The translations under genes were made by a program, and so were the position numbers. The notes under the pieces are model-generated. The model searched no databases. It had not been told where the DNA came from and was given only the letters and a program-made list of their open reading frames with translations. From Zanthoxylum bungeanum (Eukaryota > Streptophyta > Magnoliopsida > Sapindales > Rutaceae), in the NCBI GenBank assembly GCA_019454045.1, contig SKCR01006516.1:372001-436000 (forward strand): a stretch of DNA of 64,000 nucleotides. The letters are read 5' to 3'. This document shows, one piece after another, positions 1 to 64,000 of the stretch (its first letter is position 1; every line of letters begins with the position of its first letter).

Positions 1-488
1 GAATCCAGAATCTGACAATAAAATTTTAAGCCCTTAACCACCCAACCACACGCTTTTGAGGACAAGAAAACACATTATAGCTAGCTAGCCGAATCTTTGT
101 AATTTGCTTATAAACGGACAACTGATTCTGTTATCAGTTTAACTAATTAACTAACTGCTTCTAAGTTCTAACTGAAACCAGAATACAGCTGCACTAACAA
201 TGAAATCATTCGTTTTTTAAAATAAAAAATTATAATTATTTCTAATTTTTGGTTTAGTTAAATTTGGTTTTTCGATTTTTCTAATGATAATTAGAAAAAA
301 AAAATATAAAAAATTGTAACTCTCATTAAATCTAATATTAATTCAAAATTTTAATATTAAAACTCTTCTAATCATCACAACCACTTAACCACACCAAATA
401 AGTTTTTCATGAGAATGTTTAGATCATTTAAAACATGTAAAAAAATCATTTAATTATTATGTTTGTTTCGTTATTTTGTTAAAATTCA
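1..488. other. AT-rich spacer, no gene seen
   Basis: No open frame, RNA gene or clear repeat is visible. The last five bases (ATTCA, 484-488) are the left target-site duplication of the Copia element that follows. Confidence 0.6.
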
Positions 489-1008
489 TGTTGTATGTTT
501 AGTGTCATTAAACAGCAATTAACATGCAAAATAACAAATTAAACAACCAAGAGATCTATATGCAATAAAAACCCTAAACCAAATAATATTCGAAGACAAA
601 ACAAGAAACAGAGATTACTGAATTGTCCAAGTCGAGATGATCTCTGTCCTTAAGAACTTATTGGCCCCGTCACAGGTGCTCTACGGATTCAAATAGCCAA
701 CGTTCTCCCAGGATAACTTGGATACTTCTTGTTCAAGGAGCACTCTTAACAAGTAAACAAACTAGGAAGATGGAAGTAACTCTCTCTCAAAGAAAACAAT
801 GAAAACCAGGGACTTTACTTGTCTAATTCGGATTTTATTTTTCCAACCCTGAAATAGAAGTTAAAATCTTCTTTTTATAAGGAAGGGGGGTGCCAAAGGG
901 CACCCCTTGGGATGGGATGCAACCCTCCCAAGGATTGCACCCTTCCCATGCACCTTATGAAAGAAAAAGACATAAAAGTCCTTAATGAAAATTTAAGAAT
1001 TTCCAACA
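489..1008 (-). repeat. Copia-1 3' LTR
   Basis: 520 bp, matching 6236-6757 along its whole length. Read on the minus strand it starts TGTTGG and has a TATA-like TTATAAAAAG at about 871-880. Just upstream of the TATA are short C/G-rich inverted repeats around 886-950. The 14-nt site at 649-662 is the reverse complement of the sequence just inside the 5' LTR. Confidence 0.93.
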
Positions 1009-1020
1009 ATCCCCCACAAT
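1009..1020 (-). other. Copia-1 polypurine tract
   Basis: On the minus strand this reads ATTGTGGGGGAT directly before the 3' LTR, the expected place and composition for the plus-strand DNA primer. Confidence 0.8.
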
Positions 1021-1586
1021 TCTTTAAATATTCATGGAGACACTTGAGAGAGTTACAATGAACTAAAACTGCATCGAAATAGGTAGCTTTCGCCTTGAAC
1101 CTTTCCTAGTGAATGACAATCGGATTTACTAGGCAAACCAGTGACCCATAGTCTTGAACTGTTTCGCCGTTGGTGTAAACCAAGACAATTGCCAACACAC
1201 AGCCTTAATTCGTCCATTTTCCCGTTCTACGGTTGTGTTCATTTCGGCCTTGAACCACAGTCCTGGATTCATCAAGCACTTTAGGGTAACCCGCCTTTAA
1301 AGGTTCCCATGGAAGCGGCCTCACTTCTTACTTGAAATAGGTGATCTACTATAAAGAGGTAATATGTCTTTACCCCCATTAGGACTCATCTCCTAATATA
1401 GTGATCATTAAAAGCCTTAGCTTATCCTCATCAATGACAGACAGCACTCAGCGTCATTATCGGAATGGGAAATAGTACGAAACTCTTCAGTGCTTGTTTT
1501 GAATTGCACAAAGTTTCTGTTGTCCCTTTTGAACCTAGATCTTGGGATCTCCAGTCAATTAGGTTGGGTTTCCACAGTGACAATTC
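1021..1586 (-). other. Copia-1 3' untranslated region
   Basis: About 570 bp between the end of the RNase H frame and the polypurine tract. No open frame of note. Confidence 0.6.
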
Positions 1587-2980
1587 TTAGATTATAGGCT
1601 TCAAGCCCATTCCCCTCGATGACTTCTCAACTTGCTCTCGAGGTAAACCTTTAGTTAGTGGATCCGCTAGGTTTTCCTTCGACTTAACATAATCGATCGT
1701 AATTATGCCACTTGAGAGAAGTTGACGTATGGTATTATGTCTCCGACGTATATGTCGAGACTTACCATTATACATTGTATTTTGGGCTCTCCCAATAGTC
1801 GATTGGCTGTCACAATGTATGCTTATTGCTGGCACCGGTTTGGGCCAACTAGGAATATCCTCCAGGAAGTTTCTAAGCCATTCTGCTTCTTCCGCTGTTT
1901 TGTCTAACGCTATGAATTCTGATTCCATAGTAGACCGGACAATACATGTTTGCCTCGAGGATTTTCATGACACGGCTGCATTACCAAGTGTGAAAATAAA
2001 TCCACTCGTGGATTTGGAATCCACCGTATCAGATATCCAGTTAGCATCGCTGTATCTCTCTAGTACAGCAGGATATCTCTCGTAATGTAGCCCATATTTT
2101 GAAGTTTCTCTCAGATACCTCAAAACTCTTACAATGGCTTTCCAGTGGATATGTCCTGGATTGCTCGTATATCTGCTAAGCCGATTCACAGCTTGAGCGA
2201 TATCAGGTCGTGTGCAATTCGTGAGATACATCAGACTTCCGATGATTCTCGAATACTCTAATTGCGATATGTTTGAACCAGTATTCTTTGATAAATGAAG
2301 AGTTAGGTCTACAGGGGTTCTAGCCACATTTAGATCCCCTTTGATATATTTATCGAGTATCTTCTCAATATAATGAGTCTGTGATAATATATATCTGTCT
2401 GATGTCCTAGAAATCTTTATTCCTATGATCACATCAGCTATCCCATATCTTTCATATCAAATCTGCTGGATAACCCGTTTTTGGTAGATTGAATCATTTC
2501 ATGATTACTACCAATTATCAGCATATCGTCTACATAGAGACACACAATGACATATCCTTTTTGAGTTGATTTGGTGTACACACACTTATCACACTCATTG
2601 ATTTTGAACCCATTTGACAACATTTCTTTGTCAAATTTCTCATGCCATTGTTTCGGTGCTTGTTTTAATCCGTACAAGGATTTTACAAGTTTGCACACCT
2701 TCTGTTCTTGTCCAGGAACACTGAACCCTTCTGGTTGTTCCATGTAAATCTCTTCATCCAATTCACCATTCAAGAATGCCGTCTTTACATCCATTTGATG
2801 TATTTCAAGACCAAATATAGCTGCTATGGCTATGAGCATTCTTATCGATGTGATGCGAGTCACTGGTGAATATGTGTCAAAGTAATCAAGGCCTTCCTTT
2901 TGTCTATAACCCTTTATGACAAGTCTTGCCTTATACTTATCTATTGATCCATCCGTTTTCATCTTCCTTTGAATATCCAT
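1587..2980 (-). pseudogene. Copia-1 reverse transcriptase and RNase H (broken)
   Basis: In sense order this encodes a Copia RT, with KARLV, the LYGLKQAP stretch and the YVDD active site, then RNase H with the SDANW and DPLTKGL signatures. A one-base frameshift near 2438 separates RT from the RT/RNase H connection. A TGA near 1965 replaces the Trp of the usual SWKSS motif. The N-terminal end of RT is out of frame with the sequence upstream because of a shift near 3065. The frames cannot give a single polyprotein. Confidence 0.93.
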
Positions 2981-4197
2981 TTGTAGCCCAGCGGCTTACA
3001 ACCTGGCGGAAGATCAACCAACTCCCAAGTATGGTTCTGTAGGATTGAATCAATCTCACTGTTAATAGCCCTTTCCAAAGAGGTGCCTCCGGAGAAGCCA
3101 TAGCTTCTTTATAGCTTTGAGGCTCATTTTCTAACAAGTATGTCAGAAAATCGGGACCAAATGACTTAGACGTTCTAGCTCTTTTGCTACGTCTAGGCTC
3201 GATTGTCTCTGCATTTACATGTTGATCTGATTCTTGGTCAACTTGATCATTGTCCTTAACAGTATCAACTGTTCTTTTGAGAGACTATGTGCGCTGTCTT
3301 TCCTTACAAGGAAACGTCTCTTCAAAAAATGTCGCATTCCTTGACTCAATTATCATGTTCGGATTGATGTCATGAATCTCCGACTTGTGTACCAAGAATC
3401 GATACGCACTACTGTTGCGAGCATATCCAATGAATATACAATCAACAGTTTTGGGTCCTATTCTAACCTTCTTAGGTTTAGGAACCATTACTTTGGCAAG
3501 ACACCTCATATGGTGTCTTGTCTAACCTCCTGTGAGGAAGCTTGTTTAGAACGTAGTTCGCGGAAAGTAAGGCTTCCCCCCACAAGTTCTGGGGTAGACC
3601 CGAACTTGTCAACATGGCGTTCATCATTTCCTTCAACGTTTGGTTTTTGCGTTCCGCAATTCCGTTCTGTTGAGGAGAATAAGGAGCAATGGTTTCAAGA
3701 ATAATTCCATGCACAGAACAATATTCACCGAATGGTGAAACGTATTCACCGCCTCTATCACTCCTGATTCTTTTGATTTTCTTGCCAAGTTGGTTTTCAA
3801 CTTCGTTCTTATAGTGTACGAAGCTCTCAATAGCTTCTGCTTTGCTTCTCAGCAAGTACACATAGCAGAATCTTGTGCTGTCATCGATAAAAGTGACAAA
3901 GTACTTTTTACCGCCTCTTGTTTGCACAATATTCATGTCACATACATCAGTATATATAAGTTCTAGCGGTTCAGAACTACGTTCTATTGAATGAAATGAT
4001 GTTCTATGCATTTTTGCTTCAACACATGCTTCACACTTATGTTGGCTATCAATTGCAAATTTAGGTATAAGATCCATGTTAATTAATTTACGCATGGTAT
4101 CATAATTAACATGTCCTAACCTCTCATGCCATACATTTTGTGACACAATAATATAAGCAGACGAACTAGCTTTATTAATAGCACGATTAACAGTCAT
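2981..4197 (-). pseudogene. Copia-1 integrase and integrase-RT linker (broken)
   Basis: From 4197 down it reads as the GAG-pre-integrase domain (WHERLGH, then the CEACVEAK zinc-binding part), then an integrase core with TDV, FIDDSTRF, SDRGGEY and PYSPQQNG. At about 3510 the KTPYE motif runs straight into the CLAKV block: a stretch normally encoding some 15-17 residues is missing and the frame shifts. A stop lies near 3290 in the linker, and a further frameshift near 3065 precedes RT. Neighbouring domains belong to the same polyprotein. Confidence 0.92.
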
Positions 4198-4230
4198 TAC
4201 ATTTAGCTTGAAAAGGCCCTCAGTTAGGTA

Positions 4231-5475
4231 TCATTTTCCTACATACATATCATTCTTAGTCATTACAAACTTGTCAGAAACAAATACAAGCTTAAAACCA
4301 GCCTTACTAAGAAGAGAGCCCGAGACCAAGTTCTTCCGAATATCTGGAACGTGCAGTACATTCTTCAATGTTAGCTCCTTTCTGGATGTCATCTTCAGAA
4401 CCACTGTGTCTTGTCCAACCACCTGAGAGGTAGACGAGTTTCCCATTGTCAGATGATCCCCGCCATCGACCTTCTGGTACATGGAAAACATCTTACTGTC
4501 TGCACAGATATGACGAGTAGCCCCAGTGTCTACCCACCATTCTCTCGGATTCCCAACTATATTGGCTTCGGTTACCACTGTTGATAGTTCCATCTCTGAG
4601 ATATCATCAGTCAGCTGCTCATCTTCAGTAACATGGGCCTCATTTTTCTTTTTCTTGCCCTTGTCCTGAGACTTTTTGTTCCTGCAGTCCTTTGACATAT
4701 GACCGCTCTTACCACAGTTGTAGCATTTTCCCTTGAACTTCTTGTTCCCAGATTCAGCTCCACTGTTCTTTCTCTTTTTGCTACCCTTTACACCTTCAAT
4801 GATGTTGGCCTTAGACTCCAGAGTCTTGTAGCTGGCCTTCTCGGATATCCTGTTGTCCTCCTCGATTCTCAATCGAACACTGAGGTCTTCAAGGCTTATC
4901 TGCTTCTTTTTGTGTTTCAGATAGCTCCTGAAGTCCTTACATGATGGATGCAACTTTTCAATTATGGCGGCAATTTGAAACGTCTCACAAAGTTTCATTC
5001 CCTCATCCAGTATTTCATGAATGATCAATTGCAGTTCACCCAACTGAGACATCACCGTCCTTGAATCTACCATCTTGTAGTCCAGGAACCTACCCACGAC
5101 AAATTTCTTTTGTCCGGCATCTTCAGTTTTATACTTCTTCTCGAGAGATTCCCAGAGAATCTTCGCAGAAGTCATGCCTTGGTACACATTGTACAGGGTA
5201 TTGTCAAGACCACCCAAAAGGTAGTTCTTGTATAAGAAGTCTCCAGACATCCAAGTATGTTCTCGCTCTTCTTTGGCCAATTCGGATTCACCCTCCACAG
5301 GACCCAGAAGATCTTTGATGAATTTTGCCAACTGGAGAGTTTTCAGGTAGAACAGCATCTTGCTCTGCCATTGTTTGAAATTTGCCCCACCAAATTTCTC
5401 CGGTTTTTCTCCGTGAGAGACCGGTACCGTGATATTTCCGCTAGCCATATGTAACTGGAAAATCAACAGGGTCAA
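4231..5475 (-). pseudogene. Copia-1 gag and protease (gag intact, TGA after protease)
   Basis: This 414-residue frame starts with a gag domain, including [10 protein letters not shown] and the [10 protein letters not shown] stretch. It continues through a lysine-rich region to a single CCHC zinc knuckle ([14 protein letters not shown], about residue 250) and then a Copia aspartic protease with [10 protein letters not shown]. The frame ends after MYVGK at a TGA; the related element at 39231 has TGG (Trp) there, so this is a nonsense change and integrase continues in the same frame. Gag itself is uninterrupted. Confidence 0.93.
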
Positions 5476-5785
5476 TTAGTCTACGAAAGACAAATTGCAC
5501 AACGATCAACGAATGACCTTGTTCAAAGTGATATACGATAAATGTAGATATATATGTCAATCAAGATTGGATGGAATTACTTGTGTAAAATTACACTTTA
5601 AATTCTCAACCAATTATGCAACAACCAATTAATTTCAACTTTATCACTATGTGTATGCTTGTGATAATTGAACAACTTAATAATAACTTAAATCTATACT
5701 ACCAAGATTAATGTGTTTACAGTATATGACTAACCAAGTTAATATTAATTAAAGTCTGCAATTTATGATACTTCCAGGACAAAAT

Positions 5786-6135
5786 CGTTAGTGTCACGTT
5801 CGTATCTACGTTCGAACGAGACTGTCCAGTGTGTGTGCGTTCGTGTTGCGTTTGATAACGCGTTCGAACGATGTGTTTCCAGAGAGTTCACGTTCGTGTA
5901 GCGTTTGTTAACGCGTTCGAACAGAATGATTCCAGAGAGTCCACGTTCGTATAGCGTTCGAGAACGCGTTCCAACGGTATGATTCCAGAGAGTTCACGTT
6001 CGAGTTGCGTTTAGGACGCGTTCGAACGTTCTAAGGCAGAAGGCTTGTGTTCGAGTTGCGTTTGAAGACGCGTTCGAACGTTCTTACGAATTTTCAGATT
6101 TTAGCCTTCGCGTGCGTCGGGCGTTCGAACGCCCT
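5786..6135 (-). repeat. 52-bp tandem repeat with CGTTCGAACG palindromes in the Copia-1 leader
   Basis: Seven units spaced 51-53 bp apart. Each centres on CGTTCGAACG, a perfect 10-bp palindrome, or a one- to two-base variant, at 5809, 5861, 5914, 5967, 6019, 6071 and 6122. Units also share ACGCG before the palindrome and TTCCAGAGAG between units. The array lies in the untranslated leader between the 5' LTR and gag. Confidence 0.9.
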
Positions 6136-6219
6136 ACGGGTTTTTCATGCACAGTCCGAATTTTTCCAGAAAATAAACAAACCCTAACATGCAAATTGCT
6201 ATCTAACAACAATAGAGCA

Positions 6220-6233
6220 AATAAGTTCTTAAG
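6220..6233 (-). promoter_or_regulatory. Copia-1 primer-binding-site position, complementary to its own LTR
   Basis: The sense sequence two bases inside the 5' LTR is CTTAAGAACTTATT. It does not start with TGG and does not resemble the initiator-Met tRNA site of most plant Copia elements. It is the exact reverse complement of AATAAGTTCTTAAG inside both LTRs (plus-strand positions 649-662 and 6396-6409). See the finding on self-priming. Confidence 0.7.
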
Positions 6234-6235
6234 AT

Positions 6236-6757
6236 TGTTGTATGTTTAGTGTCATTAAACAGCAATTAACATGCAAAATAACAAATTAAACAACCAAGAG
6301 ATCTATATGCAATAAAAACCCTAAACCAAATAATATTCGAAGACAAAACAAGAAACAGAGATTACTGAATTGTCCAAGTCGAGATGATCTCTGTCCTTAA
6401 GAACTTATTGGCCCCGTCACAGGTGCTCTACGGATTCAAATAGCCAACGTTCTCCCAGGATAACTTGGATACTTCTTGTTCAAGGAGCACTCCTTAACAA
6501 GTAAACAAACTAGGAAGATGGATGTAACTCTCTCTCAAAGAAAACAATGAAAACCAGTGACTTTACTTGTCTAATTCGGATTTTATTTTTCCAACCCTGA
6601 AATAGAAGTTAAAATCTTCTTTTTATAAGGAAGGGGGGGTGCCAAAGGGCACCCTTTGGGATGGGATGCAACCCTCTCAAGGATTGCACCCTTCCCATGC
6701 ACCTTATGAAAGAAAAAGACATAAAAGTCCTTAATGAAAATTTAAGAATTTCCAACC
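6236..6757 (-). repeat. Copia-1 5' LTR
   Basis: 522 bp. It drives the element on the minus strand; the likely TATA box TTATAAAAAG is at 6618-6627. Start and end are fixed by comparison with 489-1008 and by the ATTCA duplication at 6758-6762. Confidence 0.93.
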
Positions 6758-6762
6758 ATTCA

Positions 6763-7156
6763 AACTAATTTAGTTTAACTCAGTTTTTCAGTTAAGAAAT
6801 TTAATAATTATTTCAAAATAAAAAAATTATTCGGTTTAGTTTTTTTTCACACAATCATGTCCTCGTTAAAACGCAGATGGCACCATATAAAATATCGAAG
6901 CCTTTTTAATTCTTGGGAGAAGAAAACTAAAGCAAGCGAGATTGACAAAGAGAGAAGTGTTCATTAAATAGTTACAAAATAGTAAACAAAATGCCCACCG
7001 TCGGTCCAGCAGCTTTGGGATCCAAATACCCTTTCCATTCTAAACAAAACAAAATAATAATAATAATAATAATAATTCAAAAATACCAATCTTTATCATT
7101 TGATGGCAAAACAAAACAACTAAATAATGAAATGGCTGCATGCTTATTCTCACTTC
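6763..7156. other. Spacer, probable 3' flank of the FD-like gene
   Basis: AT-rich; includes an (AAT)n run at about 7051-7076. No separate gene is seen. It lies downstream of the FD-like stop codon and may contain its 3' UTR. Confidence 0.5.
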
Positions 7157-8478
7157 TCAAAATGGAGCAGTTGAGGTTCTGTAGAGTGTGCGCTTTTTTG
7201 GAAATCCTGAAGATGCCAATAACTAAACACACATGACAGCAAACAGCTTATTAGATCTCTAATTTTAATTTAACAAACACTTAATACTAATAATAAGAAA
7301 ATTAAAGATATTATTATTATCATTTCACTACTATAGAAATTGATAAATAATAAATAAATACAAGAAATATTATGATATAATTTTTACTTATTATATTTTT
7401 TCAAAATTTCCAGTATTCCGGGGATAAAAAAAGAACAAATAGTACTGTTCAACAAAATAGAAGAAAGTTTAAACTGAAATGAACAAAAACTGAAAAAAAA
7501 AATTTATGGAAATAGATGAAACAATCATATATAACATAATTACGTAAAAAAATTCATACAGCTGACTCCACGTATTAAGAAAAGATCCTAGTAGTAAATG
7601 ATAATAACCCTTTGAAACTAAATTAAAGATTCACTTTTTAATTGACCTGTTCTAATTGGTTTCTCAGCTTAGCATTCTCTTTCTCCAAATGGGCAACTTC
7701 TTGTTCCAACTCAGTTGTATAAGCCTGCATAAAAACATTATATACAAAAATGAAAAACAACCCAGAATCAGTATTGCTCACTAAAATCAAAATCATCATA
7801 CACATTTAGTTAAAGAGATCAGAAAGATGAGTACAGAGGAAAGAAAGTTTCCTGTTTTCTGGCTCTGGATCGAGCAGCTGACTCTCTATTATTCATCAGT
7901 CGCTTATTTCGCCGATCATTGGACTGATTACCATTTTCTTGGGGCCCTTTGAGGCCAACAGAGGGCACAACTTGAGCAGAGGAGTTGCTGAGAGGGAAAC
8001 CATGCAGCAATTGCTGGCTTGGCCTTTGATGATGATGATGATGATGATCAGGGGCAATAATATTTTCAAAATAATGAAAACCAGACCCAGAATTCAAGCA
8101 CAACAAAGTGCCATGGTGTTTAGTCAAGGGACCACAGCATGAGTTGTTAGAGGGCTTAGTGGACAGAGGAACTGAAGCTGAAGCAGAGGCAAAAGCAGAA
8201 TGTTTTGTTGGTGATTGGTGTTTGTTAAATGGAGTAGCAAAGAAATCTTGAAATATTACACCAGCAGTACTTTTCGGAATGTTGGTAGTGTTTGGGATAT
8301 TGGTACTGTTAGTGTGATCTTGCAAAGAATTTAGGCTAATGTCTTGCCAAACTTCTTCCATGGATATTTCATTAGGGGTGCCTGGTGATAAAGGAGATGA
8401 ACATGATGAGGAAGATTTTGAAGGTGAACTGGAGCTTCCATTGTTTTGTTTCTTTTTGTTCTTTCTAGATGGCCACAT
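7157..8478 (-). CDS. FD: FD-like bZIP transcription factor, three exons, non-GT donor in intron 1
   Basis: FD proteins bind DNA and, through 14-3-3 proteins, florigen (FT) to switch on floral genes. Exons are 7852-8478, 7647-7724 and 7157-7222, giving 256 residues. Exon 1 starts MWPSRKNK, has the EEVWQDI motif and a His run, and ends with the basic region (NNRESAARSRARKQ). Exon 2 continues AYTTELEQEVAHL, the leucine zipper. Exon 3 ends in RTSTAPF, the C-terminal SAP motif whose Thr/Ser is phosphorylated for 14-3-3 binding. All frames join in phase 0, with AG acceptors and a GT donor for intron 2. Intron 1 begins GAAACT instead of GT; reading through adds ten residues and stops within the intron, losing zipper and SAP motif. 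The gene is either spliced at a rare GA-AG site or a recent pseudogene. Confidence 0.88.
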
Positions 8479-8515
8479 GATGAAAGTTTCACAACAAAGA
8501 CCGAAAAAGAGAAAG

Positions 8516-10300
8516 TGTTGGTTATATGCCCTAGATCTAATAGGGACTAATATATAATTTTATATTATTACATTAATTAATAAAATTGGTAGTTTATTTA
8601 CAAGTATTGTGTATAAATAATTTTGACTACTTGTAAATAAAGTCATTAGAATGACGAATAAATGAATTAAATTAAGTTTAATTTATGAGATCCTGTCATT
8701 CTTAAATGTTCCCGATCGTAGGATTGTGAACATTAGGACATTGATAAAATCAGTTTAGATCGGCATATGCTATGTCTACTTTCTTCGGGAAGGAAGGTAG
8801 CTGATCTCATAAGCTACTAGTGAAGGTGTTCACTTATTCTAACATATGGATGCTTGTTGGAGAACAAGTACATCAAATTGACCCGTTTGAGAACCCATAT
8901 GAAGTGTTATCCACATGTATATGAGATTTCTCTTTGTTACTATAGTATGAATAATCCTTAGACTTGAGGTCTCCATGGTATCTTGTATGTGAATTATATA
9001 TTCTTTGACATTACACCTCTGTAATCCATAGCGAGATTGCGCATAGGGTCATGATTGGACAACATGAAAAGCATACGAAGGTAGAGAGGGATCAATAAAG
9101 GATTCACCACTCTGGATAACATATAGTCGATATCCCAAGAGGCGCGAATTGAAATAAGTGATAATATAAGTCCATGGTCATTGCGAGTTCTGAAATGAGT
9201 TTAAGAAACTCTATATGTATTATCAACTTAAGTCAAAATTTATAATAGTCATGATTTAATAGAGTAGACATTTTTCATGCTCTATAATCATTGGCGGGAT
9301 ATGTATGAAGCGAAATGATTGAATCATACAGTAATCGTATACGGAATAGATTTGACTAAAGTTAGTATTATTTCTTAATTGAGGGTCATGATGCATTGCT
9401 TGATGCCGCTCTTGATCTATGTAAATTATTTTCTTAATTAATGAGCTAATAGAAGATAAATTAATTAGATTAATTTATCTAGACTTATGAAGTCTATAAC
9501 TATCTCCATTGTCAACATAAAAAAGAACCTAATAGATCACACACTTTAGAGTATTAAGGAGTTAATGATATATTATGTAGAATTAAGTTTTAGGACTTAA
9601 ATGTTAAGTTCTTAAACTTTGGGGTAAATTCATAATTTCAAAAATTATGGATAAAAGTGGAAGTCTAAAAATTTATGGGCCAAAGTGCAAATATGAAAAT
9701 TTAGGGTTGTTTTGTAATTTCTAAAATTACAAGGGCCTATTTGTAATTTCTAAAATTATATGGTCTAATGAAGCAAAGTGTTTGTATTAGTTAGGATTCT
9801 TATACGATTTAATCATATCCCTATTCTAACACTCCTAATTTGATTGGGAAAAAAAAAAAAAAAAAACTCATATTCTCAAAAGCTATAAAAGCCCTTATTA
9901 TGCTAGCCAAGATGTGAACAGAAACTTATATGTGAGTGAGTGAATTTGGTGAGTAAGAAAGAAATTTGATTTCTTTCCAAAAAGAATTAAAACAAGTCTC
10001 TTTTCTTAAATTAACACAAAAGAAAAGATAACTACATAATCTTGAATTTGAGAAATCTAAAAGCTTTTACTCTATACTTGATGTGGATATCGTTGGAGAC
10101 CAAATATTTGGGTAGCTCTGAAGACAATACGAGGAGTGAGTCAAGGATCTGTTGGCCATAAAAACTTAGGATAAATTCTTTAATTATGGTTGCTAATTTA
10201 TATTATCATGTAAATTATTAAAGATCTTAAAATGGAAATTTAAATTTAAAATCAACGAATTTTAATTTTCCACCACATATCGTATGCTAAATTTCCAACA
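8516..10300 (+). repeat. 5' LTR of a plus-strand Copia element (Copia-2)
   Basis: Starts TGTTGGTTATATGCCC, ends TTTCCAACA, 1785 bp, TATA box CTATAAAAG at 9883-9891. It begins 38 bp upstream of the FD-like ATG and points away from that gene, so it lies in the FD leader or promoter. No second LTR is seen in the window; the 3' half of the element is gone. Confidence 0.82.
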
Positions 10301-10314
10301 GTGATATCATTAGC
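10301..10314 (+). promoter_or_regulatory. Copia-2 primer binding site, degenerate Met-tRNA type
   Basis: TGATATCATTAGC follows the LTR end directly and resembles the usual TGGTATCAGAGC site with a few changes. This contrasts with Copia-1 and Copia-3, which have no such site. Confidence 0.6.
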
Positions 10315-11929
10315 TTAAATTAATTTGCATATTTTTTATTTGATTTTATGCATATTGTACTGGTTATGTTTAAATTTATGTGGCATAATTTAGATTGAGA
10401 TTAATTTGAATTTGATTTAATTGAGAATTAAATCAAATAAATAAATTTTAAAAAATAAATAAATATTTGCGGCACTACACCGTTCGAATAAGAACAGTGA
10501 AGGACCTGCTACTGATGTCATGATGATATAAGCAACTCAGTATTTGCAATGAATTGCAAATGCTGTTGATGCGTCATCATGACGTCACGATGACATCAAC
10601 TTAATGAAATAAATACTGTAGCAACTCGCTGACGTCAGCATGATAGACGCTGGCATCAGCAGCAGAAAATACAAAAAAATAAAAAATTATTTATTATTTA
10701 TTAGTATTTAAATTTTAAATAAATTTGATTTATATTAAAAATTTATTAAGGAATTTAATTTTATTACAATTAATGTATCCTTATAATGAAAATTTATCAA
10801 AATATAAAATTCTAATTAGATTATGAATTTATCTTTAAAATAAATTTAAATTAAGTAACCTAATATCATTAGGATACAAATTAAATTTGAATGATTTTTT
10901 ATTAGATTAAAAATCTAGAATTCAAATTTAAGTAGGATACATTTAATCTCAAATACATATAAAGGAAATTGTTTCCTACTAAAATAATGATTCTAATTTT
11001 ACAATTTTAATGAAGATTAAAATTATATTCTAATAAGATTAGGGTAAAATATTTTAAGTCCCATAAATATTTAAACATAATAAAATAATAGCATAAATTT
11101 ATCCAATAAGATTGGATGATAAAATATTATGAAAATTTTAAAGAAACTGTGATGAACTAAAATACATTAGATGCATAAATAAGAGACTTAATTTAAATAG
11201 ACTTGGAATTTAGATGTATGTTTGATTAATGCATGTCTAGCTGGTTTTGTCAAAAGGGTGTTAAGAGCCTAAGAAGTTTGGGTTTTAAGTGAGACCGTTG
11301 TGACCTCTCCACTCTTTTGGGAACCTAACTGGTACATTATTTCATTCAAAATGCTTTATTCTAAAGTTTGAAATAAATTAAAACTGAAATCCCTCCAAAT
11401 AATTTAAGTATACATCATTGCCTTCCATTATTATAATCAAAATCAGAACACTTTGTTATTCTTGGTTACTTGGCCCTCGTCAAGATCAAGTTTAACATTG
11501 AATATGTTTAGATTATGAATAATGATTTGACTTAACCAAAATATTTGATGAGTTGGCCCTCGTCATGATCATTTATTTTGGAGGAAAATGTTAAGTTTCA
11601 TATAAGATATGATGACAAGAGTTGTCAACTTAACAAATCTATGAGTTAGATGAGATGTAATTGGTAACAATTACCTACCCAGTTGAACTTAAATAAAGTG
11701 GTTTACCCTCGTTGTCATTTTATTTTAAGTAAAATGGGATCATAGTCCACAATAATTTTGTCACTAAAGAGGGTTGGCAAAATTCAAATAAAATAGTGAG
11801 AGTAACCATTAGATTAAAAGTCCAAATATCGTATGGTTTATATCAATGTAATAAAACTAATCAAAATTCTATATTCTTTATATAGGTTTCCAAACATACA
11901 AGAGCAACAATATCTCCTTCTGAAACATA
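10315..11929 (+). other. Copia-2 leader and eroded gag region, with TGACGTCA sites
   Basis: AT-rich, no open frame. The segment 10490-10665 stands out: it holds several TGACGTCA-type sequences, including ATGACGTCAC and the perfect palindrome GCTGACGTCAGC. The rest is degenerate. Confidence 0.5.
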
Positions 11930-13390
11930 CTTGATGCTAATAAGTTGACTGCACCTAACTTTGCGGATTGGTTCAGCAACCTAAGAATTCTTCTTAGGCA
12001 AGAGAAGAAAGGTTTATATCGTGGAACATAATGTTCCACCAGAACATGCCGAAGATGCAACACAAGAGGAATATAATTCTTGGTTGAAGCATTTTGATGA
12101 TAATGAGTAGGCTGTATGTGTAATGTTGGGATCAATGTCATCAGAATTACAAAAGTAAGTAGTTCCTTCTACCTCGACGATATTTATGATTGAGGTTAAT
12201 TTTAATGATAGTAAATCTTTTACTTAGATATTGGATACTTGTTGTGACTATCACATATGTAACAATATGCAGGGCCTCAAGACAAGTAAAAGATTTCAAA
12301 AAGATGAAGTAGACCTACGAGTGGGAAATGGAGCAAGAGTTGCTGCATTAGCCGTATGAACTTATTTTCTATCATTACCAAGTTGATTAGTTCTAGAATT
12401 AGAAAATTATTTTTATGTTTCATTACTTAGTAGAAATATTATTTATGTATCTTGTTTGGACAAGAAAGGTTTTAATTTTATAATAAAGAACAATTGTTGT
12501 TCATTTTCATATAATAATATTTCTTATGGTACTGGATATTTAAACAATGGATTGTATGTTTTAGAATTAGATAACAATATCCTCAATATAAATAAACAAG
12601 ATAGTCTAAAAGAATCATACCTTTGGCATTGTAGACTTGGTCATATTAATGAAACACAACTTACAAAAATGTATAAAAATGGTTACTTGAATCCCTTTGA
12701 TTATGAATCATATGCAACTTGTAAATCCTATTTAATTGGTAAAATGACCAAATTACCCTTTATTGGAAAGATATTACATGAAACTGAATTACTAAAGCTA
12801 GTATATACCGATGTATATGGCCCTATGTCGATTCAAGCAAATGGTGGTTACTCATACTTCATAACCCTTACTGGTGATTATTCACGTTTTGGTTATAGCA
12901 TACTTAATGAAGTATAAGTCTGAATCATTTGAAAAGTTCAAAGAATTCAGAAACGAAGTAGAGAAACAAACTAGCAAAAGCATCAAGACATTCTGATCTG
13001 ATCGAGATGGATAAACTTGAGTTACGAGTTTCAAGACTATCTTAAGGAACATGACATCATTTCACTATGGACTCCTCCAGGGACACCGTAACACAATGGT
13101 GTTTCCGAAAGGAGAAATCAGACTTTGTTAGACATGGTACGATCAATGATGTCTGACACAGATCTTCCAACATCGTTTTAGGGACTAGCATTAGAAACCA
13201 CTACTTACCTTCTAAATAATGTTCCATCTAAATCTGTTAGTAAGATACCATATGAGATATAGCATGGCAAATAGCCAAATCTCAATTTTTGTAAACGTTT
13301 GGGGTTGTGAAGCTTATGTGAAGCAATCGCCTGCTGACAAGCTGGAGGCAAGGTCAATTAAATGTAAATTTGTAGGGTATGATGAACATT
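11930..13390 (+). pseudogene. Copia-2 gag, protease and integrase remnants
   Basis: 11930-12157 encodes a gag domain of the Copia UBN2 type (LDANKLTAPNFADW, later VCVMLGSMSSELQK), with a frameshift and a stop. From 12220 a protease remnant has DTCCDYH where DTGC is expected, then VGNGARVAAL. 12456-12917 is the longest open piece (GAG-pre-integrase with LWHCRLGHIN, then TDVYGPM and FITLTGDYSRFGY). Integrase continues to about 13390 with many stops, including PPGTP and NGVSERRNQTLLDM. The zinc-knuckle part of gag, RT, RNase H and the 3' LTR are missing. Confidence 0.87.
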
Positions 13391-13882
13391 AAAAAATGTA
13401 CATTTATTAAAAATAAAAATAACTATTTTACATTTATAGTTTCATTAATCCCCTTAATTTATCATATTTGTAAGATAATAATTAAATCTGTGTTTTATAT
13501 ATTTTTATTGTGATTTTTATTTTTTATGTAGGTGAAATAATAATTTAGATATATAACTAGAAAAAATGGACGTGACATTTGGATTTTGGAGGCCATAAAC
13601 TTAAAAGGGCGTAAGTATTGTTGGCCGAACCACTATAAATCTGATGTCCATTTTCTCTATCCCTATACTTATTTATATTATCCCAAGTTTATTTTATTTT
13701 TGCATATTATTTAATAACTTGTATATTGGTAATATATTGTGATTGAAAAATTAATTGATAAGTTTAATTGATAAAGCTACTAATTCAGTAGCGTAAAATC
13801 GAAAAGAATTTTTTATTTCGTAAGATTAGATCACTACCCAATTCACCCTCCTCTTGAGTATATAGATTGCTTGTTGTGTGCG
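13391..13882 (+). other. AT-rich stretch, possible LTR remnant
   Basis: 13590-13660 and 13840-13865 (ATTCACCCTCCTCTTGAG) have the look of the 3' end of a Copia LTR, but no partner copy is present. CTTGTAGG at 13883-13890 is the left TSD of the hAT-like element. Confidence 0.3.
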
Positions 13883-15049
13883 CTTGTAGGTAGGGGTGGG
13901 CATTATCGGATCGGACCGAATCCGAATCCGATCCGATTTGATAAGAGTTGATTTGTTTGGTTCGATCGGATTTTGAGTCCTTATTGGATCGGATCAGATT
14001 TCATCCGATAAATATCGAATCGAATCAGATTTATTCGATTCGATTTGATTTGATATTTAACAAATCAGATAAATTCGATTTGATAACAGATCTGAATCCG
14101 ATAAAGCATCTGATTTGATAATGAATCCGATAGTGGATTGGCCGGTGCAATCACACGCGTATAACGCAAGCGCACATATCGTTCAAGTAGTATAAAAAGT
14201 ATCGATCCCATGAGGACTTAATACCTAATCTATTAATTTTATGAGGTCAAATGATTACTAGTATCTAACAGGTTGATTGATTGATTTGAAATGGTGATGA
14301 TTTTAAATTTAAAAACAAGTAAATAAAATTGTACGAAAGTAGGTTTAAGAAAATTCAATATTAGGAAACTATCTAGGGTTGTGAATCTTTCCAATATCTT
14401 TTGAAAGATGAAGTGGTTATTTCATGTTTGTGTAATATATCGGTTTACTGACCTGTAACATTAAATTATGCGAAAGCCTCTGTCGATGGTCAGACGCAAA
14501 TACCCAGTATAACCCAATTGAACCATATGTCTATGTCAACCAAATTACCTGGATTCATTAAGTTTAAGTTCCAATTATGGCTACCCCCCCCCGACAGGTA
14601 TATGTCTATCCTGTAAGGAAATTTATTAAAGGGTTATCTATCCTCAAGGAAGATCGTGGACTATTAAGTCTAAGGCTGAAACCTAAAATTCTTTTGTCAA
14701 GTTTATTTTAGATTTACCAGATCAATCTTATTAGTGGCCAATTAAAAAGACGCATTAAGCTTAAGACTTAATAAGTAAACCTTTAAATTACCCAAACTAT
14801 AAAATAATCTCTTATAAACCGGTGATATTAGAAGTCATCACAACCCTAGATAACTAACTTAGTTACGGCACATAATTAGGGCTAGTAAAAACTTAAAAGT
14901 AAAAGACATAAAGTAAAAATGTTGAAAAGTAATTGCGGTAAAGTAAAAGCTGAAAAGTAAATTACAATAAAATAAAATGCTAAGGTAAAAAGATCAACTT
15001 TTACTATTACTAATTTAGATATCTCTCTTATATTAACTTGTGATGATAT

Positions 15050-15255
15050 TACCAACCAGCCATATAGGCGGTAACCAGATTAAGTCAAATTAAGTCCGAC
15101 CAGCCATATAGGCGGTATCAAAATTTGTCCATAAACCTGCCATATAGGCGGTAAGAAAGTTTAATTACCAACCGACCAATCTGACGGTATCCTTACTTAG
15201 TCAGGTTTAAACCAGTTTAAAAATGATTACCAACCGGCCAATATAGCGGTATCCT
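15050..15255 (-). repeat. Five ACCG-CATATAGG-CGGT motifs in the Athila LTR
   Basis: Degenerate repeats of ACCRGCCATATAGGCGGTA, each about 18-20 bp, with ACC(G/A) at one end and CGGT at the other. The same array is at 20822-21025 and 35665-35858, and in a diverged LTR at 59303-59470. It lies downstream of the TATA box and so should be in the transcribed leader. Confidence 0.85.
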
Positions 15256-15676
15256 CATTAAGTCAAATTTTAAATAGTGAATATATTATAATTAAGGGAG
15301 ATTAATCTAAATAACAATAGTAAAAGAATTACCTTTCACCATAGCTGGGGGAAGTTACCTCCTCATGGTTGAATAGTAAAACTGTAAAAGTAAAGAAATT
15401 AAATTACTATTACTATTACAGAATGTAATTAAAATTAATTACAAAACTGAAATTAAAATAAATTAGATAGAAAACTCCATATTTACATCAGAGAATTCAG
15501 AGAGGAAGGTACATCTGAAACTGAAATTTTGAGCTTTATTTATAGGCCTCGGTAAGCCCTAAGCGTCGCGACGTGCAATTTTCTTCTTACGTCGCGACGC
15601 GCTGACGTGTCAGCTTCTGGTTCGTTGGCTTCAGATTCTTATCTAACACATGGCATTTCGGATAAGGTGATAAGGT

Positions 15677-15935
15677 GACACGTGGCAAGGCGGCTGGCAA
15701 CTCAATGATTATGCTGACGTGGCGATGACCTGGCGACTCGTGGAGAAAGTGATTGTCGGCACCGTAGGATTGCGGCACGTGGCACTTCGTGATTGGCTGA
15801 TGATGACGTGGCGGTGACGTGGCACATTCACTCTGTCTTCTGCTGACATGGTGATGACGTGGCTGACATGTGGAGTGACACATGGCGACACGTGGCGATG
15901 GCGATTGTCGGCATCATAGGATGATGACACGTGGC
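15677..15935 (-). promoter_or_regulatory. G-box/ABRE-like array upstream of the Athila TATA box
   Basis: Eight ACGTGG cores begin at 15680, 15717, 15777, 15806, 15817, 15857, 15890 and 15929, mostly as GACACGTGGC or TGACGTGGC. ACGTGGC is the core of ABA-response elements and G-boxes bound by bZIP factors. The array ends about 130 bp upstream (in sense) of the TATA box. It recurs at 21447-21690 and 36280-36600. Confidence 0.75.
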
Positions 15936-16240
15936 ACATCACACGTTAGCAAAGTCAAACTTCATAGATTCGGACTTGTGGACCCGGCGCACGTTAGCAG
16001 CTCATGCGCATGTTAGGCGTCGTGACACCGAAGGCTTGCGCGTCGCGACGCACGAAATGACCATTTTGCCATTTTTGTCATTTTTCACTGTTTTGGCCCA
16101 AAATCACCTCCAGAGAGTCCTGAAACTTTATTTATCTACAAAATAACACAAAATATATCAAAAAAATCACAAAACTCAAGAAACTATACAAAATATTAGG
16201 TCAAATGAGTGGGAAATAGTAATATAATTATCATTCATCA

Positions 16241-17565
16241 CACCCCCAAACCTAACATTTTACTAGTCCTCGAGCAAAACATAGAATAAAATAACATAAA
16301 CATCTTTAAAATAAAATTTAACTAAGCCACTTTCGTAGGGATCACAGTTGCATTTAGCGTATGCAACAAGCCTTTAAACCCCTAGGTGTCCCTAGTGGAC
16401 GAGTTGTAGTCTCGTGAGGGTTTACAACAATGAGACCCACAAATATTTTATAAAAGTAAAAAGGTAGTGAAACTAATGCACACAAAAGCAAAAAGACAAG
16501 AGAAAATAGAATAAAGAAGTTAGTGACTAATCAAGTGAAACTTCTACTCCAAGTCACTAGTTGTTTTCTTTCTTTCTAAATTACCGAATAAGTAAATTCT
16601 CCAGTTATATTTACCATTCTCCATATACACAGCCAACAAAATATTAAACAACTCATTTTTCCCCACAACAGTCACAAGTGCAGTTGATAAGAGAGTAATA
16701 TTTTTGTACTAAAGTTTTATCAGAATTCACACCTTTTTGTAGCAATGGAATAATTTTTCTGATTTTTTCTTTGATTTTTGATTTATTTATTTATATATAT
16801 ACAATATCTTCCGTCTATGTAGCGAGTGTTGGGTCGGTGGCTCCCAAACCAGTTGGCTTTACGGCACCAAGTGTTAAGACACCCCTACAGACTTAATTAC
16901 TCAGACTTCAGATATATATATTTTTGCAACATCATTGATCCATGTAGCGAGCTTTGGGCCAGTGACTCCCAAACCAGTTGGCTTTAGGGCACTAGATGTT
17001 AAAACACCCATACGGACTTAATTACTCAGATCTCAGACGTTTTTTTTTACTCCATCACTTTTTGAGATGCTTCCTCCAATTAAACTAGAGCACTGAATAT
17101 TACAAACTTTTCAATTATAGCTTATGTTCGTATGTTACCATGTATGTTGATAATATCTGCCAACTGAGCATATGAAAATCCATTTTAGTCAATTTTATGG
17201 AGAATTTACAAATTAAATAATTCAAAAGGAAATAAACAAAAATTAACTTGTTCCAAAATAGGTTTGAGATACGTCTCAGGAGTAGAAACTCCTTACACAG
17301 CTATCTCTTACCAATTTCACCTTTTTAGTCAAAATAAAAACAAAAACGCAAAATATTTTTGTAATTTTTTGAAAAATTTTCAATTTTTTTTGTATTTTTT
17401 GAAAACATTTGGACTAAAAATAAAAACAACACACAACTAAAAATAAGATACTGATCAACTAATTCCCTCCCCCAAACCTAAATGAGACATTGTCCCCAAT
17501 GTCTTAAACAGTAGAAGAAGAGTTTAAAAGATAGTACCTGGTTAACTGAAATTCTACACGAAAAG
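16241..17565 (-). other. Athila polypurine tract and long 3' untranslated part
   Basis: GTTTGGGGGTG (sense; plus strand 16241-16251) directly precedes the 3' LTR and is the polypurine tract. The rest is non-coding, with two copies of a roughly 120-bp unit (about 16815-16915 and 16940-17040) containing CTCCCAAACCAGTTGGCTTTA. The same pair of units occurs at 60725-60965 in the diverged Athila fragment. Confidence 0.75.
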
Positions 17566-18219
17566 TTAAAGGTTAAGATCCAGATTAATCTGATGCCTCT
17601 TACCACATACGTCATCGGACCAATTTATCTTTGAAAGGATAGGGTCAATTTGTGGTTCATATGCTAAGATTTGGTCAATTAGATCCGGAGCAGTTCTGGC
17701 AGTGAAGCTGATTTCTTTTAAAGGTTTTGACACGAACCCATTTCTCATGGCATCATCAAGAAACACACACAGAAAATCATAAAATCCTTCAACGTTATAC
17801 AGTCCAAGCGGTTTCTGGTGTATGTTCAGGTTCGCCCAAGATAACACTGTAAAAATTTCCTCCAATGTACCCAAGCCACCTGGCAAAGCAATAAAAGCAT
17901 CAGCACGATTAATCATTTCTACCAATCGTTCAGACATACCTGGCACGATCAGGTCCTCTCCGTTTGATGGTCCAATAAGATTTTCTTCTGCCAAGGTTTT
18001 TGGGATGATTCCCAAAACGTGACTGCCTCCCTCTTGTACAGCTTTTGAAACGATCCACATAAGTCCAAGATTGCCTCCGCCATATACTAAGTGCATATTC
18101 CTTGCAGCTAAGACTCGACCCAATTCCTGTGCTGCTTCTATGTATTGTGGCTTAACATTAACACTAGTACCTTAAAACACACAGATGTTTTCAACTCGAC
18201 TTCTTAAAGTGGCTTCCAT
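17566..18219 (-). pseudogene. LOG-like cytokinin riboside monophosphate phosphoribohydrolase inside the Athila element
   Basis: LOG enzymes release active cytokinin bases from their riboside 5'-monophosphates. The frame from ATG 18219 has 217 codons with no intron, whereas plant LOG genes are normally split into several exons. Visible family features are the N-terminal VF-stop-GTS (VFCGS expected), KPQYIEAAQELG, YGGGNLGLM, the catalytic PGGLGTLEE (residues 113-121) and WANLNIHQKPLGLYNVEGFYD. Codon 16 is TAA (18172-18174) where Cys is expected; a Trp follows GLM where Gly is usual. The next in-frame Met (codon 42) would lose the N-terminal strand. The frame has the element's orientation and sits between integrase and the 3' LTR, where Athila elements carry extra ORFs. 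Capture from a spliced host mRNA is the simplest reading (inference). Confidence 0.9.
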
Positions 18220-18563
18220 GTTTTACTCTGGATGTCTTCAAAAGTGCAATGATGAGTTGAATTTATAACACCTGAAAAAGGTGAGTAAAATAATAGCACT
18301 AGTACCTTCCAAATGACAATTATTAGTTAACAGTAAAATAAATTGTGATAGTCAAAAAAGGTCTGGATCCTGTCGGAGAAAATAAAAGAAAACAACAAAA
18401 CAAATCACAATTATTAGGAAAATACAAAGAGATATAATATGTACAAGAAATGTAGCGTCTTGATTGACGTCTATGCGTCAGGGACAAGCTTCCCATCCAA
18501 TTTTCTTATAAATTGGAAAACAGGGTCTTTTTGAGTCGGATTTCCGAGACTTAACTGTTGTCT

Positions 18564-19019
18564 TTATTTTTGGAATTGTGTATGTAATTTGCGAATGCCT
18601 ATATGAACATATCCACTGGGATGCGTCTCAAGAGTTGAAGATATATTATCTACAGACTCCTTACTCAAGCCATCCCTAATGAATTTAATTTTGTCTTCAC
18701 GATTATCAGACACCATTCCTAAAGAACGACAACGAGTATTGCAATTCCAACGTGCACATTTGTAACAAACACCCATTTGCTTAGCTCTACGTTTCTTTGC
18801 ATAGGTGCTTCTTCCAAAACCAGGTAGATGTGAAATAAAAGAGTCAGAAGACTCATCTGCCAATCGGACACGTGCTTCAATTACCCAACGAATGTTATTA
18901 GGAATACTTTTGATCATCAGTAATCTCATCCGTTCCAAGCGAGCTTTGTAAACTTTCATCAGAGATTTTTGAGGGAGAGAAGGAAATTGCTTGTGAAGAT
19001 TTGCGAGAGCTTCTTCCAT
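18564..19019 (-). CDS. Small basic C4 protein, accessory ORF of the Athila element
   Basis: An intact 151-residue frame, same strand as integrase. The N-terminal half is predicted helical and basic (LMKVYKARLERMRLLMIKSI). Residues 69-80 form a basic patch (GRSTYAKKRRAK), followed at once by Cys85-x2-Cys88-x4-Cys93-x3-Cys97. A GRS-x-Y-A-[KR]-RRA patch followed by CxxC is the arrangement of the nucleic-acid-binding proteins of Betaflexiviridae (Pfam Viral_NABP, PF05515), which bind nucleic acid and in several viruses suppress RNA silencing. The similarity is seen by eye only; length and N-terminus differ. A splice-acceptor-like TTTTTGCAG lies 17 nt upstream of the ATG. It could equally be an unrelated retrotransposon zinc-binding protein. 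Confidence 0.7.
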   Translation of the reverse strand: MEEALANLHKQFPSLPQKSLMKVYKARLERMRLLMIKSIPNNIRWVIEARVRLADESSDSFISHLPGFGRSTYAKKRRAKQMGVCYKCARWNCNTRCRSLGMVSDNREDKIKFIRDGLSKESVDNISSTLETHPSGYVHIGIRKLHTQFQK

Positions 19020-19157
19020 CGTGAAATGACTTTACCTGCAAAAATTAAACACACAAAAATAAAACACACCAGATCACAATATATACACAAATTGCATGGG
19101 TTGCCTCCTTGCGAGCGCTAAGTTTAACGTCGACAGCTAGACGTGACCTCTCGAACG

Positions 19158-20565
19158 TTAGGCTAGATCTGAAAGTGTGACACTTTCTTTTTGTCGCTCA
19201 AATGATTCTCCCCAGTAGTTCTTGACACGCTGACTGTTAACCTTGAATGTTTCGTTGGTGTTAGGATCCAGTAACTCAACAGCTCCATATGGTAAAACCT
19301 GAGTGATCACAAAAGGATCTGACCACCTTGATTTCAACTTTCCAGGGAAAAGTTTCAACCCTGAGTTGTATAACAACACTTGCTGCCTTGGTTCCAACTG
19401 TTTGTGCACTATTTTTCGGTCATGCCATTTCTTGGTCTTTTCTTTGTACAATCTGGCATTCTCACAAGCATGTAAGCGAAATTCCTCCATTTCGTTGAGT
19501 TGGTGGAGTCTTTTCTCTCCTGCAGCTTGTGGATCAAGATTCAACTTCTTCAGTGCCCAGTACACCTTGTGTTCAAGCTCAACTGGTCGATGGCACGCTT
19601 TCCCAAACACCATACGATATGGGGACATACCAATGGGTGTCTTGTAAGCTGTTCGATAGGCCCATTATGCGTCGTCCAATTTTGTTGACCAGTCCCTCCT
19701 TGTTGATCCAACAGTTCTCTATTTGAAACTTCAACCTGTCCATTTGACTGTGGATGATAAGCAGTGGCAACCTTGTGAGTGACTCCGTATTTGGATAGGA
19801 GTGCATCAAAATTTCTGTTGCAGAAATGTGAGCCACCATCACTGATAATTGCCCGAGGTGTTCCAAACCGAGTGAAAACGTTCTTTTTCAGGAATTTGAT
19901 CACCACTTTTGAATCGTTGGATGGCAGTGCAATTGCTTCGACCCATTTGGAGACGTAGTCTACAGCAACCAGGATGTACATGTTTCCGAATGATGGAACA
20001 AATGGTCCCATGAAATCTATACCCCATACATCAAATATCTCCACTTCCAGAATGTTTTGCAATGGGCCTTCATTTCTCCTCGAAATATTCCCTGTTCTCT
20101 GGCACCTGTCACATTGAAGAGCAAAAAGATAAGCATCTTTAAAAAGAGTGGGCCAAAACAAACCTGATTGCAGGACTTTAGCTGCAGTTTTATTCCCGCT
20201 AAAGTGCCCGTCATATGGTGATGAATGACAGTGCTGCATAACACTGTTGACCTCCTCATGTGGAACACACTGTCTCAATAATTGATCAGCACACCGTTTG
20301 AACAGGTACGGCTCATGCCAGACATAGTGCTTGACTTTTTTGAAGAATTTCTTCCGTTGCAGAGTTGTCCATTCCAACGGCCATTTTCCTGACACAATGT
20401 AGTTGACATAGTCAGCATACCAAGGGGCATCTTGCTGTTTCATGGCGAACATCTGTTCATTTGGAAAAGTTTCTTTGATTGACAATTCTTTGCCAGCTAT
20501 TTCTCCATTCTCGAGCCTCGATAGATGATCAATCTGGAAATCCCTTTGATTGACAATTCTTTCCT
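19158..20565 (-). pseudogene. Athila integrase (broken), with the RNase H tail
   Basis: From about 20540 down it reads [10 protein letters not shown] (the conserved end of RNase H), then the integrase zinc domain ([22 protein letters not shown]) and the core with [15 protein letters not shown] and GQVEVSNRE. At about 19730 a short deletion removes the residues after SNRE and shifts the frame; a TAA near 19675 interrupts DDA-x-WAYRTA. The C-terminal part ([14 protein letters not shown] to GESFERQ, ending 19158) is open again. Upstream sequence runs directly into LTR sequence at 20568, so everything before RNase H is lost. Confidence 0.92.
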
Positions 20566-20567
20566 CT

Positions 20568-22030
20568 TATAAAATAACCTCTTATAAACCGGTGATATTA
20601 GAAGTCATCACAACCCTAGATAACTAACTTAGTTACGACACATAATTAGGGCTAGTAAAAACTTAAAAGTAAAAGACATAAAGTAAAAATGCTGAAAAGT
20701 AATTGCGGTAAAGTAAAAGCTAAAAAGTAAATTACAATAAAATAAAATGCTAAGGTAAAAGGATCAACTTTTACTATTACTAATTTAGATATCTCCCTTA
20801 TATTAACTTGTGATGATATTACCAACCAGCCATATAGGCGGTAACCTGATTAAGTCAAATTAAGTCCGACCAGCCATATAGGCGGTATCAAAATTTGTCC
20901 ATAAACCTTCCATATAGGCGGTAAGAAAGTTTAATTACCAACCGACCAATCTGGCGGTATCCTTGCTTAGTCAGGTTTAAACCACTTTAAAAATGATTAC
21001 CAACCGGCCAATATAACGGTATCATCATTAAGTCAAATTTTAAATAGTGAATATATTATAATTAATGGAAATTAATCTAAATAACAATAGTAAAATAATT
21101 ACCTTTCACCATAGCAGAGGGAAGTTACCTCATCATGGTTGAATAGTAAAAACTGTAAAATTAAAGAAAGTAAATTACTATTACTATTACAGAACGTAAT
21201 TAAAATTAATTACAAAACTGAAATTAATATAAACTATATAGAAAACTCTCTATTTACATCAGAGAATTCAGAGAGGAAGGTATATCTGAAACTGAAATTT
21301 CGAGCTCTATTTATAGGCCTCGGTAAGCCCTTCGCGTCGCGACGCGCAAGTTTCTTCTTGCGTCGCGACGCGCTGACGTGACAGCTTCTGGTTCGTCGGT
21401 TTCAGATTCTTATCTGACACGTGGCATTCAGATAAGGTGATAAGGTGACACGTGGCAAGGCGGCTGGCAACTCAATGATTATGATGATGTGGCGACACGT
21501 GGCGAAAGTGATGTCGGCACCGTAGGATTGCGACACGTGGCACTTCGTGATTGGCTGATAAAGACGTGGCGGTGACGTAGCACGTTGACTTGGTCTTTTG
21601 CTGACATGGCGACGACGTGGCTGACACGTGGAGTGACACGTGGCGATGGCGATTGTCGGCACCATAAGATGATGACACGTGACACAACGCACGTTAGCAG
21701 ATCGGCTGTGATGGTGACATGTGGCACGGCGCACGTTAGCAAAGTCAAACTTCACAGATTCTGACTTGTGGACCCGGCGCACGTTAGCAGCTCATGCGCA
21801 TGTTAGGCGTCGCGACGCCGAAGGCTTGCGTGTCGCGACGCGCGAAATGACCATTTTGCTCTTTTTGTCATTTTTCACTGTTTTGGCCCAAAATCACCTC
21901 CAGAGAGTCCTAAAACTTTATTTATTTACAAAATAACACAAAATACATCAAAATATTCACAAAACTCAAGAAATTATGCAAAATATTAGGTCAAATAAGT
22001 GGGAAATAGTGATATAATTACCACTCATCA
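20568..22030 (-). repeat. Athila 5' LTR, truncated
   Basis: Matches 14801-16240. About 0.65 kb corresponding to 14139-14800 is missing at the junction with the integrase region. TATA box at 21306-21318, CGTCGCGACG at 21335, 21361 and 21808, and the ACGTGG array at about 21447-21690. Confidence 0.92.
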
Positions 22031-22449
22031 TGGATTCGATTTGATAACAAATCTGATTTGATAAAATTGATTTGAATTTTAAGTTATCTGATCCGATTCG
22101 ATAAAATTGTTATGAATTTATAAATTTTCAAGTCAATTTTTCAAATCGGATCCATTATCGAATCGAATCTACTATCGAATTTATTATCAAATCGGATTCT
22201 CTATCGGATTCAAATCCGTTATCAAATCAAATTCTCTATCGGATTCGGATTTGTTATCAAATCAGATAAAATCTGATTCGATCCGATAATTATCAAATTT
22301 ATCCGATTCGATCCAAAATTCGACAAACGAACCAAACACGATTTGATCGGATTCGAGAGCTAGATCCGATCCGATTTGATCCGATATTATCGGCTCGAAT
22401 CGGATCGGATCTGACCCGATCCGATTCGATGCCCCGTCCTACTTGTAGG

Positions 22450-23034
22450 CAATTTCTAACTCTCTCTAAATCCCAAATCTCAGTTCCTCTCTTTCTTTCA
22501 ATCGTTGTCTTTTAGTTTTTTTCATCTTATTCTCTTAAATTTTTTTTTCTTTAATAATTGATTTTATTAATTTAATCCAAAAAATTACAGTAGCAATTCT
22601 AAACCCTTGAGATTGTTTACAAGAAAACATATTCAATTGATTTTCAAAAACAAACATCTAAAAAACCGATTTACAAATTCGTCAGACTCGGATCGGTTCA
22701 CTGGTTGAACCGGTATGGTCAATATTTTTTGACCGGCTCAATTCCTAATCGAGTCAAAGGGCTACTCAGACCGGATTTTAGATAGAATCTCCGGTCTCTA
22801 GTCGGACCGCTCGGTCCGAATTTTAAAACATTGAGAAAATCCCTAAATTTATATAAATAAAGATTATTCAGTCCACCATATGTCAATCTATAGAATTTAC
22901 TCTTAATTTGAGCGTGAATTACTTCTGTTGTTTAAAGTAGCGGTTGGGAAAAAGAGAGGAGCCATTTGAGAAGAGGAGTTCCTATGTTTGCCAAATGAGA
23001 GTGGAAGTTTGTCTATTAGTGAAAGATTTGGAAA

Positions 23035-23072
<38 letters not shown>

Positions 23073-23556
23073 TAATAATATGCATGGACCGATCAAACAT
23101 AACGCAGTAACCTTTTTCTTTTTTTGAAAGTGAAGTTCAACCAAATCTAATTATATATATGACAAAAGAGTTAAAAAGGAGGGTTAAAAAAAAAACTGGT
23201 GAGCTTGGTGAAAGAGAGAATATAGTGCGAATTCAACCAACATCAGGCCACAATTTTCTAGCAACTAAGCACTAAATTCAAATCCTTCACTCCCAAAACT
23301 GTAGCTCTCTCATGGAAGCTCTAGCCGTGGATGCCACCGATAACCACCACAATCATCCACAATACCAAACTATACAACTCATAATTCAATAATACTAAGC
23401 TCTTCTTGTCTCACTTTCTTTCTTCTCCGTCTATATTCCAAAGATATTTTTTATGTAACTTATTTTGGTTTCCTCTACTTGCCTCATCAAACCCAACCAA
23501 AAATTTGCACTGTTCCGGTAGGATTGTGCTTAACGTCAGTGGTGGCTTTAGATTGA
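22450..23556. other. Spacer between the hAT-like element and the LARP1-like gene
   Basis: 22675-22830 holds CGGTTCACTGGTTGAACCGG and related self-complementary words, probably an old transposon remnant. A run of about 27 A is at 23039-23065. 23400-23556 is the likely 3' flank of the LARP1-like gene. No gene seen. Confidence 0.5.
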
Positions 23557-26500
23557 TCAGTTCTGGTTTGAATCTTCAGTAGCCTCCCCTTCTGATGAAT
23601 GTCCCCCTGGAGCAGCATCCTCGGAATGGAAGTTTGCATTGCTCGTCAAACTTCTTTGGTTCGCAGACCCTTCCTCCACTGTGATATTCTGAAATGAAGT
23701 TGCCATCACATCAACACTTGATCCACAAGGAGATGATAAGCCTGATTCAGTAGGAATGGGCCTAGGAGTATCTATCCATTTCATCCACTCATTACGCCGC
23801 CTCACCTTGTCTTCCTGCAGAGAAACGAGTAAGACTAGCAAGACAGAAATTATGGTCATCGAGTGTCTATCCGCCAGTTTCACATATGGCAATAGCATTG
23901 CTCACAACATTCACATTGCAAGTGTGAAATGATTGATGCTTAAGAATGATATAAACATAAAAAATACAAAGTTACCTGTACTTCCACAACAGTTGAAGTC
24001 CTCAAGGTATCCAATATCAATTGAATGTGATTTGTCAAACTCTTAACCTGCAAAAATAGCCAAAAAGCAAAACCTGATCTGTGCAAGGGTATCTAACACT
24101 AAAATGAAACTACACAAAGGAATTTAATTTACATGACATATGAAAAGCATGTAGCCCCTAAACAGTGGTGATTAAATCGATAGAAGTGGACAAAGAACAT
24201 CCCTCATCCTAATTTTAATCTAGAGTTTTCTCCAATCCAAAGCAATTACAAAAATGACAACGATTCACTTCATAATCTCCTCAACCTCAATAAAAACACT
24301 ATACTCCAATGCTCAAGCAATTACTACCAAGTGCATTTTGAGAAGATAAAACGAGGCAAGAGAGGGAATGGTGTGGGGGTAGCTAGCAATGGATTAGACA
24401 AGAGTGGCTCAACAGAAAAAGCAGTGCCAACAGTCAGGTATTGATGAACCTAATCGGGCGGCGACCTAGCACCTAACACCTAAGGAGCCTTGGCGGGACC
24501 TAGGAAATTAATCGGAAATAGAGAATTTCCATAATTAGGTTTAAGATTTGGTGTGATTTTGACAAATTAATCATAGGAAAATGTTGTTTTTATGGGTAAG
24601 ATTTATAGAGGGTCAATTTGATGAGAAACTAACAAAAATTGAATAAATTAGAGTTTTTTGAAATCAAGGTTTATGCTTCAAATTGGGGTTCTTTGAAATT
24701 GATAAGTTAGAAAGTTAGTTTTGTAAAATTAAGATTAGGGTTATGATTAAGGTGTGAAATCTGACCAGAAAACAACTTCAATTTCAAATTCTCAATTGGT
24801 CAACAGAGGTCGTTGACTAATAATTTTTGCGGCCAAAACAAGGTTGTGAAAGGTGAGAGGCGCACCGAGGCGATCAGAGCCAGAAAAGCGAGGCGCGAGG
24901 CGAGGGGCGAGAGACGCACGACAAGGGGCGAGAGGCACACGCCTCACAGAAACGGGCGCATGTCTATTAATAATAATTTTAATTTGTAATATATGCATCA
25001 TTAACTTGTAAATGTAAAAAAAATTAATAATAATAATAAATAGATAGTAATATTTTGATATATGGTCCACTTTTATATTACTTCTATTTGTCAAATTCAT
25101 AATACTTTCTTCCTTATCTTGAGATCTCTCAAGAAAATAATCTCTAATCTCCTCACTAACATGAGGAGGACATCTTAACACATTTGGTCACATTTCTATA
25201 GCCTCCGGCAAGATGCCGTTTCATGCTACTGATCCCCCCTCACCAATTTTTCACAAAAAAATACATTTCAAATTGTTCTTATTCCAAGGATCAACCATGT
25301 GCGAATATTTCCAAGCGGGATCGATTTTTTTATTTTTGCATGAGCCTCCGGATTCCATTATTTACAAGAAATAAAGGGAAAATAATTTTCAAAAAGAAAA
25401 AAAAATCATTGGAACGGTTTTAACTTTCAAGCAGTGGGAGTAATTTCAATGCAAAAGTTATGAAAGAATAAACATCTCAGCAAAGATTAAACATTCAACT
25501 CACATCTCAGCAAAAATTAAACATTCATGCAACCAATTTTTTAACTCAGTTAACAATTAATATTCAAAACCAGTCAAGAAATAAAGGGAAAATATTATTC
25601 ATATCCTAAACAGGCAATTTTGTGTAGTTTAAAAGTGATTCTTCCATTATAAGAATAAAAAGTTAATGTTTTTGTTTGGTAAAAGAAAAAAAAAGATGAA
25701 AAAAAACTGACGAAAATACTGACCTTGCAATCGCGGCGGTGGAGTCGTCGGCGGTGGATGAGAGTCGCCGGCTGCAATGGAGGCATAAATTGTTCAAAGA
25801 GGAGGCAGCAGAGGAGGTAACTTTCCTTAAATATGTTTTTTTTGTCCACGATGCGCACGCCTTTTGCACCTCTCGCCTCTATGCGCCTCACGTCGCCTCT
25901 TAGCCATCGCCTCGCCTCTACTGTTCAAATGCGCATCACCCATCGCCTTATCCGGCTCTCACATCTAGGCAGCCTCAGTGCGCCTCTAACAACACTAAGC
26001 CAAAATTTGCCAAAATGGGCAGAAAATGCTGTCCATTCTGGCGCCATAGGCCGCCAAGCCTAAACGCGTTGCCTTGGCGCACCTAGGCGATGCGTTTTAG
26101 AAGGGTGATTTAATTTCTTGGATCAAGAGTATTACAGTTTATTGGAATTCCAAACTTCCTGAGTCTTCATTTCTCTACAGTCACTTCAATGATTCAAACT
26201 ATTCTAAAAGATTGCCTAGTGGCGGCCTAGGAGTTAGTCAGTGACTGGCCATACCCACTTGCAGAAAACATTGGGCTTAGGCAACATTCACTATTTCACT
26301 CGAAAAATGTTAATCTAGAGCAAACTATGGCTCATATCGTTGCATCGTCGTTGGGGAGGCATTGGTCAACCTTTTTGTTCACTGTGGTGTCATCGCCGCC
26401 CGCGTGTGTAGCGTGTAGCTCACATGCCAGTGAAATTGCAAATACTGGCCCTAAACCTGAATTACGCTAAAATTTCCAAATCCTAACCCTGATTATTAAT

Positions 26501-29226
26501 TAAGCTCAATTTAGCAAGCCTTAACACTTATTAACATCAATTTGACCTCCATTTATCAAACAATAACTCTTAACCCTAATTAAATGTAAATTTTTAAACA
26601 CTAATCAAAATTTTTTGAATAAAAAATAAAATCACCTAGCGCCGTCCAGCCCGTCCATTTATGCACCGCCTAGAAGGCCTAAGCGCTAGGCACTCCCTCA
26701 ACGTACGCCTGACGTCTAGCGATTTTTATAACATTTAACATGTAGCACCCAAGCTGCACACTTCCATCTCCGACCAAGAACCTCAAACCTCTAGCCCTAA
26801 TCCTCTCTATTTTAGTTAAAACTTATTCCAAAAACTAAAACTATTTTCCCAACAAGGCATTATCTGTGGCTAAAATGGCACAAATCAAGCCATCGCCTCT
26901 TCAGGTTCCCCCCATCATCCAATTGACACGATAAATTTGAATTTATCAGCCTTATTTTGAACCTCCCATCATAGCAGCACCCTGAATATAAAATTAAGGA
27001 AGAAAGAACTATACCTATCACGCACTTAGATGAAGTATACTTTTCTACTGAAACATACCTTCACTCCCAAAATCCATGTTGGGGAATAATTATATACACT
27101 GAATTTTGGATTTTGGAATGAAAATATGGCCTGCTTCAGTAGATTCAGAGTAATAAAAAATCCTAGGAATGAATACCCTATTTTGCACCTATTATTCGAG
27201 TCCAAGGAAATTTGACATTGACAACATACTTTGAAGCATAGCTGATTAATGAACAAGCTATTAAACATCAAGAAATAAACATTTAAAATACATAATTTTC
27301 ACCATGAAGTCTGCAGTAGTGATCCAAACTAAAATATTAGTGAAAACCAATTTGACATACACACACAGTCAGAAAGGAAGTAAAGCATAGGTTAAAAAGT
27401 CCCAAAATAAATCATAATCACAAGCTCACTGTGTATAAGTAACAAGAAAATCACTTATTTGACTGCAACAAACTTACTCGCGGAAAGCTAGCAATTAAAG
27501 TAATGGGCACCCAACCCTGACTATCCATGTTAGACTTCAAAAATTCATCTTTCACCAAGTTAGCATCACTGCAACAAACAACAGATCGACAACAGTTAAA
27601 TGTTAACATATCAATCAGAGTTGCAGTCAGTAATTGAGGTTAACTAATCACCACTGGGAGAACAAAAAGACAAAAGAAGATAAAAAAGCTAGTAGTGTAG
27701 TGCCAAAGAACCTGAAATAATAATCAATCTGATAGATTAACATTGCAGCCACAGAAGGTTCTGGAACAGGCATAAGCATTGGTGCAGGAGGAATGAAGGT
27801 TGGCATGCCTGTCATACCCCTCAAGGCTCCTGCTACCACAGGCATTGGAGGGATATACACAAACTCTGAGAAAATAGATACATTAGATTTCCAAACCAAT
27901 CATAAAATCAAGTGTGTGAATACTTAGAAAAATAACTTGCCAGGAAATCCCAAGTAATTTGGAAAAGGTCGAATGGGTTGAGGTGACACAAATGCAGCTG
28001 CATTGGGTGGTGGAGGCCTAACAAAGCCCCTCGGAGGACCTCTCTGATGATGCACACGAGGGTCTCTGGCATTTGAATAATTTCCACGGTCCTGATCGTG
28101 CCAGTCCCCATAACTCTTATGGTAGTTACCATCTCTTCGCTGTCCATAGTTACCCTTATTAGAAGAATTCCGTTGATCGTTCACATGATGTGATTGAGGC
28201 ACAAATCCTCCAACCGGTCGGGTATCCCAATTACTACCTCTGTATAGAGGCTCTCTTGGAGAAGGATCTTTAATTGCGGTAACCAGATTACCAAAACTAT
28301 TGGGAGGCATCGGAAATACAGGGAATGGTGGGGGAGGCAGAGTAGGACGACTCTGTGTAGGCAAACCACCTGCGCTGCTCACACCTCCACTGCCACGTTT
28401 CGGCCTTTGTCGAGCCGGCATTGTACGGTTTGGATTGGAATTAGGGTTTGCATTAGCATTAGACGCCTTCTGAGGTGAATGTGGGATTACAGGTACCTAT
28501 TATTTTATACCCGTTGTCATACATGCATATACAAGCAACAATTGACGATCATTAATCAACAATTAACATAAGAAATTATTCTTGTTAAAATAGGAAGCCC
28601 TAATTAAGTGACATTAGCCACACACAAAAAAAAAAGGGAAAAAATTAAAAAAATACCGGATTTCTATTTTCCATTTGTTATTTTCCAGGGAACCAATCAG
28701 AAAATGACGAGTATCGGAAACGAACCTGAGTACTGGAGACTGATCCGTCGGCAAGGATTTTTGATGAAGAAGATTCGAGTGATAATGATTTCGTCGAAGG
28801 CTTAGTGGACTCGGATAAAGCGGGCCAAGAAACAGCTCCCATTACAGGGCTGACTTCAACGACGCCGTTTAACAGCTTGTTCCAAGCTGCTTTCTTCGGC
28901 TGACCCGCATTGCAGTTATTAGCATCAGAGCTCTCAGGCACCACAGGACTATCATGCGGCGGAGAAGATGAAGCCGGAAACGGAGCTGCCTTGGAAGGAG
29001 AAACGCTATCAGTCTGCTCAGGTGAATAACTCGTTGGCGGCGGCGATGGCGATGGTGATGATTGAGAATGATCAACGGCGGCAGGCTCCGGCTCGCCGCG
29101 TACGACTTGAGACCACGGCGAAGGAAAATTATTTCGGCGTAACTGAGGACTGGGAAGACCGTCTCCGGAGAATCCGGAGCCATGTGGAGTTACGTGATTG
29201 GAGGCGGAATCAGCCGTCATAGCCAT
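23557..29226 (-). CDS. LARP1: La-related protein 1 (LARP1b/c-like), six exons
   Basis: LARP1 proteins bind RNA through a La motif and act on mRNA stability and translation in the cytoplasm. Exons are 28726-29226, 27941-28496, 27712-27865, 27478-27568, 23976-24047 and 23557-23814, 1632 nt in all for 543 residues, the size of Arabidopsis LARP1b/c. The N-terminal half is Ser/Pro-rich (SPWSQVV near the start), then Arg/Gly/Pro-rich. The La motif spans about residues 394-472 (QIDYYFSDANL, KDEFLKSNMD, GWVPITLIASF, RRRNEWMKW). No DM15 repeats follow. All frames join; introns are GT-AG except intron 2, which is GC-AG (G|GCAAGT). Intron 4 is 3430 nt and full of repeats. This is the only gene in the window that looks fully intact. 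Confidence 0.95.
24410..26740. mobile_element. Nested transposon remnants in LARP1 intron 4
   Basis: GC-rich arms rich in GAGGCG lie at about 24840-24965 and, in inverted orientation (CGCCTC), at about 25850-26100, around an AT-rich core. Outer segments near 24450-24500 and 26215-26250/26640-26720 are rich in CCTAGG and GGCGGCC words, also roughly inverted. This looks like one or two non-autonomous DNA transposons with long terminal inverted repeats. I could not fix the ends or a target duplication. Confidence 0.5.
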
Positions 29227-30636
29227 TCCAAATCTAAATTAGGGTTTTGGAACAAAATCTCAGAAGGTTTTATCAGTGAAGAATGGCAGAACACATAAAT
29301 TAATTAATAAAAATAAATAAATATAAAATATTTCTTTCTTAATTGGTCAATCAATTAATTAATTAAACTTAATTAATAATCCACCTAAAAACAAAACAAG
29401 AAAAAAATAATTAGTTTTTTTTTTCGGGTGAGAATGTATGGAATTTTTTGTTGATTGAAAAAAAAAAAAAAGATAAATGTGCTAAGAAGCAAAAGTGCCG
29501 TCAACTGCCGTACACAAATCAACCAAAAACAATACCCCTATCAGTTTCACTCTTTTTAGGAGCAACCAGGAAGCTGTAAAATTTTGTTTTGTGATGTGAA
29601 CTTTAATTGCGCCCCCTCTTATCTCCCCGGAAATTTTAAATTTGCCCCTATGTGAGTCAAAAATTTTCTTCCCCTGACATATGGTAAGAAAATTTGCTCA
29701 CTCCAATCCGAAAATTATTTTAAAAAACTGAATTTATAGTTATGCGTCCTAGCATAACTCTAAAGTAAAAAAAATTGCTCACTCATATCCGAAAATTATT
29801 TAACAAAACTGAATTTATGACAATTTTTAACCTGCATTATGTTAGAAATTTAAGTAAAAATATTTCAAAATTGGTCAGTTTTGTATTTTTTTCTATTTTT
29901 TATTTGTTTAATAAATATTACAAATTTAGTATTTATTAATTTAATTTTTTGATTATTTTTTAATTTAATTAACAATATTTATTTGATTCTGATTTTATTT
30001 TTACTTTATTAAAAATTATTTGTCTTATTTAATTTCGTGAGTCAGTATCCAAATCTACTTGCCATTAAGGTCCCCTGCAGTTCCAGAGCATGAGCGTCAA
30101 GAAATAGCTATTGCTCATGTTGGTAGACATTTTGTGCAAGTTTTCTTACACCCTTATTACCCTGTACCACTCATCCCAATGTAATGGTGAGAATATTCAT
30201 CGTACGAAGCTAAAGAATGGGTAACTCGTTATAGAATTCGTAATTAATTATGGTACGAAGTATTGGGTATCTCACCAAGTGCGCTAGGATGAGACTTTGG
30301 AGGCAACATAGATTAGAATTTGTGTTTTTATAATTTTAAGTGTAATTTTTTATGTTGTTATTTGTACTCTTTTTTAAATATATATTTTTCTGATATACAT
30401 GAGAATATTTTTATAATACATAAGTAGTGTTTAATAAATTAAAAAGGAATCACAAAAATTAAATGAATAAATGAACACAAAATAATTAATAATAAATATG
30501 AAATTTTTAATATTGATTAAACAAATAAAAAAGATTAGATATATAAAGAACAAACAAATATAAATTTTAAAAATAAACAAAATTAAAAAATTAAAAAAAA
30601 TTAATTAATAAATAAAAAAATGTAAATTGTGTTAAA

Positions 30637-30640
<4 letters not shown>
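29227..30640. other. AT-rich spacer upstream of the LARP1-like gene
   Basis: It presumably contains the LARP1 promoter next to 29226. An 80-bp-spaced direct duplication (about 29690-29755 and 29772-29825) shares TTGCTCACTC, ATCCGAAAATTATTT and ACTGAATTTAT. No gene seen. Confidence 0.5.

Positions 30641-30672
<32 letters not shown>
30641..30672. repeat. (TA)n tract, left part
   Basis: Simple AT repeat that continues at 31077 after the Helitron; the Helitron is inserted between A and T of this tract. Confidence 0.9.
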
Positions 30673-30675
<3 letters not shown>

Positions 30676-31076
30676 AATAAAGGAGAATGGTGTTGGAGGA
30701 AAAAGAGTGTATCCAACGGCTCTCTTTATGTGGCTTAATTGACGGCCCAGATCATTTCATTGGTAATTGGAGGAAAGAGAGTGAATTGATTGATGAAAAA
30801 TGTCAAAAATTTTCAAATTAAAAAATAGAAAGTTAAAATAAAATCATTTAATTCTGTAATACCGTGCCGTAAGCACGGGCAAATACTGTAACACCGTGCC
30901 GTAGGCACGGCCAAATACTGTAACACCGTGCCGTAGGCACGGACATCATTTAATTAAAAAATAAAATCATTTAATTCTATAACACCGTGCCGTAGGCACG
31001 AGCAAATACAGTAACACCGTGCCGCAGGCACGGCCAAATACTGTAACACCGTGCCGTAGGCACGGGCAAAAACTAG
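30673..31076 (+). mobile_element. Non-autonomous Helitron, 404 bp
   Basis: Starts TCTAATAAAGG and ends with a GC-rich hairpin followed by AAAAACTAG. The flanks are A on the left and T on the right. TC start, hairpin plus CTRR end, and insertion between A and T without target duplication are the Helitron hallmarks. It has no coding capacity. Confidence 0.85.
30862..31065 (+). repeat. Six tandem copies of the Helitron end hairpin
   Basis: Hairpins CCGTGCC-GTA-GGCACGG or near variants begin at 30862, 30894, 30926, 30985, 31017 and 31049. Spacing is 32 bp except for one gap of 59. Each group of three is preceded by AAAATAAAATCATTTAATTCT, so the array is a duplicated block of three. Confidence 0.92.
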
Positions 31077-31082
31077 TATTAT

Positions 31083-31148
<66 letters not shown>
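31077..31148. repeat. (TA)n tract, right part
   Basis: Continuation of the simple repeat that the Helitron entered. Confidence 0.9.
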
Positions 31149-31150
<2 letters not shown>

Positions 31151-31759
31151 TAGTGTTAAATAAGTGTATATATATTGTGAGAGTGGATTTTTATAAAAGA
31201 GATGGGTAATTTCGACATTTTAAGTAAGAGAGAGAGGAGGTGGGAATTTTGGGGAGGTGAGAGTAATAACCCTCTTTTACAAGCCATAATCTCCGAAATC
31301 ATTAATTTTTTTAGAAATTTATTAAAAAAAAACCTTTTTCTCTATTTCCTCTCTAATCCTAATATTTTATGTTTTATTTCATTTTAGTCCTTTTTATTCT
31401 TCTATTATCAATTTTTTACTAAATAAATGTTTGACTTATTTTTCTTTCCATTTTATCCTTATAAAGCGAAAAAAAATATCATTATTCATATGAATAATAA
31501 TTTTTTGCTTTAAGAAATCAAGGAGTGAGCAAATCCAAATATATTTTTAACATTTTATCTCTCTTTTGTTATTGTGTTTTTAAAAGCATTTATTTTATTT
31601 AAATATACACTAAATATTATCTGCTCTTTGGTTTATTGATATGTTGATGAATCATTTATAGTCATATTGTCACTGTGGCAAAAAAAAAAATACACACTCA
31701 GCTACACATCTATTTGACAGTTATTTTGTGATTATAAGTAAAAAAAATACATTCACAAT

Positions 31760-32060
31760 ATGACTGAGGTCATAAATGTGAATGTGCTCAATATGACTGA
31801 GGGTCGATGATGTGACTGAGTTGATAATGTGACTGAGGTTCGATAATGTGACTAAGATAATTAATATGATCGAGATAAAAAATGTGACTGAAGGTCGTTA
31901 ATATGATTGAGATTATAATTGGACTGTGCTCAATGTGACTGTGCTCAATGTGACTATGTTCAATGTAACTGAAATAACTAATTTGACTGTGGTCACAATT
32001 ATGATTGTGTTCAATGCGATTGATTATCGACAATGTGGCTAAGAGAATTGATGTGATTAA
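31760..32060. repeat. Degenerate minisatellite, AATGTGACTGAGGT-type units
   Basis: About a dozen imperfect units of 17-22 bp containing ATGTGACT or ATATGACT, with GAG or GTGCTC between them. Surrounding sequence (31149-31759 and 32061-33633) is AT-rich with no gene. An old hAT-like fragment (GGGGTGAGTAAAATAGG, mirrored by CCTATTTTGG) lies at about 33358-33505. Confidence 0.7.
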
Positions 32061-33633
32061 AGGTAAACAACGAGCACACATAATACAACTTCCAGTCACC
32101 AATATGGGTTGAGGTAAAAATGTAATTATGACAGAGGTCAAATATAAAGTATGTGTAACGTAATAATTTTAGGGCTAATATTGACCTTACATAATTCTGA
32201 ATTTGAGAGAATTTGTTTATGAAATTTGTAGGTATATATGTCAAGTACATATATATTTTTACAAATTATAATTTAGAAAGCGGATGAAGAAGATATGAGT
32301 GTTGAAAATGATTGATTTGAAATTATTATTGTAAGAGTAATTTTTTTTACCTTTTTTTAAACATATTAACAATTGATATTCTTTTAAAACTTATAATTTA
32401 TAAATCGATAATATGTAATTTTTTTTGTGAAATACTTTATATTTTAAGAGATATTTATGTATTAAATGAAAAATGAAATAAGCATACACCCCACTACAGG
32501 CACACGGGGTGTGTGTTTTAATTTATTTTTTGAATTTTTTATTAATTTTTTGTCTCTTTTGGTAATTTTAATATAATATAACTAAATGCAAATTTTTAAG
32601 TTTGGCTTTTCTTAAATAGAAAAGTTTTTATCCTAATTGGATTTATTTTTTATTTTTAAGTAAAAGCCCCTTAAATTTTTAATAAATAAATAAATGTGTG
32701 TGTTTTTCTTGTGCTCCCAAAATTCACTCAAAAGTCAAAACATAATAATAAATGGTTGAATCGTAAGTACGTCGCTCAACTCATGTTATAGGCTCAATTA
32801 CATTATTGGTTTGTTAGTGAGATAATTTTATTTTATCTCTACGAAATAAAAATATCTATTATTTTGGAAATCAAATTTTATCATAGTAAATCAATACTCA
32901 GATTATACCTCCAATAATAATAATCAGACCCACACAAAATTTATTTGTATAAACGTGTTCTATAATAAAATATCGTAGTCATTACATTTTTTTTAGAAGA
33001 TACGTCATTACATTATAATACACTGTTTATAAAATCACGATTAGTGATAACAATTTATCATTATTAATCAAATATTTAAAAACTGTATTTTAATCCAAAT
33101 ATAATTTTATTATTTCACCACAAGTCAAACTATAATACTAAACAGATCCATAATTAGGAAAAAGGAATATTTGCTAGGTTTTTGATTTAGTTGTTGTGTG
33201 ACATCCTCAACGACGTTAAATGGTACTTGTAGATGCAATAAATGATGTAATTGTGTTCAGTCTTTGTCAAGGAAAAATATACAGGCGATTCGATTGCGAT
33301 GGGAAAGGATAAATTTTGTGATCATGAATAAAACGGGAAAAGATTCTGTTTTATTTAGGGGTGAGTAAAATAGGATATCCTATCTTATTTAGGTGGAATC
33401 GGAACCTATCTTAAAAAATTGGTTCTTAAATTTTAAAATCATAACCTACCATATTAAACAGGGTATCTTATTTATCGGTGCCGATTCGATTCCTATTTTG
33501 GAATCAATAGATTAATATTGGAAAAAATTCAATGCTTTATTTGCACTTTCATTTTTTTGTTATTTTCTCCATTGGTTTGTTGTTAGAAGTGTTAAGAATA
33601 TATGAATGAGATAATTTGATTACTGGAAACAAA

Positions 33634-34697
33634 TGTTGGAAAATGCTCACTAGTAAGCATTTTGAGATACAATTTTAAGCATTGTCCACTTCGTGTTAGT
33701 GGTTGTCTTTGAGTGATTCGGATACTCCTCCGTGAGTAGTTCGGAATGGTATATTCATATGCTTAAAATGGTGCTTGGGTGAATGAGAAATTGTTGCTCG
33801 AAATTCACCCATTGGTGTTGGAAAATAAAGAGAAATACGCTTGTCCCACATGGGAAAGCTAATAAAGGAAAATTGTGTTTATATATGATTGCTCATATGT
33901 AGATGGGTAAGTGATATAAGGATAGAGGCTCTCTCTACGTGCGTGCGCAGGGGGTGCAAATCAAAATCCAAATAGGCCTGACTCGTGTGCACCCGCGCGT
34001 CCTGCGTACATGAATGTTGTACCAAATTGTGCGGGCCCGGCCCAGCCACATTTTGCAAGCCTCTTTATTTTTTCCAAGCTTTTTGAAGTTCCATAACAAT
34101 TAAATTAATTCTATTAATTATCTGGGTGGATACATCATATGAAAAGCCTCCCACTAATTCAATTTAATTGGCATGTTCATTTTCTTTTAAAGGTGGCAGT
34201 GTTTTTTGTTTTTGATCATATATAAAAAATATACAGAACGGTTTTCCCTTAGTTTTCTTTACTGTTTTGTTGAGAGAGTTCAAACACTTCGTGGTTCGTT
34301 GAAGACGATTTTGGTGGTGCTCATTCTCGTTTTATCTGTTGCATCCTGGGAAACAAACGTCTCATGTTCTACTGCACCATTCGATAGGGGACGAATTTAT
34401 TTTAAGGAGATTGTTGCCGCATCAACAAGCCTCAGAATTCTCTCTGTTTGGTGCCGCTGACTATTCTTGTTGCTGGTTCGATACTGCACAGCCTTCGTTA
34501 CTGAACTGTTCCCGTTGTTGGTTCGTTGCTGTACCGCGTGACTATTACTAGTTCGCTGTCTGCAGTTGTCCTGGGACTGTGTTATTTTCATTACTGTTGT
34601 TGTGTTGTTTCCTCTATTTATTGTAGAAATCGTGTTGTGTTTTACTGTTTGTTTATAGTATTTTGTAAGAACACAGTAACCAAATATTTGTAATAAT
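33634..34697 (+). repeat. Copia-3 LTR, first of two in tandem
   Basis: Starts TGTTGGAAAATGCTC. It matches the second LTR (34698-37860) almost throughout, with an extra segment of about 33 bp near 33835-33868. TATA-like ATATATAAAAAATA is near 34220. The self-complementary site CGAATTTATTTTAAG is at about 34391-34405. It is followed directly by the second LTR with no internal sequence between. Confidence 0.85.
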
Positions 34698-37600
34698 TAT
34701 TGGAAAATGCTCACTAGTAAGCATTTTGAGATACAATTTTAAGCATGGTCCATGACCGGTGGTTCCACACACGCGTATAACGCAAGCGCACATATCGTTC
34801 AAGTAGTATAAAAAGTATTGATCCCACGAGGACTTAATACCTAATCTATTAATTTTATGAGGTCAAATGATTACTACTATCTGACAGGTTGATTGATTGA
34901 TTTGAAATTGTGAAGATTTTAAATTTAAAAACAAGTAAATAAAATTGCATGAAAGTATGTTTAAGAAAATTCAATATTAGGAAACTATCTAGGGTTGTGA
35001 ATATTCCAATATCTTTTAAAAAGATGAAGTGGTTATTTCATGTTTGTGTAATAAATCGGTTTACTAACCTGGAGCGCGAAATTATGTGAAAGCCTCTGTC
35101 GATGGTCAGACGCAAATACCCAGTATAACCCAATTGAACCATATGTCTATGTCAACCAAATTACCTGGATTCATTAAGTTTAAGTTCCAATTATGGCTAC
35201 CCCCGCCCGACATGTATATGTCTATCCTGTAAGGAAATTTATTAAAGGGTTATCTATCCTCAAGGAATATCGTGGGCTATTAAGTCTAAGGCTGAAACCT
35301 AAAATTCCTTTGTCAAGTTTATTTTAGATTTACCAGATCAATCTTATTAGTGGCCAATTAACAAGACGCATTAGGCTTAAGACTTAATAAGTAAACCTTT
35401 AAATTACCCAAACTATAAAATAACCATTTATAAACCAGTGATATTAGAATTCATCACAACCCCAGATAACTAACTTAGTTACGACACATAACTAGGGCTA
35501 GTAAAATAAAATACATAAGGTAAAAATGCTGAAAAGTAATTGCGGTAAAGTAAAAACTGAAAAGTAAATTACAATAAAATAAAATGCTAAGGTAAAAGGA
35601 TCAACTTTTACTATTTACTATTTAGATATCTCCCTTAATATAATATATTAACTTGTGATTATTTTACCAACCAGCCATATAGGCGGTAACCTGATTAAGT
35701 CAAATTAAGTCCAACCAGCCATCAAGGCGGAACCAAAATAAACCTGCCATATATGCGGTAAGAAAATTTAATTACCAACCGACCAATCTGGCGGTATCCT
35801 TGCTTAGTCAGTTTAAACCAGTTTAAAATGAATTACCAACCGACCAATATAGCGGTGTCCTCATTAAGTCAAATTTTAAATAGTGAATATATTATATTTA
35901 AGGGAGATTAATCTAAATATCAATAGTAAAAGAATTACCTTTCACCCTAGCAGGGGGAATTTACCTCGTCATGGTGAATAGTAAAAACTGTAAAAGTAAA
36001 AAAAAAAGTAAAATACTATTATTACAGAACGTAATTAAAATTTATTACAAAACTAAAATTTAAAAGAAACTAGATAGAAAACTCCATATTTACATCAGAG
36101 AATTCAGAGAGGAAGGTACATCTACAACTGAAAACATCGAACTCTATTTATAGGCGTCCATAAGTGCCAAGCGTCGCGACGCGCAAGTTTCTTCTTGCAT
36201 TGCGACGCGCTGAAATGGTAGCTTCTGATTGGTGGCTTCAGATTCTTATCTGACACATGGCGATTACGGATAAGGTGATAAGGTGACACGTGGCAAGGCG
36301 GTTGGCACTCAATTATTATGCTGGCGTGGCGATGACGTGGTGCTGACGTGGCGACACATGGCGATAATGACTGTCGACACCATAGAATGATGACACGTGG
36401 CACGCTGTGATTGGCTGATGATGACGTGGTGGTGACGTGGCACGTTGACTCGGTCAATTGGTGATGTGGACGATGACGTGGCTGACATGGGGAGTGACAC
36501 GTGGCGACACGTGGTGATGGCGATTGTCGGCACCGTAGGATGATGACACGTGTCACAGCGCATGTTAGCAGATCGGCTGGGATGGTGACACGTGGCACGG
36601 TATAAATTAGCAAAGTCAAACTTCTCTGATTCTGACTTGTGGACCTGACGCACATTAGCATTGTTCGGGGCACATTAGGCGTCGCGACGCGCCAAAATTA
36701 CCAAAATGCTCTTTTGTCCAATTTTCACTGTTTTGGCCCCAAATCACCTCCAGAGAGTCCTGAAACTTTATTTATCTACAAAATAGCACAAAACACATCA
36801 AAATATTCACAAAACTCAAGAAAATATACAAAATATTAAGTTAAATGAGTGGGAAATAGTGATATAATTACCATTCATCAGTCCACTTCGTGTTAGTAGT
36901 TGTCTTTGAGTGATTCAGATACTCCTCCATGAGTAGTTTGGGGTATATTCATATGCTTAAAATGGTGCTTGGGTGAATGAGAAATTGTTGCTCGAAATTC
37001 ACCCATTGGTGTTGGAAAATAAAGAGAAATACTGTTAATATATGATTGCTCATATGTAGATGAGTAAGTGATATAAGGATAGAGGCTCTCTCTACGTGCG
37101 TGCGCAGGGGGGTGCAAATCAAAATCCGAATAGGCCTGACTCGTGTGCACCCGCGCGTCATGTGTACATGAATGCTGTACCAAATTGTGAGGGCCCGGCC
37201 CAGCCACCTTTTGCAAGCCTCTTTATTTTTTTCCAAGTTTTTTGAAGTTCCATAACAGTTAAATTAATTCTATTAATTAACTGGGTGGTTACATCATATG
37301 AAAAGCCTCTCACTAACTCAATTTAATTGGCATGTTCATTTTCTTTTAAAGGGGGCAGTGTTTTTCGTTTTTGATGATAAATAAAAAAAATATACAGAAC
37401 GGTTTTCCCTTAGTTTTCTTTACTGTTTTGTTGAGAGAGTTTGAACACTTCGTGGTTCGTTGAAGACGATTTTGGTGGTGCCCATTCTCATTTATTTTTG
37501 TTGCATCCTGGGAAACAAACGTCTCGCATTCTACTGCACCATTCGGTAGGGGACGAATTTATTTTAAGGAGATTGTTGTCGCATCAACAAGCCTCAGAAT

Positions 37601-37860
37601 TCTCTCTATTTGGTGCCACTGACTATTCTTGTTGCTGGTTCGATACTGCACAACCTTCGTTACTGAACTCTTCCTGTCGCTGGTTCGTTGCTGCACCGCT
37701 GTGACTAATACTAGTTCGCTGTCTGCAGTTGTCCTGGGACTGTGGAATTTTCATTACTCTTGTTCTGTTGTTTCCTCTATTTATTATAGCAATCGTGTTG
37801 TGTTTTATTGTTTGTTCATAGTCCTTTGTAAGAACACAATAACCAAATATTTGTATTAGT
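34698..37860 (+). repeat. Copia-3 LTR, second copy, split by a solo Athila LTR
   Basis: About 1030 bp once the inserted solo LTR is left out. It starts TATTGGAAAATG (TG changed to TA) and ends ATATTTGTATTAGT at the internal region. TATA-like sequence near 37390. This is the 5' LTR of the Copia-3 body. Confidence 0.85.
34753..36880 (-). mobile_element. Solo Athila LTR
   Basis: 2128 bp, TGACCGGTGG...CATTCATCA, flanked by GTCCA on both sides (34748-34752, 36881-36885). It matches 14139-16240 closely, including the hairpin array, the ACGTGG array and CGTCGCGACG at 36172 and 36680. It arose by LTR-LTR recombination of a full element. Confidence 0.93.
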
Positions 37861-37875
37861 CTTAAAATAAATTCG
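37861..37875 (+). promoter_or_regulatory. Copia-3 primer-binding-site position, complementary to its own LTR
   Basis: CTTAAAATAAATTCG directly follows the LTR. It is the exact reverse complement of CGAATTTATTTTAAG within the LTR (37554-37568). It lacks the TGG start of a tRNA-type site. Confidence 0.7.
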
Positions 37876-37885
37876 ATCTGTGGAT

Positions 37886-38933
37886 ATGGAAAATAATCCA
37901 AACACAGTTGATCCGAACATGGCAGCCTCTTCGGCTGGCCAAAATGTTCCAGTCTCTGGGCTTAATGTGGCAGCCTCTGTGGCTGGCCAAAGTGTTGATG
38001 CTTCTATGGCTAGACAAGCTGTTGGACATGTGAGCTATGTCAATCATGCTGCGGAAAAACTTGAAAAATTCATTGGTCAGAATTTCAAAAGGTGGCAACA
38101 TAAAATGTTTTTTTTACTTGACCACGTTGAATCTTGCAAGGTTCCTAAAGGAAGATGCTCTTGTACCCAAAGAGGGTGAGAATGATATTCAAGTGATTAG
38201 TGTCATCGATGCTTGGAAACATTCTGAATTCCTATGTAGGAATTATGTGCTGAATGGGCTGAGTGATTCCTTGTACAGTGTGTACGCCGGAATGAATACA
38301 ACTAAGGGGCTTTGGGAATCCTTAGATCGAAAATATAAAACTGAGAACGCCGGTACTAAGAAATTTGTCGTAGGCCATTTCCTAGATTTTAAGATGGTTA
38401 ACTCCAAAACTGTGTTAAGTCAAGTACAAGAATTACAGATTATTCTAGCAGAAATTCATGCTGAGGGGATGGTTTTAAGTGAAACCTTCCAAGTAGCCTC
38501 AATAATTAAAAAACTACCATCTGGTTGGAACGATTTCAAGAATTATTTAAAGCATAAGCGAAAAGAAATGAACATTGAAGACTTGGTTCTTAAGCTTAGA
38601 GATGAGGAAGATAACAGAGTATCTGACAAGAGAGGAATAACTCATGAGGCCAAAGCAAATGTTGTTGAACATGGCCATAAGAACAAGAACCTCAAGAACA
38701 AAAGGTCAAAGATGGGCCCTAAAGGAGGAATTTCCAAGAAATCCAAATTTCAAAGAACATGCTTCAACTGTGACAAAATGGGTCACAAGTCTTCTGAGTG
38801 CAGACTACCGAAGAAGAAAAAGAACCAAGAGGCTAATGTGATGGAAAACATGACTCAAGATGTTTCAGACATTAACCTTTCTGATGTGGTTTCTGAGGTG
38901 AATCTGGTGGGTTCTAACCCAAGAGAGTGGTAG
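37886..38933 (+). pseudogene. Copia-3 gag and start of protease (frameshifted)
   Basis: It begins MENNPNTVDPNMAAS at 37886. A run of eight T (38108-38115) shifts the frame, and gag continues in the next frame from [12 protein letters not shown] to a CCHC knuckle ([14 protein letters not shown], about 38760). The frame stops at 38931 with TAG where the protease REWW motif needs a second Trp. Otherwise closely related to Copia-1 gag. Confidence 0.9.
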
Positions 38934-40550
38934 ATTGACACTGGTGCCACTCGACATGTGTGCTCAGACAAGAGTATGTTCTCTTCATTTGAGCCTGCTG
39001 GTAATGGGAAAAAAATATACATGGGAAATTCAGCAACATCTGAGATTGAATGTCAAGACAAGGTGATTCTGAAGATGACCTCTGGGAAAGAGTTGACTTT
39101 AAATAACGTTCTGTATGTACCATAAATACGAAAGAATCTTGTGTCTGGATCACTTCTGAACAAGCACGGATTCTGGATGGTGTTCGAGTATGATAAAGTA
39201 GTTTTGACCAAAAATGGCATGTATGTGGGAAAATGGTATGTAACTGATGGGCTCTTTAAGTTCAATGTAATGGTTGTTAAACCCAATAATATCAATAAGG
39301 CTAGCTCTTCTGCTTATATTGTTGAGTACTCTGATCTATGGCATGGTAGATTAAGATATGTTAATTTTAATTCATTGCGGAAATTAATTAACATGAATCA
39401 CATTCCCATTTTTAAAATTGATAACATACATAAGTGTGAAACTTGTGTTGAGGCAAAACTAACTAGATCATCATTTCATAGTATTGAAAGAAACTCTGAA
39501 CCACTTGATCTAATTCATACCGATGTATGTGATTTTATTTCAATACAAACAAGAGGCGGTAATAAATATTTTATTACCTTTATTGATGATTGCACAAGAT
39601 TTTGCTATGTGTATTTGATGAAAAACAATGACGAAGCTATTGAGAAATTTATTCTCTATCAGAATGAAGTTGAGAACCAACTGAATAAAAGAATTAAGGA
39701 GTTAATAAGTGATTGTGGTGGTGAGTATGTTTTTCCTTTTGAATCACTTTGTGAGCAAAATGGAATCATATATCAAACCACAGCTCCTTATTCACCTCAA
39801 TCCAATGGGATTGCAGAATGGAAAAATCGTACCTTGAAAGAAATGATGAATGTTATGTTAATCAACTCTGGATTACCTCAAAATATGTGGGGATAAGCTG
39901 TTTTATCAGCTAATTACCTTTTAAATAAGGTACCACGACAAGAAACAGGGAAAACTCTTTATGAAATGTGGAAAGGAAGAGTACTTTCCTATAAATTTCT
40001 ACGAGTGTGGGGGTGTCTTGCAAAAGTAGTCATTCCTCCACCTAAGAAGGTGAAGATATGACAAAAAACTGTTGATTGTATTTTCATAGGATATGCACAT
40101 AACAGTAATGCTTATCGATTTCTTGTGCATGAGTCTAATATACCAGATATTCACAAAAATACGATAATGGAGTCGAGGAATGCATCATTTTTCGAATATG
40201 TTTTTCCTTGTAAAACTAATTCGAATTCAAATGTGCACAAATGGGCACATAAGGCTATCAGTGAAGATAGTAAGGACCAAAAACACATAAATTTTCCAGA
40301 GGATCAACAAGATGTTGAACTTGAACCAAGACGTAGCAAATGAGCTAGAACGGAAAAATCATTTGGTCTAGATTTTCTGACAGTTTTGCTAGAAAATGAT
40401 CCTCAAAGCTATAACGAAGCTGTAAGGTCAGCTGATGGTGCTTTGTGGAAAGATGCCATCAATAGTGAAATTGAATCAATCTTACAAAATCACACCTGGA
40501 GTTAGTGGACCTTCCTCTAGGGTGTAAACCTTTAGGGTCCAAGTGGATAC
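38934..40550 (+). pseudogene. Copia-3 protease and integrase (broken, cut off before RT)
   Basis: Reads IDTGATRHVC (protease), then LWHGRL and CETCVEAK (GAG-pre-integrase), TDV, FIDDCTRF, SDCGGEY and PYSPQSNG (integrase core), and the FIGYAHNSNAYRF block. Single-base nonsense changes interrupt it near 39124, 39895, 40060 and 40341. The RT reading frame begins (LGSKWI) but is cut at 40550 by unrelated sequence beginning TGTTGTG; RT, RNase H and the 3' LTR are absent. Confidence 0.92.
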
Positions 40551-42792
40551 TGTTGTGATACTGTTGCAAAAGCGTCGCAACTGACATTGAGTTGTATCAT
40601 GACGTTGTCATTCTTATACTGTTCCTGGTCAAGGTTTACACTACTTGGTCAGTAAAGTAAACTTGTTGAGACTGGTACATATCGTATATTGGAATCTTGG
40701 ATTCCAATAGTTTCTCAATGAACCATGAGTCTTGGAGACTCGTATAGACGTGTAGGTATTTATAGCGGATAAACACTGAACGAATCACTGGAGATTCTTA
40801 ATGGATGGTACACCAACGTCAATAAGAATCTTCCCGGGTTGAGTGAGCATAGTGATTCTTTGACTTGAGATACCACTGTGGATATATGAGTTATCCTCCA
40901 CACTTAGATGGCAGTCACATCACCGATCTATTAAGATCAGACCTCCGCATGTTCGTTGGGTGTGGACTGATGCTCAGGATATCCTGTGTGTATCAAGAAA
41001 TTATCCGTCACTTCTGTGTACAGAGCATAGGTATTCAATTTGGAATTAGCAATCTTTTAAATCCATAAGCCCGTGGTACACTGTAGAAGTTAGTTCGAAG
41101 TGTTATTAAGAGATTGCTAATAGAAACGTCGGCATGATTATATCTATAGAGATTCGATGTTTATATCTATATCTCCGGAATAATCTGGATACCTGTGACG
41201 AATGGATTATACGTATGAAATGACCTCGACCTATATGGTTCAGAGAATTTATCTGTATTCGTCATAATTTACGGGTAGGTAGATTATGGACACGAAATTG
41301 GATTTCGTGATGGATATGCCTGAACCTAGAGAGTCTCACTAATGAAATATATTTGCAGAGCACTAGGGCAACTTTTATGAATAATACTGATTATTTATAA
41401 GTCGTTTAATGGTTAAACGAAAATGCATGCAATTGGTATCTTTTGGTCATTTCCTAATTAATGTGTACTTATATTTAATATTTGATTTTATTAAATACAC
41501 ATTAATTAAATATCAAATTGTGCTTTTTAATATATATCATTAATATATTTATTTTGATTATTTAATGTAAATATAATACATATATTTAAGATATTTGTAT
41601 TTAATTATTTAATTGTTTAAATATTAAATGATTAAATTAATTAAATAATAAATATCTTATGTCATGATTATTTTTTACAAATGGCCTTATATGATTGAAA
41701 ATATTTGGTGGATTTCATTAAATGGTTTAATGACCAAATACCAAAAGTTTTGTTCATTTACCTTTTAATTAATTGAAACAAAAAATGAAAAATATCTAGA
41801 TATTATTTTCTTCCCTAGTTTCGGCCAAGTGAAGGAAATACAAAAGGGTTTTGTTTCATTTGTATTTCATAAGTTTAAGTTACCAAAACAATTACAAAAG
41901 AAAGTTGAAAGAAAAATGAAAGAACTTAAGCCAAATATCAAGATTTTGTAAGTATTTCTTACTTTCTTCAACTAAGAAATTATTTCTATCATTCTCAGCT
42001 TCAATATGTGTTGCTAGGATGTTGTCTCTACTTTTTTAGTTTGTAATTAATTTGTTGGAAACTTGTTTGAAAGATGTTTTCATGTATGATTAACAAAGTT
42101 AGCTTGAAATGAGTTCATCTCTTTTGATTATTTGATAATCAAGTTACCATTCTAGAGTTGTTAGGTCACTCATTGATGACCTAGAATGGTTCTTGTGTTA
42201 TTTCAAAGTGGTGAGACTTGTTTGGTGTTGTGAAGATTGAATTAAAGTGTTGAATTTATTTAATTTGGTGTAATTTGTTCAAATGAAGAATTTATAAAAT
42301 TAGGATTCTTAACCCTTTCCAAATTTAAGGCTTTTCATATATGTATTGAATATTGATGTATATATGATGTATATTAAATCAGGGATTGATTGGATTTGAT
42401 CTTGACTTGTTTTGAATAAGATTGGACTAAAATTCACAAGTTGAAAACCTTATGGCCTTCTTGGCGATTTGGCAGAAATTTGGGATTCGAGTTGCAATTT
42501 ATATTTTGATGTATAAGACATGTTTAGATCATTTTGGTATTGATTTGAAATCACTTGAATTTGTATTTGACAATTTGAGGACCAAAATGAACAAAATATA
42601 AAGTATTGGGGCAATTCAATAATTAAGAAGAAATTTGATTTCTTGTGTAAAAATTTCAGATTTGAAGTATTGAGTAATTAAAATAAATAATTTTATTTTA
42701 ATTATCCAAGAAAAATTTTAAAATCGAAAAATTTGGATTTTCTGCATTCCGCTGCGTTACCCGGTAATACCCCTAAAAACTCCCAACAAAAA
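40551..42792 (+). other. Probable LTR sequence, identity unresolved
   Basis: Starts TGTTGTGATACTG exactly where the Copia-3 frame is broken, and has the low-complexity, gene-free character of a long LTR with strong AT bias from 41390. No partner copy is in the window, so it may also be several pieces. The right edge is where Tekay-type coding sequence starts. Confidence 0.35.
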
Positions 42793-45780
42793 CATGTGTT
42801 ACTTAGCCTATGTGACAGATAATAAAGTGGAAACAAAAGGTATTGAGCAGATTCTAGTGGTAAAGGAGTCTTATGATGTCTTTCCAGAGGAATTGCCAGG
42901 ATTACCACATGATAGAGAAATTGAGTTTTGCATATATGTGGTTCCAGGCACGCAGCCTATATCGATCCCTCTATATAGGATGGCCCCTACATAACTCAAG
43001 GAATTGAAGGTGAAGTTGCAAGACTTGCTGGATAAAGGTTTCATTCACCCCAGTGTGTCTCCATGGGGCGCTCCAGTATTATTCATGAAGAAGAATGATG
43101 AAACGCTTCAGTTTTGTATAGATTACCGACAGTTGAATAAAGTAACGATTAAGAATAAGTATCCGTTATCGAGGATCGATGACTTGTTTGATCAGCTACA
43201 TGGGGCGTAGTGTTTCGTAAAGATCGATATTCGATCAGGATATCATCAGTTGAAGATTAAGGAGAGTGATGTACCGGAGACAACCTTTCAAACTAGATAT
43301 GGACATTACGAGTTCTTGATAATGTCATTTGGCTTGACTAATGCCCTACGACTTTCATGGATATGATGAATAGGGTATTCAAACCCTTTCTAGATTGTGA
43401 TAGTCTTAATTGATGATATCAAGGTGTATTCACGGAGTGAACAAGAGCACGAAGAGCACTTGCACCAGGTGCTACAGACATTGAAAGAAAACAAGATGTT
43501 TGCAAAGTTCTCTAAATGTGAGTTTTGGTTGTCCAATGTTGTGTTTCTGGGGCATGTTGTGTCAAAAGAAGAAATCAGTGCAGACTCCCAAAAGATTGAA
43601 GCCATCCAAAATTGGCATCGACCTACCAGTGTGACGGAGATCCGTAGCTTCATGTGTTTGGAAAGATATTATAGAAGGTTCGTAGAGAATTTCTCCAAAA
43701 TAGTTTCCCCGTTAACGCGACTGACTCAGAAGAATGTGAAGTTTGAGTGGTCAGATGCCTGTGAAAAGAGTTTTCAGGAGCTCAATCGATGATTAACTAC
43801 CGCCCATATTCTAGCCCCATCGACATGATCAGAAGGGTTTATGGTGTACTGTGATGCTTCTAGAGTGGGATTGAGATGTGTGTTAATGCAAAGAGGGAAA
43901 GTTATTGCATATGTTTCCAAGCAGCTAAAACCCTATGAACAGAACTATATCACTCATGATTTAGAAATGGCGGCGATAATCTTTTCCTTGAAGGTATGAA
44001 AACATTACTTGTATGGTGAAAAGTTTAAGATTTTCACTGACCACATGAGTCTCAAGTATATCCAGAGTGAAAAAGATCTTAACTTGAGGCAGAGGCGATA
44101 GATTGAGTTACTAAAGGATTACAATTGTTTTATTCATTATCACCCTGGCAAGGCTAATGTGGTATCAGACGCATTAAGTAGGAAATCCATGGGAAGTTTA
44201 GCTCATTTTCCGATTGAGAGGTGGCATTCGGCTAGACAAATGCAGAAATGTATTCTAGGTGGAGTGAGTTTTCAAGCAACCACCTAGGGAGCATTGCTTG
44301 CACAGATACAGGTTCGATCCATCCTGAAAGATGAGATCAGAGTAGCCTAGGAATCGGACCCTCAACTTCAGCAGGTTAGAGATAGATTAGAGCAAGGCGA
44401 GGATGATGAGTATTATATAGATGTTGAGGGCCTCATTAGAAAGTAAAACAGAATTGGTGTTCCCCTAATTCTAGAGTTGAGACATTCGTTGTTGGAGAAA
44501 GCTCACACCTCTTCCTATACCATGCATCCTGGGATCACTAAAATGTACCATGATCTTAAGGATCTCTATTGGTGGGATGGTATGAAGAAAGATATAGTAG
44601 AGTTTGTTGCAAAATGCCTCACTTGCCAGCAAGTTAAAGAAGAGCATCAGAGGCCAGCAGGGAAACTTCAAAGTATAAATATTCCTGAATGGAAATGAGA
44701 GAATATTACCATGGATTTTATAGTTGGGCTTCCACGTACCCCAAAAGGGTATGGCTCTATATGGGTGATTATGGACAAGTTGACAAAGTCTGTGCATTTT
44801 CTGCCAGTAAAAACTAATTATACAACAGCCTAGTATGCCAGACTGTATTTGGATGAGATAGTGTCATTGTATGGTGTACCTATCTCAATAATCTCTGATG
44901 GGCGTTCTTAGTTCACATCCAAGTTTTGGTAGTCATTTCAACAAGCCTTGGGTTCCTAGCTATATTTTAGTATGACTTTCCACCCCAGACGGATGGTCAG
45001 TCAGAAAAAACCATACAGACCTTAGAGGACATGTTACAAGCTTGTGTAATTGATTTTGAGGGAAGTTGGGACCAACATTTTCCACTTATAGAGTTTGCAT
45101 ATAACAACAGTTATCAGACAAGCATTTAGATGGCACCTTTCGAGGCTTTGTATGGTCGAAAGTGCAGATCCCCTGAGGGATGGATTGAAACTGGGGAACA
45201 AAAATTACTTGAGTCTGATTTGGTACAGGAAGTAGAAGAGAAAGTGAAGCTAGTTAAAGAAATGATGAAAACAACTCAGAGTCGCCAGAAAAGTTATACA
45301 GATCCCCAGAGGAGAGACGTGGAGTTTCAGGTAGGAGACTCTGTGTTTTTGAAAGTATCTCTTTTTAAAGGAGTTATGAGATTCGGCATGAAGGGTAAGC
45401 TCAATCCTAGATATGTCGGGCCGTCTCAGATACTTCGTAGAGTTGGAGGGAGAGCATATGAGCTGGCGCTTCCACCCAACATGGATATAATACATCATGT
45501 GTTTCATGTATCTATGTTATATAAATACTTACATGATGAGTCTCATGTGTTTGAGCCCCAAACAGTTGATGTTCGCCAAGATTTATCGTATCTAGAGCAG
45601 CCAATAGCTATAGTAGATAGAGAGACGATGAAGTTACGATCTAGATGGATACCCTCTATTAAGGTGGTTTAGCGGCACCACAAGGGACATGAGTCCATAT
45701 GGAGCCAGAAGATGCAATGAGAGAGCAATATCCACAGTTGTTCGTATAAGAAGGTATGTTCCATACCTCAGGCACTTTGA
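42793..45780 (+). pseudogene. Tekay/Del-type Gypsy pol: RT, RNase H, integrase (many stops)
   Basis: Starts CYLAYVTDNK just before RT. RT motifs include [38 protein letters not shown] and LIDD (the x-DD active site). RNase H has YCDAS and HPGKANVVSDALSRK. Integrase has HPGITKMYHDLK, CLTCQQVK, MDFIVGLP and MAPFEALYGRKCRSP, then the conserved tail (VFHVSMLYKY) and a chromodomain-like end. Stops fall mostly in place of Trp, Gln or Arg. The 5' LTR, gag and protease are missing. Confidence 0.92.
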
Positions 45781-45800
45781 TTTGAGGAAGAATCATTTTT

Positions 45801-45813
45801 AAGGGGGGAAAAT
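45801..45813 (+). other. Tekay polypurine tract
   Basis: AAGGGGGGAAAAT directly before the 3' LTR. Confidence 0.8.
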
Positions 45814-48006
45814 TATAATAACTCGAAATTTTGTGGTTCAACTAAAATCGTAACTTGGTGACTAAGACGAATTTTCTGCAAGCATTAACAGAAATTTTTT
45901 AGACGACTTAATGTGCCAACCTTAAACCAAGCCCAATTAGCTTTATTGTAACTTATGGGCCATAATCAAAATTAGAATGAGTTTAGCCCAAGTCAAGGCC
46001 CAATAAAAATTATGAATTTGGCCAAAGTCCTCCATTTTCTTAGAAATGATTAAATCTTCAAGACTTATATAGAATTGGTTAACATGTATTAGAGATAAAG
46101 AAATCAAATTTGAAAACACTTCACTGTACCCCTTGACCGAAAATTTCTTAGAGAAGAGAATGAGAGGATTTTCATCTTTCTTGTAAATTTCCCAAGATAA
46201 CCTAGACCAAATCATCACAAAAACAAGTTTAGAAATGAGGAAATGAAGGCTTGGACACTTATTTTGTGAAGATTACTATTGCTTGGAAAGTTGACCCAAA
46301 TCTTGATTTGTTGAGTTTGATGATTTGATTATTGTAGTATGTTGTTAGCTTGAGTTTGATGGTGATTGGATGATTATTGGGTTAAGAAAATAGTGTTTGT
46401 GAGGAACCCCAAATTATGAAATCCCTAGGTATGAAACTAAGTTAGGATATTGATGATATTTTGTATATTTGTTGTTGTTATAGCTTAAGTGATGCTGTAG
46501 AAGTTGAGAGTGAAGATGGAGTTTATATTGGGTCTTGTAATCGGGCTAGCTTCACGACGCGCACACCCGGCGTTGCGACCGGAATAGGAAGTTGCTATCT
46601 GTTTCGGCTCTGGAATGTGAGAGTCGTGTGTGAAAATAGAGGAAGCTTACTGCCACGATTCTGTTTTGTGGGAGTCACAATGCTCAACCTTTAGCGTCGC
46701 GATGCGTGTGGGAGTAGCGACGCCCAACCCCTTACATCATGACACAGAACCATCAGATGCTCACTGCCTCAGCTATTTGTGTGGGAGTCTCGACGCCCAT
46801 GGGCCAGTGTCGTGACACATGACCAGATTTTCCAGGATCAATTTTATCCATTTCAGTTTCATCCTTAGACGTTAGAGGGCACCCTAAGGGTTTCGTATAA
46901 GTGTATATATACGCATTATGTCATGTTACTAGCATACGTCAATCATGTATTACATATTCTTTCCCATCAATTAAAAGGAAACTAACGGTCTCTTTGACCT
47001 TAGATCGACATCAGAGCACTCAGAGATCACCTATGTCGGGTATTGCACCAGACTTGCAATGAGTAGACCATTTTTCTCAAACTGAGTTTATTTAATTATT
47101 TTGATGGGAAACTTACTTTTAAATGCTTTAGGGCATTAGCCAAAATGATTTTCAGATTATTTTATTAATAAGAATGTTTTGAGAAATTATTTAGAAAGAG
47201 ATGATCTTCAAAGCATGATTTTGATGATTTTCGGAGGCATGAGGGAAAACCACACCTCAGATGTAACTTCACATAGATAAGGAATTGACAGATATAGATA
47301 ACATTTGCACACACAGTTCAGGAATATGGATGACATATGCCCATAGATCTCAGATTCAGAGTCATGAGGGTAACATAGATCAACACCTCCGGCTCCAGTG
47401 TTGTGGCTTGGGGGACGGCGAGACGTAACGCCCCAAGACCACCAGTTTAGGAGTATTGGGGAAGGCGAGAAATAACGCCCCCATGCGTCAGATTTCCAGC
47501 ATATTATCAGACATTTCAGACATAAGGTTTTACGAAATGATTTTTCATAAAGGTTTTGAAGGGAAAAACCTGATTTAAGCTTTATAAATTCAGAAAGTTA
47601 TTTTATTGATTATGAGTATTTACTAATACAATTTTTTGGTTTTATAGCTCCATTCACCGAGTTCATTAGGACTCACAGCCATCTTTTGGAGACATGGACC
47701 AGGGACAAATGTAGCACTGCAGTCACTAGTCTTATGGGTCCATCATGTCAAACCTACATTCACATAGAATGTAGTCCATTTTTTTCTCTTTTTGATGTGT
47801 GATATCTATATGATGGTACAGACTATGTATGTCTTCTTGTGGTTCAATGTTTTAAAATAGTTTTATAAAATGTGCGTGCTTGTATATTGCTAAGATGAAA
47901 AGATATTAAGATAAGAAATTGGTTATATTTCTAGTTACAGTTAATGGCTTAGGTGGCAGTGGAATCTGTCATCTGCTGGTGACCTTCCCGAATTAGGGAT
48001 GTTACA
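45814..48006 (+). repeat. Tekay-type 3' LTR
   Basis: Starts TATAATAACTCGAAATTTTG (TG decayed to TA) and ends GGGATGTTACA, 2193 bp. The solo LTR at 53064 has the same start, end and layout. Decayed CGTCGCGACG-like words (46548-46815) precede the TATA box (46903-46912, after the shared CACCCTAAGGGT). Two GGGG...CCCC hairpins follow at 47407-47437 and 47454-47484. Confidence 0.87.
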
Positions 48007-48643
48007 ACCCTAAAGTAAGATACTCATCACTTTCTCGCAAGAAAGAGTGAACTCCATATCTATGTAAAACGGCCCCAACCACATACCAAACCATGTCCCC
48101 AAAGTACGTAGCTATTGGTCGGGATTTCTTCACCAACCTCACCTTTGTAAATCTAAGAACATATCATGTCATGCAGGAATTCGTAGTACACTCAGGATTT
48201 AGATCAATTAATATATAACCATCTAAATGAATCTTTTTATTTAATGGATGTTATAAGAAATTCATTCTGTCTGGGTCCATTCCTACATGATCACATCACA
48301 TAAGATGCCTCCATTCTCATGTCACCACATGGACATTTTTTAATCAAGGTCGTCATATATTTATAGAATGGACCGCAACTATAGATAAACCACAAATAAA
48401 GTACCAATCTTCGTTTGCTATTTACAGACTATTTAGGATTACTAATTTCAGACTTAAATCCTCTTGTGTATAACACTTATAGACTAAGCCTGAAAGTAAA
48501 TTTAGTATCTAAGGGTATACATGATAATTTATAACATGCAATTTTAAAATTGACATTTTGATAAATGAACACTGCATCGTTTGTTACTTAAAATAAAATT
48601 ACGTTTACATATTATATTATGCTCTAGGGTATATATCCCAATG
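48007..48643 (-). repeat. 3' LTR of a decayed minus-strand Copia (Copia-4)
   Basis: On the minus strand it starts CATTGGGATATATACCCTAG, a decayed TGTTGGGATATATACC LTR start, preceded by the polypurine tract GTGCAAGTGGGAGAT (48644-48660). Its other end is cut by the Tekay element at 48006. Confidence 0.7.
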
Positions 48644-48660
48644 ATCTCCCACTTGCACTA

Positions 48661-51600
48661 GAGAAAATGAGATATGTCTCATAATTCTAGACCCTATAGG
48701 TGACCTTTCCTAAAATCTGCATCCGTCTGAAAATCAGAATCTGTATATCCTCACCAGAATATACAAGCATATAGTTTCTCGTTCTTTTAAGATACTTGAG
48801 AATGTGTTTTACAACTACCCAATGATCTAATCCCGGACTAGACTGAAATCTACTAACTACTCATACTGCAACGCATATGTCCGGTCCCGTTCATATCATA
48901 GCATATATGGGACTACCAACTACTGAGGCACATGAAATATGTCTAATTTTCTCAACTGTTTAAGGTGTATTATGAGACTGTTCCTTTGACAAATGAATTC
49001 TATATCGAAATGGAAAATTCCCTTTCTTGAAATTCTGCATCCCAAGTCATACAAGGATTATGCCTGAGACATAACTAAAAATCATCTCTTATGATCCTAA
49101 ATAATCTAGATCCCAAGTACATAACTGTCTTTTCCCAAATCTTCCATTTGGAATTGGTTAGCTAGCTAGTATTTTTTGTTTGATAATGCTTTTATATCAT
49201 TCTCAATGAGTGAAACATCATCGGTGTATAGCATGAGAAAAAACCAATGTACCGTCAATGACACGCTTATATACACAAGGCTCATCGATGTTCTACTGAA
49301 AATCATAAGACTTGATCGTGGTATCAAATCTTATGTTCCAAGATTGAGATGTTTACTTTCAATCTATAAATGGACCTTTGCAGCTTGCAAACTTTTTACT
49401 CTTGACCTTGGGCAATGAATCCATCTAGTTGCACCATATAGATGCTCTCATCAAGAGTACAATTAAAAAATATTATCTCGACATCCATTTGCCATATGTC
49501 ATTGTCATAATATGTGGCAATGGATAGAATAATACGAATAGATTTGATCATGGCTACTAGCGAGAAAGTCTCATCATAATCGACTCTCTCTTTCTAGGTA
49601 TAACCATTGGCCACTAGCTTAACTTTGAAGGTCTGTACCTTCATATTTATTCATCTCTTCCTCTTGTAGATTTGTGACCTATAAGTTTACCCAATTTGGT
49701 TAGTCTATACGTTCTCATACTGAGTTGAATACACAGACTCCATCATGAGATTCATGGCTTTGAGCCATTTTTTATCATGATCATCCATTGCACTACAATA
49801 GCTCAATGTATCATCTACACCATTACTAAAGGTGAAAATTTTTGCCTCTCCAATCCCTAGATAGCGATCAGGTTGTCGCACAACCCTCTCACATCATTTA
49901 AATGGTAGAATCTCCTTATATAATTGGATCTGATGCTCAGATATTAAAGGTTTTATGTTATTGTAATTGTCAACAACTACTGTTGATGGTGTACCGATCT
50001 AACCAAAAGTAACTCATTGAATACCACTTTACTGCGAGGCTTGAATTCTCTCATACAGTCATCCTCAAGAAAGACAAACACTTTGATCTCTTCTTAGACT
50101 ATAAAAGAATCCACCCATAGTCTCTTTAAGATAGCCTAGGAAATAGGCACACCTTAAATGCGACTCCAACTTTGTAGTCTTTTTCTTCAGTGTACGTGTT
50201 GGACACCCCCATATGAGTAAATATTGCAAACTAACTTTGCGACCGCTCCACAACCCTAAAGGTGTCATACGAATAGACTTAGATAGAACTACATTAAAGA
50301 TATACATTATTGTATGTGATGTATACCCTAAAAAAGAATTAGGTAATGAACTTTCACTAAACATTGATATCATCATGTCTAATAGGGTTTGATTTCTCTT
50401 TTCTACAACACCATTAGTGTCCTAGATGCTATGAGTTGGGATATTATCCCATGCTCAACTAAAAAATCCTCGAATTCATTGTTTAGGTATTCTCCTCCAC
50501 GATCTGATCGTAGAATTTTGATGGCTTTACCTAATCAGTTCTCAACCTCAGCACGATACTCTTTAAACTTTTCAAAGGTACATGATTTATGATGCATTAG
50601 GTAAACATGCACATATCTAGAATAATCATTGATAAATATGACAAATATTAATAACCACTTAGAGATTAATTGGCTTTTAGCCTTTTTCGAATAAAAGGTC
50701 TCTTGGTCATCTTACCTTCTTGACAATACTCATAGACTAGTAAGATGTGGTCCTTTAACTGACTTAAAGATCCACTCCCTACTAATCTATTTATCCAGTC
50801 AAGGTTAACATGACCAAGTCTAAGATTCCATAAATATGTGACATCGTGAGAAATCTCTTACCGATTTAGATTTTTCAACCTTAAACATCTCAGTATTGAG
50901 TAGTCAGATATGTGTTAACAGTTTTAACACATACAAGTTTTTTCCAAGTTTCCTATGCATATTGGTAATCCATTTTGAAATAATAACTATTATTAATACA
51001 TAAAATGGAAAAACCATCATGTAATAGTTTTGAAACATAAATCAAATTTTTTTGACAAAACGTGAATAAACAACGATTTATTTAAATTCAAATAACTATT
51101 ATTTGAAAATTGAAAACTGACAACTCTCTCTGCTTTTATTGAAATGGAATCCTCTGTCCAGACTCTCATGGTAAAGTTACCTTCAATAAGGTCTTTCCAT
51201 GTATCAAGTGGTTGTACCCTTAGCTTTCCTACTGTTTCTTTCTCTTATTTGCAGTTTTGAAATATTCGGCAACACTTGCCTCTCAACTAGGCTTATGAGG
51301 ATCCATAAGCATGGACTAGTAAAAGGTGAGATTATTTAACAGTTATGTAAAAGTGAATATCAAATGGTTCATAACATAGTTGCTCTTAAACTAAAAGAAA
51401 CTCTTGGGAAAAGTCTCGATGATCATAGTCACCCGACTACTCTCATCTATACGACCTGTGTGTGTTTCGACCATATTGAATTGGATCATCATCCTTAAGA
51501 TGCTCTTGGATGGATGTCCATTCCTTCATCTTCACGGTCATGACTGAGATTAAGGCTCAATGACGTTGTTGCTCCGAAGGCTACCCAAACATGTCTTGTA

Positions 51601-51850
51601 ATGACTTCATTATCATAGATATTGTAGCCATTGATTCATGTTTTGCAGAAAGAACATCAAAAATCTATGCTACCAAGTAGCATTGGGTCTTCTCATTGGC
51701 AGTGACCCACCATTGGTATGTATCACGTACAGCTTGGCTAGCATTTTAAGCCAGCTCTGGCGGACACTCCTACATCAGGAAAAAACTTAAGTCTTCCGCA
51801 AACCAGGACATCATTCATGTTACTTTTCCAATTAACGTAATTTTTCTCTC
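48661..51850 (-). pseudogene. Copia-4 gag-pol remnants
   Basis: Heavily decayed. On the minus strand, RNase H/RT connection sequence is visible at 48700-48960, RT pieces at 49400-49900, and integrase at 50065-50430 (NQTLLDMMISMF, LWSGRK, IWGCP, FLGYLKETMGGFFYS). The GAG-pre-integrase part lies at 50700-50950 and gag-like sequence to about 51800. Only 50065-50376 stays open for 100 residues. Confidence 0.75.
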
Positions 51851-53063
51851 GCAGGTTTGTCGTTAGCAAGTATATGGAAACATCGGAGAAAAATGGCTAA
51901 AAATTTTAAAAACAAACATGCATTCAAAAATTTCATTCATCGCATATTAAAATCATCACAAATATTTTGGCATAAAATTAAACATGATGCATGGACCATG
52001 TAAAATGAATTAGAAACATAAAAATAATTACTATGCCACGGAGACCTAATATTCCATAAATAAGTGTCGTCGTATGATAGGTCAGTTATTTGCAAGTTAG
52101 ATCGAGACAATCTCAATAGATTAATATATTCGGGAATAACTCTTATTTCTACATTATTCAACTATCGTTTGATTTGATCAAGGAATATTGATTAACAATT
52201 AATCATTCCTTTATGAGTGTAACCCGCCATTTCGGAACTATTGGACTTAACTAGTGAAATGTCACCGTAGGGTTGTCAGTTCACAAAATACATCTAGATT
52301 TCCTATCCTCTCGGAACTCGATTTTAATAGTGACCCAAAATGGACACCTTTCGTAGGGGGTCGAAAACAAATTCGTCTCAAGGTGTCATTTGAATCTCAC
52401 GTTATCGGACTAACAAAGGAGATCACGAGATATATTGTCATATATCCCTCTCTTACTCACTATTTTATAGTTTAAGGTTTCTATTTAAAATATATAATAT
52501 TTCAACATCCACTAGTGTGTATAGTTTATGTTCGACTAAAACATAACCTAATTTACACTAGTGTAATATTAGTGACATATCCTATTTTCACTCTTAAAAA
52601 TTTATTCACTAATTCTTATTAGTACAAATTAATATATAACTTAATTAAACTAATTTAATTAAATGATCTCTAGTGACCTATTTCAATTTTAATTCTTAAA
52701 TTTTTAAAGTAAACTAACAAGTTAAAAATTTAAATTCAAATAAGGGACAAAATACTAATTAAACTATTTAATTAATATAAGCATTTTATAAATTCCAATG
52801 ATACGTGAAATTGTATCCCCGAGTGCATACAACAGTACCGTCCATTCAGAATCGACATGGAATTTACGTTCAGGTTTCCATATGATATACCAATTAAAAT
52901 ATAATGCACTTATTAAGACTATTATATATTAAATCGGAATTTCCAATTTGTAAACCTTTAAAACAATTAATCCAATTAATTTTTTTTCATGCATAACATA
53001 TTCCAATTTAACCATTTTAAATTTTATAAAATCAAATTTTATGACTAGAATATTCATGCATAT
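51851..53063. other. Copia-4 leader or flanking AT-rich DNA
   Basis: No gene seen. The last five bases (CATAT) are the left target duplication of the solo Tekay LTR. Confidence 0.4.
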
Positions 53064-55746
53064 TGTAACGACCGGAAATCCCGACTACTGTTACATCATG
53101 AGATGAGTATTATATAATATAAATTATGTTTGAGCACATATGCATTCATGGAACGAATTTAGGTATAATCGGTAGATTCCTCGAAATTCTGATACGAAAC
53201 TGTATTATGTTCCACTCCAAATAACCCATGGTATTTAGGCCATAACTTTCTCATATGAACTCTGATTTTTATGAATTTTATATCGCCAGAAATCTGGGAT
53301 CGAGACCTACAACTTTCCTATTGAATATTTTTCCTGGATGAAATCCGAAATAGGTAAATTAGGCAAGTCAAAATTCTGGATGAATAGTGCTCGGACCTAT
53401 CTAGATAATACTTCAAGTTTCTACATAATTCTTCAAAAATTAAAATTACAAATGGCCCCTAGTATAAAAAGGGGATGTTATTTCTTCATCCCAAAAAAAT
53501 AGGAATTTTGTAAAGAATTAGAGATGGGCGTGAGGAAGAAGAAAAAGAAGAAGAATAAGGAGAAGAGAATGAAAAGAAGAGAGAAAGAAGAGGAAATAAG
53601 AAATAGAGAAAATACTTAGTAATCATGGGAAACTTAGAATATGAAGGAAAAAATAAGAAATGAGGTAAGACCCACTTGATTCAAAACTTGGTTTCTTGGA
53701 TTTTGAGAATATGATGATGTAATAAGATTATTAGCATGTTAAGAATTTCATTTTGGTAGGAAAAGAAATTGATGATAGAACTAAGGGTTCAAATTTTGAG
53801 AACCTTAAGAATTTAGCTAAAAACAAGGGTAGTAAGATTAAAGGATTGTTGAGTATGATAAGTTGATAAAGAATATGAGAAGTTGAAGTTTATTGGAGTA
53901 GTTTGTGTAATAAGTTTGATATAGAAGTGTTTGTGATTCATTTGGTGTAAGATAGGCTTTAAGAAGTAAGTTAGAATCCTGGAAAAAAGGTCAGCGTCGC
54001 GACGTACAAGGGTTCGCGTCGTGTACTAGGGAATTCATGGGATTGTTTCTGGAATGGCCGCGTCGCGACGAGCAAGGACTTGCATCGCGATGCGACTTGG
54101 AAAAATTTCAGGAATCCTTTCTGGAATGGTGCGCGTCGCGACGCGTAAGGCTTTGCATCGCGACGCAAAGACCAGAACTTCCCCAAATCAGTTTTAAACC
54201 ATTCTGGTTTCACCCTAGCATGTTAGAGACCACCCTAAGGGTCTCGTATTAGCTCGTATATATATATTACATCATGATATAAGTATGATACCTATTGGAG
54301 TGATATCAACCACTTAAAATAAGTAAATTTAGTCTGATTCTGTGGTATGTTTCTTAGTCCATTTCTAATCTAGTTATCAAATGTAGATCATCGCAGGAAC
54401 CCGAGTTTATCTCAACAAGCGAGTAATACCAGCCAGATTCCAACCTGTGAGTGGACACTTTCTTTTAAGTTGATTTTCACTATACTGTTGTTCATATCAG
54501 ACTTACTTTTCACTTTTAGGGCGTTAGCCAATTTTATTGTCAGTTATATTTTGTTCAGTATGTTTTGAGAAATGATTTAGAAAAGAAATATTTTCAAAAC
54601 ATGAATTTTATGTTTTTCAAAGCATGTGGAAAAACCCATCTCAGTATGTAACTTTTTTACTGAAATGGAATTGACGGATGACATGTGCACATGTAGAGGA
54701 CTGGGGGGACAACGATACATAACCCCCCAGATCCTAGTTCAGGACTAGTGATGACAAATACCCATAGATCCTAGTTTCAGAGCTTGGAGGGTAGCATAGA
54801 TCTGCACCCCCAGTTCTAGTTCAGTGGCTTGGAGGATGGCGATACGTAACGCCCCAAGACCAGTAGTTTCAGGGACGAGAGTGGCATTCTTTGGGGGACG
54901 ATGATATGTAACGCCCCAAAGTCATGGCATTCTTTGGGCTATAGTTAGGCGTATGGGGGGACGACGATACGTAACGCCCCCATACATCAAGATTTTCATA
55001 GACATATCGGTTTTCAGATATCAGGTTTTCAGAAAACGATTTTCAGAGAACAGATCTTAGAAACAGTTTTCAGAAAAAACAGACATTTCAGAAATAGTTT
55101 TCAGAATAGATCTTTCATATATGAGTTTACAGGACCAGACTTTCAAAAGCATATTTCAGAAAAGTTAAGTTTTATAAAGAGATTCCAGATAAGTTTTTTT
55201 TTCTTAAATAGTTCAGAGTTTTCAGACAAGCAAAAAGATTTTCATATAATTTGATTTTCTGAAAGAACCTTGGTTTTTGAATTAAACATTTGCATTATAG
55301 TATTTTAGTTTTTATTTTAAATCATCCACTCACTTAGATTGTTCAAACGGTCTAACCCCTCTCCAGTTTTTTTGTTTTGCAGGATACCCGGAGGACGCGT
55401 TGAGATGACGGATACTGTTGGCAGTCACTAGAGGGTCTGAGTCCACCAGATTGAGTTACAGTTCAGTCAGAGTCATATAAAGTCATGCATTTTGCATATT
55501 GTATAGTAAAGACTTTATTTGTAATATGTTAAGTTTTAGTGCTAGGGTTGTATTATAAAGAAGTGTTGAGTACATGACATGAGTCAAGTAGTGCTTATAT
55601 GTTAAAATGAGTTTGGACAATGGTCCCATGTTTGAACTATAATTGAGATGAGTTGCTAGTGATGTATACAGTCAGTAAGTCAGAGGCTCAGGGGAATAGT
55701 ATGGCCTATTCCTGCCGGTAGCATCTCCGAGATCGGGGATGTTACA
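53064..55746 (+). mobile_element. Solo Tekay/Del-type LTR
   Basis: 2683 bp, TGTAACGACCGGAAATCCCG...GGGGATGTTACA, flanked by CATAT (53059-53063, 55747-55751). Homologous in start, end and layout to 45814-48006. CGTCGCGACG palindromes lie at 53995, 54061 and 54134 (plus variants), then CACCCTAAGGGT and a TATA box (54256-54268), then four GGGG...CCCC hairpins. Confidence 0.93.
54701..54985 (+). repeat. Four hairpins with a conserved loop in the Tekay LTR
   Basis: Hairpins at 54701-54730, 54828-54858, 54889-54921 and 54951-54985. The loop is close to GACGACGATACGTAACG in all. The stems differ: CTGGGGGG/CCCCCCAG, CTTGG-GG/CCCCAAG, CTTTGGGG/CCCCAAAG, GTATGGGGG/CCCCCATAC. They lie downstream of the TATA box, in the likely transcribed leader. 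Confidence 0.88.
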
Positions 55747-55751
55747 CATAT

Positions 55752-56538
55752 CTTACATGTCATGGCATGTAAACATGCAAGAGTAGGCACCCTAAGCTAT
55801 ATGACATGTTATTCAAACAATTCGAAATAAACATACATATAACATAAATTGCATTGAACGAGCTCTTATTTTTCTATACTAATTTAATTAGTACAAAACA
55901 TTACCAAGGTATCCATTGATCTTCAAATCTTGCTCCATGGAATGATATGTGCGAGAATAACTCATTGTGTTGTCGTTGACGGTAACGGTAACGGTTTTCC
56001 AATTACATAAAATAATGATACAAATAAAAATTTACATAAAATATATTTACAACACTTTGTAAAAAATGGCCTTATGGCCTTACATTCTCTAAAAATAAAA
56101 TAACATATGAAATAAGAGCCGGAAAAATTTACGACCAATGCAATACATTCATCACATGAACTTAAACAAAAATATTCATCAACTTAACATAAATATTATG
56201 TCTACTCATCATAACATGCAAAAATATTTATATCACATATAAATAATAATAAAAAATAGAAACTTTTAATAAAAATAAGAAGGGTTAATAGAACTTTTCA
56301 ACCTCGCTCTAAATGTCAATTATAGGAAACAATTCCCCATGCAGTGGAAGCGATTTTAGGCACTGGGATCGACCTTGAAAACTTCATTCTGTTCTTTCCC
56401 TTCTTAAGCCGAATCTGGATCAGATCTTATTTACTTGCTTATTTCTCATTATTTTATTTTAATTTTTCACAGTAATAATTTTATTGTTCACTATTGTTCA
56501 CGCTACAATGCTCGCGGTCACAATTCACTACTACACAT
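55752..56538. other. AT-rich spacer
   Basis: Probably the continuation of the Copia-4 region interrupted by the solo LTR; it ends in a run of ACTATTCAC/TTCACTACTAC words. No gene seen. Confidence 0.4.
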
Positions 56539-57700
56539 GTGCTACAGTGCATGCGGTTACTGTTTACTGCTACACTACTCATGATTACTATTCACTATTA
56601 CCGTATCTGTGGTTACTATTCACTGGTACAAAATTCACTGTTTCTATTCACTACTACAGTGTCACAAATTCTGCTCATTATACTAAATCGTCTGCAACAG
56701 TTATGAGTGTTTTTTAACCTCCGAAAAAGCCTAGACAACCTCGAATCAGCTAAAAAAGAATGAGAATGTGGTTGCGTCAACACTACCCGGCCTTCTGTGC
56801 TATTCTCGTTACCAATAAAACGAAGTGTGGGGTTCATTCAAAAAATTCATCTTTAAACCCTTTAGAGAGAAAAAATATCGCACTAATTTTTCTTCTTTCA
56901 TTTTTGTCTCAATACTTGAGAGAAAAGTGAAAAAGATGGAGGTTAGGGTTGAGAGAATGAGAATTTAACCGAAAGAAAAAACCACTTTTTTCTTTTATAT
57001 TTAGGGTTTTATTTTTGTAATCAAATCAAAAAAATAAAATTTCTTTAGCAAAATTCGACTATAATGGCCCTTAGGGAACTTCCAAATTTATTTAATATCT
57101 TAATAAAGACATTAAACACTCGTGCTACAGTGCATGCGGTTACTTTTCACTACTACACTACTCATGATTACTATTCACTATTACCGTACCCGTGGTTACT
57201 ATTCATTATTACAAAATTCATTGTTGCTATTCGCTGTTACAGTACCACAAATTATGCTCACTATGCTAAATCTTATGCAACAGTTATGAGTGTTTTTTAA
57301 CCTCCGAAAAAGCCCAAAGACAGCCTCGAATCAGCCTAAAAAAGAATGAGAAGATGGTTTCGTCAACACTACCCGGCCTCATGTGCTATTCTCGTTACCA
57401 ACAAAACGAAGTGTGAGGTTCATTCACAAAATTCATCTCTAAACCCTTTAGAGAGAAAAATATCGCACTTATTTTTCTTCTTTCATTTTTGTCTCAATAC
57501 TTGAGAGAAAATTGAAGAAGATGGAGGTTAAGGTTGAGAGAATGAGAATGTCACCAAAAGAAAAAACCATTTTTTCTTTAGGGTTTTATTTTTGTAATCA
57601 AATCAAAAAATAAAAATTCTTTAGCAAAATTCGACTATAATGGCCCTTAGGGAACTTCCAAATTTATTTAATATCTTAATAAATACAGTAGACATGTTGT
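56539..57700. repeat. 583-bp tandem duplication
   Basis: Unit one starts GTGCTACAGTGCATGCGG at 56539, unit two at 57122. Both run through CCTCCGAAAAAGCC, CTACCCGGCC and the segment TCGACTATAATGGCCCTTAG. They differ by scattered substitutions and small indels. Each unit begins with several ACTATTCACTACTAC-like words. Short open frames in it are not conserved between units. Confidence 0.85.
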
Positions 57701-58417
57701 CTAATCAAATTTTACAATTTCCAATTTCAAAAGAGGATTTTCGAAAACCAAATTTTAGAAACTCATTAATTTAAAATCAGCATTAAATTATACAATAAAA
57801 TTTAATAATAAAATTTTAAAATAAATAAATAATTATCTCATATGGAAAAACTTTATTTAAAATTAACATAAGTTCAAGTGTGACATATATTATTTATCAT
57901 ATTAGTAATTATAATACATGTGAGTTAATAATTGACTATCCAATTATATTTAATTTGCTACAGTATATCGAGCTATCACGGGGACCAAATGGACATACAG
58001 TTCTGAGCTCCAATAATATTGAAATATTAATTAAAGTTCTTTAATTAAATATTCTGAATTATTAACTTTAGGTTATTCCAATTATATTTAATTTGATGTA
58101 GATATATTATATAAGCCGAACTACGTCGTTGTCCATTCGATATAGTCATTACTTACGGATTGACCCTACACTAGTATCTTATAATTAGAGTCTGGTCAAA
58201 ATTTCTGTTATAACCCTGTAATTATTTTTACCTCAAGTTCCATTGATTCTCTAATGAACGATTTATTCATAACCATTATTAATATTAATCTTTTTATTTG
58301 TAATAGAAAAATTTGAGCGTTCTAATCGTTTAAGTACCTAATCAACCCTTAAGAAAGGTACTCTTATACTTCTCGTAAGAAGGAGTGAACTCCATATCTA
58401 TGTAAAATATCCCCAGT
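57701..58417 (-). repeat. Fragment of a Copia LTR
   Basis: 58325-58410 matches 48007-48060 (AGGAGTGAACTCCATATCTA and surrounding bases), the end of the Copia-4 LTR. The rest has LTR character but differs from Copia-4, so it is a related family or an older copy. It is cut at 58417 by the Athila-type LTR. Confidence 0.55.
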
Positions 58418-60240
58418 TGATCGGTGAAATCACTCACGTTACGCAAGCGCACGTATCGCTCAGGTAGTATAAAATGTATCGATCCCAATAGGACTTAATA
58501 CCTAGGTTATCAATTTATGAAGTTAAATGTTTACAAGTATCTAATAGATTGGTTGTTGATTGGATGGTGATTTTTATCTAAAACAAGTAAATAAAATAGT
58601 GCGAAAGTAAATTTAAGGAAAATTCAATATTATAAAACTATCTAGGGTTGTGAATCCTTCCAATCTTTTAAAGATGACGTAATATCTCATGTTTGTGCAG
58701 TATATCAGTTTATAAACCTGTAATACGAAAATATGCAAAAGCCTATTCTGATGATCAGATGCAAACACCCAAAGTAACCAAATTAACTATATTCATATGT
58801 TAACCAAGTTACATGAATTCATTAAGATTAAGTTCCAATTATGGCTACCCCCGCCCGACAGGTATATTCCTATCATGTAAGAAAATCTACTAGTAAGAGT
58901 CATTTGCCCCGAGGTGAGATCATGAGCTATTGAGTCTAAGGAAAACCTAAAATCCTTTTTCCAAGTTCATTTTAAGTTTACCAGATCAATCTTATTAGTG
59001 GCCAGTTAATAAGAAGCATTAAGCTTAAGACTCAATAAATAAACCTTATATTACTACCCGAGACATAAAACAACATAATTTATAAACCAGTGATATTGAA
59101 ATTCATCACACCCCTAGATATTATGTTTAGTTACAAAACATACCTAAAATTACAAAATGTATAGTTAAACAGAATAACATAACAAAAAATAAAGAAAATT
59201 ACAACAATAAAAGAAAATGATGGAGCTAGGGTTCACTTTTAATACTTCAAATATAGATTACTCCATTATCAATTAATAATTTCTTGAATTAATTATATTA
59301 AAATCGACCATATAGACGGTGAATGTCATCTGTCCAAAGTCCAACCGACCATATAGGCGGTAACAAAATCATATAAACCAACCATGTAGGCGGTAACAAG
59401 GTTAGCACCTAAACCGACCATATAGGCGGAAACTAAGTGCACTAATGTAAAACCGGCCATATAGGCGGTAAATAATTAATTGAATTTACTTATTTAAATT
59501 AAGGGAGTAAATCTAAATATTATATTAAAAGTTTCACCCCAGACTCCAGCAAAAGAGATTACTTACTCATGATGTAATTAAAAACACACAAAAATTTATT
59601 AAATAAATAAAGAGAAAATACAAGAAAACATAAATAAACATGCAAGACACTTTCTTTTAGGTTTTCATGAAGAAATCCCCCAAAGAATGCATGAAAAATT
59701 TATAAAGTTTAGCTTGGTATCTATAGGCAAATATAAAGGCTTCCACCAATTTCTCCACTAAACATGGCACCAAACATGACACCAAATCCTCCACCAAACA
59801 TACAAGAATGTTTGGTGGAAGATTGAGAATTTCCATTTTTTTTTTTGTTTTTGAAAATGACTTTAATAATTACACATAACACACTTACGGATTTTTCATC
59901 AATTTCAGTGATGAAAACTCCAGAATTCGAAAATCATATGAACTTCAACATTGTAGCTCTTTGAGTCCTCTTTAATCTGAAACTTGAATCACCTCAATCT
60001 GATATCAGAATAAAATATTATGGCCAAAATACGACAATTGCGCAAAGCTGAAATTTCCAAATTGTACTTCGTTAGAACACCATTTCAAGTTTCCAATCTC
60101 CAAAATCAAAATGTCAAGTCCAGTTTTGCCCTTATTTGTTCCATTTTCGTCCTAATTGATTCCATTGAGTTCCAATTTTATTTTATCTGTAAAATATTAA
60201 GTAAATGGGTGGTAAATATTGATATATTTTTCGCTCATCA
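58418..60240 (-). repeat. Diverged Athila-type LTR (3' LTR)
   Basis: 1823 bp, TGATCGGTGAAATCAC...TCGCTCATCA. Related to 14139-16240 at both ends and across its 3' third, but the promoter part is different: no ACGTGG array and no CGTCGCGACG. Five ACCG...CGGT motifs are kept at 59303-59470 with unrelated spacers. Confidence 0.87.
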
Positions 60241-61285
60241 CACCCCCAAACCTAACAGTTTGCTAGTCATCTAGCAAAACAAACAAAACAAAATCCAATA
60301 AATAACTTTAAAATAAAATTAAACTAAGCCACTTTCGTAGGGATCACAGTTGCATTTAGCGTATGCAACAAGCCTTGAAACCCCTAGGTGTCCCTAGTGG
60401 ACGAGTTGTAGTCTCTTGAGGGCTTACAGCAACGATACCCACAAACATCAAGCAAATGTAAAATTAAACATACAAAACAAGTTAGTGACTAAACAGGTGA
60501 GAATCTTATCCAAGTTAAGAATTGTTTTCTTTCTTTCTAAATTACCAAATAAGTAAATTCTCCGATTATTTTTACCATTCTCCATATACACAACCAACAA
60601 GGTATTAATAAAATCATTGTGCCACAATATTTATAAGTGTAGTTGAAAAGAGAGTAATATTTTTGTCCTAAAGTTATATCAGAATTCACACCTTTTTAGC
60701 GATGAATTTTTTCATAACATCTTTAATCCATGTAGCGAGCTTTGTGCCAGTGACTCCCAAACCTGTTGGCTTTAGGACACTAGGTGTTTAGACACCCCTA
60801 CAAACTTAATTACTCGGATCTCGGATGTTTATTTTTTTATTTTTAATAATTAACATATTTAATACATGTAGCGAGCTTTGGGCTAGTGACTCCCAACCCA
60901 GTTGGTTTTAGGGCACTAGATGTTAAAACACCCCTACGAACTTAATTACTCGAATCTCAGATGTTAAAAGTTCTACCATTTGATGCGAATAATCTCTGCT
61001 TACTGAGGCAAGATGTCCGGTTACTAAGTAGAAACTTTTTTAATATACACAATATTTTTTTTATTCCATCGTTTTTTTAGATGCTTCCTCCAATTAAACT
61101 AGAGCATTGAATATTACAAACTTTTCACTTATAACTCATGGCCGTATGTTACCTTGCATGTTGATAATACTTGTCTACTAAGCGTATGAAGATCCAATTT
61201 AGTCAGTATTATGGAGAATTCACGAATTAAATAATTCAAAAGGAAATAAATAAAAATTAATTTGTTACAAAATAGGTTGAGATAC
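60241..61285 (-). other. Internal 3' end of the diverged Athila element
   Basis: Begins with the polypurine tract (plus strand CACCCCCAAACC). It parallels 16241-17275, including the paired roughly 120-bp units, and ends at GAGATAC where the Tat/Ogre LTR is inserted. The region that would show whether this family also carries a LOG-like gene lies beyond the break. Confidence 0.82.
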
Positions 61286-63257
61286 TGTAGGCACTGCATT
61301 TTTGCATTTAAGTCCCAATGATGAGCCTCGTACGGAGGCACTACTCTTTAAGTTGCGGAAGTCGCGGGAAACGGACGTCGGAAGGGAAAAGTCAGAAATC
61401 AATACCTTGTTGGATTTAATTCGTTTGCTTAGCTTCAGGTTTGCTCATTGAACCTCTGTTTTAAAACTTATCATCGGTCCAAAACCCACACCAAGCCACA
61501 CATCAAACCACACGCACAAGCCCACCACAAAGAACCAAACACACGCCCAAACCCTCTAATTCACGCCCAAATCCTCCCAAAATAATAAATCCGCACATTA
61601 AACATATGTTGAAATCTAGACAAATCACCTTCCCAAACTAAAGAAATCAAATCAAATCTCATAAATCACATTCCTAATTAAATTAAATCACATGCCTAAA
61701 CTGAATAAAATCAAATCAAAATCCTACAAATTACATTCCTAAAATAAATAGATTTTTCCTTATGACACACTAATTAGAGATTTCCCCCCATAATTACATA
61801 ATTACTTTCCCTACCCATACAAGGAAAACCCTAAACTTTTCTTATAAAAAGGACCATAACCCAACTCTTTTTCCCCTAGCTCATTCACGCCCCTCCTCTC
61901 TCTCCCTAACATTCACGCCCAACAAAGAAAACAGCCCCCATTTTACTGTGAAACTGCACCCCGGTTGCTGTGACCAGTCACCAAGAAACTCACCTCCCAT
62001 CACCACACAAACAGCCACCGAAAATAACCTCTACACCACGCAAAACCGCACCCCTGAAACTCCTCGATTTACCACCAAAACAACAAGAAAACAACCCCTT
62101 TTACCTTGAAACTGCACCCCAAACTGCCATGCAATCACCAAAAATACAGCTTGAATCTACCCAATAATTATCGAAAAAACTGCCCAGCAAACTGCCCTAA
62201 ACCACCGCAAAACTGTCCAAAAACTATCCCACATACCGTAAACAACAACCAAAAACAACGACCATAAAAACAGCAACAAAACAGAGCAAACAGCAGCCCA
62301 AAACAGCGAGGCAATGAAGGAAAACAGTGAACCAGTAAATCAAAAAAGTTGCGGAGCATAAACCCTTCCGACAACCGCGTAACGCACTTCCAAAAAGAGA
62401 CTTAAGAGGTTAGATCTGAGGGCACCCTTTTATTTATTCCCGTTCTTTTTCTGTTATTTATTATTATTTCTTCGCATGTATTTTTTTGATTCATGTGTGT
62501 TGTGGCCATGGGATGAATGATTTTGTGATATCTCTCGTGGTATATCGGATGGAAACCCGAACGTAAATTCCGTAGCCGAATCCGAATGGACGGTAGTGTG
62601 GTCTGAACTCGGGATGCAATTCCACGTACCGCTTGAGAAATGCACAAATTTCGTTTCATCTAATCTTGTGTTTATTCGTTGTCTATTAGAGATAGTATGT
62701 TACTTTTATGCATGATTTAGTTGTTTAGTATGTTATTTTTATGCATGACTTAGTTGTTTAGCATATTATTTCCAAGCATGATTTAGTTGTTTCTTTCGTA
62801 TTAGGAACTTAATTATATCTCTTATAGGTTTATGTTTAGATTATTATTTATTTATATTGCCATGTTTATCGATTTAATACGTTCATGAGATTGCGTGCTT
62901 GCCGTTATTTCGACTTACTTTTATGCATGCAAACTTAGATATAGGTTATATGCAAACTTAGATATGTTACGTGCAAACTTAGATTTAGGTTATTCTTGCA
63001 TATGTGTGTTGCGTAGACTCGGTTATATTATTACATAAATCTGTTCATTACAAGTGGCATAAGTAAGGGACCATTCCGAACCCAACGGTTTGAGGTCTTC
63101 CCTTGCGAGGGGTGAGTGCGGCCTTAAATCATTTCCCAGTTCACACTGGGTGGCGACTCCATTTTATTTCTCCGGTTTAGTCCCCCGCGGGCTACTCTGT
63201 ACTCCTACCCACCGGGCCGCGAGCCTGGAACAGCGTCGTCGATTTCTATGTCCTACA
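61286..63257 (+). repeat. 5' LTR of a Tat/Ogre-type Gypsy element
   Basis: Starts TGTAGGCACTGCATTTTTGC at the break in the Athila sequence and ends TCCTACA, 1972 bp. C-rich, gene-free stretch at 61480-62340. The element continues past the window, so the second LTR and target duplication are not seen. Confidence 0.8.
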
Positions 63258-63260
63258 GTC

Positions 63261-63278
63261 TGGCGACTCCACTGGGGA
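63261..63278 (+). promoter_or_regulatory. Primer binding site of the Tat/Ogre-type element
   Basis: TGGCGACTCCACTGGGGA, three bases after the LTR end. TGGCGACTC...TGGGGA is the site, read as tRNA-Arg type, found in plant Tat/Ogre elements. Confidence 0.8.
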
Positions 63279-64000
63279 TAGAGAATCGGCCCCGAAATAA
63301 TGCCTTGTAATGATTGTGATTTCTGTTTTAGTTAACAATGTCTACAGTGGGTTGAAGGGGTTTAATCAAAGGCACTATTAGAGCTAGGTAATGGTTGGGT
63401 GTCTTCCTTCATTCACTACCTTTCTATAGCTGAAAGGAAAAGCTGTGAAGGCACCTGGATAATCATTTACCCGAAGCTTACAGTGATGGACTAATTTGGA
63501 GGACTTATTGTTTATTCCTCTCACCAAGGCGATAAGAGCCTAAGAGGCTTGGGTATTTAAGAGAGTCCGCTCCACCCTCCCTCTGGGGAATCTTCAATAA
63601 GAAATCCATTTGATAGTCAGTCATGTATCATCACTCGTTGGCACGTACCCTAGCGTATAAAAAGGTGCGCTCATTGGTCGCTCAAACCCTTGAGTGAGAA
63701 GTCCTAGTTGTGGGCAATCCTTCGCCAGCGGGAGCCTTTGTCTATACCCCTATAAACCCGCATGTAAACCGTAGTTGTAGGACCAATAGAAAACACCCAT
63801 TTACGCTTGTGTTCGGGACCATCATCATTTGGATTCAGTTGGACCTTTCGTCATAAGTTATGAATTTGTTGGGCCATTTAAACTGGGACGAGTTCGCCTC
63901 TTATGACAATTGGGCCAAAAGCTTCTAAAACGCCGATGGGCCACTTTATGTTTAGACCCCTTATCATTTGAAGTTGTTTAGCCATGTTATCGTAAAAGTG
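63279..64000 (+). other. Leader of the Tat/Ogre-type element
   Basis: Non-coding to the end of the window; gag would start further on. Confidence 0.6.

Follow-up and report, generated by a model that had tools for sequence, protein, structure and literature searches.

What does a retrotransposon of Zanthoxylum bungeanum gain from a frame related to LOG, the cytokinin-activating enzyme of plants, and is that frame still such an enzyme? We addressed this in a 64,000-nucleotide stretch of contig SKCR01006516.1 (the window), in which the original prediction, made from the letters alone, had placed an intronless 217-codon LOG frame between integrase and the 3' LTR of an Athila-type element, on the integrase strand and inside a single set of LTRs with a matching target site duplication (TSD). 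This arrangement was confirmed: the frame lies on the minus strand (18219..17566), it carries the predicted stop at codon 16 (TAA), and the one LTR set, whose 5' member is partial, is flanked on both sides by the 5-bp TSD TGGAT. The element is a truncated LTR element on the minus strand with the order partial 5' LTR, integrase, a 151-codon frame, LOG, polypurine tract (PPT) and 3' LTR, and its parts are the following (window positions).

14134..14138, no strand: TSD TGGAT, left copy, by sequence
14139..16240, minus: 3' LTR, 2102 bp, with TG...CA ends
16241..16256, minus: polypurine tract, GTTAGGTTTGGGGGTG as read on the minus strand, by sequence
16262..17500, minus: 3' non-coding stretch, the LOG-independent probe for copies
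17566..18219, minus: LOG-like frame, 217 codons plus stop, with TAA at codon 16 and the EAR-like tail INLDLNL
18272..18285, minus: splice-acceptor-like CACCTTTTTCAG, 5' of the LOG ATG, by sequence
18564..19019, minus: second accessory frame, carlavirus-type nucleic-acid-binding / zinc-finger protein, 151 codons
19036..19047, minus: splice-acceptor-like TTTTTGCAG, 5' of the NABP ATG, by sequence
19158..19628, minus: integrase C-terminal part, in a frame different from that of the N-terminal part
19550..20485, minus: integrase zinc-binding and core domains
20568..22030, minus: 5' LTR, partial, joined directly to integrase
22031..22035, no strand: TSD TGGAT, right copy, by sequence

The integrase (20485-19158) is split over two overlapping frames, about one third of the 5' LTR is gone (~660 bp of its inner, 3' end), and the copy is without a primer-binding site (PBS), gag and reverse transcriptase (RT). 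Alignment of its two LTRs over 1424 bases shows 59 transitions and 29 transversions (K2P = 0.065), a divergence that would correspond to roughly a few million years if the usual plant substitution rates are assumed. The window copy is a decayed, internally deleted member of a large Athila-lineage family in which the env position holds a carlavirus-type nucleic-acid-binding protein (NABP) and a LOG-derived phosphoribohydrolase. The NABP frame before LOG and the truncation of the 5' LTR, along with the pocket changes and the LxLxL tail of LOG described below, go beyond what had been predicted.

Several further features were seen in the window. A 19-bp direct repeat, ctttgattgacaattcttt, found by eye at 20473-20491 and 20544-20562, lies at the integrase/5' LTR junction and may have been left by template switching or repair at the deletion. 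At 16788-17037, within the non-coding sequence between LOG and the 3' LTR, a 125-bp unit is duplicated in tandem (81% identical). The same family is represented by a solo LTR at 34753-36880 (86.5% identical; TSD GTCCA at 34748-34752 and 36881-36885) and by a fragmentary LTR at 58422-60246 (~74% identical over the longest piece). Frames that by eye are Ty1/copia-like gag-pol remnants occur at 1965-5475 and 38037-39896, and a frame at 7819-8478 with a bZIP match just under the Pfam cut-off (26.4 vs 27.6 bits) may be an exon of a host gene and by eye looks FD-like.

The element family and its lineage

We searched the source genome (3.96 Gb, 51,709 contigs) with a LOG profile and obtained 150 scored matches of 47,331 first-look candidates, the latter figure not being a copy number. 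All 150 were over the curated cut-off and 147 had no stop inside the match. Element sequence adjoins LOG in every one of the 28 loci that we read from this search (8 short and 20 long), and an LTR starts 3' of LOG in 26 of them, comprising the 8 short loci, by match into the LTR, and 18 long loci (all but L015 and L023). On the 5' side of LOG, 20 of the 28 loci have an NABP-like stretch, seven have another frame without a Pfam match (L001, L002, L003, L007, L019, L021 and L025) and one, L009, has neither. The loci with the other frame represent a second kind of element, exemplified by L003:1-810, with a 270-aa frame before LOG instead of NABP and no Pfam match over the cut-off; dN/dS of this frame is ~0.6 in 6 copies (0.61). 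Gag, RT and RNase H (RH) were seen in some of the longer loci (L013, L024), and the order integrase, NABP, LOG, PPT, LTR is present in many copies. Three loci (L011, L014, L028) are without RT and most of integrase, and in the long loci with the other frame (L019, L021, L025) the LTR stands directly before that frame, so there is no pol in them. Pol-less loci still carry LOG, although LOG is the feature that found them. We also observed tandem arrays of pol-less LTR-NABP-LOG units (L012, L016, L017), whose structure suggests amplification by unequal recombination.

To avoid choosing intact LOGs, copies were also sampled by a genome search in which the probe was the non-coding DNA separating LOG from the PPT. 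Of 9,367 candidates 40 were scored, the window itself among them, and the copies found are near kin, 90-99% identical to the window stretch. LOG sequence was present at the expected place in all 39 others, 5 of which are clearly partial. The expectation that other copies would carry LOG at the same place was therefore borne out in both samples (28/28 profile loci and 39/39 non-coding-picked copies), and the frame is common to the family rather than confined to one insertion with a TSD and poly-A tail of its own, the case named beforehand as pointing to a chance retrocopy.

A tRNA-Asp-type PBS, TGGCGCCGTTGCCGGGGA, is exact in L021, L022, L025 and L028 and has one difference in L011, L014 and L019, these being the seven loci with a readable inner LTR end in which it was scored; that of the window copy is lost. 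Calypso and Diaspora are described as having a PBS for the same tRNA, which in Diaspora starts 5 bp after the LTR as against 6 bp in the window family (PMC1142308). The additional RNase H (aRH) that marks Tat is described as lying, in angiosperm Tat elements, between RH and integrase (PMC6317226), and in L024 the RH match stops ~90 bp before integrase similarity starts, leaving no room for it. The PBS type in the relatives and the lack of an aRH in L024 thus support the Athila-type assignment of the original prediction, and with it membership of the family in the Athila lineage (Ty3/gypsy, OTA). Athila and Calypso likewise have an accessory coding region between pol and the PPT (PMC1142308). 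However, unlike Athila, Calypso and Diaspora, the window family has NABP and LOG in the env position and not an envelope-like ORF: none was found between integrase and the PPT, where the two frames are NABP and LOG, nor were there other ORFs of at least 120 aa on the element strand in this interval of the window.

Fold, substrate pocket and tail of the retroelement LOG

The open part of the LOG frame (185 aa) matches the Pfam family Lysine_decarbox (PF03641, e-value = 1.3e-35) and Arabidopsis LOG3 (2a33, e-value = 1.5e-49). Identities with the window LOG are 49.4% for AtLOG3, 44.7% for a Pseudomonas LOG and 41.9% for AtLOG8. We modeled the LOG of L003 with AlphaFold2 (mean pLDDT 85), and comparison of the model with the PDB gave AtLOG3 (2a33) the best E-value, with a TM of 0.92 by target. 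Because the frame scores better against plant LOG3 than against bacterial LOG, capture from a spliced plant mRNA, as originally proposed for this intronless frame, would be the simplest origin, the higher identity to Pseudomonas LOG than to AtLOG8 notwithstanding. A bacterial origin was considered and appears less likely given that identity is highest to AtLOG3; the trees are unrooted and their bacterial branch is long. Single-sequence queries of viral contigs gave no relatives of LOG or NABP, and one viral-contig match to the NABP alignment (L068) was set aside as chance, being a short string in a 573-aa phage frame that is SbcC/Rad50-like by eye. A protein search with LOG returned 1686 relatives, known as proteins without genomic context. 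We used the best 120 of these, which include species of Populus, Reevesia, Diplodiscus and Xanthoceras and among which three Populus entries are named LOGL10.

Arg99 and Glu122 are the catalytic residues of LOG, and an adenine/prenyl pocket of Met96, His97, Lys100, Glu125 and Trp129, in which Lys100 contacts adenine, has been proposed, the pocket being inferred in the source paper itself (PMC4979012). The original prediction had called the frame motif-perfect. YGGG, PGGLGTLEE and both catalytic residues are indeed present, but the term does not extend to the substrate pocket. In the 30 profile-picked copies, which include the window and some near-duplicates, Arg99, Glu122 and PGGxGTxxE are kept without exception (30/30); among the non-coding-picked copies the Arg is kept in 34/40 and the Glu in 37/40. 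Met96 and Trp129 are also kept in the element family, whereas the other three pocket residues are replaced. The profile-picked copies have Ser for His97 (30/30), Leu for Lys100 (29/30) and Ile, Thr or Asn for Glu125 (30/30), and the 40 non-coding-picked copies have, at the same positions, Ser in 35, Leu in 38 and Thr, Ile or Ser in 39. The His/Lys/Glu triple is found in only 8 of 118 LOG relatives (the best 120 of 1686 minus two without the region), compared with all 120 plant LOGs listed for AtLOG3, a list made up of close LOG3/LOG1-type proteins only. In the same 118 best relatives the catalytic Arg is kept in 104 and gone in 14. Given the replacement of His97, Lys100 and Glu125 in the family, the description of the gene as cytokinin-activating is not supported as stated. 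The substrate pocket of the retroelement LOG (retro-LOG) has changed, and hormone activation may no longer be its task.

The LOG frame ends in INLDLNL or a similar string, preceded by a basic stretch. LxLxL is the EAR motif, which binds TOPLESS corepressors in plants. It occurs within the last 14 residues of 65 out of 90 long LOG relatives (those listed with at least 185 aa and a PGGxGT motif) versus none of 120 LOG3-type plant LOGs. Codons 211-216 are moreover the least variable stretch of the frame in the non-coding-picked copies, with a diversity of 0.016 where base context and codon position would predict 0.079; the ratio of 0.21 is below those of all 209 in-frame 18-nt windows (lowest 0.38). 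These values come from local alignments, of which one in 40 (L063) ended before the tail and was dropped, and codon 217 is mostly uncovered. As most of the tail-sampled copies are dead, the conservation is stronger than selection on the protein would readily account for by itself. In the model of the L003 LOG, the tail (residues 204-217) is disordered. A quick tree of 49 rows, with 17 open forks, requires 5 changes for the tail and 2 for the pocket. Overall, retro-LOG shares with AtLOG3 (2a33) the fold, the catalytic Arg and Glu, PGGxGTxEE and the length, but differs in having only ~49% identity, replaced His97, Lys100 and Glu125, an LxLxL tail, no introns and a location in a retroelement.

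Selection on LOG and the partner gene

Among the 40 non-coding-picked copies (39 plus the window), the LOG frame has an in-frame stop in 26, a frameshifting indel in 15 and neither in 6, five of which span nearly the full frame; 34/40 are therefore broken. The original prediction had pointed to dN/dS across copies as a check on the frame, and the pooled Nei-Gojobori value was 0.40 (40 copies, 779 pairs, bootstrap 0.35-0.46), or 0.40-0.41 without partial or odd copies. Neutral star-tree simulations of the LOG sequence gave means of 0.62-0.87 (lowest run 0.56), and a second neutral set with varied ages gave 0.71-0.81. By this measure, the LOG frame is under purifying selection. The profile-picked sample gave lower values, 0.24 in 27 copies (3 near-duplicates of 30 omitted) and 0.30 in a repeat with 30 rows and less cleaning; taken separately, the seven other-frame copies had 0.24, as against 0.23 for 19 others. 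All of these values are biased low because the copies were chosen by LOG score, which favours intact frames. With rising dS bin, the observed dN/dS was 0.69, 0.49, 0.39, 0.30 and 0.22, lower in each bin than in the neutral simulations (0.95-0.97, 0.78-0.81, 0.69-0.71, 0.61-0.64 and 0.51-0.57), the deepest bins depending on two copies, L060 and L063. The idea that LOG is neutral when young and constrained when old was dropped, since the neutral simulations also fall (0.95 to 0.51; 0.97 to 0.57). The fall is largely a binning effect, so the overall level and not the trend is the evidence. In the profile-picked loci, dN/dS was 0.41 for the C-terminal integrase part and, for NABP, 0.22-0.34 at dS 0.1-0.2 and 0.59 over all pairs, and on account of this last value we limit the claim of selection to LOG.

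The 151-codon frame matches two Pfam families, Carla_C4 (30.4 bits, cut-off 20.9, e-value = 3.8e-7) and Viral_NABP (29.9 bits, cut-off 23, e-value = 7e-7), and the NABP of L023 is likewise above the Pfam cut-off. Cysteine-rich proteins of carlaviruses have been described as silencing suppressors, and one of them, p12 of chrysanthemum virus B (CVB p12), as a transcription factor that induces hyperplasia (PMC12172455). The window NABP resembles these proteins in sequence, with a basic stretch, a CxxC region and the two Pfam matches. However, its N- and C-terminal parts, which the Pfam match does not cover, are conserved as well, and its named database relatives come from plant genomes. The frame has 314 relatives in the protein database; the commonest length among the best 120 listed is 182 residues (51 of 120), 31 codons above that of the window frame. 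Xanthoceras, Acer, Populus, Orobanche and Rhamnella occur among these best 120 of 314, and Populus and Xanthoceras are common to the LOG and NABP lists. One entry from each list, P0106 and P0146, has a source contig of 4,511 bp, a match that hints at NABP-LOG linkage beyond the source genome. The predicted structure of NABP (mean pLDDT 56.6) was left out of the analysis.

Both frames are preceded by acceptor-like sites. TTTTCAG stands ~50-80 nt 5' of the LOG ATG in 27 of the 30 copies printed, the exceptions being L026, with CTTTCAG and a shorter pyrimidine run, and L014 and L018, which deviate; TTTTTGCAG is found shortly 5' of the NABP ATG in all 17 copies printed. Spliced env-class elements have been reported in plants, and we infer that these sites would fit spliced subgenomic RNAs for LOG and NABP.

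Possible roles and wider meaning

The reading that best explains the whole, to which we assign a probability of about 0.58, is that NABP and LOG are an accessory pair of an Athila-lineage family that acts on the state of the host cell. In the mechanism we propose, NABP and LOG would both be made from spliced subgenomic RNAs, and the LOG-like enzyme would enter the nucleus, act on a nucleotide monophosphate or a related signal and contact TOPLESS-type corepressors through its tail. Together with the silencing-suppressor-like NABP, it would bring the host cell into a dividing, poorly silenced condition, which would favour retrotransposition. More tentative is the specific form of a two-gene host-manipulation cassette, in which a zinc-finger silencing suppressor of viral type would be paired with a LOG turned nuclear nucleotide hydrolase with a TOPLESS-recruiting tail. 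The target of such an altered LOG is perhaps another nucleotide signal, for instance one from TIR-type immune receptors.

Alternatively, retro-LOG could be a normal cytokinin-activating enzyme that raises active cytokinin and so promotes division, meristem identity and germline transmission of new copies. The conserved LOG fold, PGGxGTxxE and catalytic Arg/Glu and the purifying selection on LOG are in keeping with this, and the hyperplasia induced by CVB p12 (PMC12172455) would fit a joint role in proliferation. However, three of the five proposed prenyl-pocket residues are replaced, including the adenine-contacting Lys100, and alanine changes of crucial active-site residues nearly abolish LOG activity (PMC4979012), so we regard a normal enzyme as rather doubtful. 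An altered, host-manipulating nucleotide hydrolase is at least as likely as cytokinin activation. LOG might also be a passenger that was selected formerly, with the present copies amplifying only through DNA features or trans-acting polyproteins; the 34/40 broken copies and the short pol-less derivatives (L019, L021, L025) are what such a history would leave. Yet pooled dN/dS is under the neutral level even in this decayed sample, and the seven other-frame copies, though chosen by LOG score, have a LOG dN/dS of 0.24, which makes a purely passive LOG unlikely. Finally, an intronless frame with a stop at codon 16 in the window copy could be a host LOG cDNA that landed in one element by chance, as a retrocopy or nested insertion, and has no function. 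We consider this very improbable given that LOG is at the same position in the sampled copies, is only ~49% identical to plant LOG3, has a dN/dS under the neutral level and shows by eye no second TSD or poly-A at its frame edges. LOG is a genuine accessory gene in a repeated family, and the choice for its function lies between an altered nucleotide hydrolase and a cytokinin enzyme.

A LOG/YgdH domain in Ty3/gypsy elements of Citrus and Populus, credited to Steinbauerova et al. 2011, is already in print (PMC9289625), and the window family has the same kind of LOG-family extra domain. In the passage of that source on these elements, the domain is given neither a lineage nor a partner gene, and selection, pocket and tail are not treated; the window family, by contrast, has an altered LOG together with another gene of virus-like type. 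The AlkB-bearing Ty3/gypsy elements of Phalaenopsis are likewise a gypsy lineage with a fixed enzyme domain known from plant RNA viruses, but the enzyme and the lineage are others and activity was demonstrated in vitro (PMC9289625). Among the best-ranked open-licence papers retrieved by our searches, none described an NABP in plant LTR elements, the NABP-LOG pair, the pocket loss of LOG or its tail. A survey of plant elements set a minimum of 250 codons for extra ORFs (PMC6317226), a length that the 182- and 217-codon frames do not reach.

The extra ORFs of plant retrotransposons seldom have an identifiable biochemical function, whereas retro-LOG has a catalytic fold with known chemistry. Its specific change, a pocket lost and a tail gained, together with the selection on the frame, makes the benefit of an extra gene to its element a testable question. 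In addition, database proteins bearing the name LOGL10 may in fact belong to retroelements. If true, the two-gene cassette would be a plant counterpart of the capture of host genes by retroviruses.
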